A DNA stretch of 45,341 nucleotides from Comamonadaceae bacterium (lineage in GTDB: Bacteria > Pseudomonadota > Gammaproteobacteria > Burkholderiales > Burkholderiaceae_C), in assembly GCA_947453645.1 (NCBI GenBank), contig CANGHG010000001.1:1-45341 (forward strand), given 5' to 3'. A program made the translations under genes and the position numbers. Positions 1 through 45,341 of the stretch are shown here, piece by piece; positions within the stretch are counted from its first letter, which is position 1, and each line of letters begins with the position of its first letter. The notes below the pieces were generated by a model. It searched no databases. It was not told the origin of the DNA and saw nothing but the letters and a program-made list of their open reading frames with translations.

Positions 1-596
1 CCCGAGGCGATGATGGGGATGCTGACCGCTTGGGCGAGTTTGACTGTGGCGTCGATGTTGATGCCGCTCAGCATGCCGTCGCGGCCAATGTCGGTGTAGA
101 TGATGGACTCCACACCGTAGTCCTCAAACTTCTTGCCCAGGTCCACCACCTCGTGGCCGGTGAGTTTGCTCCAACCGTCGGTGGCCACTTTGCCGTCTTT
201 GGCGTCCAGCCCCACGATGATGTGGCCGCCAAACGCGCTGCAAGCGTCTTTCAAAAAGCCCGGATTCTTGACGGCTGCCGTGCCGATGATGACGTAGCGG
301 ATGCCGCCGTCGATGTATTTTTCAATGGTGTCCAGGTCGCGGATGCCGCCACCAAGCTGCACCGGGATGTCGTCGCCCACGGCTTTCAAAATGGCGCGAA
401 TGGCGCTGAAGTTTTGCGGTTTGCCAGCGAACGCGCCGTTCAGGTCCACCAGGTGCAAGCGCCGCGCACCTTTGTTCACCCATTGCAAAGCCATGTCGGC
501 GGGGTTCTCACTGAAGACGGTGGATTGGTCCATGTCGCCCTGAACCAGGCGAACGCAATGGCCGTCTTTGAGGTCAATCGCGGGGATGAGCAGCAT
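1..596 (-). CDS. hisA: HisA, phosphoribosylformimino-AICAR-phosphate isomerase (partial, 3' end outside window)
   Basis: Fourth step of histidine biosynthesis: isomerises ProFAR to PRFAR in the cytosol. The reverse strand reads from an ATG at 596 as [20 protein letters not shown], the typical HisA beginning, with the catalytic aspartate at residue 8. Further in are the LGGGIRD phosphate-binding loop, VGLDAKDG with the second catalytic aspartate region, and TDIGRDGM, all expected of the (beta/alpha)8 barrel. About 198 codons are present, ending at IIASG near the left edge, so the last fifth or so of the protein is missing. It lies 24 bases downstream of hisH in the same direction and closes the his block visible here; hisF and hisI probably follow beyond the edge (known betaproteobacterial order, not seen). 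Confidence 0.96.
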
Positions 597-620
597 AAAT
601 TGAAGTAAGAGTGAAAGCGG

Positions 621-1274
621 TCAAGGTGACCAGGAGAGGAAATTTCGGTAGAGCATCAGACCCAAGTCGGCGCTTTTTTCAGGGTGAAACTGAGTGGCAA
701 AAATATTATCCCGAGAAAGCGCCGAGGTAAAGCGCTGGCCGTAATCGCTAACCCCCGCTGTGTGGCGCTGATCTAACGGACGTGCGTAAAAACTGTGCAC
801 AAAGTAGAAATAGCTGTTGTCGGGGATGCCTTGCCACAGGGGGTGGGCTTGCACCTGCTGCACCTGGTTCCAGCCCATTTGAGGCACCTTGAAGCGGCTG
901 CCATCGGCTTGCAAGCGGCCTGCCAGCTCGAACTTCACCACCTCGCCAGGAATGAGCCCCAGGCTGGGCGTGCCGTTCGCGCCGCCTTCGGCGCTGTGGT
1001 CCAGCAGCATTTGCATGCCCACGCACACCCCGAACAAGGGCTTGTGGGCAGCAGCGTCCAGCACGGCGGGCAAGAGGCCCGAGTCGTGGAGTTCGCGCAT
1101 GCAGTCGCGCATGGCGCCTTGCCCGGGCAAGACCACGCGTTCGGCGGCCAGCACTTCGTCGGGTTGGGCGGTGATGACCACGTTGACATCCGTGCCCTGC
1201 GCCGCAGCCATGACGGCCTGCGCCACCGAGCGCAAATTGCCCATGCCGTAATCGATGACTGCAACGGTTCGCAT
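621..1274 (-). CDS. hisH: HisH, glutamine amidotransferase subunit of IGP synthase
   Basis: Class I glutamine amidotransferase that supplies ammonia to HisF for imidazole glycerol phosphate formation. The protein of 217 residues begins [17 protein letters not shown]. The nucleophile Cys84 sits in [10 protein letters not shown], and His197/Glu199 in [10 protein letters not shown] complete the catalytic triad. The oxyanion-loop region VVLPGQGAM is also present. The reading frame stays open upstream to 1316, but that extension would overlap hisB, lacks family-like sequence and is not needed, so ATG at 1274 is chosen. It follows hisB with 7 bases between them and precedes hisA, so the genes are surely co-transcribed. 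Nothing unusual is seen in the coding sequence. Confidence 0.96.
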
Positions 1275-1281
1275 GAAAGGG

Positions 1282-1875
1282 CTAGAGCGTGCCTTTGGTG
1301 GAAGGGATGACGCCAATGGCGCGGGGGTCGAGTTCCATGGCGTCCCTCAGGGCGCGGCCAAAGGCCTTGAACACGGTCTCGGCTTGGTGGTGCGCGTTTT
1401 CACCGCGCAGGTTGTCAATGTGCAGCGTGACAAAGGCGTGGTTCACAAAGCCTTGGAAAAACTCAAAGGCCAGTTGCGAATCAAAGTGGCCGATCATGCC
1501 GCTCTTGAAGGGCACGTGCATTTCCAAACCGGGGCGGCCGGAGAAGTCCACCACCACGCGGCTGAGGGCTTCATCCAAGGGCACAAAGGCGTGGCCATAA
1601 CGGCGCAGGCCTTTTTTGTCACCCACGGCGATGGCCACGGCTTGGCCCAGCGCGATGCCCACGTCTTCCACGGTGTGGTGGCCGTCGATGTGCAGGTCGC
1701 CCGTGGCTTGGATGTGCAGGTCGATAAGACCATGACGCGCGATTTGGTCCAGCATGTGGTCGAAGAAACCAATGCCGGTGGACAGCTCGGACTGGCCTGT
1801 GCCGTCCAGGTTGATGCGCACGAAGATTTGGGTTTCTTTGGTGTCGCGGCGGACTTCAGCGGTGCGTGGTGTCAT
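1282..1875 (-). CDS. hisB: HisB, imidazoleglycerol-phosphate dehydratase
   Basis: Dehydrates IGP to imidazole acetol phosphate, using manganese bound by two histidine-rich repeats. The 197-residue protein is the monofunctional form, without the histidinol-phosphatase half found in enterobacterial HisB. It starts [17 protein letters not shown]. The first metal motif appears as [13 protein letters not shown] and the second as [18 protein letters not shown] near the C-terminus, with GFFDHMLDQ and SGRPGLE in between. It lies between hisC (30 bases upstream) and hisH (7 bases downstream) on the same strand, giving the order hisC-hisB-hisH-hisA. Confidence 0.97.
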
Positions 1876-1905
1876 GGTGTGGGCGGGGGTTAGGTGCGGG
1901 GTGCT

Positions 1906-3009
1906 TCACAAGCTGGCGAGCACGTTGTTCAAGGCTGCCAGCAATTGGTCGTTTTCTGAAGGAGTGCCCACGGTGAGGCGCAAACAATGGTGCAGCACAG
2001 GGTGCATTTTAGAAATGTTCTTCACCAGCACTTTTTCTGCACGCAAACCCTCAAACACCCGCGTGGCCACTTGCTCGTCGCCCGCGAAACGCGCCAACAC
2101 CATATTGGCTTGGCTGGGGTAGGTGGTGACACCCGGCAGTGCGCTCAAGGCGGCAACCATGCGCTCGCGCTCGTGGCGGATGGCTTGGGCTTGGCGCTCG
2201 AACTCGGGCGCGTGGTCCAGCGCAAACAAGGCGCACTCGGCGTTGAGCACGCTCACGTTGTAGGGCGGGCGGATTTTGTCGAGCTGGGCAATGACCTCGC
2301 TGCGGCCCAGCATGTAGCCAATGCGCACACCCGCCAAACCAAACTTGGACAGGGTGCGCATCAGCAGCACCTGGGCGTTGGCCTCGGGGTCGCGTTTGAT
2401 TTCATCCAGCCAGGTGGCGCTGGAAAAAGGCTGATAGGCCTCGTCCAAAGCCACCCAACCGCCATAGGCCGACACCTGGGCGATGAGGCGGCGCATGACA
2501 GCGGCGTCCCACAAATTGGCCGTGGGGTTGTTCGGGTAGGCCAGGTACACGATGGCGGGTTGGTGCTGGGCGATGGCGGCCGACATGGCGGCTTCGTCCA
2601 ACTCAAAGTCGTCGCGCAAGGACACGGGGATGTAGTGCAGCCCCTGGAATTGGGCGCTCAAGGCGTACATCACAAACCCAGGCTCGGGGGCCAAGGCGGT
2701 GGCACCAGGCAGGTGACAGGCCATGGACAACAGGGAAATGAGTTCGTCCGAACCGTTGCCCAGCATCAGGCTGTGGCCTGCGGGCAGACCAACGAAATCG
2801 GCCAAGGCGTGCTTGAGGTCTTCGATGCGGTCAGCAGGGTAGCGGTTGACCGCGACCGCGCCCAAACGCGCCCCCAACTGGGCTTGCAAGTCGGGGGAGA
2901 GGGTGTAGGGGTTCTCCATCGCGTCCAGCTTGACCATGCCAGTGGCGGTTTGCACGACATAGGCCTGCATGGCTTGCAGGTCTGGGCGAATGAATTTCAA
3001 TGGGCTCAT
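1906..3009 (-). CDS. hisC: HisC, histidinol-phosphate aminotransferase
   Basis: PLP-dependent fold-type I aminotransferase converting imidazole acetol phosphate to histidinol phosphate. The protein of 367 residues has the NGSDELI segment (about 85-91), YPNNPTAN (about 158-165), LDEAY (188-192) and the PLP-binding lysine K222 in TLSKFGLAGVRIGY. Length and motif spacing fit the family. Start ATG at 3009 begins MSPLKFIRPDLQAM. It sits only 12 bases after the stop of the TRAP permease gene rather than after hisD, the usual upstream neighbour in betaproteobacteria. hisG and hisD are not in the window, so the histidine genes are split or rearranged here. A related aromatic/histidinol aminotransferase role cannot be formally excluded, but adjacency to hisB makes HisC the clear call. 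Confidence 0.95.
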   Translation of the reverse strand: MSPLKFIRPDLQAMQAYVVQTATGMVKLDAMENPYTLSPDLQAQLGARLGAVAVNRYPADRIEDLKHALADFVGLPAGHSLMLGNGSDELISLLSMACHLPGATALAPEPGFVMYALSAQFQGLHYIPVSLRDDFELDEAAMSAAIAQHQPAIVYLAYPNNPTANLWDAAVMRRLIAQVSAYGGWVALDEAYQPFSSATWLDEIKRDPEANAQVLLMRTLSKFGLAGVRIGYMLGRSEVIAQLDKIRPPYNVSVLNAECALFALDHAPEFERQAQAIRHERERMVAALSALPGVTTYPSQANMVLARFAGDEQVATRVFEGLRAEKVLVKNISKMHPVLHHCLRLTVGTPSENDQLLAALNNVLASL

Positions 3010-3021
3010 GAGGAGCGCTGA

Positions 3022-4842
3022 TTATAGGAAGCCGATAGACACCCACGGCACAAAGGCAATCACCAACAGCGCCAGCAGCAGCGCGCCCAAATAAGGCCAG
3101 ATGCGACCCAGCGCCTGATCGGGGTCCACCTTGCCAATGGCGCAAGCCGCGTAAAAGCCCACACCCACAGGCGGCGCGAACAGCCCTAAGCCCATGGCGA
3201 ACACCACCACCATGGCGTAATGCACCTCGTGAATGCCCAAAGCGCGGGCCACGGGAAACAGCAAAGGGCCAAACAACACAATGGCCGGAATGCCCTCGAG
3301 CACACTGCCCAACACCACAAACACCAACAGGCTGACCACCATGAAACCCGTGGCACCGCCTGGCACCTGGGTCATGAGCGCCACCAAATCGCGTGAAAAG
3401 CCCGACTGTGTGAGCGCCCAGGCCATGGCCGTGGCGCAACCGATGATGAGCAAAATGGCCCCCGACAAGGCCGCGGTCTCGACCAACATCGGGGCCATGC
3501 GCCGCCAGTCCAGTTGGCGATAGACCACCAGACCCACCACCAAGGTGTACAAAATCCCGATGGTCGACACCTCGGTGGCTGTCGCCACGCCCTCCACCAC
3601 CGCCGAGCGAATGACAAAGGGCAGCGCCAACGCAGGCAAGGCCATGACCAAACTGCGCCACACCAGCTTGGCAGGGGCACGGACCACAGGCACTTCATCC
3701 GAGCCACGCGCCTGCCAAAACACCACGCCACACAGCGCCAGCAAACCCACCAAGGCTGGCAGCAAACCACCCACAAACAGCGCCGAAATGGACACGCCCG
3801 TGACCGCACCAATGGTGATCAACACCAAGCTGGGCGGGATGGTTTCGCTCATGGCACCCGAAGCGGCGAGCAGCGCCACCAAGCGCCCTGGATGGGCGCC
3901 TCGCTGCTTCATCTCAGGAAACAGGGCGGGTGCCACTGCTGCCATGTCGGCGGCTTTGGAGCCCGAGATGCCCGACACCAAGTACATGGCGGCCAACAGC
4001 ACGTATTGCAGACCACCGCGCAAGTGGCCAATGAGCGCGGCCAAAAAGTCCACCATGGCCTTGGCCAAACCGGTCACCGCGATGAAGGCCCCCAAGAACA
4101 CAAACAAGGGCACGGACAACAAGATGAGGTGGGACATGCCCTCGTCGATGCGACTGACCACGATGGTCAGCGGGGTGCTGGTGGAAAACAGCAAATACGA
4201 CACGGTGCTCAGGCCGAAGGCATAGGCGATGGGCAAACCCATGACCACGCACACACCCACCATGGCCACAAAAAACAGCAGCAAATTGCCATGACCCCAG
4301 TTGCTCAGGAAGGGTCGGGCCCACCACAACAGACCCACCAAGACCAGCAAAACCACCACAGCTGAGACCAGCTGGCGACCCGCGCCCAGCCGCCAGACTT
4401 GCAGCAAGGATTGCAAGAGCATGAGGCCCAAGCCCACCAACACAGCGGCCACGCGCAAGGCGTCGGGAATTTCCAATGCGGGGGTGAGGATGACCCATTG
4501 CTCGTCCATGTGCTCCCAAGCGGGCCACATCAAGACCGCGCAAAACACCACGGTGAGGCAGGCCACCAAGGCTTCTACAAACAAGCGTTTATCGGGCGAG
4601 AGTTTGGCGACAAACACCGTCAGGCGCATGTGCTCGCCGCGCTGCATGGCGACCACCGCGCCCAACATGGCCAGCCACAAGAACAACACCGAGGCCAATT
4701 CGTCCGACCAGGTGAGCGGGTCTTGCAAGACATAGCGACTGACCACACCCGCCGACAACACCGCGATTTCGGCCACCACCAAAAGCGCTGCCGGCCATTC
4801 GGCCAAGGCCCGCAAAAACCGCTCAGGGCCAGACAAGTTCAT
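3022..4842 (-). CDS. TRAP transporter permease, fused DctQ-DctM type
   Basis: Integral inner-membrane protein of a tripartite ATP-independent periplasmic (TRAP) uptake system, driven by the sodium or proton gradient. The 606 residues form a fusion. Residues about 1-155 are the small DctQ-like subunit (four hydrophobic helices, with the typical SRYVLQDPLTWSDELA segment). From about 160 onward comes the large DctM subunit, with many membrane helices and family segments such as GLPIAYAFGLS, SGISGSKAADMAAVAP and ETIPPSL. The start overlaps the stop of the binding-protein gene as ATGA (4839-4842). Its stop lies 12 bases before hisC, so his transcription may read through from here. The substrate cannot be told from the sequence; the family mostly carries organic acids. 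Confidence 0.93.
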   Translation of the reverse strand: MNLSGPERFLRALAEWPAALLVVAEIAVLSAGVVSRYVLQDPLTWSDELASVLFLWLAMLGAVVAMQRGEHMRLTVFVAKLSPDKRLFVEALVACLTVVFCAVLMWPAWEHMDEQWVILTPALEIPDALRVAAVLVGLGLMLLQSLLQVWRLGAGRQLVSAVVVLLVLVGLLWWARPFLSNWGHGNLLLFFVAMVGVCVVMGLPIAYAFGLSTVSYLLFSTSTPLTIVVSRIDEGMSHLILLSVPLFVFLGAFIAVTGLAKAMVDFLAALIGHLRGGLQYVLLAAMYLVSGISGSKAADMAAVAPALFPEMKQRGAHPGRLVALLAASGAMSETIPPSLVLITIGAVTGVSISALFVGGLLPALVGLLALCGVVFWQARGSDEVPVVRAPAKLVWRSLVMALPALALPFVIRSAVVEGVATATEVSTIGILYTLVVGLVVYRQLDWRRMAPMLVETAALSGAILLIIGCATAMAWALTQSGFSRDLVALMTQVPGGATGFMVVSLLVFVVLGSVLEGIPAIVLFGPLLFPVARALGIHEVHYAMVVVFAMGLGLFAPPVGVGFYAACAIGKVDPDQALGRIWPYLGALLLALLVIAFVPWVSIGFL

Positions 4843-5858
4843 GCCAATTTGCCGGTGTATTTCTCAAGCTTGCCGATGGCTTCGGGGCCGTATTTGGTTT
4901 TCCATTCTTGGTAGAAACCAGCCTTGGACAGCACCTCTCTGAAAGGCTTGATGTCGGGGTAATTGAACACCATGCCCTTGGCCTTGAGCTGGGCTTCCAA
5001 GCCATTGTTCAAGCGGCGAATGTCTTCGCGTTGGGCCAAAGCGGCTTTGTTGAAATGCTTGCTGATCAGGGCCTGCACCTCGGGCGGCAGCGACTGCCAG
5101 CGCTTGCCATTGGCCAGCACCCACTGGCCGTCCCACATGTGCGAGGTCATGGAACAGTACTTTTGCACCTCGTAGAGCTTGGCCGACTCAATGAGGGGCA
5201 AGGGGTTTTCTTGGCCCTCCACAATTTTGGTTTGCAAAGAGGAATACACCTCGCTGAAATTGATGGATGCAGGCGACGCGCCCAGGGCCTTGAACATCGA
5301 GGTCCACAAGGGGCTGACCGGCACGCGGATTTTGAAACCCTGCAAATCGGCGGGTGTTTGAATCGGCTTGGTGGAGCTGGTGATGTTGCGAAAACCGTTG
5401 TCAAAGGCCAAGTCGAAGGTGTGCAAATTCACCTTGGCAATGGCCCCACGCACATGGGCGCCTAGCTCGCCGTCCATGGCTGCCCAGACCGTGGGGTAGT
5501 CCTTGAACACAAAGGCCAGACCGTTGATGCCCGCCACCGGCACCAGGGTTTGCAAAATCAGGCCAGACAACATGAAGTAGTCGATGGCACCAGAGCGCAC
5601 CTGCGACAGCATGTCGGTGTCACCGCCCAATTGATTGTTGGGAAACAGCTGAATCTCGACCCGCCCCTTGGACTCGGCCTGGATGGCCTCGGCCGCCTCT
5701 TTCATGCGGATGTTGGTCGGGTGGGTGGCTGGGAAATTGTTGGCGAGCTTGAGCTTGAACTCGGCTGATTGGGCTTGGCTGTGGCTGGCCAACAGGGGCC
5801 AGGCGCAGGCACCTGCTGCGGCTTGCAACAACAGGCGGCGGTTGGTGTGGGAGGTCAT
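4839..5858 (-). CDS. TRAP transporter DctP-type periplasmic substrate-binding protein
   Basis: Periplasmic binding component of the TRAP system encoded by the next gene. The 339 residues begin with an export signal (MTSHTNRRLLLQAAAG then a hydrophobic stretch ending SHSQAQ); the paired arginines make Tat export possible but not certain. The mature part shows DctP hallmarks: LANNFPATHP, a GRVEIQLFPNNQLG segment, the FKIRVP strand whose arginine normally pairs with a substrate carboxylate, and a QENPLPLIES segment equivalent to the usual Q-[ED]-NP motif. The substrate is therefore probably a carboxylate, identity unknown. A cupin-like gene lies 16 bases upstream in the same direction and is probably part of the operon. 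Confidence 0.93.
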   Translation of the reverse strand: MTSHTNRRLLLQAAAGACAWPLLASHSQAQSAEFKLKLANNFPATHPTNIRMKEAAEAIQAESKGRVEIQLFPNNQLGGDTDMLSQVRSGAIDYFMLSGLILQTLVPVAGINGLAFVFKDYPTVWAAMDGELGAHVRGAIAKVNLHTFDLAFDNGFRNITSSTKPIQTPADLQGFKIRVPVSPLWTSMFKALGASPASINFSEVYSSLQTKIVEGQENPLPLIESAKLYEVQKYCSMTSHMWDGQWVLANGKRWQSLPPEVQALISKHFNKAALAQREDIRRLNNGLEAQLKAKGMVFNYPDIKPFREVLSKAGFYQEWKTKYGPEAIGKLEKYTGKLA

Positions 5859-5874
5859 GGGGTCTCGCAGTGGT

Positions 5875-6294
5875 TTATTTGAAGGGCACGGGGTCGTACA
5901 AGGGCTTGCCTTTGTCGACGATGTGCACGGTGAAGAGTTTCAAGGGGGTGTCGCTGACCACCACCCAGCCGGCGTGCGGCGCGTCGCGCAAGTTCAACAC
6001 GCTGGTGCCTGTCACCATGGTCACCGGGTCTTTACCTGGCACTTGGATGGTGGCCCCTTGCACCACATAGGCGGCTTCCACACCATGGTGGGTGTGCAAG
6101 ATGACCGAGTCCCCTTTTTTGTACTCGGCGGTGGAGGCAATGACTTCCATGCCAGGCGCCCCTGTGAGGTCGGTGCGGCGGTGCTCCACACGTTGGGGCG
6201 AATCGGTCACGGTTTGAGCCGCCACGGGCTGCCAGCCGCCCAGCAGCAGCCAGGCACTTGAACAGATGAAGCTCGATACCAAAGATGGACGCAT
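5875..6294 (-). CDS. Exported cupin-domain protein
   Basis: Small secreted protein of about 139 residues with a single cupin (double-stranded beta-helix) domain. The signal peptide MRPSLVSSFICSSAWLLLGG ends near VAAQ. Cupin motif 1 is recognisable as HTHHGVEAAYVVQG (His-x-His with a downstream Glu) and motif 2 as a degenerate GTSVLNLRDAPHAGWVV. The ATG at 6294 is preferred over the in-frame ATG at 6306 because GGAG lies 6 bases before it. It begins the minus-strand run cupin, TRAP binding protein, TRAP permease, hisC. It may act on or sense a periplasmic small molecule, possibly the TRAP substrate; that role is a guess from position only. Confidence 0.8.
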   Translation of the reverse strand: MRPSLVSSFICSSAWLLLGGWQPVAAQTVTDSPQRVEHRRTDLTGAPGMEVIASTAEYKKGDSVILHTHHGVEAAYVVQGATIQVPGKDPVTMVTGTSVLNLRDAPHAGWVVVSDTPLKLFTVHIVDKGKPLYDPVPFK

Positions 6295-6361
6295 GGGTGT
6301 CTCCATTGAAAGGGGTTGCTTGGTCGATGCTAGCCGATGGCACTGGGTGCGTCATTCGGGA

Positions 6362-6390
6362 TTGACCCATGCTGCACTGGCTTTAAGCTA
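6362..6390 (+). promoter_or_regulatory. Possible sigma-70 promoter for atuA
   Basis: In the 128-base divergent gap between the cupin gene and atuA, TTGACC (6362-6367) is a good -35 hexamer. The -10 is poor: TAAGCT at 6384-6389 with a 16-base spacer is the best candidate. Such a weak -10 would fit a promoter that needs an activator, but nothing in the sequence proves that. No clear palindromic operator was found in the gap. Confidence 0.3.
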
Positions 6391-6410
6391 CACGAACTGT
6401 AGAAGGCACA

Positions 6411-6416
6411 AAGGAG
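6411..6416 (+). promoter_or_regulatory. Ribosome binding site deciding a TTG start for atuA
   Basis: AAGGAG at 6411-6416 is a near-perfect Shine-Dalgarno site. An ATG at 6418 lies only one base behind it and opens a two-codon frame (ATG GCT TGA). The TTG at 6423, six bases behind the site, opens the long atuA frame. Spacing therefore favours TTG as the true start. Confidence 0.7.
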
Positions 6417-6422
6417 CATGGC

Positions 6423-8273
6423 TTGAACAACAGCAAAGTGGTGCGCATAGGCGGGGCCTCTGGCTTTTGGGGCGACAGCTCGGTAGGTGCGCCGCAATTG
6501 GTCCACAGCGGGCAGATCGACTACCTGGTGTTCGACTACTTGGCCGAAACCACCATGGCCATCTTGGCCGCACAGCGGCGCCGCTCGCCCGAGTTGGGCT
6601 ACGCCACCGACTTTGTGGACATCGCCATGCAGCAGGTGCTGCCCGAGGTGATGCGACAAGGCATCAAGGTGGTGAGCAATGCGGGCGGCATCAACCCACA
6701 AGCCTGCGCCAATGCACTGCAAGCCTTGGCCACCGCGCAGGGATTGCAGCCGCGCATCGCCGTGGTCGAAGGTGACGATGTGTCGGCCATGCTGGCGCAG
6801 TTGCAAGCGGCCCATACCCGAGACATGTTCAGCGGCGACGCCTTGCCAGCCAAGTGGCTCAGCGCCAACGCTTATCTGGGCGCCGCAGCCATTGCCCGGG
6901 CCTTGGACGACGGGGCGGACATCGTCATCACCGGGCGCTGCGTGGACAGTGCGGTCACCTTGGGGCCGCTGATGCATGAATTCGGCTGGACAGCGAACGA
7001 CCATCAACAGCTGGCAGGTGGCAGCTTGGCGGGCCACATCATCGAATGCGGTTGCCAGGCCACAGGCGGCTTGCACACCGATTGGCAGGACGTGCCGGAC
7101 TGGGACCAGATCGGCTACCCCATCGTGCACTGCCATGCCGACGGCAGCTTCGAGGTGGGCAAACCCCCAGGCACTGGCGGCAAGCTGTTGCGTGCTGCCG
7201 TGGCCGAGCAACTGCTGTATGAAATAGGCGACCCCGGCGCATACGCCCTGCCCGATGTGCTGTGTGACTTTCGTCAGGTGCTCATCACCCCACTCAACGA
7301 CGACTGGGTGCGGGTAGAAGGGGCGATTGGGCGAGCGCCGTCGACGCAATACAAGGTGTCGGCGACCGCCATGCAAGGCTATCGCTGCACCGGCAGCATG
7401 GTGATCATCGGCATCGACGCCGCGGCCAAAGCGCAGCGCACCGGTGAAGCCATTCTGAAACGCTGCCGTCACCTGCTGGCCCAAGCGGGTCACGCCGACT
7501 TCAGCGCCGCCAGCATCAATTTGTTTGGCGCTGAAACCTTGTACGGCCCACATGCCCGCACCTCGGCCTCGAGGGAGGTGATGGTGCGGGTGGTGGTGGA
7601 CCACCCCAGCAAAGAAGTCTTGGAGATATTTGCCCGGGAAATTGCACCGTCTGGCACCTCCTGGTCGCCGGGCACCACAGGCCCTGGCGGGGGCAGGCCT
7701 GCGGTGTCGCCGCTCATCAAGCCCTTGTCGTTCTTGCTGGACAAGTCGCTGGTGGAGATGAGTTACAGCCTCGATGGCAAGCGGGTGGTGGTGCCTGCTT
7801 CAATCCCCCTTGACCCTGCACCGGCAGTGCCAGCGCCGCAGGTGCCGCCCTGGCAAGAGACTGCAGAACCGCAGTTGCAAGTGCGCTTGCTTGACCTGGC
7901 CTGGGCCCGCAGTGGCGACAAGGGCAATCTGTCCAACATCGGCGTGGTGGCGCGCCGCCCCGAATGGCTGCCGCTCATTTGGGCGCGGCTCACGCCCGAG
8001 GTGGTGAACGCTTATTTCCAACATCTGGTGCACGGGCCGGTGGAGCGCTTTCACCTGCCGGGCATTGCCGCGATCAACTACCTGCTGCACCAGGCTTTGG
8101 ATGGCGGCGGACCTGGGTCCAGTCGCATCGACCCGCTGGGCAAGGGCATGGGCCAAATGCTGCTCGACATCCCCCTGATGGTGCCGCAGTCGGTGGCGCT
8201 TCAAGCCGTCGGTTGGCCCGCCGACCTGACCGAGGTCAGCGCCCAGTCCACACCGGTGGGCGCTTCTCGTTGA
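6423..8273 (+). CDS. atuA: AtuA-family protein (DUF1446), acyclic terpene utilisation
   Basis: Member of the AtuA/DUF1446 family, required for growth on citronellol and geraniol in pseudomonads, although its exact reaction is unsettled. The 616 residues read VVRIGGASGFWGDSS at the N-terminus, then DYLVFDYLAETTMAIL, VVSNAGGINPQACA and a glycine-rich PGTTGPGGGRPAVSPL segment. A second C-terminal domain begins near residue 485 (LLDLAWARSGDKGNLSNIGV) and matches the AtuA-like ferredoxin-fold domain; here both are in one chain. The start is a TTG, set by AAGGAG six bases upstream. The gene faces the minus-strand atu genes and its last 38 bases overlap the end of atuE. A divergent, single-gene arrangement of atuA differs from the atuABCDEFGH operon of Pseudomonas. 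Confidence 0.9.
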   Translation: MNNSKVVRIGGASGFWGDSSVGAPQLVHSGQIDYLVFDYLAETTMAILAAQRRRSPELGYATDFVDIAMQQVLPEVMRQGIKVVSNAGGINPQACANALQALATAQGLQPRIAVVEGDDVSAMLAQLQAAHTRDMFSGDALPAKWLSANAYLGAAAIARALDDGADIVITGRCVDSAVTLGPLMHEFGWTANDHQQLAGGSLAGHIIECGCQATGGLHTDWQDVPDWDQIGYPIVHCHADGSFEVGKPPGTGGKLLRAAVAEQLLYEIGDPGAYALPDVLCDFRQVLITPLNDDWVRVEGAIGRAPSTQYKVSATAMQGYRCTGSMVIIGIDAAAKAQRTGEAILKRCRHLLAQAGHADFSAASINLFGAETLYGPHARTSASREVMVRVVVDHPSKEVLEIFAREIAPSGTSWSPGTTGPGGGRPAVSPLIKPLSFLLDKSLVEMSYSLDGKRVVVPASIPLDPAPAVPAPQVPPWQETAEPQLQVRLLDLAWARSGDKGNLSNIGVVARRPEWLPLIWARLTPEVVNAYFQHLVHGPVERFHLPGIAAINYLLHQALDGGGPGSSRIDPLGKGMGQMLLDIPLMVPQSVALQAVGWPADLTEVSAQSTPVGASR

Positions 8274-9009
8274 ACGCCGCCAAGCCTTCCTTGGCGTCCT
8301 CGGTTTGCGCCACCAAGGCAATTTGGCCTTCGGTGAAGGCGATGGCTTGGTCGAAATCCATGGACTCGATGGCCCGCAAGGCGTATTGGCCACGGCGAAT
8401 GGCGCTGGGCGACTTGTTCACCAAACGCGCGATCAACCAATCGGTTTTGGCGTCCAGTTCGGCAGCCGGCACCACATGGTTGACCAAGCCTGCACGCAGC
8501 GCCTCCTCGGCGGTGAAGGGCTCGCCCGTGAGCGACCACTCTCGCACCAAGCGCGGTGCTACCTGTCGTTGAAGCAAACTCATGACCTGCATGGGGAACA
8601 CACCCACCTTGACTTCGGGCAGGCCGAACACCGCTTGGTCTGAGGCCACGGCCAAGTCGGTCATGCACAACAGGCCCATGCCCCCCGCCATGCACACGCC
8701 ATTGACCCGTGCGATGGACGGCAGCGTGGCCTGGTGCGCTTGGCGCAGCATGTCGGCATAAGGCACTTGGGGCTGGGCGTGGTCGAACACAAAACCTTTG
8801 TCGGGCTGCAAATCACCGCCCGCGCAAAACGCCTTGTCGCCAGCGCCGGTGAGCACGATGACGCGCACATCGGGGTGGGCATGGGCTTGGGCGTAGCCCT
8901 GGCGTATGCCTTGCACCACCTCGGCATTGATCGCATTGCGCTTATCGGCGCGGTTGATCGTGATCCAAAACGCCGCGCCCCGCACTTCCAGCAACACCGC
9001 ATCGCTCAT
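8236..9009 (-). CDS. atuE: Enoyl-CoA hydratase/isomerase family protein, probable isohexenylglutaconyl-CoA hydratase (AtuE-like)
   Basis: Crotonase-fold protein of 257 residues, ending the carboxylase operon. The oxyanion-hole segments are FCAGGD (about 61-66) and VNGVCMAGGMG (102-112). Of the two acid residues used by classical hydratases, the second is present (E132 in GLPEVKVG), but the first position is glycine (G112). In the atu pathway the enzyme after the carboxylase hydrates isohexenylglutaconyl-CoA; position after atuF supports this, while sequence alone only shows crotonase family. The start ATG overlaps the stop of atuF as ATGA (9006-9009). The 3' end overlaps convergent atuA by 38 bases. 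A generic enoyl-CoA hydratase is the alternative. Confidence 0.8.
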   Translation of the reverse strand: MSDAVLLEVRGAAFWITINRADKRNAINAEVVQGIRQGYAQAHAHPDVRVIVLTGAGDKAFCAGGDLQPDKGFVFDHAQPQVPYADMLRQAHQATLPSIARVNGVCMAGGMGLLCMTDLAVASDQAVFGLPEVKVGVFPMQVMSLLQRQVAPRLVREWSLTGEPFTAEEALRAGLVNHVVPAAELDAKTDWLIARLVNKSPSAIRRGQYALRAIESMDFDQAIAFTEGQIALVAQTEDAKEGLAAFNEKRPPVWTGR

Positions 9010-10988
9010 GACGCCACCTCTGTTGGGTCGATTTCAATTTCCAACACCACCCGACTGGCAGGCACTTGCTCGCCCACCGCCACACTCAGGGTTTTGACAC
9101 GCCCAGTGGCCGGTGCCAGGTGCAAATGCTCCATTTTCATGGCTTCGAGGGTGAGCAAGGTTTGGCCTTGTTGCACCTGATCGCCCACGGCCACCATGAC
9201 CGCCACCACCCGCCCATTCATGGACGCACGCACTTGACCGTCGCTGCTGCCTTGGTGTTGCCGCTGGCTGGCGGCACGGGTCAGGTCGGTGAAGCTCCAG
9301 GCCTGGCCCATGGCATGCAGCCACAGCTGGTCGCCGTCACGCACCCAAGTGGCTGAAGATTGCACACCGTTGCAGTCAAAGCGCGCTTGGGCGGCTTGCA
9401 AGTCCAACAAATTCAAGCTGAGTTGCTCGCCTGGTGCAAGCACTTGGTAATGCCGCTGGCCCAGGTGCTGCAAAGACAGGCTGTGCGTGTGCCCGCCCAA
9501 GCTCAGCCGCACAGAAATGGGTAATCGGTGCTGCCAGCGGCGCTGGTCGGCTTGCCAGTGCACGCCCTCGGCGGTTTCAAGCATCAGCACCGCCGCCAAG
9601 GCCAAGGCCTGTTGCTGCAAATCGGGTGAGGGAAGCAGCAAGTCGGCGCTGTGCTGGTCAATGAAGGCCGTGGTCGCCTCACCCGCCGCAAACACCGGGT
9701 GCGCCAAACACGCACTCAAAAAAGCCTGGTTGCTGGTGACGCCCAAGACCACCGTGTCTTGCAAGCCCTGGAACAACTGGCGTCTGGCCTGCTCGCGGCT
9801 CTCGCCGTGGCTGATGAACTTGGCCATCATGGCGTCGTAATAGGGCGGAATGTCTGCACCTGAGGCCAAGGCGTGTTCCACCCGCACATGCGCAGGCACC
9901 GCCCAATGCCGCAGGCGGCCGCTTTGCGGCATGAAGCCCTGCTCGGCATCCTCGGCACACAAGCGCACCTCGATGGCGTGGCCCTGGAACTGCACATCTG
10001 CTTGTTGCAAAGCCAACGGCTCGCCTGCTGCGATACGCAGTTGCAGCGCCACCAAATCCAAGCCGGTGATGGCCTCGGTGACCGGGTGCTCCACCTGCAA
10101 GCGGGTGTTCATTTCCATGAAGAAAAACTGGCCATGGGCGTCCAGCAAAAACTCCAAGGTGCCCGCACCCTCATAGCCCATGGCTTTCGCCGCCGAGAGG
10201 GCCACCGCGCCCATGCGCTCGCGCAAAGCCGGGTCCACGGCTGGCGAAGGCGCTTCCTCGATCAGCTTTTGATGGCGCCGCTGCACCGAGCAATCGCGCT
10301 CGCCCAAGTGAATCGCGTGGCCGTGCCTGTCAGCCAGGATTTGAATTTCTATGTGGCGCGGTTCCTTCACCGCTTTTTCCAAAATCACGGTGGCGTCGCC
10401 AAACGCGTTTTGCGCCTCCGACTGAGCGCTTTGCAGCAATTCGGCAAAAGCCTCGGCGCTGTGCACCAAGCGCATGCCACGCCCGCCACCGCCCGCTGTG
10501 GCTTTGATCATCACGGGGTAACCGATGGCATGGGCCGCGCGCTGCAAACCTGCGGCACTTTGGTCCTCGCCTTGGTAGCCCGGGATGCAGGGCACGCCTG
10601 CGTTCATCATGAGTTGCTTGGCGCCCGCCTTGTTTCCCATGTGCAAAATGGCTTGGGGCGACGGCCCGATGAAGACCAATCCCGCGTCCGCACAAGCTTG
10701 GGCGAACTGGGCGTTTTCGGCCAAAAAGCCATAGCCAGGGTGCACCGCATCGGCGCCGGTGCGACGGGCTGCGTCCAAGATGGCGGCGATGTTCAAGTAG
10801 GACTGCGCGGGCAAGGCCTCGCCGATGCACACCGCTTGATCGGCCTCGCGCACATGGCGCGACTGGGCGTCGGCTGTGGAGTACACCGCCACGGTGCGCA
10901 GTCCCAGCGCCTTGGCGCTGCGCATCACGCGCAGGGCAATTTCGCCTCGGTTGGCGATCAGCACTTTGTGAAAAGGGGTGGCTGTCAT
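9006..10988 (-). CDS. atuF: Biotin-carboxylase/biotin-carrier subunit of an acyl-CoA carboxylase, probably geranyl-CoA carboxylase alpha (AtuF)
   Basis: Alpha subunit of a two-component biotin-dependent carboxylase. The 660 residues contain an N-terminal biotin carboxylase domain (KVLIANRGEIALRVMR at about 8-23; the ATP-grasp glycine loop KATAGGGGRGMR; MEMNTRLQVEHPVTE), a linker/BT region, and a C-terminal biotinyl domain with EAMKME, the biotinylated lysine being K618. It carboxylates the gamma position of 3-methyl-branched enoyl-CoAs together with AtuC. Neighbours atuC and atuD upstream and an AtuA gene nearby favour geranyl-CoA over methylcrotonyl-CoA carboxylase; there is no HMG-CoA lyase gene, which a leucine (liu) cluster would normally have. 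Both ends overlap neighbours by four bases, implying translational coupling. Confidence 0.88.
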   Translation of the reverse strand: MTATPFHKVLIANRGEIALRVMRSAKALGLRTVAVYSTADAQSRHVREADQAVCIGEALPAQSYLNIAAILDAARRTGADAVHPGYGFLAENAQFAQACADAGLVFIGPSPQAILHMGNKAGAKQLMMNAGVPCIPGYQGEDQSAAGLQRAAHAIGYPVMIKATAGGGGRGMRLVHSAEAFAELLQSAQSEAQNAFGDATVILEKAVKEPRHIEIQILADRHGHAIHLGERDCSVQRRHQKLIEEAPSPAVDPALRERMGAVALSAAKAMGYEGAGTLEFLLDAHGQFFFMEMNTRLQVEHPVTEAITGLDLVALQLRIAAGEPLALQQADVQFQGHAIEVRLCAEDAEQGFMPQSGRLRHWAVPAHVRVEHALASGADIPPYYDAMMAKFISHGESREQARRQLFQGLQDTVVLGVTSNQAFLSACLAHPVFAAGEATTAFIDQHSADLLLPSPDLQQQALALAAVLMLETAEGVHWQADQRRWQHRLPISVRLSLGGHTHSLSLQHLGQRHYQVLAPGEQLSLNLLDLQAAQARFDCNGVQSSATWVRDGDQLWLHAMGQAWSFTDLTRAASQRQHQGSSDGQVRASMNGRVVAVMVAVGDQVQQGQTLLTLEAMKMEHLHLAPATGRVKTLSVAVGEQVPASRVVLEIEIDPTEVAS

Positions 10989-12133
10989 CGCGGCAAGATC
11001 CCCATGCTTTTGCTCAAAATTTGCAGCATCACCTCGTCCGCACCGCCACCAATCGAGGTGAGCCGCCCGTCTCGGTAAATGCGGGAGATGGGGCTTTCAT
11101 CGACAAAGCCCATGCCGCCCCAAAACTGCAAACAGCCATCGGCAATGGTGCGCATCAAACGCCCCGCTTTGAGCTTGGCCACGGTGGCCAAATAGGTGGC
11201 GTCGCCGCCGTCCACGATCTGCTCGATGGCCTGCCAACAAACCGCCCGCAAACATTCCAGCTCGGCTTGGTATTCGGCGAGTTTGTAATGCACGCTTTGG
11301 TTGTCCAGAATCGATCGGCCAAAGGCCTGACGCTCCCGGGTGTAGGCGATGGTGGTGTCAATGGCCCGCTGCGCCATGCCCACGTTGTTCATGGCTCCCC
11401 ACAGGCGCTCAATTTGAAACTGCTCCATTTGGTAGATGAAGCCCATGCCCTCCTCGCCCACGAGGTAACGCTGTGGCACCCGCACGTTGTCGAAATGCAG
11501 TTGCGCCGTGTCCGAGGCATGCATGCCCATTTTTTTCAAAGGCTTGGACGCTGTGACGCCTGGCGTGTTCATGGGCACGATGATGAGCGACTTGTTGCGG
11601 TGCGGTGCGCCCTCGGAGGTGTTGGCCAGCAGGCAGCAAAAATCGGCTTGGGTGCCGTTGGTGGTCCACATCTTGCCGCCGTTGATCACGTAGTCGGCGC
11701 CGTCTTTTCGGGCGCTGGTTTTGATGGACGCCACGTCCGAGCCGCTGCCCACCTCGGACACGCCCAAACACGCCACCATGTCGCCTTGGATGGCGGGCGT
11801 TAAAAACTCGGCCCGCAACTCGGCACTGCCATGCTCAGCCAGGGCGGGCGTGGCCATGTCGGTTTGCACCCCAATGGCCATGGGCACGCCGCCGCAATGC
11901 ACATGACCCAGCGCCTCGGCCAGCACCGCGCCAAAGGAGTAGTCCAGCGCGAGGCCGCCGTTGTCCACGGGCTTGCACAAACCCAGCCAGCCCATGTTGC
12001 CCATTTGCTTGAACACCTGGTGCGCCGGGAAGATGCCCGCCGCCTCCCAATCGTCCACATGGGGGTTGATCTGTTCGTCAATCCAACGCTTGACCGAGCG
12101 TTGGAGTTCATGGTGTTCGTGGCTGAGTTTCAT
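10985..12133 (-). CDS. atuD: Acyl-CoA dehydrogenase, probable citronellyl-CoA dehydrogenase (AtuD)
   Basis: FAD-dependent acyl-CoA dehydrogenase of 382 residues that would introduce the alpha-beta double bond before carboxylation. Family segments: CLGVSEVGSGSDVASI (flavin/substrate loop), MWTTNGTQADF, HASDTAQLHFDNVRVP, the flavin-binding LQFWGGMGFVDESPISRIYRDGRL, and IGGGADEV where medium-chain enzymes have the catalytic YEG glutamate. Its lack there resembles the isovaleryl/long-chain group, which uses a glutamate elsewhere in the chain. The frame is open to 12190, but that would run into atuC; ATG at 12133 gives MKLSHEHHEL and overlaps the atuC stop as ATGA (12130-12133). The place between atuC and atuF supports the citronellyl/geranyl-chain role. 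Confidence 0.86.
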   Translation of the reverse strand: MKLSHEHHELQRSVKRWIDEQINPHVDDWEAAGIFPAHQVFKQMGNMGWLGLCKPVDNGGLALDYSFGAVLAEALGHVHCGGVPMAIGVQTDMATPALAEHGSAELRAEFLTPAIQGDMVACLGVSEVGSGSDVASIKTSARKDGADYVINGGKMWTTNGTQADFCCLLANTSEGAPHRNKSLIIVPMNTPGVTASKPLKKMGMHASDTAQLHFDNVRVPQRYLVGEEGMGFIYQMEQFQIERLWGAMNNVGMAQRAIDTTIAYTRERQAFGRSILDNQSVHYKLAEYQAELECLRAVCWQAIEQIVDGGDATYLATVAKLKAGRLMRTIADGCLQFWGGMGFVDESPISRIYRDGRLTSIGGGADEVMLQILSKSMGILPR

Positions 12134-13746
12134 GGGCGGGCGACTGAAAATTGCATGGGCTGAGGTTGGCGTGCATCTGCTTGGCGGCACACCGCCAACA
12201 CCAAGGCCAGCACGCTGCGGGTGTCACGCGGGTCGATCACACCATCGTCCAACACATGGGCGCTGGTGGTGAAGACGCTCATTTGGCTGTCAAAGCGCTC
12301 GATGATGCGCTGCTGCAAATCGTCCAAGGCCGCTTGGTCCACCGCCCCTTTGCGCTTCATGGCGGCCTCGGTGACGATGGCCATGGTCTTGGCGGCTTGC
12401 TCGCCGCCCATGACCGCGGTTTTGGCATTGGGCCAGCTGAAACAAAACCTCGGCTGAAAGCCGCGCCCGCACATGCCGTAGTTGCCCGCGCCAAAGGACG
12501 CGCCGCAGTAGATGGTGATTTGCGGCACGGTGGCATTGGTCACGGCCTGAATCATCTTGGAGCCGTGTTTGATGATGCCGCCCTCCTCGAAGGCCTTGCC
12601 CACCATGAAGCCGGTGGTGTTGTTCAAGTACACAATGGGCGTGCGGCTTTGGCAACAAGCTTGGATGAAATGCGCCGCTTTGCTGGCCCCCGCCACGTCA
12701 ATCGGGCCGTTGTTGGTGACGATGCCCAGTGGCCAGCCTTCCAGCTTGATATGGCCACACACCGTGGCGCTGCCGTAGTTGGCTCCGAATTCCAGGAAGT
12801 CGGAATCGTCGGCGAGACGAGCGATGACCTCTTTCATGTCCACTGGGCGTTTGTGGTCCATGGGCATGATGCCCAGCAGGTCCTCGGCGTCATGGCGCGG
12901 CGCTTTGTAGGCGCGTGGCGTGTCTTGGGCCACGCGGTCCCAGTCGATATGGGCCATGATCTCTCGGGCCATGCGGATGGCGTCGCGGTCGTCCTCGGCC
13001 AGGTAGTCCCCCAGGCCTGAGATGCTGGTGTGCATGACCGCGCCGCCCAACTCTTCCTCGGTGGCCACCTCGCCCGTGGCGGCCATCAGCAAGGGCGGCC
13101 CTGCCAAAAAAGCCCGCGAGCGGTCGCGCACCATGATGATGTAGTCGGACAAACCCGTTTGGTAAGCACCGCCCGCGGTGGACGAGCCATGCGTGACCGT
13201 GACCACCGGCAAGCCAGCGGCCGACATGCGGGCGATGTTGCGAAACAAACTGCCGCCGCGCACAAAGTCTTCCACCCGGTAGGTCATGAGGTTGGCCCCC
13301 GCGCTTTCCACCAACTGGATGAAAGGCAGCTTGTTCTCCAAGGCCAGTTCTTGGATGCGCAACTGCTTGTCCAAGCCCATGGGTTGCAGCGCACCCGCGT
13401 CAATGCCCGAGTCGGAGACATTCACCATGCAACGCACACCGCTGACCACGCCAATGCCCGCCACCACACCGCCACCAGGCACGCTTTTGGCCAGGTCTTT
13501 TTGGTCCAAGCCCAAACCCGCCAAGGTGGACAACTCCAAAAACGATGTGCCAGGGTCCAGCAGCAGTGCCAGTCGTTCTCGCGGCAAGAGCTGTTGGCGT
13601 TTGGCAAACCGCTCGCCTGAAGCCGCTGACTTGAGCACCGTGCGTTGCTCGTACTCGCGCACTTGGGCCAGCAGTTTCAACATGCCGTCACGGTTGGCCT
13701 GGAATGCATCGCTGCCTGGAAAAACTTGGGGTTCGAGATGGGCCAT
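12130..13746 (-). CDS. atuC: Carboxyltransferase subunit of an acyl-CoA carboxylase, probably geranyl-CoA carboxylase beta (AtuC)
   Basis: Beta (carboxyltransferase) subunit, 538 residues from ATG at 13746 (MAHLEPQVFPGSDAF). Two crotonase-like halves are visible. The N half has GVVAGIGVVSG, PFIQLVESAGANL and HGSSTAGGAYQTGLSDY; the C half has VTNNGPIDVAGASKAAHFIQ, NNTTGFMVGKAFEEGGIIKHG and CGASFGAGNYGMCGR. The STAGGAYQTGLSDY version, rather than CTAGGAYVPAMSDE of methylcrotonyl-CoA carboxylases as I remember them, points to the geranyl-CoA type; a structural alignment would settle it. An open upstream extension to 14004 overlaps the DUF2156 gene and is rejected. It is followed by atuD (ATGA overlap) and preceded by the DUF2156 gene with 26 bases between them. 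Confidence 0.88.
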   Translation of the reverse strand: MAHLEPQVFPGSDAFQANRDGMLKLLAQVREYEQRTVLKSAASGERFAKRQQLLPRERLALLLDPGTSFLELSTLAGLGLDQKDLAKSVPGGGVVAGIGVVSGVRCMVNVSDSGIDAGALQPMGLDKQLRIQELALENKLPFIQLVESAGANLMTYRVEDFVRGGSLFRNIARMSAAGLPVVTVTHGSSTAGGAYQTGLSDYIIMVRDRSRAFLAGPPLLMAATGEVATEEELGGAVMHTSISGLGDYLAEDDRDAIRMAREIMAHIDWDRVAQDTPRAYKAPRHDAEDLLGIMPMDHKRPVDMKEVIARLADDSDFLEFGANYGSATVCGHIKLEGWPLGIVTNNGPIDVAGASKAAHFIQACCQSRTPIVYLNNTTGFMVGKAFEEGGIIKHGSKMIQAVTNATVPQITIYCGASFGAGNYGMCGRGFQPRFCFSWPNAKTAVMGGEQAAKTMAIVTEAAMKRKGAVDQAALDDLQQRIIERFDSQMSVFTTSAHVLDDGVIDPRDTRSVLALVLAVCRQADARQPQPMQFSVARP

Positions 13747-13772
13747 GGTGCTTGAATGATGAAAGTGCGAGC

Positions 13773-14678
13773 TTAAACGGCTGCGGGCGAAGTGTCTTGC
13801 GCCTCTTGGCTGAACCGCAAACGGTATTTCGAGAGCAAATGCGTGGGTTGGTAAGACAACTTGGTTTGCCGCAAATTGGCCAATCCCAAGTCTTGCTCGA
13901 AATTGAGCCAATTCAGGCTGGGCGTGGCTTGGCAGACATGCTGGAACATGTATTGGTAAATGCCCGTCAAATGGTCCATGCCTTTGGCAAAGCGCATCAC
14001 CCAAACATCGGGGGCCAGGCTTTCCGCCAGCACAAAGCCCGCAGGCTCGCCATCAGCCGTGAAGAAAAAACCCTGCAAACCCAGCTGGTCTGCCATGCGC
14101 AGCGCCTCCAAGCAGGGTCGCTCGTCGGCCTCGCCTGCGGCCTTGCCTTTGGCCCGCATCCAATTGGCCAACACGGCATCTGCCCCCTCGATGCAAGCCG
14201 CGCTGTAGGGCTGCACGGTCAGCTCATGGGCAGACAACAGTTGTCGCACCAAGTTGCGTTTTTTCTGCAACACGCTGCCTTGGTAATGCCTGAACTGATC
14301 GGCGCTGTAGACATAGTCCGCATCATCTCGATTGGCATGCCCATCAAACTGTTCGGGCTTCAAATCAGCCACTTGCGCTTGGGCCAAAGGGAACAACACC
14401 GCCTCGGGCAGGGCCAAGTTGGTTCGCAAGGCTTGCAACATCGGCAGTGACACATGGCGCACATCGAAAAGTGGCAGCAAGTAGGCCTCGCCGTCATAGC
14501 TCACACCGACCAAGCAAGGATAGGCACCTGGGGCATAGCGGTATTGGTGCGCATCCCTGAACAAATAAAAATTGGCGAAGCTGTAATCCGACAACGCCTG
14601 TGCGCCCTCACCCCGCTTGAATGACCCCAAGGCCTGTTCAATCTCGGCTTGGTGCTTCAAGGACAACGGTTCCATCAT
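13773..14678 (-). CDS. DUF2156 (phosphatidylglycerol lysyltransferase C-terminal-like) protein
   Basis: Protein of 301 residues resembling the DUF2156 family, whose fold consists of paired GNAT-like acyltransferase domains. Supporting segments are LSDYSFANFYLFRD near the N-terminus, the basic KKRNLVRQL stretch, GLQGFFFTADGEPAGFVLAES in the second half, and LNWLNFEQDLGLANLRQTKLSYQP near the end. No membrane helices are seen, so this is the stand-alone soluble form, not a full MprF-like lysyltransferase. It lies 9 bases after the TIGR03084 gene and 26 before atuC, on the same strand, so it is probably transcribed with the atu-like genes. The acyl donor and acceptor are unknown. Confidence 0.75.
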   Translation of the reverse strand: MMEPLSLKHQAEIEQALGSFKRGEGAQALSDYSFANFYLFRDAHQYRYAPGAYPCLVGVSYDGEAYLLPLFDVRHVSLPMLQALRTNLALPEAVLFPLAQAQVADLKPEQFDGHANRDDADYVYSADQFRHYQGSVLQKKRNLVRQLLSAHELTVQPYSAACIEGADAVLANWMRAKGKAAGEADERPCLEALRMADQLGLQGFFFTADGEPAGFVLAESLAPDVWVMRFAKGMDHLTGIYQYMFQHVCQATPSLNWLNFEQDLGLANLRQTKLSYQPTHLLSKYRLRFSQEAQDTSPAAV

Positions 14679-14687
14679 GAGGACGAC

Positions 14688-15479
14688 TCAGACCCGCACA
14701 CCCGCCATGGGACCGTCTGCAGGGGGTCCGGCAAAGCACTGGGCAATCAACAGCCAGTCTTGCACACCCTCGCCTTGGTAGCGCAACGCCGTGTCGTTCA
14801 AGTGCCTGCGCTGGGTGACCAGCAAGGCAAAGTCTTGAGCACTGCCTTGCACCACATGCGTCTGTGACTCGGGGTTCCAGGTCCAGGTGTTGCCATCAGG
14901 TGCGGTCAACACCACATGGGGCAGCACCTCGGGCACAGGCCGTTGACGGTTGACAAAGGTCCACTTGAAGGTGGTCACCCCCAGATGGGCAATGTGTTTC
15001 AAACGCGAACTGGCAGGTCGAGGCCGTTTCATCAAATCCCAAATGTCTTGGCCGTGCGCCCATGTTTCCATCAAGCGCGCTGAAGCGAATGAGCGCGCAC
15101 TCATGGGCGGCCCGTACCACGGCAGGCGGTCTTTCACATCCAGCGTCGACAGCGCTGTCACCAAAGCCTGGTGCAATTCCCGCCAATGGCTCAACAGCGC
15201 GGTGCCATCCAGGTGGGCAAAACGCTCGCGGGCGATGGCGCTGATCTGCTCACCCGCATACAGACGCTTGGCAAGCGGCAGTGCGGCTTGGTTGAAGGCA
15301 TCAGCTTGGGTGGCGGCTTGCAAACCCGTTTCGTCAAAGTAGCAAAGGTGGGCGATTTCATCCCAAGGCGTCCAGTTGTGAAACTGGGTGCGCTGTTGCC
15401 ATTGGTCAGCTGTGAGCTCTTCGCACAAAGCAGCCAGTGATTGGTATTCGGCCAACAGGTCTTGGCAAATGCTGTGCAT
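14688..15479 (-). CDS. TIGR03084-type DinB-fold metal-binding protein
   Basis: Protein of 263 residues with an N-terminal DinB/maleylpyruvate-isomerase-like four-helix domain. The probable metal triad is His44 (DEIAHL), Glu138 and His142 (METWAHGQDIW), which matches the spacing of the mycothiol-dependent maleylpyruvate isomerase family. A C-terminal beta-rich extension follows (HIAHLGVTTFKWTF, then VVLTAPDGNTWTWNP), as in TIGR03084. As I recall, this family was defined in actinobacteria and often sits near AtuA/DUF1446 and acyl-CoA genes; here it lies between an acyl-CoA dehydrogenase and the atuC operon. AAGGAG six bases before the ATG is strong and lies within the end of the preceding gene. 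No function has been assigned, and the mycothiol role is unlikely in a proteobacterium. Confidence 0.75.
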   Translation of the reverse strand: MHSICQDLLAEYQSLAALCEELTADQWQQRTQFHNWTPWDEIAHLCYFDETGLQAATQADAFNQAALPLAKRLYAGEQISAIARERFAHLDGTALLSHWRELHQALVTALSTLDVKDRLPWYGPPMSARSFASARLMETWAHGQDIWDLMKRPRPASSRLKHIAHLGVTTFKWTFVNRQRPVPEVLPHVVLTAPDGNTWTWNPESQTHVVQGSAQDFALLVTQRRHLNDTALRYQGEGVQDWLLIAQCFAGPPADGPMAGVRV

Positions 15480-15480
15480 C

Positions 15481-16656
15481 TCACACTCCTTGCTGACGGG
15501 CAGCCAAGTCTTTCAGTATTTCTTCAGAACCGCCGCCAATCATCATCACCTTGACCTCACGGTAAATGCGTTCGCTGCGGGTGCCACGCATATAGCCCAT
15601 GCCGCCCAAAATTTGCAGCGCTTGATCGGCGCAAAACTGCAGCGCTTGCGTGGCCAAGACCTTGGCCATGGCAATGCGCGCCACCAAGGCAGAGGGGTCG
15701 CCCAGTTGGTGTTGAATGCGGTAGGCGAGTTCGTGCACATGGCTACGTGCTGCGTCAATGCGCAGTTGCATGTCCATGAGTTTGTGGCGCACCACCTGCC
15801 GCTCGGACAAGGGCAGGCCAAAGGTGCTGCGTTGTCTGGCCCAGTCCAGCGCCTCTTGCAAACACACTTGCGCATGGCCATAAGCTACAGCGGCCATGAA
15901 CAAACGCTCGGCGTTGAAATTACTCATGATGGTTTTAAAGCCATGGTGCTCCTCGCCCACCAAATTGGCCACAGGCACTCGGCAGTTGTCAAACCGCAGG
16001 TGCGCCGTGTCCGAGCACCACCAACCCATTTTTTTCAAGGCGGTGCGGGTCAGGCCCGGTGTGTCGCCGTCGATCACCAAGACCGAAATGCCTTTGGACC
16101 CTTTGGACTGCGGGTCGGTGCGCACCGCCGTGGTGATGAAATGGGCCCGCATGCCTGAGGTGATGAAGGTCTTTTCGCCATTCACGATGTAATGGTCGCC
16201 ATCGCGCACCGCCGTGGTTTTCAAAGCGGCCACGTCCGACCCCCCTGTGGGTTCGGTGACCGCGAGTGCGGGAATCTTGTCACCACGCAACACCGGGGGA
16301 ATGACCCGCTGTTTGAGCGCTTCAGAGCCGGCCATCAACAAGGGCGGCAAGGCGATGGTGTGCGAGTTGAGCGCGGCTTGCATGCCGCCACTGCCGCAAC
16401 GCGCGTATTCCTCGGCCAAGATGATGTTGTAGAACACATCGGCAGGTGTGCCGCCATAGGCCTCGGGGTAACCCAAGCCAGTCACGCCCAAGTCGGCCAC
16501 TTGTTTGTAGAGCGACAAGGGGAAGGTTTCGGCCTCGTCCCATGCGTTCACATGAGGGGTGATGTCACGTGCAATGAACTGGCGCAGCGTGTCTCGGAAC
16601 TGTTCGTGTTCTGGCGTGAAGTAATGCGCGAGAGGTGGGAGATTGAAGAAGTCCAT
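15481..16656 (-). CDS. Acyl-CoA dehydrogenase
   Basis: FAD-dependent acyl-CoA dehydrogenase of 391 residues. Segments in order: LGVTGLGYPEAYGG, LAVTEPTGGSDVAALKT, EKTFITSGMRAHFI, WWCSDTAHLRFDNCRVP, FNAERLFMAAVAYGHAQ, and the C-terminal ADQALQILGGMGYMRGTRSERIYREV followed by IGGGSEEIL. As in AtuD, the YEG glutamate position is replaced (IGGGSEE), consistent with the branched-chain/long-chain group. The stop codon is one base before the start of the TIGR03084 gene, and the lipocalin stop lies eight bases upstream of this start, so it is embedded in the run. It could be a second dehydrogenase for later rounds of acyclic terpenoid breakdown; the substrate is not readable from sequence. Confidence 0.9.
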   Translation of the reverse strand: MDFFNLPPLAHYFTPEHEQFRDTLRQFIARDITPHVNAWDEAETFPLSLYKQVADLGVTGLGYPEAYGGTPADVFYNIILAEEYARCGSGGMQAALNSHTIALPPLLMAGSEALKQRVIPPVLRGDKIPALAVTEPTGGSDVAALKTTAVRDGDHYIVNGEKTFITSGMRAHFITTAVRTDPQSKGSKGISVLVIDGDTPGLTRTALKKMGWWCSDTAHLRFDNCRVPVANLVGEEHHGFKTIMSNFNAERLFMAAVAYGHAQVCLQEALDWARQRSTFGLPLSERQVVRHKLMDMQLRIDAARSHVHELAYRIQHQLGDPSALVARIAMAKVLATQALQFCADQALQILGGMGYMRGTRSERIYREVKVMMIGGGSEEILKDLAARQQGV

Positions 16657-16664
16657 GGGACATC

Positions 16665-17216
16665 CTACTGCAGCGTCATCTCGAGTTTGTCGGTGTTCAA
16701 ACCTTGGGCACGCAAGCGAATCAGCAAGGCTTCATAGGCCTTGGCGTCCACCTGCGGGGTGCGGGACAAGACCCACAGGTATTCGCGTTGGGGCTCGCTC
16801 ACCGCCGCCAGTTGGTAGTCGGCGTCCAGGTCAATCACCCAATAGTCCCCCCAGACAAAAGGCAGCAAGGACAACCACGAGGGCGCAAAACGCACTTGCA
16901 ATTTGGGCGAGTTGCTGGGGCCGATTTGCTTGGCCACACCCTCGGCGCTGTCGTCCAAGCCATCGGCCAAGCGACAACGGTTGAGCACCTTCACCTGGCC
17001 ATTGGCTTGGGGGCTGTACTCGGCCACGGTGTGGCTGATGCATTTTTTTTGAAACCAGTTGGGGAACTTGGCAATCTCGTACCAGCGCCCCATGTAGCGG
17101 GGCACATCCAGGTTGTCGATGGTTTTCAGGGGTGCATCTGCAGCCCAAGATGAGCCCATGACGCCACACAAGAGCAAGGCCAGAGCCCCCTGTTTGATAG
17201 CGATATTCAAGACCAT
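16665..17216 (-). CDS. blc: Blc-like bacterial lipocalin
   Basis: Outer-membrane or periplasmic lipocalin of about 183 residues. A hydrophobic N-terminal signal (IKQGALALLLCGVMG) ends near SSWAADAP. A cysteine lies inside the hydrophobic part, but signal peptidase I cleavage at SWA-A looks more natural than lipidation. The lipocalin G-x-W signature is MGRWYEIAKFPNWFQKKC, followed by VAEYSPQANGQVKVLNRC, the DYWVIDLDADYQLAAV strand and EYLWVLSRTP, all typical of Blc. ATG at 17216 starts one base after the stop of the dioxygenase gene; the in-frame start at 17231 would overlap it. Family members bind fatty acids or lysophospholipids; its place among acyl-CoA genes is suggestive only. Confidence 0.88.
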   Translation of the reverse strand: MVLNIAIKQGALALLLCGVMGSSWAADAPLKTIDNLDVPRYMGRWYEIAKFPNWFQKKCISHTVAEYSPQANGQVKVLNRCRLADGLDDSAEGVAKQIGPSNSPKLQVRFAPSWLSLLPFVWGDYWVIDLDADYQLAAVSEPQREYLWVLSRTPQVDAKAYEALLIRLRAQGLNTDKLEMTLQ

Positions 17217-17217
17217 G

Positions 17218-18030
17218 TCAGCCGAAGGCAAAAGCCGACAAAGTGGTTTCCATCACCCGGTCTGAGAACACCTTGCGGCCCAGCGAGTCGCCTGCAGCAC
17301 CAGCGACCGTCATCAAAGGAATCAGGTGTTCTTCGGCACGAGCTGGGTGGCAGTCGCGTGCGCGAGGCGCTTGACTCCATTCGGCCAGCAATTGGTCTCT
17401 TTGTTGCGGGTCAGACTGCACCGCTTGGGTCAGCCAGTTGTCAAACTCGTCTGAGATGGGGGCGTACTGCGGATTGCCATAGGCGCGCATGTTGTGAAAA
17501 CTCATGCCGCTGCCAATGATCAACACATCCTCGTCCCGCAAGGCTTGCAGCGCTTGGCCTGTTTTCAAGTGGTGCACAGGGTCTAGCGAGTTGTGCAGCG
17601 AGAGTTGCACCACGGGAATGTCGGCGTTGGGAAACATGAGTTTGAGCGGAATGAACATGCCATGGTCAAAGCCGCGCTTGGCGTCAGCACCGCTTTCAAT
17701 TTGGGCGGCTTGCAACAGTTCGAGGATGCGCGACGCCAACGCAGGTGAACCAGGCGCGGGGTAGGTGAGCTCGTAAGTGTGAGGCGGGAAGCCGTAGTAG
17801 TCGAAGATGAGTTCGGGCTGCGCCGCACTGGTGACCGTCACTTGCGGCTGCAACCAATGCGCCGACACCAACACGATGGCCTTGGGAGGGCGCGGCAAGG
17901 TGGTGTAAGCGTTTTTCAGATAGTCGGCCATGCGGTCCCAGGCGTCGACCGGGTTCCAGTCCATGAAGAAGCAGGGGCCACCACCGTGGGGGATGTACCA
18001 AGTGGGCCTGCGGGTGTGGGTGTTGTTCAT
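17218..18030 (-). CDS. Class III extradiol dioxygenase, DODA/YgiD family
   Basis: Non-heme metal-dependent ring-cleavage dioxygenase of the 4,5-DOPA dioxygenase type, 270 residues. Likely metal and acid-base histidines are His15 (YIPHGGGPCFF), His58 (VLVSAHW), His123 (GFDHGMFIPLK) and His179 (GSGMSFHN), all at family positions. No signal peptide is present. The gene follows glmS by 18 bases and precedes the lipocalin by one base, so it belongs to the long minus-strand run. The true substrate is unknown: many bacterial members are promiscuous catechol dioxygenases. The HGGGP variant of the first motif, rather than HGSP, marks a subgroup. Confidence 0.88.
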   Translation of the reverse strand: MNNTHTRRPTWYIPHGGGPCFFMDWNPVDAWDRMADYLKNAYTTLPRPPKAIVLVSAHWLQPQVTVTSAAQPELIFDYYGFPPHTYELTYPAPGSPALASRILELLQAAQIESGADAKRGFDHGMFIPLKLMFPNADIPVVQLSLHNSLDPVHHLKTGQALQALRDEDVLIIGSGMSFHNMRAYGNPQYAPISDEFDNWLTQAVQSDPQQRDQLLAEWSQAPRARDCHPARAEEHLIPLMTVAGAAGDSLGRKVFSDRVMETTLSAFAFG

Positions 18031-18048
18031 GTTGGCCGCTTTCTTGAA

Positions 18049-19914
18049 TCATTCAACCGTCACCGACTTCGCCAAATTCCTAGGCTTGTCCACATCCGTG
18101 CCCCTGGCACAAGCCGTGTGATAAGCCAGCAACTGCAAAGGTACCACGTGCAACAGGGGCGACAACTCCCCGTAGTGCTCGGGCATGCGAATCACATGCA
18201 AGCCCTCGCCTGACTCGATGCGTGTGTCGGCGTCTGCCAGCACATACAGCACGCCACCACGCGCCCGCACTTCTTGCAAATTGCTTTTGAGTTTTTCCAG
18301 CAAGGCATCGTTGGGGGCCACGGTGACCACGGGCATGGCACTGGTCACCAGCGCCAAGGGGCCGTGCTTGAGTTCACCTGCGGGATAGGCCTCAGCATGG
18401 ATGTAGCTGATTTCTTTCAGTTTCAAGGCGCCTTCCAAGGCAATGGGATAGTGCAAGCCACGCCCCAGGAACAAGGCGTTTTCTTTGCTGGCAAAGTCTT
18501 GCGCCCAAGCGATGAGCTGGGGCTCCAAAGCCAACACACTTTGCAGCGCCACAGGCAAATGGCGCATGGCTTTGAGGTGCTGTGCTTCATCGGCGGCGCT
18601 CAAGCGGCCCTTGGCTTTGGCCAAGGCCAATGTCAACAAGAACAAGCCCGCCAATTGGGTGGTGAAAGCCTTGGTAGAGGCCACGCCAATCTCCACGCCC
18701 GCACGGGTGATGTAGGCCAAGGCGCATTCACGCACCATGGCCGAGGTGGCCACATTGCACACCGTGAGGGTGTGCTGCATACCCAGGGATTGCGCGTGGC
18801 GCAATGCCGCCAAGGTGTCGGCCGTCTCTCCCGACTGGCTGATGGTGACCACCAGGCTGCGCGGATTGGGCACCGAGGTGCGGTAGCGGTACTCGCTGGC
18901 GACTTCCACTTGGCAAGGGATGCGGGCCAAGCTCTCCAACCAGTACTTGGCCACACAGCCGCTGTAGTAACTGGTGCCACACGCCAGAATCAACACCGAA
19001 TCCACGTCGGCCAACACTTGTGCTGCATGGCCTGCTCGGGGTGATGCGGGGTTGTCGAACAACTCGGGCACGATGCCTTCTATGCCTTCGAGCGTGTCGG
19101 CAATCGCACGGGGTTGCTCGAAAATTTCTTTTTGCATGTAGTGGCTGTAGGGCCCCAATTCGGCTGCACCACTGTGGGCATTCACGGTTTGCACCAAACG
19201 CGCCACTGGCTGGTGCTGGGCATCAAACACTTGAAAACTGTTCAGCTGCACATCCACCACATCGCCTTCAGCGAGGTAGACAATTTGGTTGGTCACACCG
19301 GCCAAGGCCATGGCGTCGCTGGCCAAAAAGTTTTCGCCTTCGCCTTTGCCAAAAATCAGCGGTGAGCCAGCACGTGCGCCTATGACGCGATGCGGCTCAT
19401 CCTTAGCCATGACCGCAATGGCAAAGGCCCCGCGCAATTGTTGGGTGGCTTGCAAGACAGCTTGCAACACATCGCCTTGGTACAGCGAGTCGATCAGGTG
19501 CGCCATCACCTCGGTGTCGGTTTGGCTGACAAAGCTGTAGCCCTGGGCTTGCAATGCGGCACGCAATTCCTCATGGTTTTCAATGATGCCGTTGTGCACC
19601 AGGGCAATGCGGTCGCGGCTGAAATGCGGATGAGCGTTGTGCACCGCAGGTGCGCCGTGCGTGGCCCAGCGGGTGTGGGCAATGCCTGTGAGGCCTTGCA
19701 AACCAGAGACACTGTCGTTGACTTGCTCGATCAATTCGGCCACACGTGCCGTGCTGCGGGCGCGTTGCAAGCCAGGGGCCTGGCCCATTTGCATTTTCGT
19801 GCTGTTGACCGCCACGCCACAGGAGTCATAGCCTCGGTATTCCAATCGTTGCAAGCCTTGCACAAGAACAGGAACGATGTTGCGCGTAGAGACCGCGCCG
19901 ACGATGCCGCACAT
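18049..19914 (-). CDS. glmS: GlmS, glutamine--fructose-6-phosphate aminotransferase (isomerising)
   Basis: Makes glucosamine-6-phosphate from fructose-6-phosphate and glutamine, the entry point to UDP-GlcNAc. The 621 residues start [12 protein letters not shown], so the N-terminal Cys is the glutaminase nucleophile once Met is removed. HTRWATHG and HNGIIEN complete the amidotransferase domain. Two SIS domains follow, with [35 protein letters not shown] and the terminal [12 protein letters not shown]. An in-frame extension to 19953 would put residues before Cys1 and is rejected. glmU ends 8 bases upstream, giving a glmU-glmS operon. No glmS ribozyme can fit in this gap, as expected for a proteobacterium. 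Confidence 0.97.
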
Positions 19915-19922
19915 AAATGTCC

Positions 19923-21305
19923 TTATGTCTTTGTTTTCACCGGGCGTTGCCAATTGGCAATGCTGGTTTGTTTGCCACGCGCCACGGTGAGTGCGCCAGG
20001 GACAGTGTCCTTGGTGATGGTCGAGCCACCGGCGATGGTGCCGCCTGCGCCCAAGGTCACGGGGGCCACCAACACGCTGTTGCTGCCCACATGCACATCG
20101 GCTTCAATGACGGTGCGGTGCTTGTTGGCACCGTCGTAATTGGCGGTGATGCTGCCAGCACCGTAATTGACCCGCTCGCCTATGGTGGCGTCACCCAAGT
20201 AGGCCAAGTGGTTGGCTTTTGAGCCTTTGGCCATGCTGGAATTTTTCACTTCCACGAAATTGCCAATGTGCACCTCTTCGCTCAAGTGCGCACCTGGGCG
20301 TAATCTTGCAAACGGGCCGATGCGAGCGTCTTGACCGACGGTGACACCCAAGGTCTCGCCGTCGATGTGGGTGAAGGGATGGATGATGGCACCCGCTTCA
20401 ATGACCGCATTGGCAATGACACAGTTGGCCCCAATGCGAACCCCATCGCCCAAACGCACCACGCCTTCGAACACGCAATTGACATCAATCTGCACATCAG
20501 CACCGCAACTGAGGCTGCCCCTGACATCGAAACGAGCAGGGTCCCCTAAACGAACACCGGCAAGCATGAACGTCTGGGCCTGCAGTTGTTGATAGGCACG
20601 TTCGAGTTGCGCGAGTTGCACGGGGGTGTTCACCCCTTCCACCTGCCAGGCTTGGTCGATGCAATGCGCCAGCACGTGGCAACCATCGGCCACGGCCAAC
20701 TTCACCACATCGGTGAGGTAGTACTCTTGCTGGGCGTTGTGGTTGTCCAAGCGCGCCAACCAAGCACGCAGCAACCGGGTGGGCACGGCCATGATGCCGC
20801 TGTAAATTTCTTGAATCTGTCGTTGTTCGGGCGTGGCGTCCTTGTCTTCCACGATGGCTTGCACCGCTGAGCCTTGTCGAACCAAGCGGCCATAGCCATG
20901 GGGCTGGGGTGTTTGCAGGGTGAGCAAGGCCAGGTGCTGGCCATCGCACAAAGTCAACAAGGCTTGTAGTGTGTAGGCTTGAATCAGCGGCACATCGCCA
21001 GACAACACCAAGGTGATGCCATCGTCATCAAGCACTGGCACAGCTTGTTGCATGGCGTGGCCTGTGCCGAGTTGCGGCATTTGGCGCACGCATTGCAAAT
21101 GCGCTTGACCCTGGAGCGTGGCTTCCACTTGCTCTGCCCCATGACCGGTGATGACCACCACCCGCCTTGCCTTGATTTGCATGGCCGTGTCAATCACGTG
21201 CTGCAGCAATGCGCGGCCACCCAAATGGTGTAATACTTTGGGAATACTGCTTTTCATGCGGGTGCCTTTGCCCGCAGCCATCACCACCACATCCACGAAT
21301 GCCAT
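19923..21305 (-). CDS. glmU: GlmU, bifunctional GlcNAc-1-P uridyltransferase / GlcN-1-P acetyltransferase
   Basis: Cytosolic bifunctional enzyme for the last two steps to UDP-GlcNAc. The 460 residues carry the nucleotidyltransferase signature AAGKGTRMK at 10-18 with [13 protein letters not shown] and EDKDAT in the N-terminal domain. From about residue 250 a left-handed beta-helix of hexapeptide repeats follows, with [24 protein letters not shown] and [13 protein letters not shown]. It leads into glmS 8 bases downstream. Its ATG (minus strand, 21303-21305) overlaps the proposed ATG of the divergent DUF6279 gene within one CATG, so the promoter of each must lie inside the other's coding region or the lipoprotein start must be further in. 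Confidence 0.97.
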
Positions 21306-22224
21306 GAAGTTGCTTCCTTGTGTTGCTCGGATTATCAGTCAGCGCTTGTCGGACCTCAGTCGCTGTTCCAAACTGGTCTGGGTGGCGACCTTACTCGGCA
21401 TGAGCGCATGCAGCCTGGTCGCCACTGGCTACAACAACGGCCCGCAATTGATCATGTTCACCTGGATCAACCCGCACCTGGACTTGACGCGCGCACAAGA
21501 GCGACAAGTGCTGGCGGACCTTGGCCAGATTCAAACCTGGCACCGCCAACAACAGCTGCCGCTGTACCTTCAATGGCTGAAAGACATGCAAGCGTTGACA
21601 CCGCAAAACATCCAATCGGCCCAAGTCTGCAAACTGTTTGACGAGATGCGTGAAAGCTTGAAGCCTCTGGCGGGGCAACTGGAAGAGCCCACGGCACGCT
21701 TGGCGCTGAGTTTGCAAAGTGCACAGCTGAGCCACTTGAAGCAACGGTTTGAGAAGGACAACAAGAAATGGCGTCAAGAGTGGCAATTGGATGCTTCCTC
21801 TGAAGAACAACTAGACGTTCAAACAGACAAAGGCCAGGACAATGCCGAGCGTTTCTATGGGCGCTTGGATCGTTCGCAAAAAAACCTGTTGCGCCAACTG
21901 GCCAAAGAGTCGGGGTTTGATGGTCCCAAAACCGCCAGCGAACGATTGCGACAACAAGCAGACGCCTACCAAGTGCTGCAAACCATTGCCATCAACCAAC
22001 CCGCTCAGCGAGAAGCCAATGCCATGGTCCACGATTGGTTGGAGCGCAGTTTGCACACGCCTGACCCGATTTATGCAGCTTATTTGAAAAAGCGCCTGGA
22101 CACCAATTGCGAGGCAGCGGCAACTTTCCACAACACCACCACCCGAGAGCAGCGCCAACATGCCATCAAAGTGCTCCAGGGCTATGAAAACGATGTGCGC
22201 CAGTTGATGCGCACACCGGGCTAA
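21304..22224 (+). CDS. DUF6279-family lipoprotein
   Basis: Predicted lipoprotein of about 306 residues. A hydrophobic segment (LVWVATLLGMSAC) ends in a lipobox whose cysteine is followed by SLVATGYNNGPQL. The following pattern, YNNGPQLIMFTWINPHLDLTRAQ with WHRQQQLPLY, matches the DUF6279 family of Burkholderiales lipoproteins as I know it. The rest is helical and charged, with no catalytic motif seen. The start is uncertain: ATG at 21304 overlaps the glmU start and has no clear ribosome site, whereas TTG at 21346 would give a more compact signal peptide (LSDLSRCSKLVWV). The stop is three bases from the convergent MBL-fold gene. Function unknown; envelope location is inferred from the lipobox. 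Confidence 0.75.
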   Translation: MKLLPCVARIISQRLSDLSRCSKLVWVATLLGMSACSLVATGYNNGPQLIMFTWINPHLDLTRAQERQVLADLGQIQTWHRQQQLPLYLQWLKDMQALTPQNIQSAQVCKLFDEMRESLKPLAGQLEEPTARLALSLQSAQLSHLKQRFEKDNKKWRQEWQLDASSEEQLDVQTDKGQDNAERFYGRLDRSQKNLLRQLAKESGFDGPKTASERLRQQADAYQVLQTIAINQPAQREANAMVHDWLERSLHTPDPIYAAYLKKRLDTNCEAAATFHNTTTREQRQHAIKVLQGYENDVRQLMRTPG

Positions 22225-22227
22225 GGT

Positions 22228-23220
22228 TCAGGACTGCAAAGACGCCCACATGTCTTTGTCACGCTGAGCGGTCCAAATGCGGGGATTGCTGATGCCTTGC
22301 GCTTCGTCATAAGCGCGGCTGACATCAAACGGCAAGCAGTGTTCGTAGATGAACACCTGACCAAACACCGGGTCCATGTGTTGGCGGGTATGGGCCATGG
22401 CCGCCTTCAAGTCCAGGCCCTGGGCCACGGCTTCTTGACCACACTTGAACAAAGTTTCCACCCACTGCTTGGTGTAGTCCAAAGCCTTGTTCACATCCGC
22501 ATGGCCGCGCATGGCTTCACCGCGTCCTGGCACGATGGCCTGGGCATTCAAGGCCCGCAAGGCCTCCAAGGTGGCAGGCCATTGCGCCAAGTGCGCGTCA
22601 CCTGTGTAAACACCGGCTTGGTATTCCACCAAGTCTCCGCTGAACAACACTTGTTCAGACTCTACCCAAGCGATGGTGTCGCCGCTGGTGTGGCCTGCAC
22701 CAGGGTGCCAAATGTCCACTTGAACACCACCCAAATCGATGCGCAAACTGCCCTGACGACCAGGCCGACCGTCGCCTACGACCATGGTGGGCCAAGTCAA
22801 ACCAGGCACGCTGTCGGCACCTCTGAACAAACGAGGGAAGCGATCCATCTCGCTTTGCATGTCTTCAGCGCCACGCTCAACGATCAAGTCGTAAGTGCCC
22901 TTGCTGGCAATGATTTCAGTCGCCCCTTCAGCCAGGTAGGCGCTGGCACCCAGGACACGCACCGCGTGGTAGTGGGTCAACAACACGTACTTGATGGGCT
23001 TGCTGCTCACGGTGCGGATTTTGGCGATCAGGTCTTGGGCCATCAAGGGCGTGGCCGTGGCGTCGCTCACCAAAATGTATTTCTCACCAATGATCACGCC
23101 CGAGTTGGGGTCGCCCTCAGCTGTATAGGCCCAGCAATGCGGGCTGAGTTGGGTGAAGCTGATGGTCTTGTCGCTCAGATCGCTTTGGCTGGCAAACGCT
23201 TTGGTGGGATTGGTGGACAT
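22228..23220 (-). CDS. Metallo-beta-lactamase-fold hydrolase with altered zinc motif
   Basis: MBL-fold protein of 330 residues. The normal HxHxDH signature reads HYHAVR (83-88), so the Asp and last His of the second zinc site are Val87 and Arg88. Other family positions are H177 (GAGHTSGD), D196 (LFSGDL) and PGRGEA, where Arg233 replaces the usual His. Zinc site 1 (H83, H85, H177) and the bridging aspartate are kept, so a one-metal enzyme is plausible. AAGG lies about seven bases before the ATG. Its first 46 bases overlap the end of the upstream DUF2917 gene on the same strand, and the divergent LysR gene beyond may control both. Substrate unknown. Confidence 0.85.
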   Translation of the reverse strand: MSTNPTKAFASQSDLSDKTISFTQLSPHCWAYTAEGDPNSGVIIGEKYILVSDATATPLMAQDLIAKIRTVSSKPIKYVLLTHYHAVRVLGASAYLAEGATEIIASKGTYDLIVERGAEDMQSEMDRFPRLFRGADSVPGLTWPTMVVGDGRPGRQGSLRIDLGGVQVDIWHPGAGHTSGDTIAWVESEQVLFSGDLVEYQAGVYTGDAHLAQWPATLEALRALNAQAIVPGRGEAMRGHADVNKALDYTKQWVETLFKCGQEAVAQGLDLKAAMAHTRQHMDPVFGQVFIYEHCLPFDVSRAYDEAQGISNPRIWTAQRDKDMWASLQS

Positions 23221-23510
23221 GCAATACCTTGGTCTAGGGAAGGAACAACCAAAGCATCATAAGCAATTTGCCACTGCACCCATAGCAGGTCTTGAGGGTC
23301 ACGTGGCCAAGGTTCCAGCACCAGGTGCTGACCGGCTGCAACCCAAAGCGTTTCGCCTTCGAGGAGAAAAATGTCTGGGTTGTCTTGCTCCAACTTGCCG
23401 GACAAGGTCACCCAGGCTCGGCCTTGCACCACTTTGAGCACATGGTTGGTGTCGGGCCTCAAGGACATGACTTTGTTGATCTGCAGCTGTTCAATGTGAT
23501 GGGTATTCAT
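23175..23510 (-). CDS. DUF2917 domain protein
   Basis: Small protein of about 111 residues of the DUF2917 family, a cupin-like beta-barrel found mostly in beta- and gammaproteobacteria. Visible segments are VMSLRPDTNHVLKVVQGRAWVTLSG, then DIFLLEGETLWVAAGQHLVLEPW. ATG at 23510 (MNTHHIEQLQ) is preferred over 23546 because AAGGAG stands about nine bases before it. The 3' end overlaps the MBL-fold gene by 46 bases, suggesting coupled translation. A LysR gene is divergent 131 bases away, a pairing common for DUF2917 genes. No enzymatic residues are recognised. Confidence 0.78.
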   Translation of the reverse strand: MNTHHIEQLQINKVMSLRPDTNHVLKVVQGRAWVTLSGKLEQDNPDIFLLEGETLWVAAGQHLVLEPWPRDPQDLLWVQWQIAYDALVVPSLDQGIACPPIPPKRLPAKAI

Positions 23511-23537
23511 GGCAATCAGCTCCTTCATCTGATGTGC

Positions 23538-23606
23538 TGCAATCATGCAAATCTCGCCAACACATGTCCAATGCTAAAAATGCTGTTGTTTGATGCACAA
23601 TTTGCA
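23538..23606. promoter_or_regulatory. Candidate LysR binding sites between DUF2917 and lysR
   Basis: Two similar inverted elements lie in the divergent gap: TGCAATCATGCA at 23538-23549 and TGCACAATTTGCA at 23594-23606. The second fits the LysR T-N11-A rule. Their position between a LysR gene and its divergent neighbour is the usual place for such sites. The call rests on pattern and position only. Confidence 0.35.
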
Positions 23607-23641
23607 ATGATGACCGCGTCATCACCCTTTAAGCTTTTCGC

Positions 23642-24592
23642 ATGAGTCGTCTACGCACCCGCCCTTTGTCCATCGGTCCACTGCGCACGTTTGAATGCAC
23701 CGCCAGGTTGCTGAACTTTCGCGCTGCCGCAGATGAATTGTCTTTGAGCCAATCCGCAGTCAGCCGTCAAATTCAATCTTTGGAAGAAGAACTGGGCGTG
23801 GTTTTATTCTTGCGACATTCGCGCACGGTGGAACTCACCGAGGCAGGTGCGCAGCTGCTGCGCACCACATCGACCTTGCTCCATCAGCTGGACAACACGG
23901 TTCAGCAGGTTCGTCATTCCAGCCAACGCAAATCCATCGCCGTCACCACTTTTGCGTCTTTTGCCTCCATGTGGTTGATTCCTCGCTTGGCCAATTTCCA
24001 AAGCATGCATCCTGAGATTGACATTCGCATTGATGCCAGCGACAAGCCCATCGACCTGAGTGCGTCGGACATTGACATTGCCATTCGTTATGGCCCAGCC
24101 TCTCGCATGCCTGCCAATGCCGTGCACTTGTTTGCCGATCAATTGGTGGCCGTGGCCAGTCCACAGTTGCTCAGGCAAGCAGGCAACATTCATTCCCCAG
24201 CAGATTTAGCCAGATTCACCCTGATTGAAGCGAGTGAACCACATGTGTCGCACTTGGATTGGCTGACCTGGCGTCACTGGCTGCAAGCGCATGGTCTGCA
24301 GGGCTTGCAACCCCAACGTTGGATGCATTTCAACTATGCCTATCAAATGGTGCAAGCAGCCTTGAATGGCCAAGGCGTGGTCTTGGCCAGACCCCCCTTG
24401 ATTGCAGAGAATTTGGCCAACGGCGATTTGGTGGAAGTATTGCCTGGGATTCGCAACGACTCGCCCATGGCCTATTGGTTGTTGGTGGGCAGCGGCGGCC
24501 CTCAACGCATACAGGTGCAAGCCTTTTGCGATTGGATCAAGCTAGAAGCCCAACAAACCCAGGCGATCATGGACGACGCACCAACTCAATAA
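23642..24592 (+). CDS. LysR-family transcriptional regulator
   Basis: LTTR of 316 residues. The N-terminal winged helix-turn-helix reads LRTFECTARLLNFRAAADELSLSQ followed by SAVSRQIQSLEEELG, VVLFLRHSRTVELTEAG. The effector domain begins near residue 100 with IAVTTFASFASMWLIPRL, in the style of GcvA-like regulators. The coding sequence is divergent from DUF2917 and the MBL-fold gene, which are its likely targets (inference from gene order and the TGCA-type repeats in the gap). Its last seven bases overlap the end of the convergent 5-formyl-THF cyclo-ligase gene. Confidence 0.93.
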   Translation: MSRLRTRPLSIGPLRTFECTARLLNFRAAADELSLSQSAVSRQIQSLEEELGVVLFLRHSRTVELTEAGAQLLRTTSTLLHQLDNTVQQVRHSSQRKSIAVTTFASFASMWLIPRLANFQSMHPEIDIRIDASDKPIDLSASDIDIAIRYGPASRMPANAVHLFADQLVAVASPQLLRQAGNIHSPADLARFTLIEASEPHVSHLDWLTWRHWLQAHGLQGLQPQRWMHFNYAYQMVQAALNGQGVVLARPPLIAENLANGDLVEVLPGIRNDSPMAYWLLVGSGGPQRIQVQAFCDWIKLEAQQTQAIMDDAPTQ

Positions 24593-25164
24593 GCCACAGG
24601 CCAGACCACACCGTTTTCGTTGAGCAAGGCGTCCAATGGGACATCATGGGGTTCAGGGGAAAAATCTGGCAAGAAACCATTGGTGAAGCCCAAACCCACC
24701 GTGAACGGTGGCGGCTTCAATTGCGCCAAGGTGCGGTCGTAAAAGCCACCGCCATAGCCCAAGCGGTAACCGCCAGCCCCATAGCCAACACAGGGCACAA
24801 ACAACAGCGTGGGCACCACCACTTCGGTGTCCTTGGGCTTGGGAATGTTGTAGGCGTCCTCTTCCATGTCGCAACCCGGATACCAAGCATGAAATTGCAG
24901 CGTCTTGGTTTGCTTGTCCACCACGGGCAAGCCAATGCGGCGCAACACCGGGTCGTCCAACAACTCGCCATCCTCTTTCCAACGGTGCAAAGCGGGCAAG
25001 GGATCAAACTCACCTTTGATCGGCCAATAAGCGCCAATGACCGTGTCCTTGCGGTCGAACAACCAAATGCGCATCACCCTTTGCAACAAATCGGATCTTT
25101 GAGCGCGGTCTGGCAAATCTAGTCGAGCTTGAAGGAGTTCTTGGCGCAAGGCTTTTTTGTCCAT
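24586..25164 (-). CDS. 5-formyltetrahydrofolate cyclo-ligase
   Basis: ATP-dependent enzyme returning 5-formyl-THF to 5,10-methenyl-THF in one-carbon metabolism (5-FCL, YgfA/MTHFS family). About 192 residues, starting MDKKALRQELLQARL. The hallmark C-terminal loop GYGAGGYRLGYGGGFYDRTL is complete, and IGAYWPIKGEFDPLP matches the substrate-binding region. ATG at 25164 is chosen; the in-frame GTG at 25176 would overlap its own ribosome site (AGAGG). Start codons of this gene and the divergent lytic transglycosylase are about 40 bases apart, so both promoters must be within or near coding sequence. No 6S RNA signature was noticed nearby, although ssrS commonly precedes this gene in proteobacteria. 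Confidence 0.93.
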   Translation of the reverse strand: MDKKALRQELLQARLDLPDRAQRSDLLQRVMRIWLFDRKDTVIGAYWPIKGEFDPLPALHRWKEDGELLDDPVLRRIGLPVVDKQTKTLQFHAWYPGCDMEEDAYNIPKPKDTEVVVPTLLFVPCVGYGAGGYRLGYGGGFYDRTLAQLKPPPFTVGLGFTNGFLPDFSPEPHDVPLDALLNENGVVWPVAY

Positions 25165-25204
25165 GGGAGAATGCACCTCTTATGTTGAGTCTCTTGATTG
25201 TGTC

Positions 25205-27229
25205 ATGGTCGCTTTCTTAGTTCGAACCAAGCTGGTGGTCTGGCTTTGCAGCAGTTTGGTTTTAGCAACCCAAGTTCACGCCGCCACGCCCACCCCCGAT
25301 AAAAATGATGCCGTGTTGCTGGACATGGCCAATGCCTTCAGTCACAACGATCGCAAAAAACTCAGCCAATTGCTGCCTCAAGCCCGTGGTCATGTGCTCG
25401 AACCTTGGGCCGCCTATTGGGAACTGAGGGCGCGCCTGGGGGACGCCTCGGACTTGGAGGTGAAAGAATTTTTAAACCGTTTTGCTGGCAGCTACCAAGA
25501 AGACCGATTACGCAATGACTGGCTCCTGGTCTTGGGTCAGCGGCAAGAATGGGTTCAGTTTGAGCGCGAATTTGCTCAATACCGCATGCGCGACGACAAG
25601 GAAGTCGAGTGCTATGCCGCTTGGCTTGAAAGCAGTCAGAAAAAATTCGTTGGCACGGCAGCACAAGAAGAGTTCATTCGCAAAACCTGGTTGTTGCAGC
25701 GACAAGCTGACGACGGCTGCACATTTGCAGTGGAGCAGTTGCTGTTGGCCAAACGCGTCCCCGCCTCCGATGTTTGGCGCAAGGCACGCTTGATGGTGGA
25801 GTTCAACCGCAAACAGGCTGCCCGAGACGCATTGCGCATGGTTTCTGGCCACAGCATGAGTGTCTTGGATGAAGTCATGAGCAGCCCACCGCGTTTTTTG
25901 GTCTTGCGCGGTCCCTCCTTGGGCAAGGAGTCTTCCGAATGGATGACCTTGGCATTGGTCAAAATGGCTTCCAATGACTATGAGGTGGCCATCAAGCAGT
26001 TGAACGGCAAAGCAGGCCAAGCGCTCAATGGCGAACAAAAGCAATGGCTTTGGGGTGTGATTGGTCGTCAGTCGGCCATGAAACTCGATAACAACGCCTT
26101 GTCTTATTTCGCGCAAGCCGGCAATGGCACAGGTTTGACCGATGAAATGCTGGGCTGGAAAGCACGTGCTGCATTACGAGCCGACGACAAGCCGCGTTGG
26201 TCCATCGTCGAGTCGGCCATCGAGGCCATGAGCCCTGCTGCTCAAAAAGAACCTGTTTGGTTGTACTGGCATGCACGAGCGGCTTTAGCCCGCACCACGC
26301 CCACAGCCAGCAGCACCTCACAAGCATTGGCTGCCTTGCAAAGCATTGCAGGGCATCAAGGTTTTTACGAGCAATTGGCCGAGGAGGAATTGGGTCGAAA
26401 AATTGTCGCTCCTGCTCGCCCTGCACCGCCCACGCCACAAGACATGAATCTCGTCAAAAGCAACCCCATCTTGCAAAGGGCGGTTTACGCCATTCGCATT
26501 GGTTTGCGGCCAGACGGTGTGCGCGAATGGAATTACGGCACAGGCTTGGTCGACAGTCAAGGCAACAAAGGTCGCATGAACGACCGAGAAAAACTCGCAG
26601 CGGCCCAATGGGCCTGCGACCTTGAAATTTGGGATCGTTGTATCAACACCAGTGAACGTACTGCACAAGCCGATGTGTTTCACCGCTTCCCCACGCCTTA
26701 CAAATCGGAGGTTCTGGAAAAAACCAAAGACATCAAGCTCGATCCAGCCTTTGTTTATGGTTTGATTCGACAAGAAAGCCGATTCATCACGGATGCAAGA
26801 TCGAGTGTGGGCGCATCTGGTTTGATGCAAATCATGCCGGTCACCGCCAAATGGACTGCCAAAAAACTGGGGCTCAAAGGTTTTCAAGTGGACCAACTCA
26901 ACCAACGCGACACCAACATCGCCATCGGCACGGGTTATTTGAAATTGGTGCTCGACAACTTTCAAGGCTCCATGGCCATGGCAGCGGCGGCCTACAACGC
27001 TGGCCCCAGTCGTCCTCGCAAATGGCGCAACGGCCCCATGCTCGAAGGTGCCATTTGGGCCGAGTGCGTGCCTTTCAGTGAAACACGCGACTATGTGAAA
27101 AAAGTCTTGTCCAACACCACCATGTATGCCGCTGTATTGACAGGAGAGCCTCAATCCTTGAAAGCGCGACTGGGCAAAATTGGCCCACGCGACAGCGAAG
27201 CTCCTCCTGAAGACACCGAGTTGCCTTAA
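25205..27229 (+). CDS. Soluble lytic murein transglycosylase (Slt70-like)
   Basis: Periplasmic muramidase-like enzyme that cleaves MurNAc-GlcNAc bonds leaving 1,6-anhydro-MurNAc. The 674 residues start with a signal peptide (MVAFLVRTKLVVWLCSSLVL, cleavage near VHA). A long helical superhelix rich in tryptophan and alanine follows, and the C-terminal SLT domain has FVYGLIRQESRF with catalytic Glu524, GASGLMQIMPVTAKW and MAAAAYNAGPSRPRKW. This architecture is that of Slt70. The frame is open back to 25157, but ATG at 25205 gives a proper signal peptide. The product anhydro-MurNAc is the substrate of AnmK, encoded at 44043. The last four bases overlap the convergent ABC transporter gene. Confidence 0.92.
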   Translation: MVAFLVRTKLVVWLCSSLVLATQVHAATPTPDKNDAVLLDMANAFSHNDRKKLSQLLPQARGHVLEPWAAYWELRARLGDASDLEVKEFLNRFAGSYQEDRLRNDWLLVLGQRQEWVQFEREFAQYRMRDDKEVECYAAWLESSQKKFVGTAAQEEFIRKTWLLQRQADDGCTFAVEQLLLAKRVPASDVWRKARLMVEFNRKQAARDALRMVSGHSMSVLDEVMSSPPRFLVLRGPSLGKESSEWMTLALVKMASNDYEVAIKQLNGKAGQALNGEQKQWLWGVIGRQSAMKLDNNALSYFAQAGNGTGLTDEMLGWKARAALRADDKPRWSIVESAIEAMSPAAQKEPVWLYWHARAALARTTPTASSTSQALAALQSIAGHQGFYEQLAEEELGRKIVAPARPAPPTPQDMNLVKSNPILQRAVYAIRIGLRPDGVREWNYGTGLVDSQGNKGRMNDREKLAAAQWACDLEIWDRCINTSERTAQADVFHRFPTPYKSEVLEKTKDIKLDPAFVYGLIRQESRFITDARSSVGASGLMQIMPVTAKWTAKKLGLKGFQVDQLNQRDTNIAIGTGYLKLVLDNFQGSMAMAAAAYNAGPSRPRKWRNGPMLEGAIWAECVPFSETRDYVKKVLSNTTMYAAVLTGEPQSLKARLGKIGPRDSEAPPEDTELP

Positions 27230-29049
27230 CTCGTTTCTTCTTGGCTTTGCTGCAAAGACCACATATGGGCGTATCGCCCTTGGGCTGCCAACAATTCCAC
27301 ATGCGTGCCACGCTCAATGACATGCCCAGCATCGAGCACCACGATTTCATGCGCATCCACCACGGTGGACAAACGATGAGCAATGACCAAGGTGGTTTTG
27401 TTGTGGGCCGCATCGCGCAATTCGGCTTGAATCGCGCGCTCGTTGCTGCTGTCCAAAGCGGAGGTGGCTTCATCAAAAATCAAAATTGGCGGGTTCTTCA
27501 ACAAGGTTCGGGCAATGGCCACGCGCTGCTTTTCACCGCCTGAGAGCTTCAAACCACGCTCACCCACCATGGTCTCGTAGCCTTGTGGTGTTGAAGTGAT
27601 GAAATCGTGGATGCGAGCCGCACGTGCGGCTTCTTCCACTTGGGCATGACTGGCACTGGTTTGACCATAAGCGATGTTGTAGTACACCGTGTCATTGAAC
27701 AGCACCGTGTCTTGCGGCACGATGCCAATGGCTTGGCGCACACTGTCTTGGGTGAGTTGACGAATCTCTTGGCCATCAATGCGAATCGCACCTTGTTGCA
27801 CGTCATAAAAACGGAACAACAAGCGCGCCAAGGTGGATTTGCCCGAGCCCGATGGACCGACCACGGCCACGGTCTTGCCAGCTGGGATGGTGAGGCTGAT
27901 GCCATGCAAGATTGGTCTGTCTGCTTCATATGCAAAATGCACATTCTCAAACCGCACCTCGGGCGGCTGCGCCAAACGAAGTGGCAACGCGTCTTGCGTG
28001 TCCGCTACCTCACGCTGTTTTTCAAGCAACTGGAACATGCGCTCCAAGTCAGTCAGGCTTTGTTTGATTTCGCGGTAAATCACGCCCAAGAAATTCAAAG
28101 GGATGTAGAGTTGAATCATGAAAGCGTTGATCATGACCAAGTCGCCCAAGGTCATGTGTCCTTCCACCACACCTTGCGTGGCCCTGTAGAGCATGGCTAC
28201 CAGGGCAATGGCAATGATGACCTGCTGCCCGATGTTGAGTGCACTCAGGGAGTTTTGTGCCTTGATCCGCGCTTTGCGCAACTTGTCTAAATTTTCGTCA
28301 TACCGCTTGGCTTCAAAGGCCTCATTGCCAAAATATTTCACCGTTTCGTAATTGAGCAATGAATCAATGGCTCGGGTGTGGGCATTGGAGTCGAATTCGT
28401 TGACTTGCTTTCTGAACTTGGTTCGCCACTCGGTGACGGTTACCGTGAAATAAATATAGGTGCCCAGTGCAATCAAGGTGATGATGGCGTACCACTTGTC
28501 AAACTTCACACCCAAGATGCTCAACACCAAGACAACTTCAATCAGGGTGGGCACGATGCTGTAGAGAGAATAGGCAATCAAGGACTCAATGCCGCGCACA
28601 CCACGCTCAATGTCGCGACTCATGCCACCGGTTTGTCGCTCCAAGTGAAACCGCAAACTCAAACGGTGCAAATGCTCAAAGGTTTGCAAGGCAATGCGGC
28701 GAGCAGCACCTTGCGTGGCTTCGGCAAAAACCAACTCACGAAGCTCAGTGAATGCCGATACCGACAAGCGCAACAAACCATATGCAACAAGCAAGGCCAA
28801 AGGCACCACCAATATGGCTTGCTCTACCGAGGCTTGCGGCGTCATGCTGTCGATCAATTCTTTGAGCAACAGTGGCACACCCACATTGGCCAGTTTGGCG
28901 CCCACCATGAAAGACAGAGCCGCCACGACCCGCCATTTGTATTCCCACAAGTAGGGGAACAAGCGCTTGAGCGTGTGCCAATCTGTATCCCCAGGGGCCG
29001 CAACAGTCTGCGTTGGAATTCGGGGGTAACTTGAGCCAGGACGATGCAT
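27226..29049 (-). CDS. Atm1-type ABC exporter (fused permease and ATPase)
   Basis: Half-size ABC exporter of 607 residues acting as a homodimer in the inner membrane. Six membrane helices occupy about residues 40-320. Residues about 226-243 (TRAIDSLLNYETVKYFGN) are the characteristic Atm1/HMT1 segment, pointing to export of glutathione-type or metal-thiol conjugates rather than lipid A. The ATPase has Walker A GPSGSGKST at 398-406, the signature LSGGEKQRVAIARTLL, Walker B ILIFDEATSALD and the H-loop IAHRLST. It is convergent with slt (four-base overlap) and divergent from the thioesterase gene with a 35-base gap. The substrate is inferred from family only. Confidence 0.92.
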   Translation of the reverse strand: MHRPGSSYPRIPTQTVAAPGDTDWHTLKRLFPYLWEYKWRVVAALSFMVGAKLANVGVPLLLKELIDSMTPQASVEQAILVVPLALLVAYGLLRLSVSAFTELRELVFAEATQGAARRIALQTFEHLHRLSLRFHLERQTGGMSRDIERGVRGIESLIAYSLYSIVPTLIEVVLVLSILGVKFDKWYAIITLIALGTYIYFTVTVTEWRTKFRKQVNEFDSNAHTRAIDSLLNYETVKYFGNEAFEAKRYDENLDKLRKARIKAQNSLSALNIGQQVIIAIALVAMLYRATQGVVEGHMTLGDLVMINAFMIQLYIPLNFLGVIYREIKQSLTDLERMFQLLEKQREVADTQDALPLRLAQPPEVRFENVHFAYEADRPILHGISLTIPAGKTVAVVGPSGSGKSTLARLLFRFYDVQQGAIRIDGQEIRQLTQDSVRQAIGIVPQDTVLFNDTVYYNIAYGQTSASHAQVEEAARAARIHDFITSTPQGYETMVGERGLKLSGGEKQRVAIARTLLKNPPILIFDEATSALDSSNERAIQAELRDAAHNKTTLVIAHRLSTVVDAHEIVVLDAGHVIERGTHVELLAAQGRYAHMWSLQQSQEETS

Positions 29050-29084
29050 GAAGGACGATAATCAAAATTTCAACAACACCGATT

Positions 29085-29513
29085 GTGCCTGTGACACACA
29101 CCACCGACTCCAGAACCACCACAACCACCCTGCCGCAAGATGCGGAATTGGTGCTCAAAGTGATTCCCATGCCTGCGGACTGCAATGCCAACGGGGATAT
29201 TTTTGGCGGCTGGGTCATGGCCCAAGTGGACTTGGCAGGTGCCGTTTTGCCAGCTCGTTATGTCAACGGCCGCATTGCCACGGTGGCCGTGAATGAATTT
29301 GTGTTCAAACAACCGGTGAAGGTGGGCGACATCCTGAGTTTTTTCAGCCGCATCGCACGCATTGGCAACACCTCCATCACGGTCACGGTGGAAGTGTTTG
29401 CCGAACGCATCAGCATGCAAGGTACTTATTTGAAAGTAACCCAGGCCAATGTCACCTATGTGGCCATCGACGACAAAGGCAAACCGCGCAGCATTCAGCG
29501 TAAAGATGCTTGA
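29085..29513 (+). CDS. YciA-like acyl-CoA thioesterase
   Basis: Hot-dog-fold acyl-CoA thioesterase of 142 residues. The family segment NANGDIFGGWVMAQVDLAGAV carries the Asn and Asp typical of the YciA/BFIT group, followed by NEFVFKQPVKVGDILSFFSRI and GNTSITVTVEVFAER. The start is a GTG at 29085 (MPVTHTTDS); a GTG two codons later is an equal alternative, and neither has a strong ribosome site. The N-terminal 15 residues are threonine-rich and probably disordered. YciA hydrolyses a wide range of acyl-CoAs. Its last 19 bases overlap the end of the convergent LysR gene. Confidence 0.9.
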   Translation: MPVTHTTDSRTTTTTLPQDAELVLKVIPMPADCNANGDIFGGWVMAQVDLAGAVLPARYVNGRIATVAVNEFVFKQPVKVGDILSFFSRIARIGNTSITVTVEVFAERISMQGTYLKVTQANVTYVAIDDKGKPRSIQRKDA

Positions 29514-30388
29514 TATTGCTTGACTTGAATGCTCAGCCAGTCTCTGAACACACGCAGCGATGGATGAGGCTGACTACGGTGCGGCCACACCAGGTAGTAA
29601 GACGAATGATGCACAGGCTCCGCCGAACTCAAGCACTTCAATTCCCCACTTTGTAATAAATCATGTGCAATTGAGCGGCGAGTCAATGCCACGCCCATGC
29701 CACGCCTGGTGGCTTCAATCAAATGGGTAGAGTCGGTGAATTGCATCACGGTGGTGGCAGGGTCTTCATCTGTTCCCGCCTGGGTGAGCCATGTAGCCCA
29801 ACTTTCACCCGCATGCAGCCAGGGAAATTTCCAAAGCGACTTGATATTTTTGAATGAGGTGTTGGCAACCAAGTCAGGGGAAGCCACTACCACCAAGCTG
29901 TCACCCATCAAGCGCTCGGTTTGTAAATTGGGCCACTGGCCGTGACCAAAACGCAAAGCCGCATCAATGCGTGTTTTGTCAAACGCCATGAATTGCATGC
30001 CTGCATGCAATTGCAAATGAAGATCGGGATGTCGATCACGAAAGTCATTCAAACGCGGCAACAACCAATACATGGCAAACGAAGGCAGCACGGTCAACGA
30101 CAGCGATTTGTCATTCACGGGTTCGCGCAGTTGGCTGGTGGCTTGCCCCAATTCATCCAGGATCTGTCGCACTTGATACGCATAAGTGCGCCCCGCATCG
30201 GTGAGCGTCATTGAGCGTGCTTGGCGGTGGAACAAGGGCACACCCACCAAATCTTCCAGACTTTTGATTTGATGGCTGATGGCACCGTGGGTCAGGTTCA
30301 ACTCCTTGGCCACGGCCGTGACACGCTCTAGACGCGCCAAAGCCTCAAAGGCCCTCAGGGCGCTGAATGGGGGGATGCGTGTACTCAT
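29495..30388 (-). CDS. GcvA-like LysR-family transcriptional regulator
   Basis: LTTR of 297 residues. The helix-turn-helix begins PPFSALRAFEALARLERVTAVA, then KELNLTHGAISHQIKSLEDLVG, VPLFHRQARSMTLTDAG, which is the style of the GcvA subfamily. The effector domain starts near residue 90 with LSLTVLPSFAMYWLLPRL. ATG at 30388 is chosen over 30424, since MSTRIPPFSALRAFE is the normal start of the family. The divergent neighbour is the NTF2-like gene at 30487; the 98-base gap has repeat structure and may hold the operator. Targets are unknown. Confidence 0.92.
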   Translation of the reverse strand: MSTRIPPFSALRAFEALARLERVTAVAKELNLTHGAISHQIKSLEDLVGVPLFHRQARSMTLTDAGRTYAYQVRQILDELGQATSQLREPVNDKSLSLTVLPSFAMYWLLPRLNDFRDRHPDLHLQLHAGMQFMAFDKTRIDAALRFGHGQWPNLQTERLMGDSLVVVASPDLVANTSFKNIKSLWKFPWLHAGESWATWLTQAGTDEDPATTVMQFTDSTHLIEATRRGMGVALTRRSIAHDLLQSGELKCLSSAEPVHHSSYYLVWPHRSQPHPSLRVFRDWLSIQVKQYQASLR

Positions 30389-30457
30389 GTGAGAAAAATT
30401 CACCAAGTCCTGAAATAAATACAACCAACAAATTCATGAAACTCGCATCAAATTCAT
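30389..30457. promoter_or_regulatory. Candidate regulator-binding region between lysR and the NTF2-like gene
   Basis: The gap holds an inverted repeat GTGA-N7-TCAC at 30389-30403 (its inner TGA...TCA also fits T-N11-A) directly behind the LysR start. It also holds two exact copies of CAAATTCAT at 30429-30437 and 30449-30457, spaced 20 bases, close to two helical turns. Both are plausible LysR contacts for auto- and divergent control. This is a by-eye pattern. Confidence 0.35.
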
Positions 30458-30486
30458 TTGTCTTTTCCAACTCTTGAAAGCTTCAA

Positions 30487-30858
30487 ATGATTCACGACGA
30501 AATTCGCGCCTTCCTCACCAACTACTTTGATGTCTTGCAAAACCAAAACATGGCTTTGTTTGACCGCGTGTTCCACCAAGACTGCGTGCTTTATTCCACC
30601 CAAGACGGACAAACTGTGGTCAGGCCATTTCAAGTCTATCGTGAGATGGTGCAAGGCCGGGCATCGCCCGAATCCGTGGGTGCACCACGCCAAGACCACA
30701 TCACCATGATCGATGTGCTATCAGATGAAATGGCTTTGGTCAAAGTTCAATTGCGCCTGTTTGACAACATCATGATGGACTACTTGAACATCAACAAAGT
30801 CAATGGCAAGTGGATCATCATGGCCAAGCACTTCACGCGCAAAGGTTCTGCTATTTGA
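30487..30858 (+). CDS. NTF2-like / putative lumazine-binding family protein
   Basis: Protein of 123 residues with the cone-shaped NTF2/SnoaL-like fold. It reads MIHDEIRAFLTNYFDVLQNQ, then LFDRVFHQDCVLYST, a variable loop, and KVQLRLFDNIMMDYLNINKVNG ending in KWIIMAKHFTRKG. This order (helix, FDRVFH, strand pairs, W-x-I-x-x-K) is typical of the lumazine-binding-2/DUF4440 neighbourhood. No signal peptide is present. Enzyme or binding role unknown. It is divergent from a LysR gene that may control it, and it overlaps the convergent enoyl-CoA isomerase-like gene by eight bases. Confidence 0.75.
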   Translation: MIHDEIRAFLTNYFDVLQNQNMALFDRVFHQDCVLYSTQDGQTVVRPFQVYREMVQGRASPESVGAPRQDHITMIDVLSDEMALVKVQLRLFDNIMMDYLNINKVNGKWIIMAKHFTRKGSAI

Positions 30859-31609
30859 AGACAGGCTTTCGCTTTTCCATGAAAGCACTGAACGCCTCAA
30901 TGGCCGCAGGTTCTTTGAGCATGCGGCCAAACGACTTACCCTCTGCTTGCATGCAAGCCAGAACAGCAGGTGTTTGGTTCGCTTTCATCAAGCGCTTGGT
31001 TTCCATCAAGGATGACAAAGGTTTGCTGGCTATTTTTTGAGCCTGTGCTTGGGCATAGGCATTGGCCTCGGTGGGTGGCAAGACCCGACTGACCAAGCCC
31101 ATCTCCAGCGCCTCATCAACCTGAAAAGGTTCACCCATCAACAAGGCTTCAGCAGCACGGTGGTAGCCCATGAGTTGCACCGCCAACAAACTGGAAGCCG
31201 CCTCTGGGCACAAGCCCAGGTTGACGAAGGGCATGGAAAAAGCAGCGTTGTCGCCCGCATACACCAAATCGCAATGAAACAACATGGTGGTGCCCACACC
31301 CACCGCTGGTCCACACACCGAGGCCAACAAGGGCTTGGGAAAGGTGGCAATGCCTCGCAGAAAACGGAAGACAGAAGACTCTTCGGAGGCAGGTGGTTGT
31401 TGCAAAAAATCGGCAATGTCATTGCCTGCGCTGAACACGGTTTCATGACCTTGCAGCAACACCACTTTCAAGCTGTCGTCTTGACCCGCCTCTTGCAAAG
31501 CCGTGGCCAAGGCCGCGTACATGTCAGCCGTGAGCGAATTTTTTTTATCCACCCGATTCAAGGTGAGGGTCAGGACTGACCCTTCTCGGTTTTGAAGAAC
31601 AGGTGTCAT
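30851..31609 (-). CDS. Crotonase-family protein, probable enoyl-CoA delta-isomerase rather than hydratase
   Basis: Crotonase-fold protein of 252 residues, last gene of a TetR-headed operon. Oxyanion-hole segments are FSAGNDIADF and SVCGPAVGVG. The two hydratase glutamates are absent: the GGGCE position is Thr108 and the QPE position is Phe128. Instead Glu136 occurs in LGLCPEAASS, the position used by ECI2/Eci1-type delta3-delta2 enoyl-CoA isomerases (known family pattern). It would thus move double bonds during breakdown of unsaturated acyl chains. ATG at 31609 overlaps the DUF2147 stop as ATGA. Neighbouring acyl-CoA dehydrogenase supports a beta-oxidation role; annotation pipelines would probably label it a hydratase. 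Confidence 0.85.
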   Translation of the reverse strand: MTPVLQNREGSVLTLTLNRVDKKNSLTADMYAALATALQEAGQDDSLKVVLLQGHETVFSAGNDIADFLQQPPASEESSVFRFLRGIATFPKPLLASVCGPAVGVGTTMLFHCDLVYAGDNAAFSMPFVNLGLCPEAASSLLAVQLMGYHRAAEALLMGEPFQVDEALEMGLVSRVLPPTEANAYAQAQAQKIASKPLSSLMETKRLMKANQTPAVLACMQAEGKSFGRMLKEPAAIEAFSAFMEKRKPVFK

Positions 31610-32052
31610 GGTTTTTCTGGTTGGACACGAAGCCAAACCTGGGTGCGGTAAAAGGGGCCAATGTAGCCACGAACTTGCATTTTCTTGCCGCCTTCGATGG
31701 GTTCCATTTCAACGGTGTACACCTTGCCATTGTTGGGATCCAAAATTTTCCCCCCGCCTGCCCACAAGTTCTTGTTACCTTCTTGCTTCAACCCTCTAAC
31801 AAATTCCATTCCAATGATGGGTTTGTCTTTTCGGTCGTCCTTGCACAAATCGCAGATGGTTTTGGCCTTGGGATCGTCTTGCAATCCACGGCCAATCACA
31901 CCAGTGAGTACACCATTGCTTTCTGTGATGGTCACCTCCCCTTTGGGTTTATGGGTTTCATCGTCAATCGTGTGCCAAGTTCCAACGGGCGTCATTTGCG
32001 CCCAAGTTGCTGCGGCCCAGAAACAGCTGAGGGCCAGAATAGCTTTCTTCAT
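31606..32052 (-). CDS. DUF2147 exported protein
   Basis: Secreted protein of about 148 residues: signal peptide MKKAILALSCFWAAATWAQ, then the DUF2147 pattern PVGTWHTIDDETHKPKGEVTI, GVLTGVIGRGL, a CDLC pair, and ILDPNNGKVYTVEM with MQVRGYIGPFYRTQVW at the end. The family is a lipocalin-like beta-barrel of unknown function common in proteobacteria. Two adjacent ATGs (32055 and 32052) compete; GGAG seven bases before 32052 favours the second. It sits between an acyl-CoA dehydrogenase (20 bases upstream) and the isomerase-like gene (ATGA overlap). DUF2147 genes recur in fatty-acid operons of Burkholderiales as I recall. Confidence 0.85.
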   Translation of the reverse strand: MKKAILALSCFWAAATWAQMTPVGTWHTIDDETHKPKGEVTITESNGVLTGVIGRGLQDDPKAKTICDLCKDDRKDKPIIGMEFVRGLKQEGNKNLWAGGGKILDPNNGKVYTVEMEPIEGGKKMQVRGYIGPFYRTQVWLRVQPEKP

Positions 32053-32072
32053 CATGTGACTCCAGTCATGGT

Positions 32073-33869
32073 TCAAGCAAACACATCGTCGGTGTCCATC
32101 AACACCTCACTACCCGCACGGGCAAACTGCATCAGCGACGCAGTTTCGGGGAACAACTTGGCAAAGTAAAACCGCGCTGTTTGCAATTTTGACTTGTAAA
32201 ACGGATCTTTGCTGCCCTGCTCTATTTGCTTCAAAGCCACTTGAGCCATGCGTGCCCAGAAGTAGCCAAACACCAAATGCCCTGCCACTCGCAAATAGTC
32301 CACAGCCGCGGCGCCCACTTCATCGGCATTGCCGAGTGCTTTCATGCCAATTTCACCCGTGAACTGCGTCATTTGTTGTCCCAACTTGGCCAGCGGTTGG
32401 ATGAAGGGTGCCATTTCTTCGTGATCTGATTCAGCAGCCACCAAGTCAGCAATGAGCTTACCGAATTTCTTCAAGGTAGCACCTTGATTGCCCAAGACCT
32501 TGCGACCGAGCAAGTCCAGACTTTGAATGGTGTTGGTGCCTTCATAAATCATGTTGATTCGGGCATCGCGCACATACTGCTCCATGCCCCATTCGCTGAT
32601 GTAGCCGTGGCCTCCAAAGACTTGCAAGCAAGATGAGGTAGCGGTCCAAGCGTTGTCGGTGATGAATGCTTTCACGATGGGCGTGAGCAAGGCCACCATT
32701 TCTGCTGCATCTTTGCGCACCTGCTCATCGGGATGGTTCAACTCTTGGTCAATCAGCAAAGCGCAATACAAACTCAAGGCACGACCACCCTCGGCATAAG
32801 CTTTGGCTGTCAAGAGCATTTTGCGTACATCGGGATGCACCAAGATGCTGTCTGCTGCTTTCTCAGGGCTTTTCACGCCCGACAAACTGCGCGACTGAAT
32901 ACGGTCCTTGGCATAGGCCAAGGCATTTTGATAGGCCACCTCGGTCAAACCCAAAGATTGCATGCCCACGCCGATTCGGGCTGCGTTCATCATCACGAAC
33001 ATGGCAGCCAAGCCCTTGTTGGGCTGACCCACCAAGGTGCCGACAGCATCTTCCAACACCATTTGACAAGTGGCATTGCCATGAATACCCATCTTGTGTT
33101 CCAAGCCGCCGCAGTGAATGCCGTTGCGCGCGCCCAAACTGCCATCCGCATGGACCAGGAATTTGGGCACCACAAACAAGCTGATGCCTTTGCTACCAGC
33201 AGGTGCATCGGGCAAACGTGCCAAGACCAAATGAACAATGTTGCTCACCAAATCATGCTCACCTGCACTGATGAAAATCTTGTTGCCTGTGAGCTTGTAG
33301 CTGCCATCGGCCTGTGGTTCGGCTTTGGTGCGCAACAACCCCAAGTCGGTGCCGCAATGCGCCTCGGTCAAACACATGGTGCCGGTCCACTCGCCACTGG
33401 TGATTTTGGGCAAGTACATGCGCTTTTGTTCTTCTGAACCATGTGCATGCAAACATTCGTAAGCGCCGTGTGTCAGGCCGGGGTACATGGTCCAGGCTTG
33501 GTTGGCGCTGTTGAGCATTTCGTAAAAACATTGATTCACGACGATGGGCAAACCTTGACCACCATAAGCCGGGTCACAACTCAAAGCTGTCCAGCCGCCT
33601 TGGGCAAATTGCTGGAATGCTTGCTTGAACCCATCGGGCGTTTTCACTTCGTGGTTGGTGGGGTTGAGTTGACAACCCTGTTGGTCACCGATTCGGTTCA
33701 GGGGGAACAACACTTCAGACGCGAACTTGCCGCCTTCTTCCAACACAGCATTGACGGTATCGGCATCGATGTCCGCGTGGGCCGGCAAGGTTTTCAAAAC
33801 GTCAGGCACATGCAAAACTTCATTCATCACGAATTGCATGTCTCGCAATGGTGGGGTGTATTGAGGCAT
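32073..33869 (-). CDS. Long-form acyl-CoA dehydrogenase with C-terminal extension
   Basis: FAD-dependent acyl-CoA dehydrogenase of 598 residues, first step of beta-oxidation. The N-terminus PPLRDMQFVMNEVLHV is the extra N-domain of this subfamily. Central motifs are MCLTEAHCGTDLGLLRTKA, ITGNKIFISAGEHD-like sequence, and LGARNGIHCGGLEHKMGIHG. The catalytic region MIYEGTNTIQSLDLLGRKV has the conserved YEG glutamate. A further helical C-terminal domain of about 130 residues follows, as in AidB/FadE-like long forms. It starts 9 bases after the TetR gene stop and leads into DUF2147 and the isomerase-like gene, so the regulator probably controls this enzyme. The separate fadA/fadB homologues often found in such operons are missing. 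Confidence 0.94.
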   Translation of the reverse strand: MPQYTPPLRDMQFVMNEVLHVPDVLKTLPAHADIDADTVNAVLEEGGKFASEVLFPLNRIGDQQGCQLNPTNHEVKTPDGFKQAFQQFAQGGWTALSCDPAYGGQGLPIVVNQCFYEMLNSANQAWTMYPGLTHGAYECLHAHGSEEQKRMYLPKITSGEWTGTMCLTEAHCGTDLGLLRTKAEPQADGSYKLTGNKIFISAGEHDLVSNIVHLVLARLPDAPAGSKGISLFVVPKFLVHADGSLGARNGIHCGGLEHKMGIHGNATCQMVLEDAVGTLVGQPNKGLAAMFVMMNAARIGVGMQSLGLTEVAYQNALAYAKDRIQSRSLSGVKSPEKAADSILVHPDVRKMLLTAKAYAEGGRALSLYCALLIDQELNHPDEQVRKDAAEMVALLTPIVKAFITDNAWTATSSCLQVFGGHGYISEWGMEQYVRDARINMIYEGTNTIQSLDLLGRKVLGNQGATLKKFGKLIADLVAAESDHEEMAPFIQPLAKLGQQMTQFTGEIGMKALGNADEVGAAAVDYLRVAGHLVFGYFWARMAQVALKQIEQGSKDPFYKSKLQTARFYFAKLFPETASLMQFARAGSEVLMDTDDVFA

Positions 33870-33878
33870 TTTGATTTC

Positions 33879-34541
33879 CTAAGGTTGGGTTGCGCCGTAG
33901 CGCAGGAGAATTTGTTCAAAGCCATGTTTGGCCCTGTTGAAACTTTTGGCAGATTTCAAAAACCTGGCCTCGTAATGCAGAGCCAAAATCAAGCCATGTA
34001 TTTCAAACACCATTTGCGAGGCATCCATGTTTTTGTTCAGGTGGTGTTCATCTCGGGCTTGCACCACAGCACGGTGCACCGCTGACAACCATGTTTTCAC
34101 TGAACTGGCCAAGGCGTCCCGCACTGGACCGGGCCGATCGTCAAACTCTGCGGCGCCGCTGATGTACAAGCAACCTGAGTCAATCTCTGCGGAAGTGCGT
34201 TTCATCCAGTTGGCGAACAGCGCTTGAAGACGAGGCAGTCCACGGGCTTCTTGCATGGCAGGGTAGAACACTTCCGACTCAAATCGATGGTGGTATTCAC
34301 GGATGACCGAGATTTGCAATTCTTCTCGTGAGCCAAAGTGCGCAAATACGCCCGATTTGCTCATCTGCATCACTTCTGCAACCGCGCCAATGCTCAAGCC
34401 CTCAATGCCAATTTGGGTAGCCAGACCTAAAGCCGCGTCGACAATCGCGCTTTTGGTTTGCTGCCCTTTTTGCATTAACCGAGTCCTACCGTTGCCGGCC
34501 TCTGCATCGGTCATGTCAGTCGTAGAGAGTTGAGAAGTCAC
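33879..34541 (-). CDS. TetR-family transcriptional regulator
   Basis: Repressor of 220 residues. The helix-turn-helix is KSAIVDAALGLATQIGIEGLS followed by IGAVAEVMQMSKSGVFAHFGSREEL. The C-terminal ligand domain is TetR_C-like with SAEIDSGCLYISGAAEFDDRPG. The start is either GTG at 34541 or ATG at 34514; neither has a strong ribosome site. It is the first gene of the acyl-CoA dehydrogenase operon. A palindrome just upstream (34554-34577) looks like its own operator, so autorepression with induction by an acyl-CoA or fatty acid is a reasonable inference, by analogy with other fatty-acid TetR regulators. Confidence 0.92.
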   Translation of the reverse strand: MTSQLSTTDMTDAEAGNGRTRLMQKGQQTKSAIVDAALGLATQIGIEGLSIGAVAEVMQMSKSGVFAHFGSREELQISVIREYHHRFESEVFYPAMQEARGLPRLQALFANWMKRTSAEIDSGCLYISGAAEFDDRPGPVRDALASSVKTWLSAVHRAVVQARDEHHLNKNMDASQMVFEIHGLILALHYEARFLKSAKSFNRAKHGFEQILLRYGATQP

Positions 34542-34553
34542 AGGTTTTTCTTA

Positions 34554-34577
34554 AAAATAGAACGACCGTGCTATTTT
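34554..34577. promoter_or_regulatory. Probable TetR operator
   Basis: AAAATAG (34554-34560) and CTATTTT (34571-34577) form a perfect inverted pair around AACGACCGTG, which is itself nearly palindromic. The whole resembles AATAGAACGNNCGTTCTATT sites bound by TetR-family repressors. It lies 13 bases before the proposed tetR start and overlaps a weak minus-strand promoter (TGCAAA at 34580-34575, TATTTT at 34558-34553). Confidence 0.55.
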
Positions 34578-34584
34578 GCACTAT

Positions 34585-34613
34585 TTGTCTTTTCTAAAAT
34601 CAGCCCTTATAGA
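34585..34613 (+). promoter_or_regulatory. Candidate promoter for the small AT-rich ORF
   Basis: TTGTCT (34585-34590) and TATAGA (34608-34613) are separated by 17 bases, each matching four of six sigma-70 consensus positions. Transcription would begin near 34620 and leave about 22 bases before the ATG at 34642. The region is AT-rich, which raises the chance of accidental matches. Confidence 0.35.
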
Positions 34614-34641
34614 TATGTTGTGATACTATAGTTCTATATAT

Positions 34642-34800
34642 ATGTATATGAAAAAATTTATCTTCTTTATAGTGGTGGCTTTTGTTATGGGAATCTATCT
34701 GGGTTTTCTTATTCATGATTTTTATTACACAGACCTCTGCCTTGATTCAGGGGGCGGGAAAAATCCTGGAAATTATCCTGTGTGCGTTATAGAAAAATAG
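34642..34800 (+). CDS. Small single-pass membrane protein, 52 residues, unrecognised
   Basis: An intact frame of 52 codons plus stop lies in the gap between tetR and the phosphatase gene. It begins MYMKKFIFFIVVAFVMG, followed by IYLGFLIHDFYY: a lysine pair, one hydrophobic helix of about 20 residues, then a short tail with YTDLCLDSGGGKNPG, NYPVC and a charged end VIEK. The two cysteines around a Gly/Pro-rich turn could form a disulfide outside the membrane; small envelope proteins with a C-L-D-x-G-G pattern are common in bacteria, from memory. I count 34 G+C in 120 bases (34621-34740), far below the neighbours, suggesting transfer. No good ribosome site is visible; ATG at 34648 is an alternative start. 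Function unknown. Confidence 0.6.
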   Translation: MYMKKFIFFIVVAFVMGIYLGFLIHDFYYTDLCLDSGGGKNPGNYPVCVIEK

Positions 34801-34824
34801 ATATCGGCACTTAAACTCGCCCGC

Positions 34825-35463
34825 ATGAAAATCACACGCATTTTGGCCATTCGCCACGGGGAAACAGCTTGGAATGTGGACACCCGAATTCAGGGGCAAA
34901 TAGACATCCCCCTCAATGACCATGGGCGTTGGCAGGCACAACAACTTGCAAAAGCCTTGGCAGATGAAGACATTCATGCCATCTATGCCAGTGATTTAAG
35001 CCGCGCGTTTGATACGGCTCAGGCCGTGGCCTCGACCAAACAGATACCGATTCAAGCTCGCCCCCAGCTTCGTGAGCGTCACTTTGGTGATTTTCAAGGC
35101 CATACGTGGGAAGACATTCAACACCAATGGCCAGAAGACGCCGAGCAGTGGCGGGTGCGTCACCCTGAATGGACACCACAAGGCGGCGGCGAAAGCTTGG
35201 TCATGTTGCACGCCCGTATCGCTGCATTGATTGACGATATGGCATCACCTCATGTGGGTCAGCAAGTGCTGTGGGTCACCCATGGCGGTGTTTTGGATAT
35301 TCTTTATCGCATGGCATCACGGCAAGATTTACAAGCCGCGCGAACCTGGGGTTTGCGCAATACCGCCATCAATCGATTGCTCTGGACGCCTGAGGGTCTG
35401 CAAATCGTGGGCTGGGCTGATGAGGCCCATCTGGATGCCGCGAAGGACGAGTCCAGCGCTTAA
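34825..35463 (+). CDS. Histidine phosphatase family protein (phosphoglycerate-mutase-like)
   Basis: Member of the histidine phosphatase superfamily, 212 residues. The phosphohistidine motif is IRHGETAWN with His11; RIQGQIDIPLNDHG, YASDLSRAFDTAQ, RERHFGDFQGHTW and VLWVTHGGVLD give the remaining catalytic arginines, glutamate and second histidine. It is close to GpmB/CobC-like enzymes. A true cofactor-dependent mutase is longer (about 250 residues), so a broad phosphatase is more likely. It is convergent with ruvB, three bases apart, and its upstream side is the AT-rich island. Confidence 0.9.
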   Translation: MKITRILAIRHGETAWNVDTRIQGQIDIPLNDHGRWQAQQLAKALADEDIHAIYASDLSRAFDTAQAVASTKQIPIQARPQLRERHFGDFQGHTWEDIQHQWPEDAEQWRVRHPEWTPQGGGESLVMLHARIAALIDDMASPHVGQQVLWVTHGGVLDILYRMASRQDLQAARTWGLRNTAINRLLWTPEGLQIVGWADEAHLDAAKDESSA

Positions 35464-35466
35464 GGC

Positions 35467-36519
35467 TCACTCGCCAAACAAACCGCTGTCTCGCTGGGGC
35501 GCTGCCACACCCAAGTGACGATAGGCCGCCAAGGTGGCGATCCGGCCACGCGGTGTGCGCTGCAAAAAGCCTTGCTGAATCAAAAACGGTTCAATCACAT
35601 CTTCGATGGTGTCGCGCTCTTCACCGATGCTGGCAGCGATGTTGTCCAAGCCCACAGGGCCGCCGTCAAAGCGGTGAATCACGGCCTCCAACAACTTGCG
35701 GTCCATCAAATCGAAGCCTTGCGGATCCACATCGAGCATGGCCAACGCCGCTTGCGCCACCGCTTGGGTGATGCGCCCATCGGCCTTGACCTCGGCGTAA
35801 TCGCGCACCCGGCGCAGCAAGCGGTTGGCGATGCGCGGCGTACCGCGTGAGCGACGGGCGATCTCAAAACCGCCTTGCTCGTCGAGTTGCGCTTTGAGCA
35901 AGCCGCCGCTGCGCATGACGATGCGCTGCAACTCCTCGGCGCTGTAAAACTCCAAACGCGCCACGATGCCAAAGCGGTCGCGCAGCGGGTTGGTCAACAT
36001 ACCGGCGCGGGTGGTGGCCCCCACCAAGGTGAAGGGTTGCAAATCGAGTTTGATGCTGCGCGCCGCCGGGCCTTCGCCGATCATGATGTCGATTTGGTAA
36101 TCCTCCAAAGCAGGATACAAAATTTCTTCCACCACGGGCGACAAGCGGTGTATTTCATCGATGAACAAAACGTCGTTTTTTTCAAGGTTGGTGAGCAAAG
36201 CGGCCAAGTCTTTGGGCTTTTCCAACACGGGGCCACTGGTTTGGCGCAAATTGACGCCCAGTTCTTGGGCAATGATGTGACTCAAGGTGGTCTTGCCCAA
36301 ACCGGGTGGGCCAAAGAGCAACACATGGTCCAAGGCTTCATCCCGGTTGCGTGCCGCACCAATGAAAATTTCGAGTTGCTCGCGCACCTTGGCTTGGCCC
36401 ACATACTCTTGCAGCAGCTTGGGCCGCAGGGCGCGCTCGATGGCTTCCTCTTTGGGGCTGACCGCCGCGGCTGACACCACACGCGGCTCGGAGGCAAAGT
36501 CGTCGGTTTGAATGCTCAT
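35467..36519 (-). CDS. ruvB: RuvB, Holliday junction branch migration ATPase
   Basis: AAA+ motor of the RuvAB complex that drives branch migration at Holliday junctions. The 350 residues carry [12 protein letters not shown], Walker [10 protein letters not shown] at 70-78, Walker B DEIH at 121-124, sensor 1 GATTRAG, and the arginine-rich [19 protein letters not shown], ending with a winged-helix domain ([16 protein letters not shown]). It begins one base after ruvA ends, on the same strand. No LexA-type CTGT-N8-ACAG box was seen upstream of ruvA. ruvC is not adjacent within the window. Confidence 0.97.
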
Positions 36520-36520
36520 G

Positions 36521-37096
36521 TTATTTGGCCAAGGCCTTCAAAGCTTGTTTGATACCGTCGCTGACCCCAATGTCGACTGGCAGTTGCTTGAAGGCGGCAG
36601 AGGCTTCTTTGTCGGAATAGCCCAGTGTCATCAGGGCTTGCATGATGTCGTTTTGGGTGCTGTGTTGTGCAGAGACAGGACCCGTGCCCAAATCTGTGCC
36701 CATCTTGCCTTTGAGTTCCAAGAGCAGGCGCTCGGCTGTTTTCTTGCCCACGCCAGGTATCTTGACCAAGCGGCCAGCCTCTTGCAATGAAATGGCTTGG
36801 GCCAATTCGGTCACACTCAAACCACTGAGCACACCCAAGGCCATGCGAGGACCTACACCTGAAATTTTGATCAACTGGCGAAAAGCGGTGCGCTCTTCGG
36901 CACTGGCAAAGCCATACAAAATTTGGGCATCTTCACGCACCACGAAATGTGTCAACAAGCTGATCTTGCCTCCCACCGAGGGCAAGTTGTAAAAAGTGCT
37001 CATGGGCACATCCACCTCGTAACCCACACCGTGGCAGTCCACCATCACCTGTGGCGGGTTCTTTTCAATGAGGATGCCGCTGAGTTTGCCAATCAT
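36521..37096 (-). CDS. ruvA: RuvA, Holliday junction DNA-binding subunit
   Basis: Tetrameric junction-binding partner of RuvB, 191 residues. The N-terminal OB fold reads [20 protein letters not shown] with [11 protein letters not shown], and helix-hairpin-helix motifs appear as [19 protein letters not shown] and [22 protein letters not shown]. The flexible linker is followed by the RuvB-binding domain [19 protein letters not shown]. It heads the ruvAB pair and is divergent from the tautomerase gene, with a 119-base gap that contains a GCGCG-AAA-CGCGC hairpin but no recognised SOS box. Confidence 0.97.
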
Positions 37097-37215
37097 GTTG
37101 TGGGTCTGTGAGTTTGTTCATGATTATCGGCGCGAAACGCGCAGGAGCTTGGCCCATCGCACACAGTGCATGGAGTATGCTTTGGCCACCATCAAAACCC
37201 TTTGGAATCAGTCTC

Positions 37216-37605
37216 ATGCCACTCGTCAGAATTGACCACGGAAAACACCATCCCGCCGGATTTGGAAAAGCCGTTGGCGACATCGTTTACCGCGCCATGA
37301 TCGAAGAAATCAATGTGCCCGCAGACGATAAATTTCAGATCATCACCACCCATGAGGGCAGTGAATTGAATGTAGCCCACAGCTATTTGGGCATCGAATA
37401 CTCGGCAGACATTGTGTTCATCCAGATCACGCTCAACGCTGGTCGCAGCGTTGAACTCAAAAAGAAGTTTTATCGCCGCATTGCAGATGACCTGTCCAAA
37501 GAACTCGGCATGCGCCAGCAAGATGTGTTCATCAGTTTGGTGGAAGTCGCCAAAGAAAACTGGTCGTTTGGCAACGGCGAGATGCAATACGGGCCCACCT
37601 CTTGA
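37216..37605 (+). CDS. Tautomerase family protein (tautomerase_2 type)
   Basis: Tautomerase-superfamily protein of 129 residues. ATG at 37216 places proline directly after the initiator (MPLVRIDHGKHH), giving the N-terminal Pro1 that is the catalytic base in this superfamily; the frame is open to 37108, but that would bury the proline. A later FYRRIADDLSKELGMRQQDVFISLVEVAKENWSFGNGE matches the longer tautomerase_2 group. Substrate unknown. Its stop TGA overlaps the TTG start of phoH (TTGA, 37602-37605), so the two are coupled, an unusual partner for the phoH-ybeY operon. Confidence 0.85.
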   Translation: MPLVRIDHGKHHPAGFGKAVGDIVYRAMIEEINVPADDKFQIITTHEGSELNVAHSYLGIEYSADIVFIQITLNAGRSVELKKKFYRRIADDLSKELGMRQQDVFISLVEVAKENWSFGNGEMQYGPTS

Positions 37606-38540
37606 TACTTCGACACCAATTCAGCCCCGCTAACAACACGCGCTTAGGCCATTTGTGCGGCGCCTTGGACGAGCACTTGCGCACCATCGAATTGGGCTTG
37701 GAGGTGAAGATCGCCCACAGCCACGAGAAATTCAAAATCGACGGCCACAAAGCCAAAGCCGAACGTGCTTTGGAAGTCCTGCAAGCTTTGTATGAACGTG
37801 CGGGCAAACCCATTGCCAAAGAACAGGTTCAACTCATGTTAGCGGGTGACGAGCACATGCCGGTGAATGCCGATGGTGCTTCCACTCTGGCAACACGAAG
37901 GCACGATGTGCGAGCCCGCACACCTACCCAAACCCTGTATTTGGACAACATCGCCCAGCACGACATCACCTTTGGGATTGGCCCTGCAGGCACTGGCAAA
38001 ACCTATTTGGCTGTGGCCAGTGCGGTAGATGCCTTGGAACGCAGCGCGGTGCAACGCATCATCCTCACCCGCCCTGCGGTGGAAGCTGGCGAAAAACTCG
38101 GCTTCTTGCCCGGTGATTTGGGTCAAAAAGTCGACCCGTACTTGCGCCCCCTGTACGACGCTCTTTATGAGTTGATGGGTTTTGACAAGGTGCAAAAAGC
38201 TTTTGAGCGCAGTGCTTTGGAAATTGCACCCCTGGCCTTCATGCGTGGTCGCACTTTGAACAATGCATTCATCATTTTGGATGAAGCCCAAAACACCACG
38301 CCCGAGCAAATGAAGATGTTCCTCACACGCATTGGCTTTGGGGCCAAAGCTGTCATCACGGGTGATGTGAGTCAAATTGACTTGCCCAAAGGCAACCCCA
38401 GTGGCTTGGTGGATGCAGAACGTGTGTTGCGGCGCGTATCCGGTATTGCCATCACCCATTTCACCAGCAAGGACGTGGTCCGTCACCCCTTGGTGGCTCG
38501 CATCGTGGACGCTTACGACAAGCAACGCAAAGCAGACTGA
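37602..38540 (+). CDS. phoH: PhoH-family ATPase (PhoH/PhoL-like)
   Basis: Cytosolic P-loop ATPase of the PhoH family, 312 residues, linked with RNA metabolism and usually encoded next to ybeY. Walker A is GPAGTGKT at 127-134; FIILDEAQNTTPEQMKMFLTRIG is the Walker B region, with GDVSQIDLP after it. An N-terminal KH-like region precedes (LGLEVKIAHSHEKFKIDG). The start is a TTG giving MILRHQFSPANNTRLGHLCG, which agrees with how Burkholderiales homologues begin as I recall. The TTG overlaps the stop of the tautomerase gene. ybeY begins 2 bases after the stop. Confidence 0.93.
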   Translation: MILRHQFSPANNTRLGHLCGALDEHLRTIELGLEVKIAHSHEKFKIDGHKAKAERALEVLQALYERAGKPIAKEQVQLMLAGDEHMPVNADGASTLATRRHDVRARTPTQTLYLDNIAQHDITFGIGPAGTGKTYLAVASAVDALERSAVQRIILTRPAVEAGEKLGFLPGDLGQKVDPYLRPLYDALYELMGFDKVQKAFERSALEIAPLAFMRGRTLNNAFIILDEAQNTTPEQMKMFLTRIGFGAKAVITGDVSQIDLPKGNPSGLVDAERVLRRVSGIAITHFTSKDVVRHPLVARIVDAYDKQRKAD

Positions 38541-38542
38541 AC

Positions 38543-38998
38543 ATGGCACTGGCAAAACTTCAACTGTCCTTGCAATTTGCCGACATTCCCTATGCTGCCC
38601 GGCACCGTTCAGCTTTGCCTAGGCATTTCGTCACGCGTTGTCTGCGCCATGCATTGGCACGGGATGCTGAAATCACAGTGCGCATAGTCGGTTTGGACGA
38701 AGGCCGAGCACTGAACCACAGCTACCGTAAAAAGGACTACGCCACCAATGTGCTGACCTTTGACTATGCACAAAGCCCTGTGGTGCTGGCTGATTTGGTG
38801 TTGTGCGCGCCTGTGGTGGCCCAGGAGGCCAAAGAACAAGGCAAAACCTTGGCTGCCCACTACGCCCATTTGCTGGTGCATGGCTGTCTGCATGCTCAAG
38901 GTTGGGACCATGAAACGTCGCTGAAAGATGCTCATGCCATGGAAGCGCATGAGGTGAGCATCTTGGCAGGCTTGGGACTGCGCAACCCCTATCGCTGA
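38543..38998 (+). CDS. ybeY: YbeY, endoribonuclease for 16S rRNA 3'-end maturation
   Basis: Zinc-dependent single-strand endoribonuclease, 151 residues, needed for 16S rRNA maturation and 70S quality control. The H3xH5xH metal motif is complete: His113, His117 and His123 in HGCLHAQGWDH. The upstream YRKKDYATNVLTFDY segment with the conserved arginine is also present. The gene follows phoH by 2 bases, the standard pairing. corC/ybeX, which often comes next, is absent; instead the convergent dbpA gene overlaps its end by 10 bases. Confidence 0.96.
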   Translation: MALAKLQLSLQFADIPYAARHRSALPRHFVTRCLRHALARDAEITVRIVGLDEGRALNHSYRKKDYATNVLTFDYAQSPVVLADLVLCAPVVAQEAKEQGKTLAAHYAHLLVHGCLHAQGWDHETSLKDAHAMEAHEVSILAGLGLRNPYR

Positions 38999-40383
38999 GT
39001 ATCGTCGTCCAGCAAACGAACTCGAACGGTTTTGCCTTTGATGCGTCCCTTGGACAGCCGCTCAACCGCTTGTGCTGCAATGGTACGGGTCACCGCCACA
39101 TAGGTGGAAAACTCGTTGACATTGATTTTGCCCACCTGATCAGCGGTGAAACCCGCTTCACCTGTCAAAGCGCCCAAGACGTCACCTGGGCGAATTTTTT
39201 CTTTGCGACCACCCACGATTTGCAAGGTGCGCATGGGGGCTTGTAGTTTGTCACCTTCTGTGAGCTCAAGACTTGACAGTGGCGCCCACTCAGACGCTTG
39301 ACCTTGCAAGACCTCGATGCGCCCCACCGCCCCCATCTCGTCCAAACTCGCCAAAGTCAGCGCCAAACCCTGGGCGTCGGCTCGGCCGGTGCGGCCAATG
39401 CGGTGGATGTGCAATTCGGCGTCGGGCGTGACATCCACATTGATGACCGCGTTCAACTGGCTGATATCCAAGCCCCGCGCCGCCACGTCGGTGGCCACCA
39501 GCACCGAGCAAGATCGATTGGCAAACTGCACCAGCACCTGATCGCGCTCGCGCTGCTCCAACTCGCCGTACAGCGCCAGCGCATCAAAACCTTGGGCTTG
39601 CAGCACCGCCAACAACTCGCGGCATTGCTGCTTGGTGTTGCAAAACGCGAGTGTGGATTCAGGCCTGAAGTGGTTCAAAAGCAAAGACACCGCATGCAAG
39701 CGCTCGTCTTCACGCACCTCGTAAAACACCTGGCGGATTTTGTCGGCCGCATGCACAGTTTGCACTTTCACCGTTTGCGGCTCACGCATGAACTGCGCCG
39801 ACAACTTGGCAATGCCTTCGGGGTAAGTGGCCGAAAACAGCATGGTTTGACGTTTGACTGGACACTGCTGTATGAGCTGCTTCATGTCGTCAAAGAACCC
39901 CATGTCCAGCATGCGGTCAGCTTCATCCAACACCAAGGTTTTGACCGAGTCCAAGCGCAAATTGCCACGGGTTAAATGGTCCAAGATACGTCCTGGGGTG
40001 CCCACCACCACATGGGCACCATGCTGCAAGCTTTGTTCTTGGCCACGCAAAGCCACACCGCCGCACAAGGTGACCACTTTGATGTTGGCGGTGGCTCTGG
40101 CCAAGCGGCGAATTTCGGTGGTGACTTGATCGGCGAGCTCACGCGTGGGACACATCACCAAGGCTTGCACCGCATGAAAATTGGCTGTGAGTTTCTCAAC
40201 CAATGGCAGACCAAATGCAGCGGTTTTGCCGCTGCCGGTGCTGGCTTGGGCGATCAGGTCTTTGCCTGCCAGCGCCAGCGGCAAACTTGCCGCTTGAATC
40301 GCGGTCATCTCGGTGTAGCCGAGTTGGTCGAGGTTTTGAAGGGTTGCAGGAGAAAGTGCGAGCGATTTGAATGAAGCGGTCAT
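38989..40383 (-). CDS. dbpA: DbpA, DEAD-box RNA helicase acting on 23S rRNA
   Basis: ATP-dependent RNA helicase for 50S subunit assembly, 464 residues. Motifs in order: Q-motif region LGYTEMTAIQ, Walker A ASTGSGKT about 47-54, PTRELADQ 78-85, DEAD at 152-155, SAT, ARGLDI and HRIGRTGRA. The C-terminal domain of about 75 residues (KIRPGDVLGALTGEAGFTADQVGKI, ending with KGRIKGKTVRVRLLDD) is the DbpA RNA-binding domain that recognises 23S hairpin 92. Its start overlaps the cation transporter stop as ATGA, so it is second in a two-gene unit. Confidence 0.95.
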   Translation of the reverse strand: MTASFKSLALSPATLQNLDQLGYTEMTAIQAASLPLALAGKDLIAQASTGSGKTAAFGLPLVEKLTANFHAVQALVMCPTRELADQVTTEIRRLARATANIKVVTLCGGVALRGQEQSLQHGAHVVVGTPGRILDHLTRGNLRLDSVKTLVLDEADRMLDMGFFDDMKQLIQQCPVKRQTMLFSATYPEGIAKLSAQFMREPQTVKVQTVHAADKIRQVFYEVREDERLHAVSLLLNHFRPESTLAFCNTKQQCRELLAVLQAQGFDALALYGELEQRERDQVLVQFANRSCSVLVATDVAARGLDISQLNAVINVDVTPDAELHIHRIGRTGRADAQGLALTLASLDEMGAVGRIEVLQGQASEWAPLSSLELTEGDKLQAPMRTLQIVGGRKEKIRPGDVLGALTGEAGFTADQVGKINVNEFSTYVAVTRTIAAQAVERLSKGRIKGKTVRVRLLDDDTQR

Positions 40384-41303
40384 TTCAGGTCCCGCACATC
40401 ATCGAAATGTGCTTCCACATCATTCGGCAAGAGTTGAATGCTGGCACGCAAACCAGGCACTTCACTCATCAGGGCTTGCTCGACACTGGTGCGCAGCGCT
40501 GCGGCTCTGCCCAAGGACCAAGTTGACGGCATGTGCATGTGCATGTCCACAAAGCGCCTTTGCCCTGCTCGTCGTGTGGCCAGATGGTCAAACCGAATGA
40601 TGTGAACCTCTCCGCGTTGATGCTCAAAGCCTTCAAGGACTTGCTTGATTTGCGCCAATACTTCAGGCTCCAAAGCCTCATCCATCAGGCCTTGAGAAGA
40701 GCGCCAAATCAACTCGACGCCTTCTTTCAAAATGTTCAAGGCCACACCCATGGCAACCAGGGCGTCCAGCCAGAGCCAACCTGTGAAGTACACCAAACTC
40801 AAACCCGCCACCACACCCGCCGAGGTCCACACATCGGTGACCAAGTGCTTGGCATCGGCTTCTAAGGCGATGGATCGATGCACTTTGGCCGCGCCAAACA
40901 TCACCCAAGCGAGGAAACCATTCAATGCGGAACTGGCCACCGACAAGGCCAAGCCCCAGCCCAATGATTCAACTGGTTGAGGATCAAAAATGCGGTGTGC
41001 TGAAGCCCAAATGATGGCCGCAGCCGCTCCCATGATGAGCACGCCTTCAAAGCCAGAGGAGAAATACTCGGCCTTGTGATGGCCGTAGGGATGTTCTTCG
41101 TCAGCGGGCTGTTGGGCCACGGTGACCATGAGCAAGGCAAAAATAGCACTGGCCAAATTGACGAACGACTCCATGGCGTCTGACAGCAGGCCCACCGAAT
41201 CGGTGATGTACCAAGCCAAGGTTTTCATCACGATCGTGATGATGGCCACCACCACGGAGGCCCAGAGCAAGGTCTTGGGGGATGTATTGGAGAACAAGGT
41301 CAT
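40380..41303 (-). CDS. Cation diffusion facilitator family transporter
   Basis: CDF-family divalent metal/proton antiporter of the inner membrane, 307 residues. Six hydrophobic helices cover about residues 10-205. Metal-binding pairs are visible as DSVGLLSDAMES in helix 2 and HLVTDVWTSAG in helix 5. The C-terminal cytosolic domain follows the VELIWRSSQGLMDEALEPE segment and contains VHIIRFDHLATRRAG and FVDMHMHMPSTWSL. The HxxxD in helix 5 resembles FieF/ZitB-like zinc or iron exporters, but the metal cannot be fixed by eye. Stop overlaps the dbpA start; tyrS ends 13 bases upstream. Confidence 0.93.
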   Translation of the reverse strand: MTLFSNTSPKTLLWASVVVAIITIVMKTLAWYITDSVGLLSDAMESFVNLASAIFALLMVTVAQQPADEEHPYGHHKAEYFSSGFEGVLIMGAAAAIIWASAHRIFDPQPVESLGWGLALSVASSALNGFLAWVMFGAAKVHRSIALEADAKHLVTDVWTSAGVVAGLSLVYFTGWLWLDALVAMGVALNILKEGVELIWRSSQGLMDEALEPEVLAQIKQVLEGFEHQRGEVHIIRFDHLATRRAGQRRFVDMHMHMPSTWSLGRAAALRTSVEQALMSEVPGLRASIQLLPNDVEAHFDDVRDLK

Positions 41304-41316
41304 AAGCGGCTGATTG

Positions 41317-42549
41317 TCAGCTCAAATGCACACGAGCAAATTTGCGCTTGCCCACTTGCACCACATGAACCCCCGCTTCGAGCTTCAATGCTTTGTCGCT
41401 GACCACCTGTCCCGCCACCCGCACGCCGCCGCCGTCGATCAATCGACCTGCTTCGCTGCTCGACGGTGCCAAGCCTGCGCTTTTCAATAAAGCCGCGATG
41501 CCTAATGGCGCGCCTGTCAGCGTGATGTCTGGAATCACATCGGGCACGCCGCCCTTGCTGCGGTTCACAAAGTCTTGTTCAGCGGCGTCGGCCAAGGCAG
41601 CTGAGTGGAAACGGGCGGTGATTTCTTTGGCCAACATCACTTTGGCGTCACGTGGGTTACGTCCAGCTGCAACCTCAGCTTTCAGCGCTGCGATGGCTTC
41701 CATGCTTTGAAAGCTCAGCAAGGTATACCAACGCCACATCAGGGTGTCACTGATGGACATGACCTTGGCGAACATGGTGTTGGGCTCTTCGGTGATGCCG
41801 ATGTAGTTGTTCTTGCTCTTGGACATTTTGTCCACGCCGTCCAAGCCTTCGAGCAAGGGCATGGTCAAGATGCATTGCGGCTCTTGCCCATATTCTTGCT
41901 GGAGGTGACGACCCATGAGCAAGTTGAATTTTTGATCGGTGCCGCCCAATTCCAAATCGCTCTTCAAGGCCACACTGTCATAGCCTTGCATCAGGGGATA
42001 CAAAAATTCGTGCACGCTGATGGACTGCCCGCCATGGAAACGTTTGTGGAAATCGTCACGTTCCATCATGCGAGCCACGGTGTATTTGGCTGCCAGTTGA
42101 ATCATGCCGCGAGCACCCAAAGGGTCGCTCCATTCGCTGTTGTAGCGAATCTCGGTGCGAGCAGGGTCCAGCACCATGCTGGCCTGCTTGTAATAAGTGT
42201 CGGCATTCGACTTGATTTGCTCTGGCGTCAAAGGCGGGCGGGTGCTGTTGCGGCCAGAGGGGTCGCCAATCATGGTGGTGAAGTCGCCAATCAAAAAGAT
42301 GACCTGGTGACCCAAGTCTTGCAACTGGCGCATTTTGTTGAGCACCACGGTGTGACCGATGTGGATGTCTGGCGCTGTGGGGTCCAAGCCGAGTTTGATG
42401 CGCAGGGGTTTGCCTGTGGCCTCTGAACCTTGTAACTTTTTAATCCATTCTTCTTGGGGCAACAATTCTTCACAGCCCCTGCGAGAAACCGCCAAGGCAT
42501 GTTCAATGCTTGTAGACAGTGAAGTTTGTGTTTCAGGTACTTGATTCAT
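41317..42549 (-). CDS. tyrS: TyrS, tyrosyl-tRNA synthetase
   Basis: Class I aminoacyl-tRNA synthetase, 410 residues. The signature HIGH is at 63-66 ([10 protein letters not shown]) and KMSKS at 241-245 ([12 protein letters not shown]). The latter is the version of the TyrRS branch common in betaproteobacteria, unlike the KFGKT of the E. coli enzyme. The C-terminal S4 domain runs from about 345 ([40 protein letters not shown]). ATG at 42549 ([10 protein letters not shown]) is preferred; an in-frame TTG lies at 42570. It is divergent from the M23 peptidase gene, the gap containing a TATACT -10-like site on the plus strand. Confidence 0.96.
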
Positions 42550-42586
42550 ATATTGTTTTGAAAATGGCAATGGGGAAATTGGCCTG

Positions 42587-42592
42587 TATACT
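42587..42592 (+). promoter_or_regulatory. Possible -10 element for the M23 peptidase-anmK unit
   Basis: TATACT preceded by CTG at 42584-42586 is a good -10 hexamer in the gap between tyrS and the peptidase gene. No good -35 is found at the right distance (ATGGCA at 17 bases, TTGAAA too far at 23). It would give a leader of roughly 100 bases before the proposed TTG start. Confidence 0.35.
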
Positions 42593-42701
42593 GCACCCCC
42601 CGAGCTTGGATGTGGCCTTTAGCGCTATTCCAAACCCAGTTGCACGCATTCTAAAGCGCCAGCCGTCTTCAACGGCGCCTTGGACACATTCAGGACATAC
42701 T

Positions 42702-44033
42702 TTGTCAGTACACCCACCTTCCGATTTGAACGACGACTTGCCCAGCGCCAAAACTTGGCTGCCCAGCATCGCCGTGATATTGCTGTTGGTCACTGGTGGT
42801 GCTTTTGCGGTGGCCGGTCTCACGGTGGCTGACCAACCCGTTGCGGTACGCCAATTGGTAGAAACTGTGAGTTCCTTGGGCATGGACGCGCAAATTCAAA
42901 GCCTGAGCACCAGCAGTTTGCATTTGTTCCGCACGGATACCTCCAGAGCCAGTGACACCGCCGAAAGCATGTTGGCCCGCATGGGCATGACCGACAAAGC
43001 GGCCGCAGACTTCATGCGCAGCAACCCTTTGGTTCGACAAGGTTTGTTGGGCCGTGCAGGTCGTTTGCTCAGCGCGGAGACCGACGAAGACAACCACTTG
43101 CTCAAACTGACTGCTCGATGGGCAACAGACAGCAACAACCATTTCCAACGCTTGGTCATCGAGCAAAACGGACAAGGTTTTGTTGTCCGACTCGAAACTG
43201 GCGAACTCAAAGCCTCGATCAAACTGTCTGGCGGCCTTATTCAAACCTCCTTGTTTGCTGCCACAGATGATGCGCGCATCCCTGACAGCATCGCCATGCA
43301 GTTGGCCGAAATTTTTTCTGGTGAAATCGATTTCCACCGTTCTCTGCGCAAAGGTGACCAATTCACGGTCATTTACGAAACACTGGAAGCCGATGGTGAA
43401 CCGCTGAAACCGGGCAAGGTGTTGAGTGCTGAATTTGTCAATAAAGGCAAGCCTTACCAAGCCATGTGGTTTCAGGAGTCTGCCGACAAGCCAGGTGGTT
43501 ATTACAACTTGAGCGGTCAAAGCCTTCGTCGCGCTTATCTGGCTTCACCCCTCGCGTTTTCTCGTGTGACCAGTGGATTCAGCATGCGCTTTCACCCCAT
43601 TTTGCAAACATGGCGCGCCCACCTGGGCGTGGACTATGCAGCACCGCAAGGCACACCGGTTCGCAATGTGGGCATAGGCGTGGTGGAAAGTGCTGGTGTC
43701 ATGGGCGGCTATGGCAATGCCGTGGTCGTCAAACACAACAATGGACACAGCACGGTCTATGCCCATTTGAGCAAGATGTTGGTCAAACGCGGTCAAAGTG
43801 TGAGCCAAGGTCAAACTCTGGGCCTCGTAGGCGCCACCGGTTGGGCCACTGGACCGCATTTGCACTTTGAATTCCGCGTCAATGGCAAACACCAAGATCC
43901 GCTGTCATTGGCTCGTCAAAGCGAAACCATCCCTGTGCCTGCCCACGCACGTGGTCGTTTCGACATCCAAGCCAAAGAAGTGGCACAACAGCTGAATGCC
44001 CCTGCTGTTGCGTTTGCCAATACCAACCCCTGA
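42702..44033 (+). CDS. M23-family zinc metalloendopeptidase, membrane-anchored
   Basis: Cell-wall endopeptidase or activator of the LytM/M23 family. From TTG at 42702 the product has 443 residues: a short cytosolic stretch (MSVHPPSDLNDDLPSAKTWL), one membrane helix (PSIAVILLLVTGGAFAVAGL), a periplasmic region, an OapA/Csd3-like middle domain (GEIDFHRSLRKGDQFTVIYE), and the M23 domain. Zinc ligands are complete: HLGVDYAA (His, Asp), YAHLS and HLHFEF. The frame is open upstream to 42519, but that part overlaps tyrS and reads unlike the family. AGGA six bases before TTG 42702 supports this start, with ATG 42564 as the alternative. anmK follows 9 bases later. Confidence 0.88.
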   Translation: MSVHPPSDLNDDLPSAKTWLPSIAVILLLVTGGAFAVAGLTVADQPVAVRQLVETVSSLGMDAQIQSLSTSSLHLFRTDTSRASDTAESMLARMGMTDKAAADFMRSNPLVRQGLLGRAGRLLSAETDEDNHLLKLTARWATDSNNHFQRLVIEQNGQGFVVRLETGELKASIKLSGGLIQTSLFAATDDARIPDSIAMQLAEIFSGEIDFHRSLRKGDQFTVIYETLEADGEPLKPGKVLSAEFVNKGKPYQAMWFQESADKPGGYYNLSGQSLRRAYLASPLAFSRVTSGFSMRFHPILQTWRAHLGVDYAAPQGTPVRNVGIGVVESAGVMGGYGNAVVVKHNNGHSTVYAHLSKMLVKRGQSVSQGQTLGLVGATGWATGPHLHFEFRVNGKHQDPLSLARQSETIPVPAHARGRFDIQAKEVAQQLNAPAVAFANTNP

Positions 44034-44042
44034 TCGGTCTTC

Positions 44043-45146
44043 ATGAGCACGCTGTTCCTGGGCGTGATGTCAGGCACCTCACTCGATGGTGTCGATGCAG
44101 TGTTGATGGATTTTGCAAATGGCATGCAGTCCAAGGGACATGCATCGTTGCCCATGCCTGCCGCTTTACGCGACACCTTTGCCCAACTCAATCACTCTGG
44201 TCCCAATGAACTGCATGAAGCAGCTTTGGCGGCCAATGCCTTGGCTCAGCTTTATGCGCAAGTGGTTCATGACCTGCTAGATCATGTTGGTTTGAAGGCT
44301 GAAGACATTTCGGCGATGGGTGCTCATGGACAAACAGTGAGGCACCAACCCCTGTTGCACGATGGCATTGGCTACACCTTGCAACTCAACAACCCACCAT
44401 TGCTGGCAGAACTGACCGGCATTCGTGTGGTGGCAGATTTCCGTTCGAGAGACCTGGCAGCTGGTGGGCAAGGGGCCCCCTTGGTGCCTGCTTTCCACCA
44501 ACATCTGTTTGCCCGCGAGGGGGAAACGGTGGCTGTTCTCAACATCGGCGGCATGTCCAACATCAGCATCTTGCGAAACCAAGAAGTGATTGGCTTTGAT
44601 TGTGGCCCTGGCAACGTTTTGATGGATCTGTGGTGCCATCAACAGACTGGCCAGCACTTTGACCAAGATGGTCAATGGGCGGCTTCTGGCCATGTATCCG
44701 ATGCACTTTTGAAAGCACTGCTGAGCGATCCTTTTTTCAGCATGCCCCCACCTAAAAGCACAGGGCGTGATTTGTTTCATGCAAACTGGCTCCATCGCCA
44801 TTTACAAAGTTTTTCATCTGTACCACCGGCTGACGTGCAAACCACGCTCACTGCCCTCACCGCACACAGTTGCGCCAACGAGGTGTTGCGACATGCGCCT
44901 GAGTCAACTCATTTGCTGGTCTGTGGTGGTGGGGTGTTCAACATGGTGTTGATGCAGCAGCTGCAAGCACTGTTGCCAACTGTCATGGTCTCCAGCACCG
45001 AAGCTCACGGCTTGCCGCCCATGCAAGTAGAAGCCGCGGCGTTTGCTTGGTTGGCCCGCCAAACCTTGCTCAACTTGCCTGGCAACTTGCCAGCCGTGAC
45101 AGGCGCTAGAGGGCCACGGGTCCTTGGTGCCATTTACCCTGCTTGA
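44043..45146 (+). CDS. anmK: AnmK, anhydro-N-acetylmuramic acid kinase
   Basis: Cytosolic sugar kinase of the ASKHA fold that hydrolyses and phosphorylates 1,6-anhydro-MurNAc to MurNAc-6-phosphate in peptidoglycan recycling. The 367 residues begin MSTLFLGVMSGTSLDGVDAV, with the phosphate-binding GTSLDG at 11-16. GAHGQTVRH and the catalytic DFRSRDLAAGGQGAP segment (132 onward) follow, then VLNIGGMSNIS and LLVCGGGVFN. Length is normal. It lies 9 bases after the M23 peptidase gene, joining wall cutting with recovery of its product. Behind the stop the sequence runs into half of a terminator and then an insertion sequence. Confidence 0.95.
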   Translation: MSTLFLGVMSGTSLDGVDAVLMDFANGMQSKGHASLPMPAALRDTFAQLNHSGPNELHEAALAANALAQLYAQVVHDLLDHVGLKAEDISAMGAHGQTVRHQPLLHDGIGYTLQLNNPPLLAELTGIRVVADFRSRDLAAGGQGAPLVPAFHQHLFAREGETVAVLNIGGMSNISILRNQEVIGFDCGPGNVLMDLWCHQQTGQHFDQDGQWAASGHVSDALLKALLSDPFFSMPPPKSTGRDLFHANWLHRHLQSFSSVPPADVQTTLTALTAHSCANEVLRHAPESTHLLVCGGGVFNMVLMQQLQALLPTVMVSSTEAHGLPPMQVEAAAFAWLARQTLLNLPGNLPAVTGARGPRVLGAIYPA

Positions 45147-45164
45147 TCTGGGGCTCAAGACATG

Positions 45165-45176
45165 AAAAAACCCGCC
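45165..45176 (+). terminator. Half of an intrinsic terminator behind anmK, apparently interrupted
   Basis: AAAAAACCCGCC at 45165-45176 has the look of the left side of a bidirectional terminator (A-run plus GC stem arm), 19 bases after the anmK stop. The matching GGCGGG-TTTTTT arm is not found; the IS end begins at 45179, two bases after the arm. Insertion into the loop is the simplest reading. Confidence 0.4.
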
Positions 45177-45178
45177 TA

Positions 45179-45341
45179 TGAACTGACCCCCTATAGTTGG
45201 ACGGTTTAACTAGGCTACTTTAAGGGACTGAATTCTGTATTGCACAGGACTCAGTCCCTTTAGTTTTTCCTTGATCCGATCGTGGTTGTAATACTTCATG
45301 TATTCATCCAACCCCGTCTTGAACGCCTCCACGCTCTCGAA
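45179..45341 (-). mobile_element. IS3-family insertion sequence, right end (partial)
   Basis: The element edge TGAACTGACCCCCTATAGTT begins at 45179 and resembles the terminal repeat of the IS3 family, IS150-like subgroup. It is followed by the 3' end of a transposase gene read on the minus strand. The other end and the target duplication are outside the window. Confidence 0.85.
45210..45341 (-). CDS. IS3-family transposase OrfB, C-terminal fragment (cut by window edge)
   Basis: The last 43 codons of a DDE integrase-type transposase are in frame up to the window edge. The readable part is FESVEAFKTGLDEYMKYYNH, then DRIKEKLKGLSPVQYRIQSL and a stop. The Y-Y-N-x-x-R-I and LKGLSPVQYR pattern is that of IS150-group OrfB (rve domain end). 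The catalytic residues are outside the window, so whether the element is intact cannot be said. The gene ends 31 bases inside the IS terminus, as usual for this family. Confidence 0.88.
   Translation of the reverse strand, partial: FESVEAFKTGLDEYMKYYNHDRIKEKLKGLSPVQYRIQSLKVA

Follow-up and report, generated by a model that had tools for sequence, protein, structure and literature searches.

Members of the TIGR03084 protein family very probably have a role in a pathway of the AtuA/geranyl-CoA carboxylase type. The member studied here is encoded in the window, by which we mean the whole stretch of 45,341 nucleotides of Comamonadaceae DNA that was analyzed, together with AtuA, a biotin carboxylase, a carboxyltransferase, two acyl-CoA dehydrogenases and an enoyl-CoA hydratase. 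A previous reading of the bare sequence had placed the gene inside a terpene cluster, and this inventory agrees with that view in substance. The relevant features of the window are as follows:

3022..5858, minus strand: TRAP transporter, probable carboxylate uptake (DctQM 3022-4842, DctP 4839-5858)
6423..8273, plus strand: AtuA, long form with fused ferredoxin-like domain (Pfam 466 bits, cut-off 22.8)
8236..9009, minus strand: enoyl-CoA hydratase-family protein (best NCBIfam score 200.9, under that model's cut-off of 400)
9006..10988, minus strand: biotin carboxylase subunit with biotin carrier domain (NCBIfam, Pfam)
10985..12133, minus strand: acyl-CoA dehydrogenase ACAD1 (Pfam)
12130..13746, minus strand: carboxyltransferase of the geranyl-CoA carboxylase beta type (Gly at the Gly162 position, three-residue insertion of methylcrotonyl-CoA carboxylase absent)
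13773..14678, minus strand: stand-alone PF09924 protein with a tandem GNAT fold like the MprF C-terminal domain and FemX, 9 bases downstream of the TIGR03084 gene
14688..15479, minus strand: TIGR03084 protein, predicted MDMPI/DinB-type metalloenzyme of 263 amino acids (TIGR03084 and Pfam matches, conserved triad, structure model)
15481..16656, minus strand: acyl-CoA dehydrogenase ACAD2 (Pfam), one base upstream of the TIGR03084 gene
15486..15491, minus strand: ribosome site AAGGAG, six bases ahead of the TIGR03084 ATG
16665..17216, minus strand: lipocalin (Blc-type, Pfam Lipocalin_2), eight bases upstream of ACAD2

The TIGR03084 gene (14688-15479, minus strand) begins with ATG and encodes 263 amino acids with 0 internal stop codons. 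The stop codon TGA of the acyl-CoA dehydrogenase gene, a single base and this ATG follow one another directly, and AAGGAG lies six bases before the ATG; the one-base distance and the strong ribosome site claimed by the sequence-only reading are thus both confirmed. Its assignment of the protein to TIGR03084 is upheld by a full-length match to the NCBIfam model above the curated cut-off (287.6 bits versus 247.95, E 9.1e-86), in which residues 3-257 correspond to profile positions 2-253 of 253. Pfam MDMPI_N (75.4 bits, cut-off 24.2) and DinB_2 (30.8 bits, cut-off 24.8) match as well, while MDMPI_C stays at 22.4 bits, under its cut-off of 29.5. The host genome (assembly from an uncultured bacterium, 1.59 Mb, 69% complete) carries one copy of the gene. 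NCBIfam treats TIGR03084 as a hypothetical equivalog under the name 'family metal-binding protein' and gives no function, and an association with AtuA or a carboxylase is absent from the model name. A literature search for TIGR03084 by name found no paper, and a search that joined terpene with MDMPI/DinB terms returned no paper with both kinds of term among the matches listed.

An AlphaFold2 model of the TIGR03084 protein, computed from 22 input sequences, reached a mean pLDDT of 93.6. A Foldseek search with this model recovered two solved structures at E <=0.001, both of them mycothiol-dependent maleylpyruvate isomerase (MDMPI; 2nsf, 1.4e-5; 2nsg, 2.8e-5). VIA-align, which re-examined Foldseek's own matches, superimposed the model on MDMPI with a Z of 15.7 and an rmsd of 4.0 for 220 residues over model positions 1-247, at 11% identity, and MDMPI was the only solved chain among the matches listed that aligned across both domains. 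Single-domain DinB proteins tie with MDMPI in Z but cover only about positions 1-155 of the model; the N-terminal helical bundle is common to them (Z 10-15 over 130-150 residues), whereas the second domain is absent there. From about residue 157 on, the C-terminal part is weakly similar to SCP2 lipid-binding folds, with best Z values of 6.0-6.8 that fall below the 8 under which, as the tool warns, a match may be merely a common arrangement. Searches of solved structures with the protein sequence and with a profile of the alignment yielded no relative; the evidence for kinship with MDMPI comes from the Pfam and NCBIfam matches and from the structure model. The shared fold over both domains bears out the relationship to thiol-dependent isomerases that had been suggested before.

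The residues that had been singled out as an intact metal-binding triad, His44, Glu138 and His142, are present at these positions and invariant in all 60 aligned TIGR03084 members from both phyla, the window's protein included. W121 and R135 are likewise invariant (60/60), and D145 and R224 are each kept in 56 of the 60 sequences. Four rows were left out of this alignment: L019 (frameshifted), L024 (partial), L097 (duplicate of L022) and L008 (start unclear). The MDMPI of Corynebacterium glutamicum (2nsf, 2nsg) shares with the window's protein the two-domain fold, the His/Glu/His triad and an Asp and an Arg at likely interdomain positions. The two proteins differ, however, in that they are only 11-14% identical, and the window operon lacks the maleylpyruvate pathway and stands beside acyl-CoA carboxylase genes; no gentisate-pathway genes were found among the scanned window genes. 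In the passages of PMC8562490 concerned, Asp151 and Arg222 are named as the interdomain pair of MDMPI, and, judged from spacing and domain, D145 and R224 are their likely counterparts. In contrast to the His/Glu/His triad of TIGR03084, three histidines are reported as invariant in BstA-H in the relevant part of PMC5815605. Taken with the fold, we regard an MDMPI-type site for a putative metal in the TIGR03084 protein as highly probable.

On the minus strand, downstream of the lipocalin gene, the genes follow in the order ACAD2, TIGR03084, PF09924, carboxyltransferase, ACAD1, biotin carboxylase and hydratase. The gaps around the TIGR03084 and PF09924 genes measure 1, 9 and 26 bases, and at the last three junctions neighboring genes share four bases; this gene series therefore looks like one operon. 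The lipocalin is a possible carrier of a hydrophobic substrate, and the TRAP transporter beside AtuA probably takes up the carboxylate used in the pathway. A relative of its DctP, 87% identical, is also found near AtuA in L002. The gene set presumably resembles echA7-fadE12-accA2-accD2-fadE13-Rv0976c of M. tuberculosis. With the Pseudomonas atu operon, the window shares AtuA, a carboxylase of the geranyl-CoA carboxylase (GCC) type, an acyl-CoA dehydrogenase and a hydratase, but it adds the TIGR03084 and PF09924 proteins and a second acyl-CoA dehydrogenase, and its hydratase is not of the AtuE type: against the model for gamma-carboxygeranoyl-CoA hydratase (NF004227), it scored 143.2 bits and did not reach the cut-off of 426.

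The window's carboxyltransferase has geranyl-CoA carboxylase beta as its best solved relative (607.7 bits, versus 473.6 bits for methylcrotonyl-CoA carboxylase beta). According to PMC4673880, the geranyl enzyme differs from methylcrotonyl-CoA carboxylase beta by Gly162 in place of Phe and by the absence of a three-residue insertion; the window's protein bears both geranyl-type marks. So do 20 of the 21 linked proteobacterial carboxyltransferases, the misfit being the frameshifted L019, and 16 of the 20 linked actinobacterial ones, the other four having Ser or Ala with the insertion absent. Since Gly was also found in 12 of 12 actinobacterial AtuA clusters without a linked TIGR03084 gene, these marks suggest a bulky substrate for AtuA clusters as a whole and are not evidence specific to TIGR03084. 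In the carboxyltransferase tree, which comes with a long-branch warning, proteins from proteobacterial TIGR03084 clusters group with Pseudomonas GCC (support 100) and the actinobacterial ones fall elsewhere (99-100); the TIGR03084 tree is split by phylum (99). Two carboxyltransferase lineages would mean separate recruitment of TIGR03084, a conclusion for which we do not lean on the tree because of its long branches.

Co-occurrence of TIGR03084 with AtuA was pronounced in Actinomycetota. In an even sample of 246 genomes, TIGR03084 was present in 34, AtuA in 47 and both in 30, so that AtuA occurred in 30 of the 34 genomes with TIGR03084 versus 17 of the 212 without (Fisher p 2.9e-22; 1.3e-21 when the genome used as center was left out). 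The four TIGR03084 genomes without AtuA are G168, G213, G302 and G409. At the loci of such AtuA-less genomes (L076, L082, L083, L084), TIGR03084 lies near a large ORF that belongs to one cluster in all four; in L082, this ORF encodes a 2-oxoglutarate decarboxylase/dehydrogenase-type protein. In the window genome's own family, TIGR03084 exceeded the cut-off in 8 of 150 sampled genomes, a ninth match being a 32-bit fragment, and AtuA was found in all eight versus 72 of the other 142 (p 0.007; 0.015 without the window's genome). Genome-level presence of AtuA is a poor test in this family because, of 20 AtuA loci from its TIGR03084-negative genomes (L106-L125), 15 had the split form (approximately 460 amino acids plus a small ORF) without a carboxylase. 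The remaining five had the long, fused form, accompanied in three cases by a carboxyltransferase and a biotin carboxylase. By itself, the presence of AtuA is an unreliable indicator of terpene use. G087 counts against the proposed pathway role: it possesses TIGR03084, but its AtuA is solely of the split, carboxylase-free type (L155, L156). Divergent TIGR03084 proteins of the family genomes G011, G087 and G093 (L100, L101, L102), 36-42% identical to the window's, form a separate branch and are unlinked to a carboxylase. In the class-level sample of 229 genomes, TIGR03084 was present in two, that of the window and G472; the carboxyltransferase near TIGR03084 in G472 is MCC-type, and the 20 kb examined at that locus yielded no AtuA.

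Physical linkage points in the same direction. In Actinomycetota, AtuA is no more than 10 kb away from 19 of 35 TIGR03084 genes, and in nine of these cases at most 108 bases separate the matches; the order in many of these genomes is TIGR03084, AtuA, carboxylase. We considered whether large genomes with many acyl-CoA genes might produce such linkage incidentally; against this speaks that, among the matches listed and with genome sizes pooled, 0 of 57 sub-cut-off MDMPI-type paralogues from AtuA-bearing genomes were located within 10 kb of AtuA. Two further loci (L086, L090) have carboxylase genes near TIGR03084 and no AtuA in the examined stretch. The other 14 of the 35 genes have neither AtuA nor a carboxylase nearby: nine belong to genomes with an AtuA-carboxylase cluster elsewhere (L141-L144, L146, L147, L150-L152), one is a second copy in G349, a genome in which the first is linked, and the remaining four come from AtuA-less genomes. 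Some neighbors of these unlinked genes lie in GC-rich loci and have no gene calls, and a Pfam scan of 10 neighboring ORFs left 5 without any family. Conversely, at least four actinobacterial AtuA-carboxylase clusters (L126, L127, L129, L140) are found in genomes without TIGR03084 over the cut-off.

In proteobacteria, the linked order is dehydrogenase, TIGR03084, PF09924, carboxylase. Among 21 named loci (L002-L021, L023), the PF09924 gene adjoins TIGR03084 in 21, a carboxyltransferase is near in 18 and AtuA in 11, counts that are affected by the many flanks cut by contig ends (L004 and L017, for instance, stop there). A true exception is L007 (10001-11698), in which a TIGR03084 and PF09924 pair is present with no carboxylase or AtuA across 10 kb on each side. 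In L019, the record of Polaromonas sp. P2-4, the whole cluster is frameshifted, which reflects decay or poor sequence. The sequence-only reading had stated that a lack of co-occurrence with AtuA or acyl-CoA carboxylase genes would speak against its proposal; co-occurrence and linkage were found in two phyla, and the proposal withstood this test.

MDMPI from C. glutamicum uses mycothiol, whereas MshC was not detected in the window's host, the assembly of which is 69% complete. MshC did not exceed its cut-off in any of 24 genome entries (22 proteobacterial, one genome being present twice as G044/G159, and two Acidimicrobiaceae) and did so in 1 of 14 control genomes; weaker matches, probably to cysteinyl-tRNA synthetase, occurred in all 24 entries and all 14 controls. 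The earlier expectation that a proteobacterium should lack mycothiol is in line with the 22 proteobacterial entries, none of which has MshC over the cut-off. Glutathione synthase exceeded its cut-off in 21 of 21 proteobacterial entries (20 genomes). Should the TIGR03084 enzyme depend on a thiol, glutathione suggests itself as the candidate in proteobacteria.

The sequence-only reading had named an isomerase, a hydrolase and a thiol-transfer step with no preference among them; we rank an isomerase first, an S-transferase second and a hydrolase third. Our leading, yet tentative, proposal is that the TIGR03084 protein acts as an isomerase on an enoyl-CoA, with a putative metal, thiol, substrate and reaction. 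The N-terminal DinB helical bundle would hold a divalent metal via His44, Glu138 and His142, and the C-terminal domain may accommodate the lipid portion of the substrate. The pathway would take a beta-methyl-branched, isoprenoid-like acyl-CoA through dehydrogenation, carboxylation of the beta-methyl group, hydration and cleavage. The metal would polarize the thioester carbonyl and activate a small thiol, which might be glutathione in proteobacteria and mycothiol or another thiol in actinobacteria. Addition of the thiol to C3, rotation about the C2-C3 bond and departure of the thiol would then turn the trans enoyl-CoA into its cis isomer, the form that the carboxylase could bind. Such an isomer-exchange step would fit the anatomy of the system because the protein has an isomerase-like build and its gene lies one base from that of an acyl-CoA dehydrogenase with the carboxylase adjacent. 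Methylcrotonyl-CoA carries two methyl groups on C3 and would need no isomer exchange. It counts against an isomerase that, chemically, a thiol adds less readily to a beta,beta-disubstituted enoyl thioester than it does to maleylpyruvate.

In the published scheme, as given in the sections of PMC4097962 and PMC4847356 on this pathway, cis-geranyl-CoA is made, its methyl group carboxylated, water added and acetate cleaved off. AtuD is listed there as making cis-geranyl-CoA directly (PMC4097962/PMC4847356), so an isomerase would not always be needed; the atu genes of P. citronellolis and P. aeruginosa, as described in these sections, include no TIGR03084-like gene (PMC4097962, PMC4847356). The pathway can thus run without TIGR03084, since both the Pseudomonas scheme and the at least four actinobacterial clusters mentioned above have none. 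The geranyl-CoA employed in the carboxylase study contained about 25% of the cis form, and the trans isomer was judged, in the part of that paper concerned, unlikely to fit the enzyme (PMC4673880). In its full form, our proposal would see TIGR03084 as the cis/trans isomerase that has been missing from isoprenoid acyl-CoA breakdown and that, assisted by a metal and a thiol, feeds carboxylases of the geranyl-CoA type with cis beta-methyl-enoyl-CoA. Two distant carboxylase lineages, one in Pseudomonadota and one in Actinomycetota, would have recruited it, with glutathione replacing mycothiol in the former phylum; we consider this combination possible but rather doubtful.

Alternatively, the protein could be a protective thiol S-transferase that conjugates reactive products of the pathway, unsaturated aldehydes (e.g., citral) or enoyl-CoAs, with glutathione or mycothiol. 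All eight B. subtilis relatives assayed are, in the account given in PMC5815605, metal-dependent bacillithiol transferases, a 2011 paper cited in PMC8562490 refers in its title to glutathione S-transferases of the DinB superfamily, and glutathione synthase is present in 21 of 21 entries. The transferases, however, appear as the first of the single-domain DinB-superfamily matches, whereas the two-domain build of TIGR03084 is closest to MDMPI, and most loci couple the gene to core enzymes and not to dehydrogenases or efflux. We hold such a function to be conceivable, if somewhat unlikely. That the protein is a metal-dependent hydrolase or thioesterase whose substrate is an acyl-CoA intermediate or the product of AtuA cleavage appears improbable: we know of no DinB-type member with proven hydrolysis, and the MDMPI-like interdomain pair D145/R224 is kept, even though structure titles annotate DinB-fold proteins such as YfiT as probable metal-dependent hydrolases and TIGR03084 adjoins AtuA in many Actinomycetota. 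With the weak SCP2-like match of the C-terminal part and the existence of clusters without TIGR03084, one might picture an accessory binding or regulatory protein, an acyl-CoA or isoprenoid carrier that kept the fold and lost catalysis, but the invariance of the triad, W121 and R135 in 60 of 60 members is what one expects of an active site and makes this quite improbable.

The PF09924 neighbor is predicted to adopt a tandem GNAT fold (pLDDT 91.7) whose nearest relative is 2hqy, of unknown function (Z 28.7), followed by MprF C-terminal domains (Z approximately 14-15.5), FemX and aminoacyl-tRNA-dependent peptide synthases (Z approximately 12-13.6) and MshD (11-11.6). Of 150 family genomes, exactly five carry its gene, and each of these also has TIGR03084 (Fisher p 9.5e-8). 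Three family genomes have TIGR03084 and no PF09924 gene, and none was found beside TIGR03084 in 35 actinobacterial loci (phmmer, E 1e-5); the link belongs to the proteobacterial TIGR03084 form only. That PF09924 might make a thiol cofactor or conjugate in proteobacteria and that TIGR03084 acts with it on an aminoacyl- or thiol-bearing conjugate would suit the adjacency in 21 of 21 named loci, the confinement of PF09924 to TIGR03084 genomes and, after 2hqy, a fold nearest to aminoacyl-tRNA-dependent transferases with the mycothiol synthase MshD at Z 11, but the 35 actinobacterial loci and the three family genomes that do without it render this very unlikely.

TIGR03084 is a widespread family without an assigned function; through its association, in two phyla, with AtuA and a carboxylase of the geranyl-CoA type, it becomes a pathway enzyme open to testing. 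If the cis/trans isomerase proposal is true, it would account for the passage of terpenoid acids of trans geometry to a carboxylase regarded as cis-only, and the family would provide an MDMPI-type enzyme that works with a thiol other than mycothiol.
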